From a virus, in the IMG/VR virus record IMGVR_UViG_3300038701_001349, positions 1 through 39,042 of that record: a stretch of 39,042 nt of DNA; one strand, given 5' to 3'. Numbering within the stretch: the stretch's first letter is position 1; each line of letters opens with the position of its first letter. The translations under genes were made by a program, and so were the position numbers. A model generated the notes under the pieces. The model had not been told where the DNA came from. It saw only the letters and a program-made list of their open reading frames with translations, and searched no databases. This document shows, in pieces, positions 1-39,042 of the stretch.

Positions 1-126
1 TCGCTGGTAATAATAAGTATTAACAAAATCATCATAGTCGTCTGGGTGAATGTCGTATTCTCCAATTGCCCTTCTATACATAATTCACCTATCGTTAATT
101 AATGGCGCGAGGCGCGGGATTCAAAC
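1..126. repeat. Terminal direct repeat, left copy
   Basis: Bases 1-126 are identical to 38914-39039. After base 126 the copies differ (ccg here, tcc at the right end), but the right copy has only three more bases. The repeat covers the start of the gene at 38749-38994 and the 3' end of the cloverleaf-like RNA. The simplest reading is assembly overlap of a circular or circularly permuted genome. A physical short terminal repeat, as in T7-like phages, is possible but not required. Confidence 0.9.
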
Positions 127-243
127 CCGCTAAGCAACTGTCGATTATCCTTACCGTCATTGGCCATTGTCCGGTGGCTAACGGGTTCCGCTCTAACAAT
201 TTGTTGCCCTTCACTTATCGCGTTCCATAAGCTGTTACCTCGC
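103..243 (-). ncRNA. Cloverleaf-like RNA with tRNA-type 3' end
   Basis: On the minus strand the 5' seven bases GCGAGGT (243-237) pair fully, with one G-U, to GCCTCGC (113-107). These are followed by a discriminator G and an encoded CCA (105-103). A perfect T-arm lies just inside: stem GCGGG/CCCGC with loop TTTGAAT (130-114). A D-arm-like hairpin CTTAT/ATAAG with GG in the loop lies at 231-214. A third stem, GCAAC (207-203) with GTTGC (138-134), encloses a 64-nt loop where an anticodon loop of 7 would be expected. At 141 nt it is too long for a normal tRNA, and I cannot assign an anticodon. It could be a tRNA with an insertion, a decayed tRNA, or a tRNA-mimicking RNA. A perfect hairpin (256-273) separates it from the upstream gene. 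Confidence 0.5.
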
Positions 244-274
244 ATTACTCTGTATCACTACGTCTGTGTAGTGG

Positions 275-502
275 TTATTTAACTAACTCATCCTCTATTA
301 CTGCGACAAAATCACTTTCGCAGGAGTATTTAGCATTAAAAATCCAATTGCCATTTGGTATATACTCCTCATAATCCTCTTTGAATACGCAATACTTCCT
401 TGCTAACTGTCTTGCTTTAGCGATTGCCTTGTCTTTGTTTTTATAAGGCATTAGCTCAATATCGGCATGACGATCATTAATTAAAATATTGTATATTTTC
501 AT
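275..502 (-). CDS. Hypothetical protein, 75 aa
   Basis: Small soluble protein with many Lys, Asp and Tyr residues and no cysteine pair suggesting a zinc site. I do not recognise a family. It belongs to the leftward early operon, between the Gly-Trp-Cys-motif gene at 536-1174 and the cloverleaf-like RNA, and may share a transcript with that RNA. It ends only 32 nt before the RNA's 5' end. It is an open frame with clean ends on the same strand as its neighbours, which is the main support. Confidence 0.6.
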   Translation of the reverse strand: MKIYNILINDRHADIELMPYKNKDKAIAKARQLARKYCVFKEDYEEYIPNGNWIFNAKYSCESDFVAVIEDELVK

Positions 503-535
503 CTATTCACTCCTATAATGACGTGCTGGGGTTAG

Positions 536-1174
536 TCATCTAAATGCCTCCAATCCCTGATACCTTCTGTTACGCTCACTGTTAAGTATTTCTTGCGCTC
601 TCCTTATGCTGCTCGCAGTCAAGGAAACGGTTTCACTGTTCTCTCTTGGAACTATGTTTGGTTCTTGTCTGCGTGGAGACTGTTCTGCTGCATCCCATCC
701 AATCCATCGTGGCTGTCTCGTGAGATGGTTGCCACTCATAAAGACACGACCCATATCAAACCAACCAGATATTGCTTCCGCATAGAAGGCGTCCCGCATG
801 GTCTGAAGCGATAAATCCGAACTAGTCCTAAACGTCGAAGGCCAAGGAGTAGACAATCCTTTTGTCTTTAACCAGGGCTTTAGTGATGGGTGTTGAGTGC
901 AGACAGAGTAATAATTAGCCTCTGCATTGCCTCGTTTCTTCATGTAAACCCGATTCTTGCTCTTGGAAATACACAGATAGGGCCGCCACTTCCCGCCAGT
1001 TTTTGTATGAATAATAGACAGGGGATTATGCTCGGTGTAATCCTCGTATTCAGGTTTTGAATTAGCTATACACCATCCGCTTCCGTCCCCAAAGAACACC
1101 GCTTCAAGCCATGATTTAACCTCATAGATTCTGTACTTATTTTCAATAATAAGATCAGGGTCTCTCAGATACAT
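536..1174 (-). CDS. Gly-Trp-Cys-motif protein next to attP, 212 aa
   Basis: The N-terminal part (about residues 15-70) reads like a family seen in phages and giant viruses, with pattern Y-(x)-V-x-(S/T)-W-x-E-A ... G-D-G-(S/T)-G-W-C-I-(A/S), then a later segment resembling 'IIxxKTG'. I recognise this pattern but know no activity for it. The C-terminal third is Arg-, Ser- and Gln-rich and probably disordered. The gene is the first past attP on the side opposite integrase. After integration it would sit at one prophage end, a usual place for lysogenic-conversion genes. No signal peptide or membrane segment is visible. Function unknown. Confidence 0.65.
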   Translation of the reverse strand: MYLRDPDLIIENKYRIYEVKSWLEAVFFGDGSGWCIANSKPEYEDYTEHNPLSIIHTKTGGKWRPYLCISKSKNRVYMKKRGNAEANYYSVCTQHPSLKPWLKTKGLSTPWPSTFRTSSDLSLQTMRDAFYAEAISGWFDMGRVFMSGNHLTRQPRWIGWDAAEQSPRRQEPNIVPRENSETVSLTASSIRRAQEILNSERNRRYQGLEAFR

Positions 1175-1253
1175 ATCATTAACCTACCGTTCATTTTCCA
1201 AGTTTTTTTCCAAGGTTTTAGGCACAACGAGGGTATATCCCTCGCCAAAAGGG

Positions 1254-1273
1254 TGGCGGTACTGATTGGCGGT
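1254..1273 (+). repeat. Integrase arm-type sites, left pair
   Basis: Two direct copies of TGGCGGT (1254-1260 and 1267-1273) are spaced 13 bp apart, about 75-95 bp left of the attP core. Two more copies in the same orientation lie right of the core. This is the arrangement expected for arm-type sites bound by the N-terminal domain of a tyrosine integrase. The assignment is inferred from position and repetition. Confidence 0.6.
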
Positions 1274-1347
1274 TACTTGGGTTAAACTGGGTGTTTTATG
1301 GGTGGCTGAGGCTAATAAAATCAACCACTTAGGTATGCGCGTAGAAC

Positions 1348-1401
1348 TTAAAATCCCTCGGTAGAAATACCGTGCCGGTTCGACTCCGGCCCCGGGCACC
1401 A
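1348..1401 (+). other. attP: attP core: 3' part of tRNA-Leu(UAA)
   Basis: These 54 bases match the 3' portion of a bacterial tRNA-Leu(UAA). They hold the last base before and the whole of the TAA anticodon, the 3' anticodon stem TCCCT, a long variable arm (CGGTAGAAATACCG), a T-arm GCCGG-TTCGACT-CCGGC, the acceptor strand CCCGGGC, A and CCA. The 5' half of the tRNA is absent: the bases before 1348 do not complete the anticodon stem. Integration would therefore restore the host tRNA 3' end. The integrase stop codon lies about 70 bp away. Similarity to the tRNA begins in the anticodon loop, a common crossover site for tyrosine integrases. Confidence 0.9.
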
Positions 1402-1449
1402 TTCTAGATAGTGTTTTAGAGTGGTTTAGCATACTCTTATATACACTAG

Positions 1450-1468
1450 TGGCGGTTAGAGTGGCGGT
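1450..1468 (+). repeat. Integrase arm-type sites, right pair
   Basis: Two direct copies of TGGCGGT (1450-1456 and 1462-1468) lie between the attP core and the integrase stop. They have the same orientation as the left pair at 1254-1273. The copies sit in a shared context, AGTGGCGGT followed by T/A and A. Arm-site function is inferred. Confidence 0.6.
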
Positions 1469-1473
1469 AAACA

Positions 1474-2385
1474 TCATCCTAGCTTCTCCACAACTTCTTG
1501 CAGATGTTCGTCTGTAAGGTGTGTATATCGGTTAGTCATCGTTGGTGTTGAGTGGCCCAGCAAAGTGCCGATCTCCTTCAATGTAGCCCCTTTAGCAGCT
1601 AGTAAGCTGGCGTATGTATGTCTCAGGTCGTGGAATCGAATATGTTTCATGCCTACTTCCTCTCTAGCCCTTTCAAACCCAACTCTGAGACTTCGCTCTG
1701 TAACCATGAGTGGAATGCAGGACGAAATATCTTGTATTCGTTTTGGTATAGGAATGACTCTAGGTCGTCCATTTTTTGTTCTAGCTCCAAGCAAAATGTA
1801 GTTGCCTCGGATGTTTTCTCTTGTAAGGCTAAGTAATTCAGAACGCCGCAGACCCGTGTACGCAGCAAGTCTAATCGCGAATGCAACTTGTGGATCTGGA
1901 CACGCTCTTTCAAGCTGTCCCACCTGGCCGACTGATAAATAGTAGTGTCTTTCATTGTTTTCACTCAGTAATTTGATTTTGGGCACCGAATTAATATAAC
2001 CCCACTCAACAGCGCAATTACATATCTTCCGCAATAGCGCAAGTCGTCTATTAATTGTGGCCGGTGCGAGTTGTTGCCCGTCCGTTTTGATAGCCTGTAC
2101 CACTGAAGGAATATCGTTAAAGCTTTTGCCTCGTATAAATGGCTGAATAAGACGCGCCTTTGAAAGCAATGTATCGTATGACTTAAGTCTGAGCGCATCA
2201 GTTTTAAGGTATTGCAATAAGACTTCCTCAATTCCCCGTCTAACAAGAGTATTTGATTCCAGTTCATGTCTTAGCCTGCCTTCAAGTTTCTTTGCTTCTG
2301 CCTGGGATTTAGCAGTTCGTCTAATTCGTTGGCCAGCGGCATAGACCTCGACGAGATATCCAGTTTTTGTTTTTCTAATGGACAT
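1474..2385 (-). CDS. int: Tyrosine integrase
   Basis: A 303-aa site-specific recombinase that would join attP to the tRNA-Leu(UAA) gene and, with an excisionase, reverse the reaction. The N-terminus (residues 1-40) has the short beta-rich arm-binding pattern (KTKTGYLVEVYAAGQRIRR). A core-binding region follows to about residue 165. The catalytic domain shows Arg in TGLRRSE, HDLRH (His-x-x-Arg), LLGH, and the nucleophile Tyr in NRYTH near the C-terminus, so the active-site set is complete. A GAGGGG ribosome-binding site precedes the ATG. Its 5' end lies inside the Xis-like gene, and it is directly followed by attP. Confidence 0.95.
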   Translation of the reverse strand: MSIRKTKTGYLVEVYAAGQRIRRTAKSQAEAKKLEGRLRHELESNTLVRRGIEEVLLQYLKTDALRLKSYDTLLSKARLIQPFIRGKSFNDIPSVVQAIKTDGQQLAPATINRRLALLRKICNCAVEWGYINSVPKIKLLSENNERHYYLSVGQVGQLERACPDPQVAFAIRLAAYTGLRRSELLSLTRENIRGNYILLGARTKNGRPRVIPIPKRIQDISSCIPLMVTERSLRVGFERAREEVGMKHIRFHDLRHTYASLLAAKGATLKEIGTLLGHSTPTMTNRYTHLTDEHLQEVVEKLG

Positions 2386-2558
2386 ATATACCCCTCAATC
2401 GATCCTAAAAATTCATCTAATGCTTCTATTCTATAACGATATGACTTGGCTGTTTTGCCTGTTTTAATTACCTTCACACGGCCAATGTCAACGTGACGCC
2501 TGAATTGAGTCAGGGATATACCGCAATATTTAGCCGCTTCTCTGTTATTTAACAGCAT
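2271..2558 (-). CDS. xis: Excisionase-like helix-turn-helix protein
   Basis: A small DNA-binding protein (95 aa from this ATG; an in-frame ATG at 2579 gives 102). Residues 2-55 read as a helix-turn-helix_17/AlpA-type domain: LLNNREAAKYCGIS, FRRHVDIGRVKVI, YRYRIEALDEFLGS. The domain begins right at the chosen start. A basic Gln/Lys/Asn-rich tail follows. Position directly before int suggests an excisionase (recombination directionality factor). Its last 115 nt overlap int in another frame, and its start overlaps the HTH/GIY-YIG gene. It could instead be a regulator of int; the excisionase role is inferred. Confidence 0.7.
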   Translation of the reverse strand: MLLNNREAAKYCGISLTQFRRHVDIGRVKVIKTGKTAKSYRYRIEALDEFLGSIEGYICPLEKQKLDISSRSMPLANELDELLNPRQKQRNLKAG

Positions 2559-3162
2559 AACGCTCAAGCACCTCATCATCGATATCTTTTCTTCCTGGAG
2601 CCAGTAATATCCCTCTCTCAGTAAAGTTATATTTTGGCTTTAATTCTCTTATTATCGCTCCTTCAACCTCATCTAGTTGCTGGCTTGGTACAGGAACCAG
2701 GTAAGCATTATCAAATATCTTGTCTCCTTGAATGTGAGTGGCAATTCTGGCCGCAGGACTGACGCTTTGTCCCACGTAAACAACTTCAGAGTTGTGAACG
2801 AGCATATACACGCCAGGAGGGCATAGAAACGCAGAGATATCTCTTAACCCTGTTATCTCTCGGATAGCCTCTGGCGCTTCTTTAGCTATAGGCGGATCAA
2901 CCATTAGCCTTAAGTGAACGGATAGTTCAGCCCCTTCCACTCTATTGAGTAGGTTTTCTGCACACCATTTTTTAACTTCACTTAACTGAAATAATGGCTC
3001 GCCATGTTCTATTCTCCAGTGAGGTATGTGATGCGAGTTTGCAAACTCTAAAAGCCTGTCTACATCAATCCCGATTGAATCAGAAACTTGCTGAGCAGTC
3101 TTAAGCCCCGTTGGCCACGCTTTATCTTTATCTGCGTAATGAACTCTTTTTTCAATTGCCAT
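2545..3162 (-). CDS. Helix-turn-helix / GIY-YIG nuclease fusion
   Basis: A 205-aa protein. Residues 18-70 look like an excisionase/MerR-type winged helix (LKTAQQVSDSIGI, HIPHWRIEHGEPLFQLSEVKKW). Residues 116-180 form a GIY-YIG endonuclease core: GVY at 117-119, YVG at 129-131, Arg139 and His143 in the following helix, metal-ligand Glu167, and Lys-Pro-Lys-Tyr-Asn at 175-179. A similar layout is known in predicted DNA-nicking proteins, but I know no named homologue. It overlaps the Xis-like gene and is therefore probably co-expressed with xis and int. A TATAAT sits directly before the ATG, which is too close to serve this start well. Homing, DNA processing during excision, and defence are all possible. 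Confidence 0.75.
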   Translation of the reverse strand: MAIEKRVHYADKDKAWPTGLKTAQQVSDSIGIDVDRLLEFANSHHIPHWRIEHGEPLFQLSEVKKWCAENLLNRVEGAELSVHLRLMVDPPIAKEAPEAIREITGLRDISAFLCPPGVYMLVHNSEVVYVGQSVSPAARIATHIQGDKIFDNAYLVPVPSQQLDEVEGAIIRELKPKYNFTERGILLAPGRKDIDDEVLERYAVK

Positions 3163-3202
3163 ATTATAATTTGTCCAGTTTGGGGTTAATCTTTAGGTTC
3201 AT

Positions 3203-3388
3203 TTAAAAAGTAGAGTCCGTTGTGGTTGAAGTCCATCTGCCTCGATCTCTGTTTAAATTAGCTCGATCTTCTCTAATGCGCTCATGCCCGCAAGACAAGC
3301 ATCTTATTCCTGAGTAATCCGTCCTATGAAAAATCTCATATCTATGAGATTTACACATTGAGCATGTTTCGATTATGTTTATATTCAT
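3203..3388 (-). CDS. Small zinc-ribbon protein, 61 aa
   Basis: Two Cys-x-x-Cys pairs (CSMC near residue 9 and CLSC near residue 31) make a likely one-zinc ribbon. A basic, Arg-rich C-terminus could contact nucleic acid. It lies in the leftward operon directly after the gene at 3390-3575, separated by one base. Role unknown. Confidence 0.6.
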   Translation of the reverse strand: MNINIIETCSMCKSHRYEIFHRTDYSGIRCLSCGHERIREDRANLNRDRGRWTSTTTDSTF

Positions 3389-3389
3389 A

Positions 3390-3575
3390 TCAATCTTCTA
3401 TGATTTCACAAGAGCCATCCACGTGGTTCCATATCCAATCAACCCAAAACTCATGCAGGTAATCGGCTTTCTGTTGCTCTGTTTCAAGCGAGTTGTATTC
3501 ATCCTCGTCAATTTCCATTTCGTCTGTTTGAACACAACCAGCAAGACCAATTGATAGTCTTAATTCTGCTTTCAT
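3390..3575 (-). CDS. Small acidic phage protein, 61 aa
   Basis: Acidic protein beginning with a beta-strand-like stretch (LRLSIGLAGCVQ), then ExEDEYNSLETEQQK and FWVDWIWNHV. This resembles a small conserved phage family of unknown function with an 'sIGL-G' start and a Trp-rich end. Translation starts at an AGGTGATATATG cassette shared with two other genes in this operon. Confidence 0.6.
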   Translation of the reverse strand: MKAELRLSIGLAGCVQTDEMEIDEDEYNSLETEQQKADYLHEFWVDWIWNHVDGSCEIIED

Positions 3576-3582
3576 ATATCAC

Positions 3583-3744
3583 CTAGTCTTTATGTGGGGG
3601 CAGAGGACTCCAGAATAAGTACCCATGTTTAAAGCAGTACTTAACTTCTGTGTGCCAAGCACGATAAACGGCTTGCCTTCTACTAAAGCGCCATCGATGC
3701 CAGTTGTAGGGATGTTCATTATCTTCTGACCATGTATTATTCAT
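3583..3744 (-). CDS. Small Trp/Tyr-rich protein, 53 aa
   Basis: A short open frame starts at the ATG that overlaps the stop of the gene above it (TAATG at 3746-3742). It is rich in Trp, Tyr and His (five Trp, four Tyr) and basic in the middle. No family recognised. The stop/start overlap and the fit into the otherwise empty gap support a real gene. Confidence 0.55.
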   Translation of the reverse strand: MNNTWSEDNEHPYNWHRWRFSRRQAVYRAWHTEVKYCFKHGYLFWSPLPPHKD

Positions 3745-3911
3745 TACCCCAACGGCCCTCTTAAAATTTTAGCGCCATCAGGTGTGACCATGTACACCTT
3801 GACCTCTTTCTCTTTATAGGCTTGTGCAAACATCTTTGTGCAGCTATACATTGTGATACAAAAAGCCACAACACAGATTAATGTGATAAATATCTTGCTG
3901 TCTTCAGTCAT
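3744..3911 (-). CDS. Small single-pass membrane protein, 55 aa
   Basis: Starting at the ATG that overlaps the end of the preceding gene, the protein has one hydrophobic segment (about residues 6-26, FITLICVVAFCITMYSCT) and a basic then mixed C-terminal tail. An upstream in-frame ATG would give 75 aa but lies deep in the neighbouring gene. Probably an inner-membrane protein; function unknown. Confidence 0.55.
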   Translation of the reverse strand: MTEDSKIFITLICVVAFCITMYSCTKMFAQAYKEKEVKVYMVTPDGAKILRGPLG

Positions 3912-4173
3912 GGTTCTCATCCTCAAACTCATAAGAATAACGAACACGCTTATGGATAAAGCTATACACACGCTCGAACTTTTCCTTCATCGCTTTTTCA
4001 TTCGCGGTACTTGGTTCGCCGCTTAACTTCTCGTTCGCCCATTCAAAAAAATCATAGACTTCACGGGCTAATTCCTGATTCGCTAACCAACAGACCAGAT
4101 CACCATCTTTCAGGTCGTTAAGGTTGCCTACGTCGATTATTTCTTGTTCCTGGCCTGTGTCTAGCGGTGACAT
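3904..4173 (-). CDS. Hypothetical protein, 89 aa
   Basis: Soluble, charged, helix-rich protein with no family I recognise. It starts at an AGGAGTAAATAATG initiation site, shared with the next gene upstream, and overlaps its neighbours by a few bases at both ends. It is a standard small early phage gene. Confidence 0.6.
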   Translation of the reverse strand: MSPLDTGQEQEIIDVGNLNDLKDGDLVCWLANQELAREVYDFFEWANEKLSGEPSTANEKAMKEKFERVYSFIHKRVRYSYEFEDENHD

Positions 4174-4409
4174 TATTTACTCCTAGGTTGCGAGGATGTG
4201 TCCCAGTTATTCCATCCTCTCGGCGGCACTAATGGGCAATCTTGCGTATGATGTCTCATGCCAAACCATGTAACACCTTCTGGCAAATATTTTGGATCGC
4301 CGCTAGAAAAGTATGACAACATTGATGCAAGCCATTCTTGTCGCGCTTCATCCGTTAACCTTCCAGGAGTTAAGTCATGGTTAAATTCAAGCATTGATCT
4401 ATTACTCAT
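4173..4409 (-). CDS. Hypothetical protein, 78 aa
   Basis: Soluble protein with a Pro/Trp/Gly-rich second half (PRGWNNWD). No family recognised. It shares the AGGAGTAAATAATG start with the gene at 3904-4173, and its stop overlaps the start of that gene by one base. Confidence 0.6.
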   Translation of the reverse strand: MSNRSMLEFNHDLTPGRLTDEARQEWLASMLSYFSSGDPKYLPEGVTWFGMRHHTQDCPLVPPRGWNNWDTSSQPRSK

Positions 4410-4735
4410 TATTTACTCCTGTGTTTGTAGGTGTCTTCTTTTCGCATTTCACCACGCTTAACCATGTGCTTCTCTTTTATTGCCTGCTGAACATGCCAAG
4501 GCAATCCTTCCTCTACAAAATATTTGTCGTAATTTTCAGCCAGCATATCGATGTCATATTGCGCTGCTTGTTTTTTAGCCCCCGCCTTAGTTGGCGCTTC
4601 TCCAATAATTGCCTTTCCGTAAATTAATAAATATTTTCTTTTGGCTTCTTTAAAGATAAAAATATGCTCTAAATTATCACTCACTGGCTTTACGTACTTT
4701 GTATACGGGCCTTCAAATGGAATCTTATTACTCAT
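4409..4735 (-). CDS. Hypothetical protein, 108 aa
   Basis: Basic, soluble protein. The segment YLLIYGKAIIGEAPTKAGAKKQA suggests a beta hairpin followed by a Lys/Ala helix. No family recognised. It starts at the AGGTGATATATG cassette and overlaps the next gene by one base. Confidence 0.6.
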   Translation of the reverse strand: MSNKIPFEGPYTKYVKPVSDNLEHIFIFKEAKRKYLLIYGKAIIGEAPTKAGAKKQAAQYDIDMLAENYDKYFVEEGLPWHVQQAIKEKHMVKRGEMRKEDTYKHRSK

Positions 4736-4748
4736 ATATCACCTATTG

Positions 4749-4967
4749 TTATCCTATATCCTTCATTACTTGATCATTCCAAGGACGATTAATACTGTCT
4801 AAGGTATTTGCAATATCTCGCAGCACATACGATGGCAAATATCCTGATTTATCTTTATCCGCCCACCAATTAAAGTAACCATCCTCAGATTTAATTAATT
4901 CGCCAATTTTTATATTGTTCATAAAGACTTCAAGATAATTCTTATGTTCTTTATATGTTGGCTTCAT
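4749..4967 (-). CDS. Hypothetical protein, 72 aa
   Basis: Small soluble protein with pattern YLEVFMNNIKIGEL ... GYFNWW ... LPSYVLRDIANTLDSIN. This resembles small phage proteins of unknown role that pair a beta hairpin with a helix. It starts at the AGGTGATATATG cassette. It lies downstream of the recombination genes, after a possible weak terminator. Confidence 0.6.
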   Translation of the reverse strand: MKPTYKEHKNYLEVFMNNIKIGELIKSEDGYFNWWADKDKSGYLPSYVLRDIANTLDSINRPWNDQVMKDIG

Positions 4968-4985
4968 ATATCACCTCTTAAATAA

Positions 4986-5003
4986 GCGCCCGTTTCCAGG
5001 CGC
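4986..5003 (-). terminator. Possible weak terminator after ssb-like gene
   Basis: On the minus strand GCGCCT and GGGCGC form a 6-bp stem (one G-U) around a 6-base loop, followed by a poor U tract (TTATTT). It lies between the SSB-like gene and the next leftward gene. It may attenuate rather than stop transcription. Confidence 0.35.
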
Positions 5004-5039
5004 AGTAGTTTGGAGTAGTGCATATATCCGTGCACACGG

Positions 5040-5300
5040 TTAGAACGGAAGGTCACTAAGATCATCAATTTCAGTGGCGGCACTGGCTGCTTCAGCATTG
5101 GGTTTCCAGTTACTAACCTCTGCGTACCATTTGCCACCTTTGGATTCCTTAACATCAATGTTAATCCAGTCATCGTCTTTACCTCGAAGCCAGTTGCCTA
5201 AGTCCTTGCGCTTGATTGAAATATTGCACTTGACAAAATCCGGTGCTTTATCGCTAGGAGCTTTAACAATTAGCCCATCTACAAATTCTTTGTCTGCCAT
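5040..5300 (-). CDS. SSB-like acidic-tail protein paired with Erf
   Basis: An 86-aa protein whose last residues, DDLSDLPF, copy the acidic, Phe-terminated tail that bacterial and phage single-strand DNA-binding proteins use to recruit partners. The body has alternating strands (FVKCNISIKRKDL, WINIDVKESKGGKWYAEVSNW), consistent with a small OB-like fold. It directly follows erf, with the stop and start overlapping by one base. A role in coating single strands for Erf is inferred. It is shorter than a classical SSB. Confidence 0.65.
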   Translation of the reverse strand: MADKEFVDGLIVKAPSDKAPDFVKCNISIKRKDLGNWLRGKDDDWINIDVKESKGGKWYAEVSNWKPNAEAASAATEIDDLSDLPF

Positions 5301-5986
5301 TACGCTGCTACCTCTTTGTTAGTTCCAAAATGTGCTTCTCTAAATTCTGCTGTCTTCATTACCCTTCTTTCTTCTGTGGTGAACGGGCCGTTTTTACTTG
5401 GGGCAACCCAGATAGATTTCATTTCATCTTCTGTCAGCTCATACCAAGCTTCGGCAGCCTTGCCTAACTCACCCGTTGCAATCCCTTCCTTAATTACATC
5501 AATCGTTGCCTGATGCTGTTTAATGGCTTTCTGCAACTCGCCTGCATAATCAATATTGTCTTTCTCAGGATCGTCACCAGTCTCTAATGCAAAGGCTTTA
5601 AGTAAGCCGTACTTGTAAGCGTAGGAAACCGCTTTACCTGGCCCTTTGTCCTGGTTATCAACGCCGTAGCCAAATGTGCTAATAACAAATTTATCTTCCG
5701 GCTGGTCAATGTTGATAAATGTCATATCTATAATGACCTCTGTTCTGTTCCCATCCTGCCTGTATTCTTTAACGTCAGGCAAGCAGTAAACACCATGCTT
5801 AACAAACATCTCATGGCACCTTGCGGTTACTGCGTCATGTCCAACAAATGAGTATTGGTTGTTTACTTTCTTGTCTTCTTTCTGGATGTATTTAAGTTCA
5901 CCCATAATCGCTAACATGCGTTGATAGATATTCATATTCTTTTGTTCCTGTTCTTCTTGTTGTGCTTGATTTTCAAAATCAGTCAT
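5300..5986 (-). CDS. erf: ERF-family single-strand annealing protein
   Basis: A 228-aa recombinase of the ERF superfamily, which anneals complementary single strands for phage recombination and genome circularisation. Diagnostic stretches are IQKEDKKVNNQYSFVGHDAV near residue 37, YGVDNQDKGPGKAVSYAYKYGLLKAF, and LETGDDPEKD near residue 140. The last of these is the ERF signature. The N-terminus is Gln/Glu-rich. The start is the ATG at 5986 behind AGAGG; a GTG one codon earlier is possible. Pairing with the downstream SSB-like gene is typical. Confidence 0.9.
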   Translation of the reverse strand: MTDFENQAQQEEQEQKNMNIYQRMLAIMGELKYIQKEDKKVNNQYSFVGHDAVTARCHEMFVKHGVYCLPDVKEYRQDGNRTEVIIDMTFINIDQPEDKFVISTFGYGVDNQDKGPGKAVSYAYKYGLLKAFALETGDDPEKDNIDYAGELQKAIKQHQATIDVIKEGIATGELGKAAEAWYELTEDEMKSIWVAPSKNGPFTTEERRVMKTAEFREAHFGTNKEVAA

Positions 5987-5988
5987 CA

Positions 5989-6255
5989 CTACCTCTCGTT
6001 CATTGTTTCTGCGATAAATACGTCGTTATCTATCTCAGAGTCAGATTCTTTTTCTCGTTGTTCGTCTTCATCCATCTCATAGTAATGAGCCCGACAGACT
6101 GCGTTTAAATATTGCTGCATATCTTCTGGTGAGAATGCAGAATAGGTTTTGCCTGCATGATGAAACGTGGCTCTAGTGCAAAGCGTTCCGCAGTGTTCAA
6201 CTTCTACCAAGCCGCCAACCACTTTAAAGCTGTCAATCTTAATATTGACGTTCAT
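5989..6255 (-). CDS. Hypothetical protein, 88 aa
   Basis: The first half has beta-rich stretches (VNIKIDSFKVVGGLVEVEHCGTLCTRATF) and the C-terminal third is very acidic (DEDEQREKESDSEIDND). No family recognised. It is coupled to the small membrane-protein gene above by an ATGA overlap and lies just before erf. Confidence 0.6.
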   Translation of the reverse strand: MNVNIKIDSFKVVGGLVEVEHCGTLCTRATFHHAGKTYSAFSPEDMQQYLNAVCRAHYYEMDEDEQREKESDSEIDNDVFIAETMNER

Positions 6256-6371
6256 TTGCGTTCCTTAAATCGTTTTATCTGCTCATCAAGTAACAGGATG
6301 AATCCAAGCAAGATAAACATGGCGATGAACTCTAAGATCAGGAATTCCATATTGGTGAAATGTTCAAACAT
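6252..6371 (-). CDS. Short membrane protein, 39 aa
   Basis: An open frame starts after a strong GAGGTGAGCG ribosome-binding site and ends with an ATGA overlap onto the next gene. Residues 9-28 are strongly hydrophobic (EFLILEFIAMFILLGFILLL) and are followed by a basic tail (IKRFKERK). This fits a single-pass inner-membrane peptide with its basic end in the cytoplasm. Function unknown. Confidence 0.6.
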   Translation of the reverse strand: MFEHFTNMEFLILEFIAMFILLGFILLLDEQIKRFKERK

Positions 6372-6636
6372 CGCTCACCTCCTTCTTGTCCGGCAAAAGA
6401 GAATTAACGTACTTATCAGAAACTTTAATTAATACCACTTGTCTTAAATCAAAGCTTTTTTTGTCTTCTCTGCGCGGTGTATGTCCGTAGCTATTGACAA
6501 CTAATTTGCAGACAACGTAGCTACCCTCTATGTGAAGGGTTTCAAAAACATCGCCTTTCCAACTGTTATCAGTATGGGATATCCACTCAGCCACAGTTAC
6601 GTAATCTCCTGTGCTAAACTCTAAATCAGACTCCAT
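6364..6636 (-). CDS. Hypothetical protein, 90 aa
   Basis: Soluble beta-rich protein (TGDYVTVAEWI, YVVCKLVVNSYG, RQVVLIKVS) with no family I recognise. The start is the ATG at 6636 behind GGAGGTGGAGTG, overlapping the stop of the upstream gene. Confidence 0.6.
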   Translation of the reverse strand: MESDLEFSTGDYVTVAEWISHTDNSWKGDVFETLHIEGSYVVCKLVVNSYGHTPRREDKKSFDLRQVVLIKVSDKYVNSLLPDKKEVSDV

Positions 6637-7118
6637 CACTCCACCTCCGGTATGCTGTCGTACTCTGCTGATAGCGTTTCTTCAGTGCAGGGGATCCAGA
6701 TGTCTTTCAGGTCTTCCCATGAGCCAGATTCAATCCAGTATTCGGCTTTGAGTTCGGCGTATGTTTTGCCTGTGTACCACTCAACACCTCTTTTCATGTG
6801 TTCGGCTACGTTTGACATTGAGTATGTAGTCCCGCTTTCTACACCCCAAGGCGCGTGGTGGAGTAATGTAAAAAAATAAGCCGCATTTATTTTTTTGTTA
6901 GAATATCCAGATTGCGATATTTCCAAATATTCAGCACAAGCATTAATTGGGTATTTTTTTTCCCCTAAAACAGTATGAGCAAACCATCCCGCAAAGCAGG
7001 CTTCTGTTCCGCAGGGGCTGTCTTCAGCTCTTTGATAAAGAAACTCAAACTTCTGTGATTCTGTATCTTTCCAGTTCAATCCAAACTCAATCATCTCTAT
7101 CGCGTTCTTTATATTCAT
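6636..7118 (-). CDS. Hypothetical Cys-x-x-x-x-Cys-x-Ala-Gly-Trp protein, 160 aa
   Basis: Starting at the ATG behind AAAGGAGAAGG, the protein carries CGTEACFAGW at about residues 38-47. This resembles a recurrent phage motif (CGTxACxAGW) in proteins of unknown function. Helix-rich, with several Trp and Tyr. It is the first gene after the possible attenuator at 7134-7166. An extended reading to 7181 would cross that hairpin and lacks a good ribosome-binding site. Confidence 0.6.
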   Translation of the reverse strand: MNIKNAIEMIEFGLNWKDTESQKFEFLYQRAEDSPCGTEACFAGWFAHTVLGEKKYPINACAEYLEISQSGYSNKKINAAYFFTLLHHAPWGVESGTTYSMSNVAEHMKRGVEWYTGKTYAELKAEYWIESGSWEDLKDIWIPCTEETLSAEYDSIPEVE

Positions 7119-7133
7119 AACCTTCTCCTTTAG

Positions 7134-7166
7134 AAAAGGGGAGGCGGTTGGAACCTCCCCACCGCC
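7134..7166 (-). promoter_or_regulatory. Possible attenuator before the leftward early genes
   Basis: On the minus strand GGGGAGG (7144-7138 partner) and CCTCCCC form a 7-bp stem (7138-7144 with 7154-7160) followed by TTTTC, a terminator-like element. A second stem, GGCGGT/ACCGCC (7161-7166 with 7143-7148), shares two bases with the first, so the two cannot form together. The element ends just before the ribosome-binding site of the 160-aa gene. It could control read-through into, or translation of, the leftward early operon. Confidence 0.45.
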
Positions 7167-7217
7167 AGCCATACAGTTCATTGGGTTAATTACTGGCGAT
7201 GGAGCAACAATAGCAAA

Positions 7218-7270
7218 AGCTAATTACCTTTGCAATACCAAAAATTACCTGAATTGAAAAATAATTAGCT
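7218..7270 (-). promoter_or_regulatory. Possible leftward promoter with flanking inverted repeat
   Basis: AGCTAATTA (7218-7226) and TAATTAGCT (7262-7270) form a perfect 9-bp inverted repeat around an A/T-rich stretch. On the minus strand a TTGCAA, 17-base spacer, TATTGT pair reads as a moderate sigma-70 promoter pointing toward the 160-aa gene. Weak evidence; no transcription start is certain. Confidence 0.3.
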
Positions 7271-7289
7271 GAGGTGACGAACGGTAGGA

Positions 7290-7493
7290 TTAATTGAGTT
7301 GCAACTTAAGAAGCTCTAGCTGATAGGTGGTTTCCATGTGATTAATCTGGTTCTCTTTACATAGCGCCCAGAATGTAATGCAGTTCACCAGAATGGCGAT
7401 AATGATGAGGGTAGGGAGGATTAAACTACGATAACGTTTCTTTGTTTTTTTACTTCTAATTGAGTGTAAAGTATTGGCTATATCCTGATTCAT
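7290..7493 (-). CDS. Small membrane protein near the repressor, 67 aa
   Basis: A basic N-terminus (RSKKTKKRYRS) is followed by one strong membrane segment (about residues 23-45, LILPTLIIIAILVNCITFWAL) and a helical tail. The positive-inside pattern places the N-terminus in the cytoplasm. It lies just downstream of the CI-like gene, where small superinfection-exclusion or toxin genes often occur. No family recognised. Confidence 0.6.
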   Translation of the reverse strand: MNQDIANTLHSIRSKKTKKRYRSLILPTLIIIAILVNCITFWALCKENQINHMETTYQLELLKLQLN

Positions 7494-7519
7494 ATAGTTT
7501 CTTCCTTGAATGTTTCAAT

Positions 7520-7533
7520 TTAACATTTGTTAA
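7520..7533. promoter_or_regulatory. 14-bp palindrome upstream of the membrane gene
   Basis: TTAACA-TT-TGTTAA is a perfect palindrome in the gap between the CI-like gene and the gene at 7290-7493. It is a plausible operator. Its half-sites differ from the cI/cro operator at 8063-8093, so a different regulator would be expected. Confidence 0.35.
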
Positions 7534-7584
7534 CACTGTACAAGGATAAAACATTAATTTTTGTGAGGTAGACCGAGAATTTAC

Positions 7585-7598
7585 AGACTAATTAGTCT
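7585..7598. promoter_or_regulatory. 14-bp palindrome after the CI-like gene
   Basis: AGACTAATTAGTCT is perfectly palindromic and lies just past the stop of the CI-like gene. There is no U tract, so it is not an obvious terminator. Operator or protein-binding site is a guess. Confidence 0.3.
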
Positions 7599-7603
7599 AA
7601 TTG

Positions 7604-8029
7604 CTAATCAGATAGGGAATTATACTCATTCGCCAGAAGCTCTGATAGCTGTTCTACGGGGAGTTTAAGTACTTCCTTCCCTTCGGTCTTGATCAGTATA
7701 TATAACGCCGCTGAGAGCTTGTGAGGGTTTATCTCGGCATTTATTGGGGAATGGTTGGCTTGTGGAGCGGGAATCTCATCTTGTTCTTCTAGCCAGTACT
7801 TTGGCAGCTTAAGCGCCCGTTCTACCTTTCGGCATATCTTGTCACCAAATAGCCTGCGTTCTGCAAGTGCGTTGCTTATCTGCGTTGGAGAGATTGGATT
7901 CTCATCAGGATCGATGCCGCGATTGATTTCAGCCGCCAGGTTTTCCTGTGATCTGTATTTATCAACCAGCTTTTTAAGCTGGACTAGCCGCACATCTTTT
8001 AATTCACTCATTTTCATCATCTTAATCAT
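7604..8029 (-). CDS. CI-like repressor lacking the peptidase domain
   Basis: Residues 8-85 match the helix-turn-helix domain of phage CI-type repressors: LVQLKKLVDKYRSQENLAAEI, SPTQISNALAERRLFGDKICRKVERALKLPKYWLEEQD. The remaining ~55 residues form a short, possibly dimerising helix. There is no S24/LexA-like Ser-Lys peptidase domain, which a classical CI needs for RecA-triggered cleavage. It is divergent from the Cro-like gene with a shared operator between. The start is uncertain among several close ATGs (MIKMMKMSEL). It is probably the lysogeny repressor, with an induction route that does not use self-cleavage. Confidence 0.8.
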   Translation of the reverse strand: MIKMMKMSELKDVRLVQLKKLVDKYRSQENLAAEINRGIDPDENPISPTQISNALAERRLFGDKICRKVERALKLPKYWLEEQDEIPAPQANHSPINAEINPHKLSAALYILIKTEGKEVLKLPVEQLSELLANEYNSLSD

Positions 8030-8059
8030 TTCCAGTTAAAAAAGAATTTCCATAAGCTA

Positions 8060-8093
8060 TTGACCGAACAATTATCATTTGCTATTGTCTGGT
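8060..8093 (+). promoter_or_regulatory. cro promoter with overlapping operator
   Basis: TTGACC (8060-8065), a 17-base spacer and TATTGT (8083-8088) form a rightward sigma-70 promoter. A symmetric inverted repeat centred on 8078, ACC-nn-ACAAT then ATTGT-nn-GGT (8063-8093), covers the whole promoter, so a bound repressor would block it. The predicted start falls at about 8095, the A of the cro ATG. No Shine-Dalgarno sequence is visible before that ATG. Confidence 0.65.
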
Positions 8094-8094
8094 A

Positions 8095-8280
8095 ATGAAC
8101 TTTAAACAATACTGGATACAATTAAGTCCGAAAGAGAAGAATGATCTGGCCGATCGTGCAAACACTCCCAAGGACTACCTATCTCAACTTGCTCACGGGC
8201 ATCGAAATGCTGGAGCAAACATCATTGAACGTTTAATGAAAGCCGATTCAAAAATTACTTTTCAAATGATGCGGGATTAA
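8095..8280 (+). CDS. cro: Cro/YdaS-like regulator
   Basis: A 61-aa helix-turn-helix protein: LSPKEKNDLADRANTPKDYLSQLAHGHRNAGANIIERLMKA follows the YdaS/Cro pattern (LA-x-R-A-x-T-x-x-Y-L-S-Q-L-A-x-G-x-R). It is the first rightward gene, divergent from the CI-like gene, and should bind the shared inverted repeat to turn off repressor synthesis. Its promoter appears to start transcription at the ATG itself, giving a leaderless message. Confidence 0.8.
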   Translation: MNFKQYWIQLSPKEKNDLADRANTPKDYLSQLAHGHRNAGANIIERLMKADSKITFQMMRD

Positions 8281-8359
8281 TTTTTTTACTAAAGCAAATG
8301 GAACGCAATGTAAACCCAGATGGAACTGCTTAGACAAACCCATAACAGGAGAGAAACAA

Positions 8360-8704
8360 ATGCAACAACGAGAATTGCATATCTTAGGTGGAATGTCAGG
8401 TGGAATAAAAATTCACCCATATTCCGAAATTGATAACTGGAAGGATGAGGTAGAAGCATTCAACCAATGTACACGAAAGCACACAGACCTGGAATATTCA
8501 GCCTTAATCAACATGGGCAAGGGTCACTTTTCTTCAGCACGAAGGAAGGGAACCGCTATGTATAAAGGCATTATCCCGCTTATGCGGTTTGAGCAGGACG
8601 CCGGAATATGCCAGTACATGCTTAAACAGTGTGGGTTGTATGTAGTCGATAAAGCTGACTACGCGCTGATACAGAACATCCGGAACGCACAAAAGGCTGG
8701 ATAG
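8360..8704 (+). CDS. Hypothetical early protein, 114 aa (CII position)
   Basis: It has a good ribosome-binding site (GGAGAG). No clear family. It holds a segment LINMGKGHFSSARRKGTAMYKGIIPLMRF that could be helix-turn-helix-like, and IHPYSEIDNWKDEVEAF near the start. It lies between cro and the replication gene, where lambdoid phages carry cII, so a transcription regulator is possible, but this is based on position only. Confidence 0.55.
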   Translation: MQQRELHILGGMSGGIKIHPYSEIDNWKDEVEAFNQCTRKHTDLEYSALINMGKGHFSSARRKGTAMYKGIIPLMRFEQDAGICQYMLKQCGLYVVDKADYALIQNIRNAQKAG

Positions 8705-8706
8705 AG

Positions 8707-9444
8707 TTGCATTACTACTACTTCAATATTGCTGATTATCGAAAAGATACAACGCACCTAACCCCAATGGAGCATTACATCTATCGTTCTTTAATGGACT
8801 GGATGTACTTGAACGAGAAGCCAATACCCAAAGAAACCCAGCGGGTTTTACGTTGGTTAGGGTTGGGTATTGAAGAAGAACCCAGCCTTTTAAATGTGTA
8901 CTCAGATTTCTTTATTGAACGTGATGATGGGTACATTCAAGCGCGAGTTTTCTTTGAGATCAACGAATATCACCAAAAAGCTGACATATCCAGAAAGAAC
9001 GGTAAAAAAGGTGGACGCCCTAAAAAACAACAACTTACAGAAGACAAGAAACCCAGAAAAACCCATCAGGTTAATTCTCAAAACCTAAATAAACCTGCCA
9101 GCAAGGTAACCAATAACCAAGAACCAATAACCAATAACCAAGATAAACATATATGTGCTTTTTCTGACTTTTGGAATTTGTACCCAGTGAAAAAACAAAA
9201 GAAGACAGCACAAGGTATTTGGCAGCGTAAAAAACTCAACGACAAAGCAGAAGAAATAATCACAGCATTGCAAAACCAGATTGCAAACGATTCTCAATGG
9301 AGCGCCGGTTATGTACCAAACCCAACAACCTATCTCAACCAAGAGCGATGGACAGATGAAATCAGTCGAGGAAGTCATTCAAGCCAACAAACTAAATCAG
9401 AGCAATCAAAGCAAGCTCTACGGGACTGGGTTAACCAAGACTGA
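8707..9444 (+). CDS. Replication initiation protein (O-like, DUF1376)
   Basis: A 245-aa protein starting at TTG. Residues 1-95 match DUF1376 (HYYYFNIADYRKDTTHLTPMEHYIYRSLMDWMY ... QRVLRWLG), a family found in phage replication initiators. A basic linker (KNGKKGGRPKK) precedes a repeat-encoded stretch (NNQEPITNNQ). The C-terminal part (about 150-220: FSDFWNLYPVKK ... YVPNPTTYLNQERWTDE) matches the shared phage replication-protein tail. It should bind the origin, probably the 7-bp repeats inside its own gene, and recruit the helicase loader encoded next. Confidence 0.85.
   Translation: MHYYYFNIADYRKDTTHLTPMEHYIYRSLMDWMYLNEKPIPKETQRVLRWLGLGIEEEPSLLNVYSDFFIERDDGYIQARVFFEINEYHQKADISRKNGKKGGRPKKQQLTEDKKPRKTHQVNSQNLNKPASKVTNNQEPITNNQDKHICAFSDFWNLYPVKKQKKTAQGIWQRKKLNDKAEEIITALQNQIANDSQWSAGYVPNPTTYLNQERWTDEISRGSHSSQQTKSEQSKQALRDWVNQD
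9108..9142 (+). repeat. Five tandem 7-bp repeats, likely origin iterons
   Basis: AACCAAT or AACCAAG is repeated five times without gaps (last base T, G, T, T, G). The array lies within the O-like gene, as lambda's origin iterons lie within O. It is flanked by the basic linker region and A/T-rich DNA. The encoded peptide NNQEPITNNQ recurs in phage replication proteins, consistent with a conserved DNA-level role. Confidence 0.65.
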
Positions 9445-9781
9445 CTTGGCTAACTACTGGCAAACCATGAGGGAGGCAACTAGCTATCGAGGTGTTTTTG
9501 CAGAACCCATACCACCGAGCGGATGGGAGAGGCAGCTATCAAGACTCACGATTCAGCAGTTGAGAAAGTCGTTTGAACGATACCTGGATGAAGCGCCACA
9601 GTTTCCACCCGATTTGCCAACCGTGTTGGAGTGGGCAAGAAACCCTAAACCGAACAAATACGGATCGTCACAAGCCGCATACAACAACGACGTATCCACA
9701 CAGAAACGAATTGAAGCGAAACACGCAAGCAAAGAAACCCGCGATTTTTACATGGAGCAAATCAAGGAGAAACTGAAATGA
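9356..9781 (+). CDS. Replication protein, P-like helicase loader candidate
   Basis: From this ATG the protein is 141 aa; in-frame starts at 9281 or 9446 (TTG) are alternatives. The central part (LTKTDLANYWQTMREA ... LTIQQLRKSFERYLDEAPQFPPDLPTVLEWARNPK) resembles the lambda P-type pattern in which a helical domain is followed by 'fPPslpefl-w-a'. It overlaps the end of the O-like gene, as P does with O. Function as a DnaB loader is inferred. Confidence 0.65.
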   Translation: MKSVEEVIQANKLNQSNQSKLYGTGLTKTDLANYWQTMREATSYRGVFAEPIPPSGWERQLSRLTIQQLRKSFERYLDEAPQFPPDLPTVLEWARNPKPNKYGSSQAAYNNDVSTQKRIEAKHASKETRDFYMEQIKEKLK

Positions 9782-9951
9782 ACCAACCAAAATTTCTACC
9801 ACTATCACCAATCGAGGAAGCCCAGATATCACTGGACAACATAGCTAGAAACATCGAACACAAAACCTCAGAGATTGGATTAAATGCAAAGCAGGAGATA
9901 GATCGGGTCATGGAAAGGCTAGAGCAAGAACTTAAACAGCAAGCTTACTAA
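9778..9951 (+). CDS. Short coiled-coil protein, 57 aa
   Basis: ATGA overlap with the gene before and TAATG overlap with the gene after, plus an AAGGAG ribosome-binding site, support translation. The sequence is nearly all helix with heptad-like hydrophobic spacing (EAQISLDNIARNIEH ... EIDRVMERLEQELKQQ). No family recognised. Confidence 0.6.
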   Translation: MNQPKFLPLSPIEEAQISLDNIARNIEHKTSEIGLNAKQEIDRVMERLEQELKQQAY

Positions 9952-10385
9952 TGCAGGGAGAATTTCACGTATTCCGTAATGCCAAGCAGTTTAGTGCATG
10001 GTTTGAGAGTGTCATGGATAAAAACCAATGGCCGTTCTGTTTACAGTCTCAATACAACATAGGCACACGGTCACTTCCTCAGAATGCAGCCATGCACAAG
10101 CATTTCGAGAACATAGCTGATGGTTTAAACGAATTAGGGATAGACCAGAAAGTTGTCTTTGATGTGAGAGAAACAAGCGTATTAACTAAATGGTCAGGTG
10201 ATTCGGTCAAGGAAAGTTTATACAAACCGCTGATGTTTGCATTGTTTAAAAAGAAATCCACCACACAGCTAAACAAAATGGAAGTGTCTTTGGTTGATGA
10301 AAAGCTGGATATGTGGTTTGCAGAAAACTTTCCTGAATTTGAATACCCGCTATTTCCGAATAGGGAGCTATTGAGAGATGAATAA
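9951..10385 (+). CDS. NinB-like/RSxxQN recombination-region protein
   Basis: A 144-aa protein with GTRSLPQNAAMHKHFENIADGLNELGID, then SVKESLYKPLMFALFKKKSTTQLNKMEVSLVDEKLDMWF and a final PLFPNRE. This follows a common phage family (RTxxQNxALHxYFxxLAxxLNxxG ... STTxLTxxEVxxVYxxLN ... PFPSxE) found beside nin-region genes and related in pattern to NinB. A role in DNA recombination is inferred from this context; no catalytic residues can be named. Confidence 0.65.
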   Translation: MQGEFHVFRNAKQFSAWFESVMDKNQWPFCLQSQYNIGTRSLPQNAAMHKHFENIADGLNELGIDQKVVFDVRETSVLTKWSGDSVKESLYKPLMFALFKKKSTTQLNKMEVSLVDEKLDMWFAENFPEFEYPLFPNRELLRDE

Positions 10386-10695
10386 ACACGACAAGATAAG
10401 AAACGGTTGGAACATACACGAGGACAGACTAGCACTTAAAGGCAGGGAGGAAGGCTTAACAGGCGCACAGATAAGCGAAAAGTATCTGCCGCATAGAACG
10501 CTAAACGCAATTAACTTAAGGCTTAACAAGCTAAATGCGAACGCCTACGGACAGAAGAAGAAAGATGTTTATTACATCAAGCCAGGATTAGCAGGCTGCG
10601 AGTTTGAGATGCCTGCACCAATCAAGCTGGACGAGTACAACACACAAGGGTCAGCAGAACATTCAATGTTTGGTCATGTGATTTATGAAGCGTAG
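10378..10695 (+). CDS. Myb/SANT-like helix-turn-helix protein
   Basis: 105 aa. Residues 10-53 fit a Myb-like DNA-binding repeat: W11 in GWNIHEDRLALKGREEGLTGAQISEKYLPHRTLNAINLRL ends with the 'R-T-x-x-A-I-x-x-R-L' pattern. The rest is unrecognised. It overlaps both neighbours and is probably a DNA-binding accessory protein of the nin-like region. Confidence 0.6.
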   Translation: MNKHDKIRNGWNIHEDRLALKGREEGLTGAQISEKYLPHRTLNAINLRLNKLNANAYGQKKKDVYYIKPGLAGCEFEMPAPIKLDEYNTQGSAEHSMFGHVIYEA

Positions 10696-11101
10696 CCCAG
10701 CGGATATTGCTTTTTCAAAATGTGTAAGAGAACGAAATGACTGGCATTGCGAGTATTGCAAACGAAGCTTTGAGCATAACAAGGGCGGGTTGCATTGCAG
10801 TCATGTGTTTGGAAGGGCCGCAAGATCAGTCCGCTTCGACAGTGATAATGCAATGGCCCATTGTAACGGATGCCACAGAAAACTAGAACAGCACCCATTG
10901 GAGTTTACAGCACATTACATCCAGGTAAGAGGGCAGGGCATACACGATATTCTGATAGAGAAGTGGCGCAACGTTAAACGCAAGATCACAAAGGATGAAG
11001 AAAAGGACATTGCCAAGCATTACCGCGATGAACTAAAGAAAATGGAACAGAAGCGCAAAGAAGGTTTTAGAGGTTGGTTAGATTTTATTAACTACGAGTA
11101 A
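10685..11101 (+). CDS. NinG/Rap-like HNH nuclease
   Basis: 138 aa with CEYCKRSF (residues 23-30), a CSHVFGRA segment, RFDSDNAMAHCNGCHRKLEQHPLEF, and a helical Lys-rich tail. Two Cys-x-x-Cys pairs and the D-N ... C-x-x-C-H pattern match NinG (lambda Rap) and related HNH nucleases, which resolve recombination junctions. Position in the nin-like region between a NinB-like gene and the late regulator agrees. Confidence 0.7.
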   Translation: MKRSPADIAFSKCVRERNDWHCEYCKRSFEHNKGGLHCSHVFGRAARSVRFDSDNAMAHCNGCHRKLEQHPLEFTAHYIQVRGQGIHDILIEKWRNVKRKITKDEEKDIAKHYRDELKKMEQKRKEGFRGWLDFINYE

Positions 11102-11105
11102 ACAA

Positions 11106-11282
11106 ATGACCGAACTAGAAGCACAAATAATCAACGTGATTCGCGACAGTGAAACACCTGAACAAGCAGCCAGAAAGATTATTGAGCTTTTAGTTAACTA
11201 CTGCCCAAAAGAATACTGCCATTTAGCGGTTAGATATGGAGAGAAAAGTGAACTGGATCAAGAAGAAAATACAAAGCTTTAA
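11106..11282 (+). CDS. Short hypothetical protein, 58 aa
   Basis: An acidic, helical open frame with Cys at CPKEYC. No family recognised. It starts four bases after the NinG-like gene and overlaps the next small membrane-protein gene. Support is context only. Confidence 0.5.
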   Translation: MTELEAQIINVIRDSETPEQAARKIIELLVNYCPKEYCHLAVRYGEKSELDQEENTKL

Positions 11283-11382
11283 AACCGACGTGATGTTATC
11301 TGAGCGTTCATGCTGTGAGGATATAGCGGTCAGCATCGCGGCATGTTTGGTTATTCTTGGATTAATAATCGTATTGTTATGA
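11236..11382 (+). CDS. Short membrane protein, 48 aa
   Basis: A basic N-terminus (MERKVNWIKKKIQSFK) leads to a hydrophobic C-terminal segment (about residues 29-48, DIAVSIAACLVILGLIIVLL). Its TGA overlaps the methyltransferase ATG (ATGA). It could be a tail-anchored inner-membrane peptide. No family recognised. Confidence 0.5.
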   Translation: MERKVNWIKKKIQSFKTDVMLSERSCCEDIAVSIAACLVILGLIIVLL

Positions 11383-12386
11383 GGGTATTGGATTTATTTT
11401 CTGGTATTGGCGGGTTTAGTTTAGGACTTGAACGTGCTGGATTTAAAACAGTGGCATTTTGTGAGATTGAACCTTATTGCCAGAAAGTTTTAAAAAAACA
11501 TTGGCCTGATGTGCCGATCTATGACGACGTGAGGGAAGTTAATGAGGAAAGACTTAGATCAGATGGAATTACTGACATTGGAGTCATTACCGGAGGATTC
11601 CCCTGTCAAGATATCTCCGTTGCAGGAAAGCAAAAAGGTATCGAGGGAGAACGATCAGGATTATGGTCAGAGCTCCATAGAATTATTGACGACGTACAAC
11701 CTCAATACGCGATCTTGGAAAACGTCGCAGCACTCATTAGTGGCGACAGGGGACGATGGTTTGGACGAGTTCTTGGAGACCTGGCCGAGATCGGGTATGA
11801 CGCAGAATGGCATTGCATACCAGCTTCAGCCGTTGGCGCGCCTCACCAGAGAGATCGAGTCTGGATTATTAGCTACCCCAACAGCGACAGGGAATCAATT
11901 AGCGCCTTCAATGCAAAAACATCCGAGTTGCAGAGCTCTGTATCCAACACCATGTGCAAGCGAGGGAGGCAGAAACAAGAGTGCAAGCAAGAATGCAAAG
12001 ATTCGTCCGAGTTTAGGAATGATGGCAAAAAAAAATATGTGGCCGACACCAACAAGAGCAACGGCAGACAAAGAAGTGATAGGCAGCCAAAAGAACAACA
12101 ATCTTGTTGCATACGCGAAAATGTTTCCAACTCCGACCTCAACAGACTACAAGGGAGCTCCGACTTTAAAAGCAGTCCAGGAAAGAGCAAAACAATCATC
12201 ACGCGGAGTCAGATTGCCAGAGCATATAGCGAAAACGGAGGGGATAGAGGTTGGTGGGCAACTGAATCCGATATTTGTCGAGTGGCTAATGGGGTATCCC
12301 GAAGGGTGGACAGAATTAAGGGATTAGGAAACGCGGTAGTACCACAGATACCTGAAATCATCGGAAGGGCGATATTAAATGACTAG
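11379..12386 (+). CDS. C5-cytosine DNA methyltransferase
   Basis: A 335-aa enzyme that would methylate cytosine in DNA using S-adenosylmethionine, probably to shield phage DNA from restriction. Motif I is DLFSGIGGFS (5-14); motif IV is GGFPCQ with catalytic Cys76; motif VI is ENV (114-116); motif VIII is QRDRVW (157-162); motif X is GLGNAVVP (315-322). The target-recognition region between VIII and X is low-complexity and Ser/Lys/Arg-rich. The start is the ATG overlapping the previous stop; a longer reading from 11343 adds residues outside the family. No restriction partner is visible. A second open frame runs inside it at 11542-12327. Confidence 0.92.
   Translation: MRVLDLFSGIGGFSLGLERAGFKTVAFCEIEPYCQKVLKKHWPDVPIYDDVREVNEERLRSDGITDIGVITGGFPCQDISVAGKQKGIEGERSGLWSELHRIIDDVQPQYAILENVAALISGDRGRWFGRVLGDLAEIGYDAEWHCIPASAVGAPHQRDRVWIISYPNSDRESISAFNAKTSELQSSVSNTMCKRGRQKQECKQECKDSSEFRNDGKKKYVADTNKSNGRQRSDRQPKEQQSCCIRENVSNSDLNRLQGSSDFKSSPGKSKTIITRSQIARAYSENGGDRGWWATESDICRVANGVSRRVDRIKGLGNAVVPQIPEIIGRAILND
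11542..12327 (+). CDS. Overlapping-frame protein inside the methyltransferase gene, 261 aa
   Basis: A 786-nt open frame in the +1 phase lies wholly within the methyltransferase gene. It has a good ribosome-binding site (GAGG, 7 bases before ATG). The product is not random-looking: LESLPEDSPVKISPLQ, SWKTSQHSL, ETWPRSGMTQNGIAYQLQPL, repeated 'PTPT' blocks (WPTPTRATADKE, FPTPTSTDYKGAP) and GGQLNPIFVEWLMGYPEGW. I recognise these as a recurrent phage protein type, often annotated hypothetical or methylase-associated. Its conserved blocks coincide with methyltransferase motifs in the other phase. It is either a genuine overprinted gene or a conserved by-product of constraint on the enzyme. Confidence 0.55.
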   Translation: MRKDLDQMELLTLESLPEDSPVKISPLQESKKVSRENDQDYGQSSIELLTTYNLNTRSWKTSQHSLVATGDDGLDEFLETWPRSGMTQNGIAYQLQPLARLTREIESGLLATPTATGNQLAPSMQKHPSCRALYPTPCASEGGRNKSASKNAKIRPSLGMMAKKNMWPTPTRATADKEVIGSQKNNNLVAYAKMFPTPTSTDYKGAPTLKAVQERAKQSSRGVRLPEHIAKTEGIEVGGQLNPIFVEWLMGYPEGWTELRD

Positions 12387-12413
12387 AGATGAAGTAGTGG
12401 AATGGGGGAGCTT

Positions 12414-12791
12414 ATGAGTAATTTTCCAATAGCAGAGGAACATCTAACTCATTGGGCAAGAGAGCAAAGAGTAACCAACCACTGCGGATGGGATAGAGAG
12501 AACATCATTCACAAAATCATGAAAAGAAATATTGTCATACCGCTAAATATAGATGATATGTCAGATATAGACTTTACTAAAGCCAGGGTCACTCAACACG
12601 CGCTCGATGAGTTGACTTTGCTGTGGCCTGAGTATGTGTATGTTGTCAGCAAGCTTTATTGTGAGAAGTGGAGCGTTAGAGAAGTAGCGAGAAGGCCGCT
12701 AGATGGGTGTGATTGGAGCAAAAGCTCGGTACATCGAATAAAAGATAGGGCGCTTAGTTGGTTAGAGAGGAATATAGATGTCTACTATTGA
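12414..12791 (+). CDS. Late-gene antiterminator, Q-like
   Basis: 125 aa from the ATG behind GGGGGAG (12402 is an alternative). The C-terminal half (LDELTLLWPEYVYVVSKLYCEKWSVREVARR ... KSSVHRIKDRALSWLERN) has the sigma-region-4-like helix-turn-helix pattern seen in phage Q/antiterminator proteins. It is the last early gene and is directly followed by a promoter whose -35 begins at its end and a terminator about 40 bases past the predicted start. That is the standard Q-pR'-tR' layout, and late genes follow. Confidence 0.7.
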   Translation: MSNFPIAEEHLTHWAREQRVTNHCGWDRENIIHKIMKRNIVIPLNIDDMSDIDFTKARVTQHALDELTLLWPEYVYVVSKLYCEKWSVREVARRPLDGCDWSKSSVHRIKDRALSWLERNIDVYY

Positions 12792-12816
12792 CGCTGGGAC
12801 AGTTTCATGGGATACT
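12788..12816 (+). promoter_or_regulatory. Late promoter (pR'-like)
   Basis: TTGACG (12788-12793), 17-base spacer, GATACT (12811-12816); transcription would start at about 12823. The -35 overlaps the last codons of the Q-like gene. Because a terminator follows at 12855-12884, late genes should need antitermination. Confidence 0.6.
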
Positions 12817-12854
12817 GTTAGTATAGGGAAAATAAAATATAACGTAATACGAGA

Positions 12855-12884
12855 AGCCTGTGCAGAGATGTACGGGCTTTTTTT
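12855..12884 (+). terminator. Terminator ahead of the late genes (tR'-like)
   Basis: AGCCTGT (12855-12861) and ACGGGCT (12872-12878) form a 7-bp stem with one G-U around a 10-base loop, followed by seven Ts. It lies between the late promoter and the first late gene. Confidence 0.75.
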
Positions 12885-12898
12885 ATGCCCAAAGGAAA

Positions 12899-13060
12899 AT
12901 GGAAGACGAGATAGAGCGTTACCTGGAAGACACAGAGAACAAAAAAGAAGAGAGCAGGGTATCTATCGCGGAAGCATTCTTTATGCCCAGTGAGTGGGAT
13001 TTAAGGAAAAGAGGCGTAAAAATTGACGAGTCAAGCAACAGCAAGGCTCCAAGGGAGTAA
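12899..13060 (+). CDS. Small charged protein, 53 aa
   Basis: It starts at ATG behind AAAGGA, after the tR'-like terminator. Highly charged (EDEIERYLEDTENKKEESR). No family recognised. A frame reading through the terminator from 12860 or 12778 is less likely, since translation would have to begin inside the hairpin. First gene of the late operon. Confidence 0.5.
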   Translation: MEDEIERYLEDTENKKEESRVSIAEAFFMPSEWDLRKRGVKIDESSNSKAPRE

Positions 13061-13063
13061 GCA

Positions 13064-13303
13064 ATGGATCCAGAAGAATTTGAAATCCGTGATTTTGAGA
13101 TATGCCCAGACTATAAAACAATTAGGATTAACGGCACTGAGTACGAATGCCAGAAGGATATATATAACTTAATCGATTATCTGTTTCACGATGCTGTAGA
13201 TCAATTGTATGCAAGTAACTATGAAATTGAAATTGCTGAAGAGGAAGAAATTTCCGAAAGTATTGCAGAATGTGGCTCAATTACTGACTGGCCAGAAAAG
13301 TGA
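13064..13303 (+). CDS. Small acidic protein, 79 aa
   Basis: Strongly acidic (EEFEIRDFEI, EIEIAEEEEISESIAE) with a central DIYNLIDYLFHDAVDQLY helix. It follows AAGGGAGTAAGCA. No family recognised. It is near the start of the late operon, ahead of the terminase genes. Confidence 0.55.
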   Translation: MDPEEFEIRDFEICPDYKTIRINGTEYECQKDIYNLIDYLFHDAVDQLYASNYEIEIAEEEEISESIAECGSITDWPEK

Positions 13304-13488
13304 ACTGGAAGCCTCATCTAGCCTTATATCAGTCAATGAACCGATGTAACCAGGCAAGATTGTTGTACGAACAAGTGATTAAGTGGCAAGACCCTCGAGT
13401 AATTCAACAAGTTAGATCAATGTCTAACGATCCCAACATCAAAAACAAGCCAAATCTTACGATAATTCAAGGAGATAAGGGCGAATAA
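13300..13488 (+). CDS. Small basic protein, 62 aa
   Basis: It starts at GTG overlapping the previous stop (GTGA). Helix-rich (YQSMNRCNQARLLYEQVI), ending in NKPNLTIIQGDKGE. No family recognised. It ends in a one-base overlap with the next ATG. Confidence 0.55.
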   Translation: MNWKPHLALYQSMNRCNQARLLYEQVIKWQDPRVIQQVRSMSNDPNIKNKPNLTIIQGDKGE

Positions 13489-13829
13489 TGAACTACGTAC
13501 ACACTGTAAACCGTCAACAGTCAATCAGACGCCAGCTAAACCTAAAAGGCGAGAGTGAGACGATTACGATTGATTTCTCTCCTTGGCAGGAAGAGGTAGA
13601 TGAAACCATTACAGGTGTGACGTGGGTTGTTGAATCAGGAGGGGCTGCCATATCAAACGATACACTGAATTCAAACGTCGCCAGCGCCTTAGTTACTTTC
13701 TCAGGTTCGGGCATCTCTTTAATCAAAGTCACTGCAAGCACAAGTGCAGACGACGCCGTTGAATACATCAGAGTGAAGGCAAGAGAGCCTTACCGATACA
13801 GTTACGACTATGGGGTTTATCAAGAATAG
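13488..13829 (+). CDS. Ig-like small virion-region protein, 113 aa
   Basis: After an N-terminal strand (ETITIDFSPW) comes VTWVVESGGAAISNDTLNSN, VASALVTFSGSGISLIKVTAS, then AVEYIRVKAREPY. This alternation matches small Ig-like proteins that often precede the terminase genes in podoviruses. It is probably a minor structural protein; no motif proves it. Confidence 0.55.
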   Translation: MNYVHTVNRQQSIRRQLNLKGESETITIDFSPWQEEVDETITGVTWVVESGGAAISNDTLNSNVASALVTFSGSGISLIKVTASTSADDAVEYIRVKAREPYRYSYDYGVYQE

Positions 13830-13837
13830 GAAAGATT

Positions 13838-14161
13838 ATGGCCAATCACAAAGCAACAGGCAAGAAAGCGGCTAAAGGCCCAGAGCTTACACAAAGAGCC
13901 AGAGGCTTAATTCTTAAAGTATTCGATATTCTGGAAGACGAAGGTAAAACCCTATCTCAGTTACTTGCAGACAAAGCAAGAGAAGACCCTTTCAAATTCA
14001 TGGACTTAGCTTCTAAATATACGGTTAAAGAATTCCAGGGAGAAGTTAACCATAACAACGTAACAGCAAATGACTTAACAGATGACGAGCTCGCAGATAT
14101 CGCAACAGGAAGCAGCACAAGAACTCCTGAAGAGAAGACAAGCGAGAACAAGCTGCACTAG
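13838..14161 (+). CDS. terS: Terminase small subunit
   Basis: 107 aa; a basic N-terminus (KATGKKAAKG), a helix with LTQRARGLILKVFDILEDEGKTLSQLLADKAREDPFKFMDLASKY, and an acidic tail. Its place directly ahead of, and overlapping, the large subunit by 80 nt supports the call. It would select phage DNA and start packaging. The helix-turn-helix is not sharply visible. Confidence 0.7.
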   Translation: MANHKATGKKAAKGPELTQRARGLILKVFDILEDEGKTLSQLLADKAREDPFKFMDLASKYTVKEFQGEVNHNNVTANDLTDDELADIATGSSTRTPEEKTSENKLH

Positions 14162-15593
14162 TTTCTGCGAATACATAGCGCCTTATGAACCACCAGCAGC
14201 GCATCATCAATTAATCTGTGATGTGTGGGACAAGATTATTGTTGGCGACTTACGCAGAGTCATGTTGTTTATGCCTCCTGGTTCAGCCAAAAGCACTTAC
14301 GGAAGTGTTAGAGGGCCTAGTTATTACTTAGGCAGACAGCCTGAAAAGAATGTTATCTCAGCCTCATATGGCGAGAACCTTGCTACCTCATTCGGGCGCA
14401 AGACAAGAAATCTGATCGATACCAAAGAGTATCAAGCAGTATTCCCTAACGTACAGTTAACTGAAGACTCAAGAGCTAAGGGCGAGTGGGAAACATCGCA
14501 GGGTGGTTCTTATTACGCTTGTGGTGTTGGATCGGGTGTAACAGGTCGCAGAGCTGATCTGGGCATTATCGATGATCCGGTTAAGGGAAGGAAGGAAGCT
14601 GACTCTCAGTTGGTACGTGATACGGCATGGGATTGGTATCTATCAGACTTTTTAACACGATTAAAGCCAGGCGCTGCACAGCTCATCATTCAAACACGTT
14701 GGCATGAAGACGACTTATCTGGCCGCTTGTTACCTGAAAAATGGGATGGCGAATCAGGGCCGATTCAATGCCGTGACGGTAACGAATGGTTAGTGATTTG
14801 CTTAAAAGCACAGGCAGGTAAAAACGATCCATTAGGTCGAAAGCTTAACGAATGGTTATGGCTGGACTGGTTTGATGAAGCCTTTTGGGAGGAAACCAAA
14901 CGAGCACAGTCAGGCAAAGACATTCGCAACTGGCACTCACTCTATCAACAAACACCCAAACCAGACGAAGGCATTCACTTTAAGCGTGACTGGTTTAAGC
15001 GTTATGAGTTAGGCAAATATCCTGACGTTGTTAAATATGGCTGCTCAGACTTTGCCACCACAGAGGATTCAGGTGACTTCACCGATCAAGGGGTCGGAGG
15101 ATTCGATGAGAATCTTGACCTGTGGTTAGTTGATTGGTGGTACGGACAAACAGAAACAGATGTATGGGTTGAAGAATTACTAACACTTGCGAAGCGCCAC
15201 GATGTTTATTTGTGGGCTGCTGAAAAGGGGGTGATCGATAAATCTGTTGGGCCTTGGTTAAAACGTGAGATGCGTGAAAGCAATCGTAACGTTCGTATCG
15301 AGAAGATATCACACGGTAACAAAGACAAACTCTCTAACTGTCGATCATTCCAAGCTTTAGCTGCACAGAGAAAAGTGCATATTCCTTTGTGTGAATGGGG
15401 TGACAGAGTGATCGACCAGCTTTGTAACTTTCCTGGCAAATATGACGATGCATTCGATGTATGCGGGTTATTTGGAAAGATATTGAATAAAACTTATGGA
15501 CCGAGCGAAGTAATCGCCGCCACCAAACAAACACGAGACGCCTACGGCATGGATGACGAGGATGATCACGATGACACATGGAAAGTAGCATGA
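14082..15593 (+). CDS. terL: Terminase large subunit
   Basis: 503-aa packaging motor and nuclease. EAAQELLKRRQARTSCTSF and PAAHHQLI near the N-terminus are typical. Walker A is MPPGSAKST (64-72); Walker B is DLGIIDDP at about 155-162; a coupling segment IIQTRWHEDDLSG follows. The C-terminal nuclease shows CSDFATTEDSGDFTDQGV with metal-binding Asp residues and DAFDVCG near the end. The start lies 80 nt inside terS. Confidence 0.93.
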   Translation: MTSSQISQQEAAQELLKRRQARTSCTSFCEYIAPYEPPAAHHQLICDVWDKIIVGDLRRVMLFMPPGSAKSTYGSVRGPSYYLGRQPEKNVISASYGENLATSFGRKTRNLIDTKEYQAVFPNVQLTEDSRAKGEWETSQGGSYYACGVGSGVTGRRADLGIIDDPVKGRKEADSQLVRDTAWDWYLSDFLTRLKPGAAQLIIQTRWHEDDLSGRLLPEKWDGESGPIQCRDGNEWLVICLKAQAGKNDPLGRKLNEWLWLDWFDEAFWEETKRAQSGKDIRNWHSLYQQTPKPDEGIHFKRDWFKRYELGKYPDVVKYGCSDFATTEDSGDFTDQGVGGFDENLDLWLVDWWYGQTETDVWVEELLTLAKRHDVYLWAAEKGVIDKSVGPWLKREMRESNRNVRIEKISHGNKDKLSNCRSFQALAAQRKVHIPLCEWGDRVIDQLCNFPGKYDDAFDVCGLFGKILNKTYGPSEVIAATKQTRDAYGMDDEDDHDDTWKVA

Positions 15594-17437
15594 CGATAAC
15601 AGATCACGTAGCACAGATAGAACGGTTTCTTGACGACACGATAGAAGCGCGTGAATTATCTGAGAAGTGCCGTGACTATTTCGATCACAAGCAATGGACA
15701 GCGGCTGAAGAGAGAACACTCAAAGCGCGAGGACAAGCGCCAATCGTTGTTAATCGATTACGTCCAAAGATTAAAGGATTAGTCGGCTTATACAGCCTTA
15801 GAAACACGGATCCAAAGGCTTATGCCAGAACACAGAAGCATGAGCAAGCCTCAAACGCAGTCACTGATGCATTAAGGTTTATCTCAGACAATAACGACTT
15901 TGAAGAGATCAAGCGATTAGTCGCAGAGGATTTCTTTATTGAAGGTTATGGTGGTGCAATGCGTGATGTAGTCATGCGTAAGGGTGAGCCATATATTCGA
16001 ATCAATCACCTTCCCTGGGATCGTATTTACTTCGACTCTCATTCAAGAAAGAAAGACTTTAAAGATGCCCGCTATATGGGTTTCTATATGTGGGTATATC
16101 GTGAACAGGCGAACGAGATGTTTCCTGATGTTAATGTGGACTCAGCATTCAGTGAATCAGGCTATACCGATGAGACAACAGAAGATCGACCTCGATGGGT
16201 ATCAAAGAGCCGTGACCGTTTAAGGCTGGCGTTTCATTTCTACATTGAGAAAGGTGTTTGGAAGTTCGCCGTCTTTACCGAAGGGTTGTATTTCATTGAA
16301 CCACAAGATTCCCCTTACTTTGATGAGGATGGAAACCCAACTAATCCGATTGAGTTGGTCTGTGCAAACATCGACAGAGACAACCGACGTTATGGAGAGG
16401 CCGCAGGGTTTTTAGATCAGCAGGACGAATTAAACCATCGACGTTCCAAGTTCCTGCACTACAACGATCAGAATCAAACATGGTCACGACGTGGTGCGGT
16501 TAAAGACATTGCCAAACTTAAGCGTGAATCCAAGAAGCCTGATGGTCACATGGAGTTTGACGGTGACGAATACGGCAAGGACTTTGGGTTTAGAGATACC
16601 ACACAAGCACAGAACGGCCAGATTGCGTTATACCAGGATGCTAAAGCCGAGCTTGATTCGGTCTCATATAACGCACAATTAGCGGGTGAGAGACAATCAG
16701 GTGACTTGTCAGGAGTGGCGATTGACAAGCTACAGTCAGCCGGAACCATTGAATTAAATCAGGATTATGCATTACTTGCGAACTGGGAACGACGTGAGTA
16801 CGAACAAATGTGGGCCGGTGTCAAACAACACTGGAACGAAGAGAAGTGGGTACGGATTACCGACGATCAGGATAATTTAAGATGGGTTGGCTTTAATACG
16901 CCGGTTAAAGCACAGCAATGGCTAGAAGAGCAGATTAACGATGAGTCACTAGACTTTGCCACACGCCAACAGGCCGCAGCGTCGTACACGTTCTTAATGC
17001 AGGCCGCACAAAACCCAGAAACAGCACAAGCGGCGCAACAACAGTTAGATGCACCTGTTGATGTCTCAAACCCTATTCCAGAATTAGAGGTAGATATCAC
17101 CATTGATCAGTCATTCGATGTGATCAACATGCAGCAGGATCAATTTAACAAGATCGTACAGTTTGCCCAATCCTCACAAGACATCGACATTATCGAATTG
17201 ATTGAAATGTCTGATCTGAGAAACAAGGACGAGCTAATCGACAAGATCGAGAAGCGACGCCAGCAGGCAGCACAGGCGGCGGGCAATGTTGCTGAGATGG
17301 AGTCCAAGAAGCTTGAGTCTGAAGTCATGGTTAACGCCACCAATGCTGACAAGAACCAGGCTGAAGCAGATCAAAAGAAAATAGAAAACGAATTATTAAT
17401 TAATCAGCCCGACAGGGTTTCAAGCGTATCAGTTTAA
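15590..17437 (+). CDS. Portal protein, P22 gp1-like
   Basis: 615 aa from the ATG that overlaps the terL stop (ATGA; GGAAAG four bases before). DYFDHKQWTAAEERTLKARGQAPIVVNRLRPKIKGLVGLY is the P22-type portal signature, followed by the INHLPWDRIYFDSHSRKKDFKDARY region. The C-terminal 150 residues are Gln/Ala-rich helices. It would form the dodecameric head vertex ring. The start at 15578 is possible but less likely. Confidence 0.92.
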   Translation: MTITDHVAQIERFLDDTIEARELSEKCRDYFDHKQWTAAEERTLKARGQAPIVVNRLRPKIKGLVGLYSLRNTDPKAYARTQKHEQASNAVTDALRFISDNNDFEEIKRLVAEDFFIEGYGGAMRDVVMRKGEPYIRINHLPWDRIYFDSHSRKKDFKDARYMGFYMWVYREQANEMFPDVNVDSAFSESGYTDETTEDRPRWVSKSRDRLRLAFHFYIEKGVWKFAVFTEGLYFIEPQDSPYFDEDGNPTNPIELVCANIDRDNRRYGEAAGFLDQQDELNHRRSKFLHYNDQNQTWSRRGAVKDIAKLKRESKKPDGHMEFDGDEYGKDFGFRDTTQAQNGQIALYQDAKAELDSVSYNAQLAGERQSGDLSGVAIDKLQSAGTIELNQDYALLANWERREYEQMWAGVKQHWNEEKWVRITDDQDNLRWVGFNTPVKAQQWLEEQINDESLDFATRQQAAASYTFLMQAAQNPETAQAAQQQLDAPVDVSNPIPELEVDITIDQSFDVINMQQDQFNKIVQFAQSSQDIDIIELIEMSDLRNKDELIDKIEKRRQQAAQAAGNVAEMESKKLESEVMVNATNADKNQAEADQKKIENELLINQPDRVSSVSV

Positions 17438-17446
17438 GGATGAATT

Positions 17447-17734
17447 ATGTCTGAAGCAAAGAAAGAAGATTACCCCGCAGAGGGCGCCGTTGCTGTATCA
17501 CTTAGCGATACCGACGACATACATGGTGATACATTATCAACTGGATCGACTCCTTGTCGTGCGTTGTATGTAGGCACTACCGGCAATATCAGCGTCGTTA
17601 TGGTGAATGATAACCACAAATCATCGCCTTCGACTGTTTTGTTTTCAAACGTCCCTGTGGGTATTTTCCCGATTCAGGTTGTCCAGGTAAAAAACACTGA
17701 CACCACTGCCTCCGATATTGTTGCGTTGTTCTAA
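17447..17734 (+). CDS. Small conserved virion-region protein, 95 aa
   Basis: Beta-rich protein with DTLSTGSTPCRALYVGTTGNISVVMVNDN and VLFSNVPVGIFPIQVVQV. This matches a small phage protein type found among head genes, perhaps a trimeric decoration or fibre-base protein. It is the first gene of the block inserted between portal and scaffold. Exact role unknown. Confidence 0.55.
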   Translation: MSEAKKEDYPAEGAVAVSLSDTDDIHGDTLSTGSTPCRALYVGTTGNISVVMVNDNHKSSPSTVLFSNVPVGIFPIQVVQVKNTDTTASDIVALF

Positions 17735-18423
17735 TGGCAAGAACAGCAGTTGTAGACAGCGCGAAAGATATCGTAACAAGCGGATCAACCACTACGTCTA
17801 CGTTATCAAGTTTTTCAGCGTCGGCCAGCGCCAAAACTTTAATTGTATTAGCGTTCCAGGATACAGCATCAACAAGTAACGATCCCTCGACGATGACATT
17901 TGATGGAAACTCTATGACAGTGTTTCCAAGGAGTCAGGCGAACCCAACGCAAGGCAGGGCTAGTGGATTGGGGATTTACGACTTATCTGGATCAGGCGCG
18001 ACGACAGGGGATATTGTTGTTACGTTTGGCGGGAGTAATTCCCAAAGAGTGATTATCGCGGTCACTATTGACGGATATGTTACAGCGGCCAGCAGTTTTC
18101 AGGACTCTACTGCGGATATAGGCGGAAATTTATTTGTAACAGCCGATGAGGATAATTCTTTATTTTTAGGCTTTATAGCATCCAATAACGAGACAGACCT
18201 TACAGTGGCAGAGGATGATGGTCAGACAGTTGTTATACAAACACTATCATCGGAAATAACTTCCCTCTATGGGGCGGCCTGTACACTTAATCCTTCGGGG
18301 AGTACAGATATGTCCTGGACGATTGGCGGGAACACTACCACTGTATTTTCAGTACTGTGCCACCCTTCTCAATTAGGTTCATCTTCTGGCGGCGGGATTA
18401 GCACTTTACATATAGGATTGTGA
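17734..18423 (+). CDS. Beta-rich putative virion protein, 229 aa
   Basis: Ser/Thr/Gly-rich beta pattern throughout (TLIVLAFQDTAS, GDIVVTFGGSNSQRVIIAVTIDGYV, TSLYGAACTLNPSG). A glycine-rich hinge (SSSGGGISTLHIGL) ends the protein. It resembles phage proteins of unknown role with a jelly-roll-like fold. It is coupled to both neighbours by stop/start overlaps. Confidence 0.5.
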   Translation: MARTAVVDSAKDIVTSGSTTTSTLSSFSASASAKTLIVLAFQDTASTSNDPSTMTFDGNSMTVFPRSQANPTQGRASGLGIYDLSGSGATTGDIVVTFGGSNSQRVIIAVTIDGYVTAASSFQDSTADIGGNLFVTADEDNSLFLGFIASNNETDLTVAEDDGQTVVIQTLSSEITSLYGAACTLNPSGSTDMSWTIGGNTTTVFSVLCHPSQLGSSSGGGISTLHIGL

Positions 18424-18566
18424 TGCAAGGGCTAAGTCTTAGCATCGGCTTATCGCTTGAAACAAAACAGGATGAAGACGAGGAAACATTTAGACTGCTT
18501 ACAGAAAGTGGTGACGTGATTACAACAGAAGGCGGTGATGCGTTAGCGCAGGAAACTTCAGAATGA
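18423..18566 (+). CDS. Small conserved protein, 47 aa
   Basis: The sequence (MQGLSLSIGLSLETKQ ... FRLLTESGDVITTEGGDALAQE) resembles a short conserved phage protein with an 'LLTExGDxLxTExGDxLxxE' repeat, often found among structural genes. TGATG overlap before and ATGA overlap after. Role unknown. Confidence 0.55.
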   Translation: MQGLSLSIGLSLETKQDEDEETFRLLTESGDVITTEGGDALAQETSE

Positions 18567-20659
18567 TAAAAAACTTTAAATTTATTGCATCTCATATATT
18601 AACCGCGTGTTTGGCATTTTCTTTGGGTATGTCAATTGCCTATGCAGCCGATGTTGCTATTTCGGGGTTAACGGCATTAACAGGCGCTGGAACGGCTGAT
18701 GATGACGAGTTGGTTATTGTTGATACATCGGCAACCGAAACAAAGAAAATAGATGTTTCTGAATTAGGCACGAAAATATTAGCAGACATTGAATCTCTCC
18801 CAGCGACTATCGACTTATCCGCGTTAGGTGTCTATAGCCTTTTAGATGATGTAAATGGAGCGACTTGTGATGGATCGACTGATGATACGGTAGCCATTCA
18901 AGCGTGGCTTGATGCAGCTATCAACGGCGGTACGTTGGTTGGAGCGCCTGGAAAGGACTGTGTTATTGGTACGGCTTCTGGGGTTGATTTATCAAACCAC
19001 ACAAATATAACTTTAGATTTGCGTGGTACTACATTTTCATCTGCTAATGTTGCATATACGGGAGATTCTCACTCAAACCCCCTCTTGTTTATTGATAACT
19101 GCGATCAATGTAAAGTAATCGGGGGTATATTTGATGGATCGGGAACAACGACAGTTAGCAATGATGCTGATGCGATTATGCTGGATAACAGCGAATACAC
19201 AGTCATCCAAGGCGTCACTGCGCATTCTATGACAGGAAACAAGTCGCTAGCGGAGTCTGACGGTGATGGCAACCTTTGGTTAGATAATGTCGTTAGAGAT
19301 TCACAAGTCGGAGGTAGCTCGCGTGGTATATGGTTAGGCAATAGTAACATTGCTGAGTACACTTCCAATGTGTCTGTAATAGGTAATCGCGTTTATAACA
19401 TGGATGGCACAGGGATTGTTATTCAGGCAAACGGCGCGACAGTAACCGGAAATATCTCAGAAGGGAATAACGGTAGCGGCATTATCTCAAGCGGGCATCG
19501 AACTGAAGGCACAACAACAGGTGTAAAAAATCACACCATTACAGGCAATGTAATGAAGGATAACGAATTTTATTGTTATCAATCAGATATTACAGCAACA
19601 CACGAATGTAATACATTGACAGTTGCGAATAATGTGTGCCGCGCAGAGGGCGCGACAGCAGGTGGAATATTAATGAATTCCTGTAAAAACTGGTCAATCA
19701 CAAATAATGTAATCACTAACCCAACGGATGCAGATGGAATTATTGTAGAAGCAACCGAAGGCCCGACAATTAATGGAATTATATCTAACAATACAATTGT
19801 TGATGATCGTGGATATTCGTTTACTTATGATGCTGAAGCGCCTTCTGGCGATTACGTCGCTTTATGGTATGAGGATGAAGGCTCTGATCCTGTTGCTTAC
19901 GAAAAATATCTTTCATGGGACGCAGGCGCGTCGGAAGGATACATATCAGATATAACCGATGACGGGACTAGCGGATCGTTAACTTTAATTGTCGTCAAGG
20001 GGCAGGTGCCTGGTGATAATGATGTAGTCAGTGATGGCACTAATGCCGTTACACTAAGTAGTGTGGCAACGGATAACCGATCAATGGATTCTGGCATCCA
20101 CTTAACTCAAGGGACTATTCATTTAATTGATAATATTTTAGTTAAAGACAACACCATTCACAGCAGTACTGAAGACAGTATTATATTTAATGCATCAACG
20201 TCCACTTCGGAAATTCGTAATTTGAGAGTTGAGGGGAATACACTTATTGATTCTGGCGAGTACTGTATTTTCGCGGCCATGAATGGCGGAGTAGAAAATA
20301 TTCGCGTTGAAGATAACCGAATGGAATCTTGTCACGGAACGAGAGATGTTCGCATGACTGGATTCAGTTCATGTACAGATTGCCTGTTTAGTAATAATCA
20401 ATGGGATGGAGATTACACGCAGATAGACGCGGCATTATTGTTAGGAGCCGGAATTATAGAATCTGGACAAGAAACATTATCTTCTGGTACGGCTAGTGTC
20501 ACGTTTGGCAATGCGGAAAAGAACACAACATACTCTATTAATTTAGGATGCGCGGCTAACGAAACCTTTTATTTCTCATCAAAGGCAACCAGCGGTTTTA
20601 CGATTAATAGTTCAAACGCATCAAGTACGGCTGCTTGTGATTGGAGTATCAGCCGGTAA
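18563..20659 (+). CDS. Beta-helix tailspike-like protein with a signal peptide
   Basis: 698 aa. Residues 1-29 form a Sec signal peptide: basic MIKNFK, hydrophobic ILTACLAFSLGMSIAY, and an A-Y-A-A-D cleavage-like site. Residues 30-75 resemble tail-fibre N-termini (ISGLTALTGAGTADDDELVIVDT). Residues 80-600 have repeated N-x-(V/I) turns typical of right-handed parallel beta-helix enzymes (NVSVIGNRVYN, TVTGNISEGNNG, NLRVEGNTLID). The last 65 residues match a phage fibre C-terminal module (TYSINLGCAANETFYFSSKATSGFTINSS). It could be a depolymerase spike, but a signal peptide is odd for a virion part. Confidence 0.75.
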   Translation: MIKNFKFIASHILTACLAFSLGMSIAYAADVAISGLTALTGAGTADDDELVIVDTSATETKKIDVSELGTKILADIESLPATIDLSALGVYSLLDDVNGATCDGSTDDTVAIQAWLDAAINGGTLVGAPGKDCVIGTASGVDLSNHTNITLDLRGTTFSSANVAYTGDSHSNPLLFIDNCDQCKVIGGIFDGSGTTTVSNDADAIMLDNSEYTVIQGVTAHSMTGNKSLAESDGDGNLWLDNVVRDSQVGGSSRGIWLGNSNIAEYTSNVSVIGNRVYNMDGTGIVIQANGATVTGNISEGNNGSGIISSGHRTEGTTTGVKNHTITGNVMKDNEFYCYQSDITATHECNTLTVANNVCRAEGATAGGILMNSCKNWSITNNVITNPTDADGIIVEATEGPTINGIISNNTIVDDRGYSFTYDAEAPSGDYVALWYEDEGSDPVAYEKYLSWDAGASEGYISDITDDGTSGSLTLIVVKGQVPGDNDVVSDGTNAVTLSSVATDNRSMDSGIHLTQGTIHLIDNILVKDNTIHSSTEDSIIFNASTSTSEIRNLRVEGNTLIDSGEYCIFAAMNGGVENIRVEDNRMESCHGTRDVRMTGFSSCTDCLFSNNQWDGDYTQIDAALLLGAGIIESGQETLSSGTASVTFGNAEKNTTYSINLGCAANETFYFSSKATSGFTINSSNASSTAACDWSISR

Positions 20660-20681
20660 CTATATTCTAGATTGATTTCAC

Positions 20682-20707
20682 AAAGCCCCTTAATCGGGGC
20701 TTTTTTT
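20682..20707 (+). terminator. Terminator after the inserted spike cassette
   Basis: AAAGCCCC (20682-20689) pairs with GGGGCTTT (20696-20703) around a six-base loop, followed by a T run to 20707. It isolates the inserted genes (17447-20659) from scaffold and coat unless antitermination is active. Confidence 0.85.
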
Positions 20708-20792
20708 ATGCATCAAGCATAAAGCTGGACGCCGCAGTTACGGGCGAATATATGGCCGCCGCATTTCGGGCGCTTCAAGAGGTGAAAAATAC

Positions 20793-21560
20793 ATGGCTGA
20801 AGAGAACAGTTCTACGGAAGTAGAAGAAACACCCACTGATGATATTCAAGCGGATATCAGCGACATTTTCACGGACGAATCAGAAGTTGAAGTAGAGGAA
20901 TCTCCCGAAACTGAAGAGGAAGCCAAGGTCGAAAATTCTGAAGAGGAATCGAAAGAGGAACCTGAAGAAACCGATGAGACGACAACATCAGAAGATGATT
21001 CAGACCAGGTAAAAGGACTTAAAAAGGCACTTTACGAAACACGTAAACAGTTACGCGAGACTAAAGGGGAAAAGGAAAAGGTCAAAGCGCCTGACCCTAT
21101 TGACGATCCTGAAGGCTATACAAAGCACCAGGAAACCGAAGTAGAGCAGGCATTACTGAAAGAGAGAAAGAACCTGTCCCGATCATTAATGATGGAAGTC
21201 AAAGATGATTACATGGATAAGGAAAAAGCATTTTTAGAGCTTGTCGGATACGATGAAGAAACCGGCGAGATCACTAAAAATCATCATCTCGTTCAGCAAA
21301 TGGATCAATCTGAAAACCCCGCCAAGTTTGCTTACGACGCAGCAACCGATCATTTAGAAACTTTAATGCTAAAAGACCCGAAATACATCGAGTCTTTGGT
21401 TGAGAAGCGTCTGAAAGAAAAGTTAGCTGAGTTACAAGCCAACGGAGGCAAGAAATCCGCAACTGATGTGCCTGACATAACTACGGCAGCCGCAGCAGGG
21501 AATAACTCAGAAAAGCAAGTTAAGGAAGTATCAGAAATTAACGACGTTTTTGACGACTAA
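20793..21560 (+). CDS. Scaffolding protein
   Basis: 255 aa, very acidic N-terminal third (about 10-75, Glu/Asp/Ser-rich), central coiled-coil (LKKALYETRKQLRETKGEKEK), then EGYTKHQETEVEQALLKERK and a helical C-terminus. Composition, the position directly before the coat gene, and the P22 gene order support a scaffold that templates procapsid assembly. Sequence alone would not prove it. Confidence 0.75.
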   Translation: MAEENSSTEVEETPTDDIQADISDIFTDESEVEVEESPETEEEAKVENSEEESKEEPEETDETTTSEDDSDQVKGLKKALYETRKQLRETKGEKEKVKAPDPIDDPEGYTKHQETEVEQALLKERKNLSRSLMMEVKDDYMDKEKAFLELVGYDEETGEITKNHHLVQQMDQSENPAKFAYDAATDHLETLMLKDPKYIESLVEKRLKEKLAELQANGGKKSATDVPDITTAAAAGNNSEKQVKEVSEINDVFDD

Positions 21561-21596
21561 TCTCAACTCGGTTGCTCAACTCTAAGGAGCGACCAA

Positions 21597-22754
21597 ATGG
21601 CAGGAAGTACAATCAGTTCGGGTAATAAAACAACCCGATTTCAAAACGAGGTTCGGAAAGAATATGTCCGTGGTGGCAAATTCGGCCCGTTCATTGGTAA
21701 CACTCAAGATTCAATTATACAGACCAACAAAAACTTAAAGAAAACGTCAATTGCGTTAATTACTAAGTTAACAGGTGCAGGTGTAAGTGGATCCACTCAA
21801 CTCTCAGGTAATGAGGAAGCACTATCTAACTACGACTTTACATGTCAGCCTACGTATTACCGTAATGGTGTTTTAGTAGATAACGAGGAAAACGAACTAT
21901 CTGAATTCGATCTTTTCCAGGAAGCACGTCCAGCATTAATGAACTGGACAATGGAATTGAAACGCGATCAGATCATTCAAGCCTTGGGTGCCGTTCAAGC
22001 CGGTGGTGTTTACTACAACTACGGTGGTAGTTCAGGTGCATACGGTTCAAGTGCCGCATCTGTAACTAATCTTGACACATGGAACACCAACAACCAGGAT
22101 CGCGTTCTGTATGGTGCGGCTAAGAGCAATAACACTTCAGGTGACCACACAGCGTCACTGGCTAACATCGATACATCAGCGGATAAAATAGATTCAGGCA
22201 TGGCTAGTCTTGCACGTCGCATGGCTAAAAACGCCTCTCCTATCATTCGCCCATATCAAATGGGTGGCGATCAGGAGTTCTATGTCATGTTTGTAGGCTC
22301 TTTCACTATGCGTGATTTACGAGCTGACACAACCATTGCAGCCGCTAACCGTGATGCACGTCCACGTGATGTGATGAAGAACCCGATCTTTACAGCGGGT
22401 GATTTGTTCTATGACGGCATTATCTTCAAGGAAATCGAGGAAATCGACAAGTTCATCGATGGTGATTCTACAGGGTCACCTTGGGATGGCGTATGGGGTG
22501 CAAATGCTAGTGGTGATTCATTAGCCACAGCAGGTGCTACTTCAAACCGTGTAGGGGTTTCTTTCCTATGTGGTGCACAAGCTGTCGCAATGGGTATGGG
22601 CCGCATGGCTTCATTCAATCGACGCAAAGAAGATGATTACGGTCATCAGAACGGCGTGGGTGTTGCTATGAAGCACGACATTAAGAAGATTTTCTACAAC
22701 AACAAACAGCACGGAATGGTCACAGTTTTCCATTCAACTGCTGCTGATTCTTAA
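21597..22754 (+). CDS. Major capsid protein
   Basis: 385 aa. FQNEVRKEYVRGGKFGPFIG and TNKNLKKTSIALITKLTGAGVSGSTQLSGNEEAL, then LVDNEENELSEFDLFQEARPALMNW, resemble the DUF4043/N4 gp56 class of HK97-fold coat proteins rather than P22 gp5 itself. It follows the scaffold gene, has a good ribosome-binding site (AAGGAGCG), and is the best candidate for the coat. Confidence 0.85.
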   Translation: MAGSTISSGNKTTRFQNEVRKEYVRGGKFGPFIGNTQDSIIQTNKNLKKTSIALITKLTGAGVSGSTQLSGNEEALSNYDFTCQPTYYRNGVLVDNEENELSEFDLFQEARPALMNWTMELKRDQIIQALGAVQAGGVYYNYGGSSGAYGSSAASVTNLDTWNTNNQDRVLYGAAKSNNTSGDHTASLANIDTSADKIDSGMASLARRMAKNASPIIRPYQMGGDQEFYVMFVGSFTMRDLRADTTIAAANRDARPRDVMKNPIFTAGDLFYDGIIFKEIEEIDKFIDGDSTGSPWDGVWGANASGDSLATAGATSNRVGVSFLCGAQAVAMGMGRMASFNRRKEDDYGHQNGVGVAMKHDIKKIFYNNKQHGMVTVFHSTAADS

Positions 22755-22766
22755 TAGGAGGCTAAC

Positions 22767-23243
22767 ATGGTAGATACTACAAGACGACACAGTGCAGTCA
22801 ATTCTGTTCCAGGTCCGGGCGATGCGGGCAATGTGAAAGTACAAGTTCACACAGTAACAGCCGGTACAACCGCTGCTGTTGCCGCAGGGACTTCGTACAC
22901 CTTTGGACAGATCCCAAGCAAAGCGCGAATTCTTGCATCTTCAAGACTTTATACAGAATGCCTGTCAACACTGGCAGCCACATTCAATATCGGTCTTTCA
23001 GGGAGTCAGATCACTGACGACACAGATGCGATAGGCAGTGCTTTTGCGTTAAACGCAGTTGGTGAAAACCGCGTTGTTTCTGACATTGCAAATGTTGGGA
23101 AACGTGCGTGGGAGTTTGTTAACGGTCAATCCACTGATCCAGGCGGTTTGCTAACAGTAACAGGTCTCACTGTTGCTCAAAGCTTAACAACTGGTGCATC
23201 AGGGGATGAGATGACGTTAGAACTTAACTACATCATCGACTAA
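22767..23243 (+). CDS. Putative head decoration protein, 158 aa
   Basis: Beta-rich Gly/Thr/Ala-rich protein (VQVHTVTAGTTAAVAAGTSYTFGQIPSKARILASSRLYTE). It lies 12 bp after the coat gene and before a strong terminator, a usual place for a decoration or capsid-stabilising protein. No family motif identified. Confidence 0.6.
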   Translation: MVDTTRRHSAVNSVPGPGDAGNVKVQVHTVTAGTTAAVAAGTSYTFGQIPSKARILASSRLYTECLSTLAATFNIGLSGSQITDDTDAIGSAFALNAVGENRVVSDIANVGKRAWEFVNGQSTDPGGLLTVTGLTVAQSLTTGASGDEMTLELNYIID

Positions 23244-23251
23244 ACCATTTG

Positions 23252-23275
23252 GGGGCGGGGAAACTCGCCCCTTTT
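23252..23275 (+). terminator. Terminator after the coat/decoration genes
   Basis: GGGGCGGG (23252-23259) pairs with CTCGCCCC (23264-23271; one G-U) around a GAAA tetraloop, followed by TTTT. It should lower expression of later genes relative to coat. Confidence 0.85.
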
Positions 23276-23328
23276 CTTACAGGATGTAAGTTATCACTGA
23301 AGGGATGCAATATTAAGGAAATATTTGC

Positions 23329-24114
23329 ATGAGTAAGATTGCTATCGTTTGCGGAGCGCCAAGCTCTGAATACCTAGCACCATTTAATGATCCAGACTGG
23401 AAAATCTGGGTAATTGGTAGTCGTTTAAATCTCTATATGGAGAAAGGCTACAAAGTAGATTTAGCGTTTGAGATCCACAAGGATTTTACAATACGCTTTG
23501 ATCTTGAAAACTCAAAACGAAACTCTGAATATTATATCAACTGGTTATTTAACACAGGGGTTCCTTTAATTGTTGGGGAAACCACTGAAATACCAGAGAA
23601 GAAAAAATCTGACTATACCGTATTCCCATACGAGGAATCGGCCAAACTAATAGGCTCTCAATACCTAACCTCAACGACTGCGTTTATGTTGGCATACGCC
23701 ATCATGAGTGGCGCTGAAGAGATCGGGCTATGGGGTGTTGATATGTCATGCGATGACTCTGAGCACTTCTTTCAACGTCCGTGCGTTGAAGCATGGATTG
23801 GCCTGGCTAAAGGCAAAGGGATTAATGTTTATATTCCTAAAGAGTCACCCGTTTTAAGAAACAAATTTATTGAAGGGATTGATGGTGGAAGGCCACCTAA
23901 AAACCCGCCTTTCTGTGAAGAAGAATTTAACGCGTTGGCTGATGTGCACAAACAAAAGATTGCAGAACATTACCAGATCATTCGTGATAGCGAATTAGCC
24001 TTAAACGCACATCAATCTGCTGTCGATACATTAACTGCCTTGGCGAATATCGCGAGAGCGGTTGAGGAAGGGCAGGAGATTAACTCAATCACCGAAAGGA
24101 TGAAGATCAAATGA
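23329..24114 (+). CDS. Rossmann-like DUF115/GT42-fold protein in the head module
   Basis: 261 aa. It starts with a Rossmann-like strand and loop (KIAIVCGAPSSEYL) and carries SQYLTSTTAFMLAYAIMSGAEEIGLWGVDMS. The 'GAxxIxLxGxDM' pattern resembles the DUF115/MptE and sialyltransferase-42 families. Residues beyond about 190 form a helical tail. Similar proteins occur among podovirus head genes, but I know no tested role. Nucleotide-sugar or pterin chemistry would be inference from fold only. Confidence 0.6.
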   Translation: MSKIAIVCGAPSSEYLAPFNDPDWKIWVIGSRLNLYMEKGYKVDLAFEIHKDFTIRFDLENSKRNSEYYINWLFNTGVPLIVGETTEIPEKKKSDYTVFPYEESAKLIGSQYLTSTTAFMLAYAIMSGAEEIGLWGVDMSCDDSEHFFQRPCVEAWIGLAKGKGINVYIPKESPVLRNKFIEGIDGGRPPKNPPFCEEEFNALADVHKQKIAEHYQIIRDSELALNAHQSAVDTLTALANIARAVEEGQEINSITERMKIK

Positions 24115-24392
24115 AATTTAAACTGGTAAAAGAAGTAAAGGGTGCGGTTAAAACCTACGGCGGCTGGAAAATGAGAACAGGTGAGGTCGTTGAAATAAAG
24201 GACGAACACTTAATCAAGAAAGCTGACAACAATCCCGAATATGAACGGGTCGCGAATAACGCGAAGATCACAGCACGTCGCATTGATCCTGATCATGTAC
24301 CGGCTAAACCGGATGAATTGCCCGAACCAGATGAAAAGGGCGCTGTTGAAATAGAGGATGTATTTGATGTCGAAGACGAAAGCGGAGATTAG
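24111..24392 (+). CDS. Hypothetical head-region protein, 93 aa
   Basis: A beta start (FKLVKEVKGAVKTYGGWKMRTGEVVEIKD) is followed by a Pro/Glu/Asp-rich tail (PAKPDELPEPDEKGAVEIEDVFDVEDE). It resembles small head-completion-region proteins of unknown function. It overlaps the gp4-like gene. Confidence 0.6.
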   Translation: MKFKLVKEVKGAVKTYGGWKMRTGEVVEIKDEHLIKKADNNPEYERVANNAKITARRIDPDHVPAKPDELPEPDEKGAVEIEDVFDVEDESGD

Positions 24393-24729
24393 GGATCAGG
24401 CGGGGCAAAAGCTCGGTTTAATCCGAATCAATGGCACATTACAGGATCAGGATAAAACAAAGATCGAGGCCGCTTACGATGAAGTCTATGAGATTTTAAA
24501 GAAACGCTCTTTAGCAACATGGGCCTCAACAGGCTCTGTTCCGACAGGGATTGAAAGCTATGTCTCAGGGTTAATCGCATTAAAACTCGCCCTTGATTAC
24601 AGCATTTCATTAGAACGCTATCAGCTAATCGCAAGTGAGGTTGGCGTTGATGGGAATGAAGGCTATAAGCGCATCGGTCTTGTTGTCATTCCTGAATATG
24701 AATCTGATGATGAGCCTAGAGATTATTAA
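24367..24729 (+). CDS. Head completion/tail accessory factor, P22 gp4-like
   Basis: 120 aa from the ATG at 24367, eight bases after GAGG; an upstream in-frame ATG adds three residues. Helical pattern KAEIRDQAGQKLGLI, KIEAAYDEVYEILKK, YVSGLIALKLALDYSI matches P22 gp4-type proteins, which bind the portal and close the head after packaging. Order before the gp10-like gene agrees. Bacterial-wall hydrolase activity known for P22 gp4 cannot be judged here. Confidence 0.8.
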   Translation: MSKTKAEIRDQAGQKLGLIRINGTLQDQDKTKIEAAYDEVYEILKKRSLATWASTGSVPTGIESYVSGLIALKLALDYSISLERYQLIASEVGVDGNEGYKRIGLVVIPEYESDDEPRDY

Positions 24730-26132
24730 TGCTAATCCCTCTTAACATTACCGGCAACTCATATCAGTCACGGTCTAAAAGTAACTCCAATCAAAGAACC
24801 GTCAACTTTTATGCCGAACAGGTAAGCAATCCTTCGGGGAAATCGAGTTATATATTGCTCCCGTTTCCAGGTCAGACCGTTTTCGGGTCACAAGGCTCTG
24901 AAAGCGACAGGGGAATGATTGAGCATAATGGTGTGCTTTATAAAGTCACCGGAGAAAAGCTCTATTCTGTGAACTCAGGGGGTGTGCATACTGAGTTAGG
25001 CGATATTCCTGGCACGGGCCGTGCGATCATGACCGGCAACACCGCAGGCATTGTTCTAGTTGCAGATAGTGTGCCTTATTACTGGGATGGATCCACATTA
25101 ACAACAGTAACAGATAACGATTTAGAAACACCCAATTCATGTGCATTTTTAAAGAGCACGGTTTTATATGATGGCGATGGGGGCCGGTTTGTTTCGGCGG
25201 ATGTTGGCGATCCCACCTCAATTAACGGATTAAACTATGCCACGGCTGAAAGCCATGCCGATGATATAGAACGCGTTTATGTGTTTGATGATGTCGCCTA
25301 TATGATGGGTGATAAAACCATTGAACCCTGGTGGTTCTCAGGGGTTGGTAATCCACCCTTAGACCCGATTGAGAACGGCACAATTACAGTAGGTTTGGGC
25401 GCATTACATTCTGTTGCGAATAACGATGCTTATATGTATTGGCTAGGGGATGATAATCATCCTTATCGCGCAGCAGGCACACAGGCGCAAAGAATATCGG
25501 ATACATGGTTACATTCAACCATATCCAATTTTTCACAGATATCCGATGCCGTTGGATTTTGTTACAACATTGAAAACCATAATTTCTATCATCTGACATT
25601 TACAGGCGAGAACAGAACCTTTCTATTCTCGGAGTCTACCGGCTGGACAGAATTAAGTTCAGGCACTAAAGGCGATCGGCACTACGGCAGTTCTTATGCT
25701 TATTTTGCAAGAAAGCATTTGTTTGCAGATTATCGTAATTCCAATATTTACGAAGTGGATACCGATGTTTATGACGATGCGGGAACACCCATTGTCAGAA
25801 CCCGTGAAACAGGTGTTTTACATTCGGGCTTATTTGGAAAGCCTGGCCGACGGGTTGAGGTTAACTGTTTTGAGCTGTATTGCGAAACCGGACAGGGCGC
25901 GTTAACAGGTGAAGGGCTAGACCCTCAAGTCATGTTGTCATGGTCTAACGATGGTGGGCGTACATGGTCTGCTGAGATATTTGGCGAGATCGGGAATCGA
26001 GGCGAATATATTAAAAAAGTCTCATGGAATGCATTGGGTTCTGAATATGACTGGGTATTTAGAGTTAGAATTTCTGATCCGGTATTTTTTGCCATTCATT
26101 CGGCCAGTGTTGAGGCTAATGTAGGTATCTAA
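24729..26132 (+). CDS. Packaged DNA stabilisation protein, P22 gp10-like
   Basis: 467 aa. The N-terminus (IPLNITGNSYQSRSKSNSNQRTVNFYAEQV) and repeated WD/beta-propeller-like strands are typical of P22 gp10 and related tail-hub proteins. It forms the tail tube under gp4. One-base overlaps at both ends keep the P22 order 4-10-(26)-14. Confidence 0.85.
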   Translation: MLIPLNITGNSYQSRSKSNSNQRTVNFYAEQVSNPSGKSSYILLPFPGQTVFGSQGSESDRGMIEHNGVLYKVTGEKLYSVNSGGVHTELGDIPGTGRAIMTGNTAGIVLVADSVPYYWDGSTLTTVTDNDLETPNSCAFLKSTVLYDGDGGRFVSADVGDPTSINGLNYATAESHADDIERVYVFDDVAYMMGDKTIEPWWFSGVGNPPLDPIENGTITVGLGALHSVANNDAYMYWLGDDNHPYRAAGTQAQRISDTWLHSTISNFSQISDAVGFCYNIENHNFYHLTFTGENRTFLFSESTGWTELSSGTKGDRHYGSSYAYFARKHLFADYRNSNIYEVDTDVYDDAGTPIVRTRETGVLHSGLFGKPGRRVEVNCFELYCETGQGALTGEGLDPQVMLSWSNDGGRTWSAEIFGEIGNRGEYIKKVSWNALGSEYDWVFRVRISDPVFFAIHSASVEANVGI

Positions 26133-26686
26133 TGGCTGAAGTCTATAACCGACCTCCTACAAAACCACCCAGCGAGATTGCAGTTAAATCTCCCATGTGG
26201 ACATTTATCAGCGAATTGTTAAGAAGTGTTTATTTAATTTGGGACAGAACAAGAAACTCTGTTACCAAGTTAAACGCCAACACCACGACAGTTGGGAATG
26301 TCTCCACAGGTGAAGATGACTTAATGACTTATTCATTGAGTGCTAACCAGTTACAGGCAGGCTCATGCGTTCGTATTAGCGCATGGGGAACGATAGCGAA
26401 TAACGCGAATAGTAAAACATTAAAACTTTACTTTGGCTCTGTCGTATTAACCGCGTCACTTCCTACCAGTGTTGCAGAGACATGGCGGGTTGAGGCGGTG
26501 ATTATCGCCAGTGATGCGAATGCACAAAGCTACTCCGCATCAATTATTACGGCAACTTCACAAGATGCTGAAAGCGGCACATTGACAGAAACCGATACCG
26601 ATGCAATTGAAATCAAATGCACAGGTGAGGCAACAAGTACAAACGACATTACTCAGAACGGTTTAAGTGTTGAATATTTGTATTAA
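26132..26686 (+). CDS. Tail-needle-position protein with beta knob, 184 aa
   Basis: It occupies the P22 gp26 slot. Only the first 50 residues are helical (MWTFISELLRSVYLIWDRTRN). The rest is a beta knob (EDDLMTYSLSANQLQAGSCVRISAWGTIANNANSKTLKLYFGSVVL) of a jelly-roll kind widespread in phage tail proteins. The long trimeric coiled coil of gp26 is missing. It may be a short plug or knob; the needle role is inferred from position. Confidence 0.6.
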   Translation: MAEVYNRPPTKPPSEIAVKSPMWTFISELLRSVYLIWDRTRNSVTKLNANTTTVGNVSTGEDDLMTYSLSANQLQAGSCVRISAWGTIANNANSKTLKLYFGSVVLTASLPTSVAETWRVEAVIIASDANAQSYSASIITATSQDAESGTLTETDTDAIEIKCTGEATSTNDITQNGLSVEYLY

Positions 26687-27119
26687 GCAAGTCTTTGACA
26701 GGGAAGAAATCGACAAAATAATAAAAAATGAATGGGTCTATGATCGAACCACGGATGACCGTTGTCCAGGGAAGGATTTATTACACACGTTTTTCCCTTA
26801 TGACGAGTGTAAATTCTACGGATGTTATCTAGACAGCATTATCGGGTTAATTTATGTGCATCCCGACAAATATGGGGCAATGGCACATATTCAGATGCTG
26901 CCTGACAAAACAAAGTTTGGATTTGAGTTTGCTGAAAAATGCCTGACTGACTTTTTACATCCGAGCTTTGGCAGGATATGGGCAGAAATTCCTGATCGCT
27001 ATCCTGATGTGTTGGCATTTACAAAAAAATTAGGGTTTATCGAATTTGAGAGACTTTCTCAATCGCACTGTAAAAAAGGGAGTTTTTACGATGCAACAGT
27101 TTTATACAAGGACGAATAA
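26667..27119 (+). CDS. gp14-like protein (DUF2824, GNAT-like fold)
   Basis: 150 aa starting at GTG (or TTG one codon later), overlapping the previous gene by 20 nt. YGCYLDSIIGLIYVHPDKYGAMAHIQMLP, FAEKCLTDFL and YPDVLAFTKKLGFIEFER match the acetyltransferase-like pattern of P22 gp14/DUF2824. In P22 the gene is linked to virion assembly and DNA ejection. Whether it binds acetyl-CoA cannot be seen. Confidence 0.7.
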   Translation: MLNICIKQVFDREEIDKIIKNEWVYDRTTDDRCPGKDLLHTFFPYDECKFYGCYLDSIIGLIYVHPDKYGAMAHIQMLPDKTKFGFEFAEKCLTDFLHPSFGRIWAEIPDRYPDVLAFTKKLGFIEFERLSQSHCKKGSFYDATVLYKDE

Positions 27120-27926
27120 ATGGGCGGAATAACAAAAGCGGTTGGTGGATTATTTGGCGGCGGTGCAGATGAGGCTGATGCAGCACGTAATGCGGCTGAT
27201 GCCCAGCTTAAATCTACCAGAGAAGCGATTGAGTTTCAGGAAGAAACCAGAGACTTAGCGAGAGAAGATTTAGCACCGTTTAGAGACGCAGGGGAGAGCG
27301 CACTACCACAATTACAGAATTTAGTTAATAATCCACAAGCCCAATTGGATTTTGTCCAGAATAACCCCTTCTTTGATGCGCTAACGAAACAATCTACCGA
27401 TACATTGTTAAACAATCAGGCGGCCAGAGGGAAAGTGGGATCAGGCGGGACTGCTGAAGCATTGCAAAACTCATTATTGTTATTGGGTCAGGACTTGGTA
27501 AACAATCAGATCAATAACAGCTTTAATTTAGCGAATCTGGGGCAATCAAGCGCCGCAGGACAGGCGAATACTGCACTAAGTACAGGCGCATCAATTGCCG
27601 ACTTAACGACTCAGGGTGGTAACGCACAGGCCGCAGGAATAATTGGCGCACAGAATGCAAAAACCAATGCGAATAACAACCTGATTAACACCGCATTAGG
27701 TGCTGGCGCTATTGCCTTGTCCGATGTAAGAGCCAAAGAAAACATAGATTACATTGACACACTTCCGAATGGTGTTGCGATTTACTCCTACAACTATATT
27801 GGTGAGGATGTACCACGCATCGGCCCAATGGCTCAACAGGTGATGCATGTCATACCAGAAGCGGTGATTGAGTCCGACGGTGTTTATTACGTCGATTATC
27901 AAATGATTAAGAAAGGATTGCATTAA
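27120..27926 (+). CDS. Ejection protein at gp7 position with S74-like C-terminus
   Basis: 268 aa. A glycine-rich start (GGITKAVGGLFGGG) and Ala/Asn/Gln-rich helices fit DNA-transfer (ejection) proteins. The last 70 residues (about 200-268) match the peptidase S74/intramolecular chaperone module: S201-D-V-R-A-K206-E-N-I, then YSYNYIGED and GPMAQQV. The Ser-Lys pair of that module is present, so self-cleavage near residue 200 is possible. It would act in delivering DNA through the envelope. Confidence 0.75.
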   Translation: MGGITKAVGGLFGGGADEADAARNAADAQLKSTREAIEFQEETRDLAREDLAPFRDAGESALPQLQNLVNNPQAQLDFVQNNPFFDALTKQSTDTLLNNQAARGKVGSGGTAEALQNSLLLLGQDLVNNQINNSFNLANLGQSSAAGQANTALSTGASIADLTTQGGNAQAAGIIGAQNAKTNANNNLINTALGAGAIALSDVRAKENIDYIDTLPNGVAIYSYNYIGEDVPRIGPMAQQVMHVIPEAVIESDGVYYVDYQMIKKGLH

Positions 27927-29161
27927 TGGCTACGAATCCGCTAATAGCATTACAAGGTACATCATTAAACACAGCGCCCGCTGTCCAGAATCTGGGTAAC
28001 GCGATCAACCAGAAGAAGCAGTTAGATCGGCAGGAAGAGCAGGATAAGATTGCCGCTGGTGAACGTGTTAAAAATGACGAGTTAAGAAACTTGCAAATAT
28101 CTGGTGAAAAATTTAAACAGTTTAGCGAAAGAGAGCAACAAAGAATAAAATCTTCTACTCAAGGCGCTGCACAATTACAGGTTTTTCTTGATAACAATGA
28201 TAAGGAAGGCGCTAGAAATTACCTCAACAGTAGAATTGAGCGATTTGAAGCAGCAAAAGCCGATGGGATTAATGTTGATACCAATGAGTCAAGAGAGGCG
28301 CTTGAGTTATTAGATTCTAATCCTGAATTGTTAAAAGAGAATATTAATGACTTGGTTTCTAATGGTATTAGATTGGGGTTAGTTGATGCGGGCAAGGTAA
28401 GCAAAAAGAATTTCAGTAAAGGGTCAGGTGTTCTTACAAAAATGCCTGATGGCAGTTTTGCTCAATCAATACCTGTATTCGATCAGGAAACAGGGCAAGT
28501 GCAAAATATCGTTGTGCCTGTGGATGGGGAGCCAGTCTCAAGACTAGGAGAAACGCCGCAGGAGCAAACAAGCCGCGTTATTATCGAGGCGGGCGGGAAA
28601 ACAAGAGCTTCAGAACAAGCTAAAACAGAAGAGCTACCCAACCAGGTTAACGCTGAAAGAGTCACAGAGAGAAACCAGGGATTTATTGATGCTGGCTTTG
28701 AAGCAGCCGATGCATTGCCTGTTATTTCAAGAGGCTTGGAGTTATTGGATTCTGTTAAAACAGGTGGATTTGCAGCAGCTTCATTGAAAGCTAAAAAAGC
28801 ATTCGGTATTGAGTCAGCAGACGAAGCCGAACTATCTAACTCGTTAGGCAAGGCTGTATTGTCTCAATTAAGAAGCACATTCGGCGCTGCCTTTACAGAG
28901 AATGAAGGCGCTAGATTGGCGTCAATTGAGGCTGATTTTGGCAAGTCAGTTGAGGGTAACAGGCGACTACTAGAGCAAACTAAAAAGATAACTGAACGTG
29001 CTATTAAGCGAGCAATAAGAGCCGCCAGGAAAGCTGGGGATGAGGATACGATTGAGGAACTGGAAGAAGCAATGAACTTTACCCTATCCACTGATACAGG
29101 TGCTACCGATACAGGTGGTGAGGATGTCTCCAATCTATCTGATGATGAGTTATTTCAATAA
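27926..29161 (+). CDS. Ejection protein at gp20 position
   Basis: 411 aa, almost wholly helical and charged (INQKKQLDRQEEQDKIAAGERVKNDELR) with a long coiled region. VLSQLRSTFGAAFTENEGARLASIEADFGKSVEGNRRLL resembles a recurrent phage ejection-protein segment. Between the gp7- and gp16-position genes it fits P22 gp20, a DNA transfer protein. Assignment by order and composition. Confidence 0.7.
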   Translation: MATNPLIALQGTSLNTAPAVQNLGNAINQKKQLDRQEEQDKIAAGERVKNDELRNLQISGEKFKQFSEREQQRIKSSTQGAAQLQVFLDNNDKEGARNYLNSRIERFEAAKADGINVDTNESREALELLDSNPELLKENINDLVSNGIRLGLVDAGKVSKKNFSKGSGVLTKMPDGSFAQSIPVFDQETGQVQNIVVPVDGEPVSRLGETPQEQTSRVIIEAGGKTRASEQAKTEELPNQVNAERVTERNQGFIDAGFEAADALPVISRGLELLDSVKTGGFAAASLKAKKAFGIESADEAELSNSLGKAVLSQLRSTFGAAFTENEGARLASIEADFGKSVEGNRRLLEQTKKITERAIKRAIRAARKAGDEDTIEELEEAMNFTLSTDTGATDTGGEDVSNLSDDELFQ

Positions 29162-30789
29162 TGCCAAGTCAAGCTAAGATGCAGGAAATCGCAAACAGGG
29201 GATTGCAGGACAGATTTGATCCTTCAACTCGTGCAAAGTTTGATGAGGCAGTAAAGCGAGGTTTAATTACTCTGCCAGATCAGCCAATAGAAAGACAACG
29301 CGGCCAGCAAGCCGCAGACAACAAGGAAAGCCTTGTTGATAAAGTTATTGGCGGTGTTGATGCGGCTGGATCGGTTGCTAGGAAGATAGTTGCAGATCCT
29401 ATTTCTGGTATAACAGGTATTCAGGCATCAATGCTAGGCGGGCCTAAGATTGGTAATGTTGTTCGTGATGTGGTTAGTCAAGGTTTAGGTTTTGATGCGC
29501 AAACCGAACAAGGACAGAAAGCAGAACAGGCTATTGGTGAAACATTAGCGCCTGTGGGTGAGAAATTCCAGCAAGCAGAAAAGTTCTTGGGTAACGCTGC
29601 ATTTGAAGCAACAGGAAGCCCCGCATTAGCCGCTGCTGCTGAAACCATTCCAACACTTGCTACTGAAGTATTAGGGTTTGGATTAACTAAAGGCGCGTTA
29701 AAGACTAGAAATAAGGTAGCAGATGCCAGCGAGCAAAGAGGTATTACCAGAGCGTTAGAAGAAGCCGCCCCCACTACAGATCAATTAAAAACAACCTCAA
29801 GAGCTATTTATAAAGAACTGGATGAGCTGGGTGTTACTGTCGATTCACAGTCATTCGATAATCTGGTTAACAAAATTGGCACACAGTTGAAAAAAGAAGG
29901 CCTGGATGTCGATAACACACCAAAATCAGCAAAAGCATTAAAAAGGCTTGAAGAGGACGCGGGCAGGGATATGACGCTAAGTGAGCTGGACACATTGAGA
30001 AAAGTTGCAAAAACAGCCGCGAGTTCAACCGATCCATCAGATGCCAGACTTGGTAATTTAATTATTGATTCAATTGATGAGTTTTTAGATGGCGCACAAA
30101 ACGGCGCTCTTAAAGGTGCTGATGGTGTAGACATTGGAGCCAGGTATAAGGCTGCAAGAGATTTGTACGGAAGGTCAAAACGGTCTGAGTTGTTAGATAA
30201 AGCTGTTGATAAAGCAAGAAATCAGGCATCAGGATTTGAAAATGGAATCCGTATTCAGTTCCGACAGATTATTAACAATAAAAAAGCATCAAAGTTCTTC
30301 TCTAAAGACGAATTGGCAGAAATGCAAAAAGTCGTTAATGGGTCAAAGAGTGCAAACCTTGCAAGACTGGTTGGTAAGCTAGGATTCACAGACGGTCAAA
30401 CCTCAAACATCATTGGGGGCGCTTTGGGTGCTGGCGCAGGTGGCGCTTTAGCGGGCGGCCCTGGTGCTGTCATTGTTCCATTAATTGGAATAGCGTCTAA
30501 ACGATTAGCTGAAAGACTAACTAAAGGTAATGCAAAGTTTGCCAATCAGGTTATTCGTGCTGGTAAAGATGCTCGAAAAATCACACAGGCTTATTTTCAA
30601 AATACATCGCCTAAATTACGCAATGCTGAAGAGCTATCAGAGCTGTTAATCAGAAATGATATCGATTTGTCGAAGCTTCCTGATAGACCAATTACAAAAG
30701 AAGCTGCAAGAATTGCTAGCGAAAGAAGAGCTTCATTAGCGGGGGGTGCTACTTCAGGCTCGGTGGTTTCCCAAAATCAGGAAGAATAA
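29161..30789 (+). CDS. Ejection protein at gp16 position
   Basis: 542 aa. Helical start (KMQEIANRGLQDRFDP), Ala-rich middle, and a glycine-rich hydrophobic stretch at about 415-445 (IIGGALGAGAGGALAGGPGAVIVPLIGIA) that could insert into a membrane. This suits a P22 gp16-like protein that helps DNA cross the inner membrane. Its end overlaps the opposite-strand membrane gene by 41 nt. Confidence 0.7.
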   Translation: MPSQAKMQEIANRGLQDRFDPSTRAKFDEAVKRGLITLPDQPIERQRGQQAADNKESLVDKVIGGVDAAGSVARKIVADPISGITGIQASMLGGPKIGNVVRDVVSQGLGFDAQTEQGQKAEQAIGETLAPVGEKFQQAEKFLGNAAFEATGSPALAAAAETIPTLATEVLGFGLTKGALKTRNKVADASEQRGITRALEEAAPTTDQLKTTSRAIYKELDELGVTVDSQSFDNLVNKIGTQLKKEGLDVDNTPKSAKALKRLEEDAGRDMTLSELDTLRKVAKTAASSTDPSDARLGNLIIDSIDEFLDGAQNGALKGADGVDIGARYKAARDLYGRSKRSELLDKAVDKARNQASGFENGIRIQFRQIINNKKASKFFSKDELAEMQKVVNGSKSANLARLVGKLGFTDGQTSNIIGGALGAGAGGALAGGPGAVIVPLIGIASKRLAERLTKGNAKFANQVIRAGKDARKITQAYFQNTSPKLRNAEELSELLIRNDIDLSKLPDRPITKEAARIASERRASLAGGATSGSVVSQNQEE

Positions 30790-30991
30790 AATTAGGTTTA
30801 AATATCAGTATTGCAATGATGATTGCAGCGCTAATCCAATTTAATCCTACAACTAAAAAAACAGCCCCCACAATAGCCACCGCTATTAGCATTGACTGCA
30901 TGAAGCCATTACCGAACCCGTTTTGATAGGCGGTAATTACCATCCATAGCGTGTAAGCCGCAAGAACACAAAAGAATATTACTTCAATCAT
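30749..30991 (-). CDS. Membrane protein at the sieA position, 80 aa
   Basis: It has two to three hydrophobic segments (about 2-20, IEVIFFCVLAAYTLWMVITA; 34-65, MLIAVAIVGAVFLVVGLNWISAAIIIAILIF) and a Pro/Lys tail. It lies after the gp16-position gene, on the opposite strand, where P22 carries the superinfection-exclusion gene sieA. It is half the size of SieA and I see no shared sequence. It overlaps the HTH gene's stop (TAATGA), so the two are coexpressed. Confidence 0.65.
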   Translation of the reverse strand: MIEVIFFCVLAAYTLWMVITAYQNGFGNGFMQSMLIAVAIVGAVFLVVGLNWISAAIIIAILIFKPNFILPDFGKPPSLK

Positions 30992-31197
30992 TATTGCTCC
31001 TCATAGAGTGATTCTGGTTCAACGCCTAAAGCATTTGCTAGTTTAATTACAGTGATGGGACGAGCTTTCATTTTTCCGCTCTCAAGCCTAGATATTTGAG
31101 GTCTGCTAACCCCTGATCTTTTTGATAGTTCTTGCTGATCAATTTGCGCTTTCGCCCTAGCCAAAGCAAGAGCCATATTTGAGAAAACTTTAGTCAT
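30991..31197 (-). CDS. HTH (Xre/Cro-C1) regulator of the immI-like locus
   Basis: 68 aa, essentially one helix-turn-helix_3 domain: ALARAKAQIDQQELSKRSGVSRPQISRLESGKMKARPITVIKLANALGVEPESLYEE. It is divergent from the ribbon-helix-helix gene at 31304 with direct repeats between. The place equals P22 mnt, though Mnt is a ribbon-helix-helix protein. It is likely to repress the rightward promoter and itself during lysogeny. Confidence 0.8.
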   Translation of the reverse strand: MTKVFSNMALALARAKAQIDQQELSKRSGVSRPQISRLESGKMKARPITVIKLANALGVEPESLYEEQ

Positions 31198-31206
31198 AAC
31201 AAGAGT

Positions 31207-31276
31207 TTACCTTAAGTAACCTTATGTTAGCTAATTTGCGCTTGACATAAACGCACAATAAGTTACTATAAGTTAC
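31207..31276. promoter_or_regulatory. Divergent promoter/operator region of the immI-like locus
   Basis: A rightward promoter has a perfect TTGACA (31242-31247) and CTATAA (31266-31271; 18-base spacer). Two direct copies of ATAAGTTAC (31258-31266 and 31268-31276) cover the -10 region. A related TTAAGTAAC lies near 31213, toward the leftward gene. These are likely operators for the HTH protein and/or the ribbon-helix-helix protein. Confidence 0.6.
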
Positions 31277-31303
31277 ACAAAGGCACACAAACTAATTAAT
31301 ATT

Positions 31304-31468
31304 ATGGCTAGAAAAAGACAAAAAGACCGTATTCAGAGAACAGTACACCTTAGAAAGAGGGTGGATGAGTACGTAGAAGATCAAAGGAAAAAGCAAGAAT
31401 TTGATATCTCTTATTCAGCCATGGTTGACATACTCATTTATAGGGGGATGAAGAATGCTGAACTTTGA
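31304..31468 (+). CDS. Arc-like ribbon-helix-helix regulator, 54 aa
   Basis: Basic N-terminus, a beta-strand segment (IQRTVHLRKRVDEYVEDQRKKQEF) and a second helix (SYSAMVDILIYRGMK) fit the ribbon-helix-helix fold of Arc and Mnt. The length (54 aa) is like Arc (53 aa). It is the first rightward gene of the immI-like locus and overlaps the next gene by 14 nt. Sequence identity with Arc is not evident; the fold call is inference. Confidence 0.6.
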   Translation: MARKRQKDRIQRTVHLRKRVDEYVEDQRKKQEFDISYSAMVDILIYRGMKNAEL

Positions 31469-31640
31469 ATTAGACATACCTGAATTAAAGAGACCTAAGC
31501 CGATGAATAGAGAGATTGAGCTTTCATTACTGGAAATTAGAAAGAAGAAGATATTTGAGCAGCGTTTTATTTTGGGCGCTTGCATTATCACCATGGTAAT
31601 TTCTATTTCATGTAATTTACTCTCGTTATGGGTAAGTTAA
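31455..31640 (+). CDS. Small membrane protein, 61 aa
   Basis: A soluble N-terminal half (LDIPELKRPKPMNREIELSLLEIRKKKIFEQ) is followed by one membrane segment (about 38-59, FILGACIITMVISISCNLLSLW). It overlaps both neighbours. It lies where P22 has the antirepressor gene start, but shows no resemblance to Ant. Function unknown. Confidence 0.55.
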   Translation: MLNFELDIPELKRPKPMNREIELSLLEIRKKKIFEQRFILGACIITMVISISCNLLSLWVS

Positions 31641-32251
31641 TAGATTTAACTGGTCAGAAGTTTGGGAGGCTAACCGTGATTGAAAGATCGGTTAGCGGCA
31701 AGCATGGTAACGCAAGATGGTTATGCCGCTGTGACTGTGGCGGCCAGAAAACAGCTAGGTCAGGTCATTTAATCCAAGGCCGTACTAAATCTTGCGGTTG
31801 CTTAAATGCAGAAATGTCTAGCCAAAGAAAATTTAAACATGGTTGCACGAATACTCCAGAATTTATCGCTTGGGTGCATATCAAGCAGAGGTGCTATAAC
31901 AAAAAAGATAAAAGATATGATGATTATGGAGGGCGCGGGATCAAGGTATGTGATAGATGGCTTAAGTCTTTTGATTTTTTCTTAGAAGATATGGGCTTAC
32001 GGCCGATCGACTGTAGCTCAATAGATCGCATAGATGTAAATGGCAACTACGAGCCTGATAATTGCAGATGGGCGAATCAGACTACGCAAGCTAATAATAC
32101 TCGTTCTAATCGTCGTATTGAATTCAATGGTTTGAGTTTAACTGTATCGGAATGGGGTAGAGCAACAGGAATTAAATCGAGTGTTATTAGGGATAGAATT
32201 GATAGATATGGATGGACTATAGAGGAAGCTCTTACTAAACCAACAAAATAA
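31628..32251 (+). CDS. HNH-type endonuclease with zinc ribbon
   Basis: 207 aa. N-terminal IDLTGQKFGRLTVIER and Cys33/35/37 with Cys56/58 form a zinc site. The nuclease signature S131-I-D-R-I-D136 ... G-N-Y ... D-N-C-R-W-A-N150, with Q-A-N-N, is the degenerate HNH of phage homing-type enzymes. A C-terminal recognition part (INTERGRASE-like NUMOD pattern: FNGLSLTVSEWGRATGIKSSVIRDRI) resembles a NUMOD/IENR helix-turn-helix used to bind DNA. It sits where P22 has ant, and ends just before a strong terminator. Probably a free-standing homing endonuclease. Confidence 0.75.
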   Translation: MGKLIDLTGQKFGRLTVIERSVSGKHGNARWLCRCDCGGQKTARSGHLIQGRTKSCGCLNAEMSSQRKFKHGCTNTPEFIAWVHIKQRCYNKKDKRYDDYGGRGIKVCDRWLKSFDFFLEDMGLRPIDCSSIDRIDVNGNYEPDNCRWANQTTQANNTRSNRRIEFNGLSLTVSEWGRATGIKSSVIRDRIDRYGWTIEEALTKPTK

Positions 32252-32274
32252 TTTATTTAGATTTTTGATTTTGC

Positions 32275-32300
32275 AAGCCGCACTAGATGCGGCTTTTTTT
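32275..32300 (+). terminator. Terminator after the HNH gene
   Basis: AAGCCGCA (32275-32282) pairs perfectly with TGCGGCTT (32288-32295) around a five-base loop, followed by a T run to 32300. It separates the immI-like locus from the tail fibre gene, and an ATG that looks like a fibre start (32287) lies inside the hairpin. Confidence 0.9.
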
Positions 32301-32313
32301 ATGGAGAAAAAAA

Positions 32314-33897
32314 TTGGCCTGGAATCCTATAAGCAATTATCCGCCTCAATTTGAAGACAGCAACGGCTTGCCTTATAGCGGTGCTGTTCTTAAATTTTAC
32401 GCAGCAGGAACTTCAACAAATATATCGCTAGCAACGGATAATACGGGAGCAACTTTAGCATCAAGTGTTGCTTTGAACGCCAACGGTTACCCAGAAGTCA
32501 GCTCTAATATCATTATTCCTCATGTGGAGCAGGATTTTAAAATATCTTTGTACCCCAACCAGAGCGCTGCCGATAGCGATACCGGAGCAATATTTACCAT
32601 AGATAATGTCTCTACTCAGGGAGCAGCCACCGATGAATGGCAGGCATCCGGCCTTACTCCAACCCGCACAGCCGACACAACATTTACATTATCAGGCGAT
32701 CAGACCGCAGAATTTCACGTTAATCGCAGATTAAGATTAACGGATTCAGGCGGGACTGATTACGCCACAATCACAGATTCAACTTATTCCAGCCCAACAA
32801 CCACCGTCACTGTCGCAATAGACTCGGGCGGGGCATTGGATGCAGGTTTGTCTGCGGTTGATTTATCAATTTTATCCGGCAATAACTCTGCGGTTCCTTC
32901 TCTTTATAAAGTCACAGCTACCAGCTCATCAATTGGCACTGATGTCATAACACTATCAGTTAATCCCTCTGTTCGTGCTTACGTGCAAGGGCTGGAAGTT
33001 ACTTTTAAAGCAGGCGGGACGAATACAACAGCGGTCACTATTAATGTTAATAGTGCTGGCGCTAAATCCGTGAAGACTCCAGAAGGGGCGGATTTGGTTG
33101 CAGGAGACATTACGACAGGCCGTATGTACACCATTGTGTACGATGGCACAGACTTTATTCTGGTAGCAGGCGATTCTCTGATTGACAGGCAGACCGTTGC
33201 AGTTAGCGGGAAAATTGCATCACATAAAAACCTCGTTGTTCAGTATGCAACAGCAGCAACAGTCGATATTGATGCTGATGAGGTTTTGCTAGAGGATTCC
33301 GCAGGGAAGTTATACAAAGCCGAATCGGTTAACTTAACGGCTAATATAACCGCTTCTGGCGCAAATGGATTAGATACAGGATCAGAATCCTCGTCAACAT
33401 TTACATGGTACTACATATGGGTGATTTATAATGGAACCACAGTTTCCTCTTTGTTATCCACTTCGGCAACATCTCCAACCATGCCAAGCGGTTACACATA
33501 TAAAGGACTAGTTGGTGCGGTCGCTAATAACACATCAGATGACTTTATCGGATTTCATCAAATCAACAACGAAGCTTCTTTGGATGCTCCTATTGAAGAT
33601 GTCTCCAATTCAAGCACAGGAACATCTGCGAATCTTGCCACCCATACCGCGCCACCTAATACAAAATGCAGATATGTTGTTTCACTAGCAGATGCTGCTA
33701 ATAGGTTTGTCTTGATTACAAGCACATACCAGACCGACACAACTCCAGCCACTGATTTATTTCATCTAAGGACAAGCTCAACAGCCACACAAGCACAGGC
33801 CGAGTTTGTCAGGCAGTTAGATGGAAATCGTCAAACCCGTTACAGAGCATCTGTTGACACCTCGATAGATATTTATACCCAAGGTTGGATTTGGTAG
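32314..33897 (+). CDS. Tail fibre/tailspike protein
   Basis: 527 aa starting at TTG behind GGAG (32303-32306). The longer reading from 32287 begins inside the terminator hairpin. The N-terminal 90 residues (ISNYPPQFEDSNGLPYSGAVLKFYAAGTST ... GYPEVSSNIIIPHVEQDFKISLY) are a virion-attachment domain common in podovirus fibres. The middle and C-terminus are beta-rich and Thr/Ser/Ala-rich, ending in a compact segment (RYRASVDTSIDIYTQGWIW). Position matches P22 gene 9. The receptor is unknown; no endorhamnosidase motif is visible. Confidence 0.8.
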   Translation: MAWNPISNYPPQFEDSNGLPYSGAVLKFYAAGTSTNISLATDNTGATLASSVALNANGYPEVSSNIIIPHVEQDFKISLYPNQSAADSDTGAIFTIDNVSTQGAATDEWQASGLTPTRTADTTFTLSGDQTAEFHVNRRLRLTDSGGTDYATITDSTYSSPTTTVTVAIDSGGALDAGLSAVDLSILSGNNSAVPSLYKVTATSSSIGTDVITLSVNPSVRAYVQGLEVTFKAGGTNTTAVTINVNSAGAKSVKTPEGADLVAGDITTGRMYTIVYDGTDFILVAGDSLIDRQTVAVSGKIASHKNLVVQYATAATVDIDADEVLLEDSAGKLYKAESVNLTANITASGANGLDTGSESSSTFTWYYIWVIYNGTTVSSLLSTSATSPTMPSGYTYKGLVGAVANNTSDDFIGFHQINNEASLDAPIEDVSNSSTGTSANLATHTAPPNTKCRYVVSLADAANRFVLITSTYQTDTTPATDLFHLRTSSTATQAQAEFVRQLDGNRQTRYRASVDTSIDIYTQGWIW

Positions 33898-34346
33898 TGA
33901 GATATATCGACACCATTGTCATCCATTGCTCTGCCACTCCTCCTGATATGGATGTTCATGCAAACGACATTCGCTTGTGGCATATGCGCGGCAATGGGTG
34001 GAAAGACATCGGCTACAACTACGTCATACCCAGAGACGGGACGGTAGAGAATGGCCGTGATCTTGATAAAGACGGTGATGTTGATGAGGAAATCGGCGCA
34101 CATGCTTACGGATTCAATAGTACCAGTATTGGTATTTGCTTGGTTGGTGGACTTAATAAAGACCGCAAACCGGACGCTAATTTCACACTAGAGCAATACA
34201 TCGCCTGTGACCAGTTAGTGAATAGATTAACGACTAAATACTCAACAATTAAAACTGTGTGCGGGCATCGAGATTTAAAGGGCGTTAAAAAAGCCTGCCC
34301 CAGTTTTGACGCAAAGGAAATGTTTAAACGGTATTCAAGGATATGA
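33897..34346 (+). CDS. N-acetylmuramoyl-L-alanine amidase endolysin (T7 lysozyme-like)
   Basis: 149 aa from GTG overlapping the fibre stop (TAGTG), or 153 from TTG at 33885. It cleaves peptidoglycan amide bonds. IVIHCSATPP, GWKDIGYNYVIPRDGTVENGRD, SIGICLVGG, GHRDLKGVKKACPSFD match amidase_2. Zinc ligands are His14, His128 and Cys138 and catalytic Lys136 is present (153-aa numbering), as in T7 lysozyme. No signal peptide, so it needs the holin for release. Confidence 0.92.
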   Translation: MRYIDTIVIHCSATPPDMDVHANDIRLWHMRGNGWKDIGYNYVIPRDGTVENGRDLDKDGDVDEEIGAHAYGFNSTSIGICLVGGLNKDRKPDANFTLEQYIACDQLVNRLTTKYSTIKTVCGHRDLKGVKKACPSFDAKEMFKRYSRI

Positions 34347-34708
34347 CATACACAGGAATTGATTTAAGAGTCTATGACAAAAACCGCTGGATACTTTTAA
34401 AAGAAATCACAGCAGAGATTATTCCAGGGGTTTTAACGGTCACTGTCCCCGCTGGGTTTGTCACTGATCTTGCAAGTGTTCCACGCATTTTCTGGAACAT
34501 CATTTCCCCTCATGGCGACCATATCAGAGCTGCGATTATTCACGACTACATGTACGCGAATCAGTGGCCGAAAGATATTTCCGACTCCTGTTTCTTAATC
34601 GTCATGCAGCGGGATAAGGTGAACATGTTTAAACGTATGTTAATGCATCGAGCCGTTAAGCGGTTTGGTGATCCATCAAACAGTGAACTTATTATTGTGG
34701 AGGTTTAA
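34343..34708 (+). CDS. DUF1353 protein, 121 aa
   Basis: IIPGVLTVTVPAGFVTDLASVPRIFWNIISPHGDHIRAAIIHDYMYA carries the DUF1353 signature 'GFxTDxASVPR ... AAIxHDxxY', found in many phages near lysis genes. The Asp and His residues suggest a metal-binding or hydrolase-like site, but the function is not known. It overlaps the amidase by four bases. Confidence 0.8.
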   Translation: MTYTGIDLRVYDKNRWILLKEITAEIIPGVLTVTVPAGFVTDLASVPRIFWNIISPHGDHIRAAIIHDYMYANQWPKDISDSCFLIVMQRDKVNMFKRMLMHRAVKRFGDPSNSELIIVEV

Positions 34709-35011
34709 ATGCCTAGTCTAGTTACAAATCTATTGAATTATTTAAAAAGCTCAGAAAGCCCATATGCGGTATTTGCAGGCTATGCACTAGCCGTACAAGC
34801 GTATGCGGTTCAGGTGCATGGAAGTATTGCCAATGTGAATATAGATCAGTGGATCGTCATTGGTGTGGTGGGTGTCGGTGTTCTTTTATACAGCAACCAC
34901 TTAGAGAAGAAAGTACCCCCCGAAAAGGTCAAGGAAGAATCTGACAAGCTAATGCGGGCGGTAAGTCATTTATACAAAGAAGTTAACAAACTTAAAGAAG
35001 GTAAATCATGA
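34709..35011 (+). CDS. Holin candidate, 100 aa
   Basis: Two hydrophobic segments (about 19-36, YAVFAGYALAVQAYAVQV; 48-66, WIVIGVVGVGVLLYSNH) and a charged, helical tail fit a class II-type holin that would open the inner membrane to the amidase. It is next to the amidase and DUF1353 genes. No dual-start motif is seen; other membrane roles are possible. Confidence 0.6.
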   Translation: MPSLVTNLLNYLKSSESPYAVFAGYALAVQAYAVQVHGSIANVNIDQWIVIGVVGVGVLLYSNHLEKKVPPEKVKEESDKLMRAVSHLYKEVNKLKEGKS

Positions 35012-35391
35012 AGATAATTATTATATCTATCATTTTATTGTTGGCGGGCTGCGGAACTAGCCCCAAAGACAACATTAACAGAGAGCTTGGCTGGAACAAG
35101 GCGTTGAACGCATATAACGCAGAGATAGACAAGTGTACGCCCAATAAACTGTCTAGCTGTATTTTAACGTCAGAGAAAACTGAAAAGGCAGATAAGGCAA
35201 TTTTAATATATCAGGCAAGTCGCACTACCTGCTTGACTGAAGGAAAGTGCGATGTTTGTCAATTAGCGTCTGCTGTTAGTTCTATTGCTTCTGTTATAGG
35301 GCAACCAGAATTAGTTGATCTGGGTGTGTGCATTACAGGCACAGACATTGATGACATCTTAGCCGAATTAGAGGATATACCAAATGAGTGA
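35008..35391 (+). CDS. Lipoprotein in the lysis region, 127 aa
   Basis: Signal peptide with lipobox: KIIIISIILLLAGC places the lipidated Cys at residue 15. The mature part has seven more cysteines (CTPNKLSSC, TTCLTEGKCDVC, GVC), so disulfide bonds in the periplasm are likely. It is longer than a typical outer-membrane spanin (Rz1). It could be a spanin part or a superinfection-blocking lipoprotein. Confidence 0.65.
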   Translation: MKIIIISIILLLAGCGTSPKDNINRELGWNKALNAYNAEIDKCTPNKLSSCILTSEKTEKADKAILIYQASRTTCLTEGKCDVCQLASAVSSIASVIGQPELVDLGVCITGTDIDDILAELEDIPNE

Positions 35392-35608
35392 GACCAATAT
35401 GGAAGCAACCACGCTAGTACGATTAGGGTTAACCACTGCATTAGCAATCGTTTCATTCCTGCGACAATCAGAAATGCTGGATGGCAAAACTGAGGAGAGC
35501 TTAGATCGAGTATACGAAGGATTGTTAGAGGCTAACGTCAACCTTGAAAACTCTATTTTAGAGAAAAACAGACAATTCAGAGATGAAGAAGCTGCTCGTA
35601 ATTCTTAG
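35384..35608 (+). CDS. Small amphipathic protein, 74 aa
   Basis: A short hydrophobic helix (about 10-26, TTLVRLGLTTALAIVSFLR) is followed by a helical, acidic part (GKTEESLDRVYEGLLEANVNLENSILEKN). It overlaps both neighbours in the lysis region. Family not recognised with confidence; a membrane-associated lysis accessory is possible. Confidence 0.5.
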   Translation: MSETNMEATTLVRLGLTTALAIVSFLRQSEMLDGKTEESLDRVYEGLLEANVNLENSILEKNRQFRDEEAARNS

Positions 35609-35825
35609 TTTCTTATCAACTGCCTATGCAGAATGTGATCCCGTTGAATTAGTTGAGCTAAGAACGAAACTCACCGAACGATGCTTACGTGACAATGTAC
35701 CTGAGTACAACTGTAACAGCCGGTTAAGAGAGCTGATGATGATGGAACAGGATGTCCAGATAATCCTGCGTGAGATCGAAGGTGGGTATAAAACCAAAAT
35801 AACCACGTTAGAACTAGAAAAATAA
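35583..35825 (+). CDS. Exported small protein, 80 aa
   Basis: A signal peptide (MKKLLVILSFLSTAYA, cleavage-like A-Y-A before Glu) and a mature helical part with three cysteines (ECDP, CLRD, NCNSRL). It would act in the periplasm. It overlaps the previous gene by 26 nt. Together with its neighbours it may form the spanin complex, but no family matches. Confidence 0.55.
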   Translation: MKKLLVILSFLSTAYAECDPVELVELRTKLTERCLRDNVPEYNCNSRLRELMMMEQDVQIILREIEGGYKTKITTLELEK

Positions 35826-35827
35826 TC

Positions 35828-36277
35828 ATGGATGAGCAGCCGCAAACTAAAAGGTATAACCACCTTGAAGATGAAATCAAGGCCACAGACAAGAAAGTAT
35901 CAGCCATAGATGCTCATCTGAGTAGCTTAACGAAAAACGTTGAGCACCTTGGTAATGATCTGCGTGATTTCATACGGGTTGTTAGCGCCAGATTAAACGA
36001 TGTAAACAAAACCAACTGGGGGCCAATACTGACTGCGCTAGCGATGTCAGGGGCGACGGTTGCATTCTACGCAACACTTCTATCCAGCACGTTACATACA
36101 AGAATTGACGAGAGTGTAGGGTGGTTAAAAGAGCGTCAAGACCTAATCCGGTATTACGAAAACGAACGGATTGTCTCCCTGCAAAACCAAGTCAACGAAT
36201 TCCAACGAAAGCACTATGACAGTGTATCCAAAGACAAAGACGAATTAGAGCTAAAACTATTTAGCCGCCCCGAGTGA
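35828..36277 (+). CDS. Coiled-coil membrane protein, 149 aa (lysis region)
   Basis: Residues 1-60 form a coiled coil (IKATDKKVSAIDAHLSSLTKNVEHLGNDLRDFI). One membrane segment follows (about 68-89, WGPILTALAMSGATVAFYATLL), then a second long coiled coil (LQNQVNEFQRKHYDSVSKDKDELEL). This layout recalls phage proteins close to spanins or tail-associated membrane proteins. No family assigned. Confidence 0.55.
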   Translation: MDEQPQTKRYNHLEDEIKATDKKVSAIDAHLSSLTKNVEHLGNDLRDFIRVVSARLNDVNKTNWGPILTALAMSGATVAFYATLLSSTLHTRIDESVGWLKERQDLIRYYENERIVSLQNQVNEFQRKHYDSVSKDKDELELKLFSRPE

Positions 36278-36313
36278 CCCTATAACGTTCTATTAACTCT
36301 ATAAGGACGTAGC

Positions 36314-37129
36314 ATGAAAGCAACTAGAACTCATCTAGTTATTCCTGACCTTCAGGTAACCCCCAACACAGCCAACGATCACTTGCGCTGGATAGGGATG
36401 TTTATGCTGGAGAAGAAACCCGATGTGATTATAAATATTGGGGATATGGCTGATATGGCCTCTCTATCTTCCTATGACAAAGGCAAGAAGTCATTTGAGG
36501 GGAGGCGTGTAAAGGAGGATTTTGATTGTGTTAAAGAAGCTAATGAAATCCTTTTTGAAAGACTTATCAATGATAAGCATTGGAATCACTGTGAAACTCA
36601 TCTTACTCTGGGCAACCATGAAGATAGAATTTTACGGGCTATTGAGAACAGTGCGGAATTCGAAGGACTCTTTGGTATTGAAGACCTCGAATATGAAGAT
36701 TTCTACGATCATGTCCACGATTTTCTTCAACCTGTTTATATTGATGGCGTCGCTTATTGTCATTATTTTTATCCTCCTGGCAGCTCTAAAGCGTATAACG
36801 GTGAGAGTATTATCACCCGTATTAAAAACATAGGCTTCAGTTTTACTCAAGGGCATCAGCAAGGTTTGATGCATGGGAACAGGCATCTTATTAACGGACA
36901 AACAATACATGGCACAGTATGTGGCTCTTGCTACCTATACGATCATGGATACATCGGCCCCCAGCATAAGAAGCACTGGAAAGGCATTATATGCAAGCAT
37001 GAAGTCTCTAATGGCAGTTACGACATTATGCCAGTGTCATTGAATTATCTTTGCAGAACTTATGAAGGCATGGATATACCTGATTTCTTAATGAAGAAAT
37101 ACGGGCGCAAAGACGGATGGATTAGCTGA
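36314..37129 (+). CDS. Calcineurin-like metallophosphoesterase
   Basis: 271 aa. D12-x-Q14 (canonical D-x-H has Gln here), GDMAD (43-47), GNHED (100-104) and a late GHQQG match the two-metal phosphoesterase core. It would cleave a phosphate ester; the substrate cannot be told, with nucleic acid or nucleotides likely for a phage. An AAGGA site seven bases before ATG supports the start. Its stop overlaps the ATG of the HslV-like gene (TGATGA), so the two are coupled. Confidence 0.8.
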   Translation: MKATRTHLVIPDLQVTPNTANDHLRWIGMFMLEKKPDVIINIGDMADMASLSSYDKGKKSFEGRRVKEDFDCVKEANEILFERLINDKHWNHCETHLTLGNHEDRILRAIENSAEFEGLFGIEDLEYEDFYDHVHDFLQPVYIDGVAYCHYFYPPGSSKAYNGESIITRIKNIGFSFTQGHQQGLMHGNRHLINGQTIHGTVCGSCYLYDHGYIGPQHKKHWKGIICKHEVSNGSYDIMPVSLNYLCRTYEGMDIPDFLMKKYGRKDGWIS

Positions 37130-37545
37130 TGACTACCGTTGCTTTTGATGGTGAATACCTAGCCGCAGATGGCCGTATGAGCGCAGGTGGCAACTTAATT
37201 AAAGACGACACAATCAAAGCCTTTACTCACGATGAGAAGCTTATTGCAGCCGCTGGCAACTGGTCTGATGTTGAAAGCTTTTTCAAGTTCATTAGAACAG
37301 GTGAGAAACCCCAGGAAGATGCAGAATCTTTAGTCGGATGGGTGATTGATGCTTCTGGTATCGTTAAAGAATATGACGAGAAGTATTGTGCAGTTGTTAT
37401 TCCTTATCCTTGCGCGATGGGAACAGGTGCTGATATCGCATGGGGTGCAATGGCCGCAGGATCAGATGCTAAAGAAGCTGTAGAGATTGCCTGTAAAAGA
37501 GACTTGCATTCAGGCGGTCAGATTATCGTATTAGGGTTGAGTTAA
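37129..37545 (+). CDS. HslV/proteasome-like Ntn hydrolase
   Basis: 138 aa. The start Met-Thr-Thr would expose Thr as N-terminal nucleophile after Met removal, as in HslV. AADGRMSAGG and DDTIKAF place Asp13 and Lys29 (counted from Thr1) 16 residues apart, the same spacing as HslV Asp17 and Lys33. EKLIAAAGNWSDVESFFKFI and AMGTGADIAWGAMAAG continue the beta-subunit pattern. No HslU-like ATPase is encoded in this window. It may process virion proteins, or alter host proteolysis; both are inference. Confidence 0.75.
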   Translation: MTTVAFDGEYLAADGRMSAGGNLIKDDTIKAFTHDEKLIAAAGNWSDVESFFKFIRTGEKPQEDAESLVGWVIDASGIVKEYDEKYCAVVIPYPCAMGTGADIAWGAMAAGSDAKEAVEIACKRDLHSGGQIIVLGLS

Positions 37546-37910
37546 TCCACGTTATATTCAGACTCAGTAATACGCTGTCCCTCATCCCACGAATTAGGGG
37601 CGTCTGGTAGCGGTTGCCAGTGTGTCGGCGTCTTAGCATCGTAAGCATGATCATCCATATCAATATTATCCCAGCATAAATGCTCACAATTCCAAGGGTG
37701 AATTGCAATTTGGCCGTTGATATAAATTAAACACCAAACATATTCATATTTTTCTTTTCCCGGCTTTTCAGGCAATTCACCTCTCACATCTATCCACTGA
37801 CTATTACATATCTGCTTGGCTAAATCGTAGTTATTGCGCAGAGCTTTCTCTTTGTCGAGATAGTCATCGTATTTTTTTAGTATCTCAATTACTCTATCTA
37901 TGTTATTCAT
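37542..37910 (-). CDS. DUF551 protein
   Basis: 122 aa starting at the ATG behind GGGAGAG, with the upstream gene's TGA overlapping it. QWIDVRGELPEKPGKEKYEYVWCLIY and THWQPLPDAPN match DUF551, found in many enterobacterial phage early regions, with no known activity. It is the end of the leftward early arm; its stop overlaps the stop of the Ntn-hydrolase gene. Confidence 0.8.
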   Translation of the reverse strand: MNNIDRVIEILKKYDDYLDKEKALRNNYDLAKQICNSQWIDVRGELPEKPGKEKYEYVWCLIYINGQIAIHPWNCEHLCWDNIDMDDHAYDAKTPTHWQPLPDAPNSWDEGQRITESEYNVD

Positions 37911-38029
37911 AAACACTCTCCCATACCCATTACCAATCCCACTATCCATCCAATGCCAAGAAGACAAGCCATTAAAACTAACGTGCCTATAAGTTCAATT
38001 GCATCATAAATCCAGTCATATTTATCCAT
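37907..38029 (-). CDS. Short membrane protein, 40 aa
   Basis: An open frame with a GGGGGAG site five bases before ATG and a TGA overlapping the next gene's ATG. Residues 12-36 (IELIGTLVLMACLLGIGWIVGLVMG) are hydrophobic, giving a single-pass membrane peptide. No family recognised. Confidence 0.6.
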   Translation of the reverse strand: MDKYDWIYDAIELIGTLVLMACLLGIGWIVGLVMGMGECL

Positions 38030-38212
38030 CTACTCCCCCTCTGGCTCTGGTATGCGTGTGTTCCAATTGCAATCATCGCTAATAAATGTCTCGCCTGTTT
38101 CTAATTCACAGCCGCATTCTGTACACGAATAAATCATTGACCTTCGACCTGTTCCCATTTGTTGTATTTCAGCTTCGCCACCACAAAATGGGCATGGCTT
38201 TAACTCACTCAT
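38030..38212 (-). CDS. lar: Lar-like restriction alleviation protein
   Basis: 60 aa with the Lar signature LKPCPFCGGEAEIQ, CTECGCELET and a final NWNTRIPEPE. Two Cys-x-x-Cys pairs bind zinc. Lar of Rac prophage reduces restriction by type I enzymes and enhances their modification. The gene is coupled to the upstream gene by an overlap. Confidence 0.85.
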   Translation of the reverse strand: MSELKPCPFCGGEAEIQQMGTGRRSMIYSCTECGCELETGETFISDDCNWNTRIPEPEGE

Positions 38213-38472
38213 GATTCGTCCTCTGGTATGCGAGCTTTAAGCATGGCGTCTGCTTGCTCATACGACCATTCAGCTAACTTCAGGTCTGAGTAATCATCAT
38301 TACCATATCTAGTTATTAGCCCCTGCAAAGCAGCCATTGCGAACTGATCGCGTAGTGTTAGTTGCTGACCTTTTAGCGTCGCATTCAATGCTCTATTACT
38401 GCTTTCAAGCTCATCTATTCTGCGTTGAAAGAATAGATGCTGATCTGCTTCTGTCATCTTGCCTATTGTCAT
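38209..38472 (-). CDS. Conserved phage hypothetical protein, 87 aa
   Basis: The LRDQFAMAALQGLITRYG segment, followed by LAEWSYEQADAMLKARI, recurs in many small phage early proteins of unknown role. An N-terminal coiled coil (FFQRRIDELESSNRALNATLKGQ) precedes it. Overlaps both neighbours by four bases. Confidence 0.7.
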   Translation of the reverse strand: MTIGKMTEADQHLFFQRRIDELESSNRALNATLKGQQLTLRDQFAMAALQGLITRYGNDDYSDLKLAEWSYEQADAMLKARIPEDES

Positions 38473-38756
38473 GATTCGTCGTCCTCTATGGATTTAAGTT
38501 TTTGCCACAGTCGTAGGGTGCGATCTACTTGCTGCATTGCCCAATCGAGTTTATCTGCGGGCATGTCATCAACTACTGCGTTTATTTCTTTATCAAGATT
38601 AGCCACACTGTTGTTCATCGGATAAGATTCACCTTCTGTAGTTATGTGGTACTCATGAGAATACATCTGCTTAAAAAGCACCTGATTGCTCTCAGGTAAT
38701 TGTCCTAATCCGTCTTTCAAATACTGTCTAGCATACTGTTCTAAATGCTTATTCAC
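38469..38756 (-). CDS. Hypothetical protein, 95 aa
   Basis: Helical, soluble (LEQYARQYLKDGLGQLPESNQVLFKQMYSH; AVVDDMPADKLDWAMQQVDRTLRL). It resembles small phage proteins without assigned function. Overlaps neighbours, so part of the same operon. Confidence 0.6.
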   Translation of the reverse strand: MNKHLEQYARQYLKDGLGQLPESNQVLFKQMYSHEYHITTEGESYPMNNSVANLDKEINAVVDDMPADKLDWAMQQVDRTLRLWQKLKSIEDDES

Positions 38757-38994
38757 GCTCGTAGCCCTCTACTTTTTCTGGATGAGTTAATTTTAATACG
38801 TTGTACTGAACATCAGACATATACTCATATTCGCCGACTATACGCTCGCCTTCAAGGTCATTACCGGGATGAGTGCAAAACGCGCATGGCGGATTAATAA
38901 AGCAATTACAAGCTCGCTGGTAATAATAAGTATTAACAAAATCATCATAGTCGTCTGGGTGAATGTCGTATTCTCCAATTGCCCTTCTATACAT
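38749..38994 (-). CDS. Cys-rich hypothetical protein, 81 aa
   Basis: Acidic, Tyr-rich (DIHPDDYDDFVNTYYYQRA) with Cys at CNC and CAFCTH that could hold a metal. No family recognised. Its start lies in the terminal repeat, so its first codons occur at both window ends. Its initiation site (AGGTGAATTATG) is close to the cassette used at 3575, 4735 and 4967. Confidence 0.6.
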   Translation of the reverse strand: MYRRAIGEYDIHPDDYDDFVNTYYYQRACNCFINPPCAFCTHPGNDLEGERIVGEYEYMSDVQYNVLKLTHPEKVEGYERE

Positions 38995-39039
38995 AATTCA
39001 CCTATCGTTAATTAATGGCGCGAGGCGCGGGATTCAAAC
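38914..39039. repeat. Terminal direct repeat, right copy
   Basis: Identical to bases 1-126. The three remaining window bases (tcc) differ from 127-129 (ccg). Joining the copies gives a circle of 38913 bp and continuous leftward transcription from the gene at 38749 back to the left-end genes. Confidence 0.9.
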
Positions 39040-39042
39040 TCC

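Follow-up and report, generated by a model that had tools for sequence, protein, structure and literature searches.

The window examined in this study is the entire 39,042-nt stretch of IMG/VR virus record IMGVR_UViG_3300038701_001349. A gene encoding a C5-cytosine methyltransferase (MT) is preceded in the window by genes for an integrase, an Erf-like annealing protein, a primosomal protein, and a NinG/Rap endonuclease and is followed by a terminase gene. Judged from this integrase-to-terminase gene content, the window is predicted to belong to a temperate tailed phage.

The MT ORF (frame 0) is located at 11343-12386 on the plus strand and was assigned as the catalytic chain (alpha) from its matches to PF00145 (E value, 5e-55) and phrog_363 (E value, 4e-89) and from its alignment to M.HhaI across residues 13-181. 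Homologues of MT align from residue 13, and ATG 11379 is therefore an alternative start. The chain contains motif I (DLFSGIGGFSLGLE; 11391-11432), motif IV with the catalytic PCQ (GGFPCQDISVAGK; 11592-11630), motif VI (ENV; 11718-11735), and motif VIII (QRDRVWI; 11847-11867), the last three of which were also supported by the M.HhaI alignment. Motif X (GLGNAVVPQIPEI; 12321-12362) was assigned from sequence and coincides with a C-terminal helix predicted with high pLDDT. An earlier sequence-only reading of the window had regarded this frame as authentic, with motifs VIII and X intact, and the profile matches and the presence of both motifs confirmed this. MT meets the C5-MTase criteria of a PF00145 domain and motifs I, IV (PCQ), VI (ENV), and VIII (QxRxR), but it fails the criterion that motif IX and the target-recognition domain (TRD) be present in one chain: motif X is found and motif IX is absent. 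The segment from motif VIII to motif X (11869-12258) was near-neutral in close pairs by dN/dS and was predicted by AlphaFold to be disordered.

A second ORF lies entirely within the MT ORF, in the +1 frame relative to MT. As the sequence-only reading had claimed, it spans 786 nt (11542-12327, plus strand), from ATG 11542 to a stop codon ending at 12327, and encodes a protein of 261 aa, which we propose to be a specificity chain (beta). The +1 protein is a member of phrog_1008 by HMM match (E value, 1.3e-31), and no match to it was found among the Pfam and NCBIfam models. The phrog_1008 family (329 aa) is annotated only as a DNA methyltransferase, without mention of an overlap. The +1 chain consists of an N-terminal domain (SPVKISPLQ ... 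SWKTSQHSL ... ETWPRSGMTQNGIAYQL; 11599-11826), which overlaps MT motifs IV-VIII, four recognition-like modules at 11872-11943 (ATPTATGNQLAPSMQKHPSCRALY), 11944-12042 (PTPCASEGGRNKSASKNAKIRPSLGMMAKKNMW), 12043-12126 (PTPTRATADKEVIGSQKNNNLVAYAKMF), and 12127-12261 (PTPTSTDYKGAPTLKAVQERAKQSSRGVRLPEHIAKTEGIEVGGQ), and a motif IX-like block at 12262-12309 (LNPIFVEWLMGYPEGW), all encoded on the plus strand. This last block, a motif absent from MT, was assigned from selection and from the equivalent block in the MT frame of a Megaera plasmid (locus L186), which aligns with M.HhaI. The protein blocks quoted in the sequence-only reading, and their register with the MT motifs, were correct on re-examination: ETWPRSGMTQNGIAYQL (nt 11776-11826) lies beneath MT DLAEIGYDAEWHCIPAS, WPTPT (12039-12054) beneath VADTN, and FVEWLMGYPEGW (12274-12314) beneath CRVANGVSRRVDR.

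Two explanations had been offered for this frame: it could be a true overprinted gene with a ribosome-binding site of its own, or the family in databases could be merely a methyltransferase shadow. Two null sets of 5000 sequences each, all synonymous for MT, were generated, one by recoding MT according to codon usage and the other by permuting its codons. The longest +1 open run was 264 codons, compared with a mean of 102 and a maximum of 215 under the codon-usage null and a mean of 101 and a maximum of 257 under the codon-permutation null; it was thus unmatched in 10,000 simulations. When the window was scored against an HMM of the +1 family from whose construction it had been left out, the real sequence reached 274.5 bits, 13 SD above the 94 ± 14 bits (maximum, 148) of the synonymous permutations. 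About a third of the apparent +1 conservation is hence a true shadow of MT, and the remainder is not.

Relatives of the locus were collected in first sets of 183 loci and then 92 more. To avoid circularity, 80 IMG/VR loci were retrieved by the MT protein alone, and the 78 with recognizable motifs were used to count stops. Between motif IV and motif X, no +1 stops were observed where 375 were expected, in agreement with the suggestion of the sequence-only reading that a real gene would have fewer stops than simulated sequences. The +2 control frame of the same 78 loci contained 869 stops against 851 expected, and the null is calibrated because of this match. The +1 family was present in every locus of three sets: the 80 fetched with MT, 80 retrieved by the +1 protein, and 14 from GTDB genomes. 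Its frame relation to MT was always +1 in those loci; in the actinobacterial locus L180 the part containing motif IX has moved into the MT frame. The counts are not all independent, as the IMG/VR loci include near-duplicates.

A putative Shine-Dalgarno (SD)-like site, GAGGGAAG, was identified from the sequence at 11531-11538 on the plus strand, 4-11 nt 5' of ATG 11542, so that its end lies three bases before the start codon. The +1 frame of the window opens just 5' of this ATG. Of 158 relatives, 94% had a +1-frame ATG close to the position of the conserved start, compared with 41% in recodings, and 61%, compared with 11%, had an ATG together with an SD-like site.

Selection was analyzed in 64 disjoint pairs of relatives by classing each change as synonymous or nonsynonymous in both frames. 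These are simple single-change counts without multiple-hit correction, and the contrast between segments and frames, rather than the absolute values, is taken as evidence. MT third positions, which are second positions of +1 codons, showed 0.19 changes per site in the overlap versus 0.33 upstream. In the same comparison, dNN/dNS was 0.47 versus 0.80 and dSN/dSS was 0.33 versus 0.64. Both frames are thus under purifying selection, as a count of substitutions per frame, proposed in the sequence-only reading, was meant to establish. Segment-wise dN/dS was determined for 23 pairs with MT identity of at least 80%. Across motifs IV-VIII, values were 0.10-0.13 for MT and 0.28-0.36 for +1; between motifs VIII and IX they were 0.55-0.84 for MT and 0.12-0.18 for +1; and in the motif IX segment they were 0.13-0.18 for MT and 0.09-0.12 for +1. 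The +1 N-terminal domain had a dNN/dNS of 0.52 and a dSN/dSS of 0.31, and the strongest +1 selection was measured in the motif IX-like block (dNN/dNS, 0.16). The functional load shifts from frame 0 to +1 along the gene, with the recognition segment being conserved in +1 but almost unconstrained in frame 0.

These results demonstrate that the +1 frame at 11542-12327 is a real gene and not a shadow. The stop counts, dNN/dNS, dSN/dSS, and the enrichment of ATG with an SD-like site all support the first of the two explanations. The shadow hypothesis, in which the +1 family merely reflects conserved codons and composition of MT, was rejected by synonymous recoding, the control frame, and dN/dS; a shadow is measurable, as the 94 bits of the permuted sequences attest, but insufficient, and the +1 modules are conserved where MT is not. 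We regard it as practically ruled out.

The sequence-only reading had also counted the lack of any homologue encoded without an overlapping MT as a point against a real gene, and here the outcome went against it: phages, plasmids, IMG/VR, and GTDB genomes were searched, and no standalone +1 homologue was found among the loci read. The six 8-aa search patterns favor relatives, so that rare standalone copies are not excluded. A +1 protein that served as a subunit of the MT enzyme, a role that the earlier reading did not propose, would be expected to show just such an absence.

The location of motifs IX and X was determined by pattern search in 268 loci with a recognized core, in which a few assignments are spurious (e.g., L029). 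Motif IX was located in the +1 chain in 255 of the 268 loci, in MT in five, in neither in eight, and in both in none. Motif X was located in MT in about 247 loci and in +1 in about 11. The latter comprise a mycobacteriophage type (L003 and L273-L279) and L004, in which the MT chain ends directly after motif VIII. In the mycobacteriophages (gp76/gp75; L003:1299-2394 and L273-L280), the modules are encoded in the +1 ORF together with motifs IX and X, and the locus is annotated as two DNA methylases; gp75 matches phrog_1008 with an E value of 7.6e-95. A further arrangement was found in the Megaera plasmid (L186), where the MT frame encodes the equivalent motif IX block immediately ahead of motif X, and PF00145 spans residues 3 to 322 of 324. 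This block aligns with M.HhaI KLHPRECARVMGYPDSY; the alignment is collinear, but the HMMER domain is weak alone (5.5 bits). The three motif arrangements complement one another, as would be the case for a single enzyme divided at different positions.

In one metagenomic contig (L282:1424-3649), a single ORF in the MT frame includes the distal modules, motif IX, and the beginning of motif X, and the +1 frame keeps the N-terminal domain and the first modules. This contig could represent a natural fusion, a pseudogene, or a sequencing frameshift, and its single-frame version was not used as proof because the frame breaks again downstream, after GNG.

Programmed ribosomal frameshifting could in principle join the two frames into one polypeptide with motifs I-VIII, the recognition modules, and motif IX. 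Such an explanation would fit some relatives, in which the open +1 frame extends upstream almost to the start of MT, as well as the single ORF of L282, although the second frame break of that contig may reflect a sequencing error or pseudogene. In most loci, motif X follows motif IX but is read in frame 0, which would require two shifts in opposite directions. In the window, moreover, the +1 frame opens only just before ATG 11542, which is preceded by an SD-like site, and starts of this kind are enriched among the relatives. Frameshifting is accordingly considered improbable, and separate translation of the +1 chain as a recognition part of the enzyme remains the preferred reading.

Members of the +1 family share the order SPxKTSxxQ ... 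SWKTSQxSL ... ETWPRSGMxxNGxxYQL, one to five modules, and LNPxWVEWLMGxPxGW. An alignment of eight distant +1 proteins was too diverse for pattern search. The modules begin with xTP and have a median length of 38 aa. The 477 modules in 183 proteins formed 128 clusters, 34 of which had at least four members; among these 34 clusters, several kinds of left neighbor were found in 30 and several ordinal positions in 29. The +1 proteins of L139 and L161 share 98% identity in their first 100 residues and have one module in common, and the rest differs. The +1 modules occupy exactly the positions of TRDs and are shuffled as TRDs are, a pattern of cassette exchange like that of the tandem-TRD methyltransferases of Bacillus phages.

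A TRD in the multispecific C5-MTases of Bacillus phages measures approximately 40 aa. The C5-MTases of SPR, phi3T, SPbeta, and H2 are multispecific with tandem TRDs (cited in PMC8936443). The window resembles them in arrangement, with tandem exchangeable modules between motifs VIII and IX, and differs in that their TRDs share one frame and one polypeptide with the catalytic motifs, whereas the window modules are in +1.

M.EcoHK31I offers another parallel in motif distribution; its beta chain, too, is read from a frame that overlaps within the alpha gene. This enzyme (YGGCCR) has motifs I-VIII and X in the large polypeptide and motif IX in the second, and its TRD has been assigned to the large subunit (PMC3404938). 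The window shares with it a large chain with motifs I-VIII and X and a second chain with motif IX. However, only motif IX is contributed by the small chain of M.EcoHK31I and the TRD by the large one, whereas selection and the modules place recognition in the +1 chain of the window. M.EcoHK31I also belongs to an R-M system, whereas no restriction gene was recognized among the neighboring window genes that were scanned. M.AquI has motifs I-VIII in one chain and IX-X in the other (PMC3404938), a split that resembles the mycobacteriophage arrangement; it differs in lying within the variable region and in not being reported there as nested overlapping genes.

Overlap as such is already known in places. 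C5-MTase ORFs that overlap completely have been described for Streptococcus phages 5093/0092-0095, pneumococcal phages, and Tn5252 (PMC5601072), and both overlapping ORFs are annotated in pneumococcal phage MM1 (ORF13/ORF14). In our literature search, no paper directly on the +1 family was found, only the reports of overlap in streptococcal phages; we found no description of a phage-wide class, of evidence for dual-frame selection, or of a modular recognition array in an overprinted frame.

The streptococcal-type loci (L184:6218-6643 of Streptococcus phage 5093, L188-L267, and L270:1501-1926 of MM1) contain a +1 ORF of approximately 140 aa (phrog_16143) over motifs IV-VIII. They resemble the window in this selected +1 ORF across motifs IV-VIII and differ in that the ORF is short, without modules or motif IX, and that the TRD and motifs IX and X are all present in their MT, which is thus a complete canonical enzyme. 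In 78 such loci, no +1 stops were observed over motifs IV-VIII against 483 expected, compared with 868 observed and 716 expected after motif VIII; dSN/dSS was 0.31 and 0.94 in the two segments, indicating purifying selection on the first. The ORF scored 35.8 bits against the HMM of the +1 family, which is not clearly above its shadow (21 ± 7; maximum, 45.7), and the phrog_16143 HMM gave no match to the +1 protein of the window. Matches to the streptococcal ORF in Coprococcus, Bacillus, Caulobacter, and Staphylococcus phages (L268-L272) were located +1 of the annotated CDS in every case in which coordinates were checked; the overlap is therefore not limited to streptococci. A Streptococcus suis plasmid (L185:1450-3528) carries two adjacent dcm genes overlapping by approximately 20 nt, and a +1 ORF in the first has a weak match to the +1-family HMM.

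The streptococcal +1 ORF is not explained by a missing TRD. It may share a role that is still unknown with the N-terminal domain of the window's +1 chain, and this N-terminal part may, given the streptococcal type, serve something other than target recognition. Selection on a +1 ORF despite a complete MT is the main reason for which confidence in a specificity chain was held back. It is compatible with an overprinted gene that is genuine but encodes an independent protein, such as a regulator or an anti-restriction protein, and not a recognition subunit.

Also in favor of that possibility, the +1 protein alone has no sequence match to any solved structure (the family profile found none among PDB sequences). 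Its AlphaFold model was poor (pLDDT, 58; pTM, 0.28) and thus provides no fold evidence, being uninformative either way; equally uninformative was a comparison by hhalign with canonical C5-MTases, limited to a narrow set, in which motif IX was not recovered. AlphaFold prediction of MT with 64 relatives gave a confident catalytic core (residues 14-180, mostly >80), pLDDT mostly <50 at about residues 184-317, and a confident motif X helix. An independent protein would leave an MT of the window type without motif IX and with an unconstrained segment from VIII to X. It would also not account for a +1 chain that holds motif IX at the right place, in a block that shifts into the MT frame in other relatives, or for modules at TRD positions that shuffle like TRDs. 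An independent function is therefore regarded as unlikely, although less so than frameshifting.

Taken together, we consider it probable that one C5-MTase is made as two chains from the same DNA and that the +1 chain is its detached target-recognition part; no experiment or co-folding supports this as yet. Frame 0 would yield a catalytic chain with AdoMet binding, the PCQ nucleophile, and motifs VI, VIII, and X. The internal start at ATG 11542 would yield the +1 chain, with its N-terminal domain, four exchangeable modules, and motif IX, corresponding to the small target-recognition domain of a C5-MTase. The two chains would then assemble, complex formation being inferred and translation not having been shown. 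By inference, the +1 chain would select DNA sites and the frame-0 chain would methylate them. This methylation would probably shield phage DNA from host restriction, and self-methylation against restriction is inferred to be the likely use of the enzyme.

Beyond the window, we lean, by a small degree only, toward a large phage-wide class in which a catalytic chain and a swappable, multi-target specificity chain are encoded in two frames of the same DNA. One cassette exchange would alter the set of targets, with the other frame acting merely as a linker that tolerates the change, and most copies would be annotated with one gene only. Among dsDNA phages, the locus stands out as an unusually clear natural example of selection acting on two frames over a long stretch, here 786 nt. 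If the two-chain reading is true, hundreds of phage MTases annotated as single chains lack their recognition half, which is unannotated in the overlapping frame, and studies that express a single ORF would fail or give misleading results. It should then be possible to predict from the number and identity of the +1 modules how many motifs are methylated and which ones.
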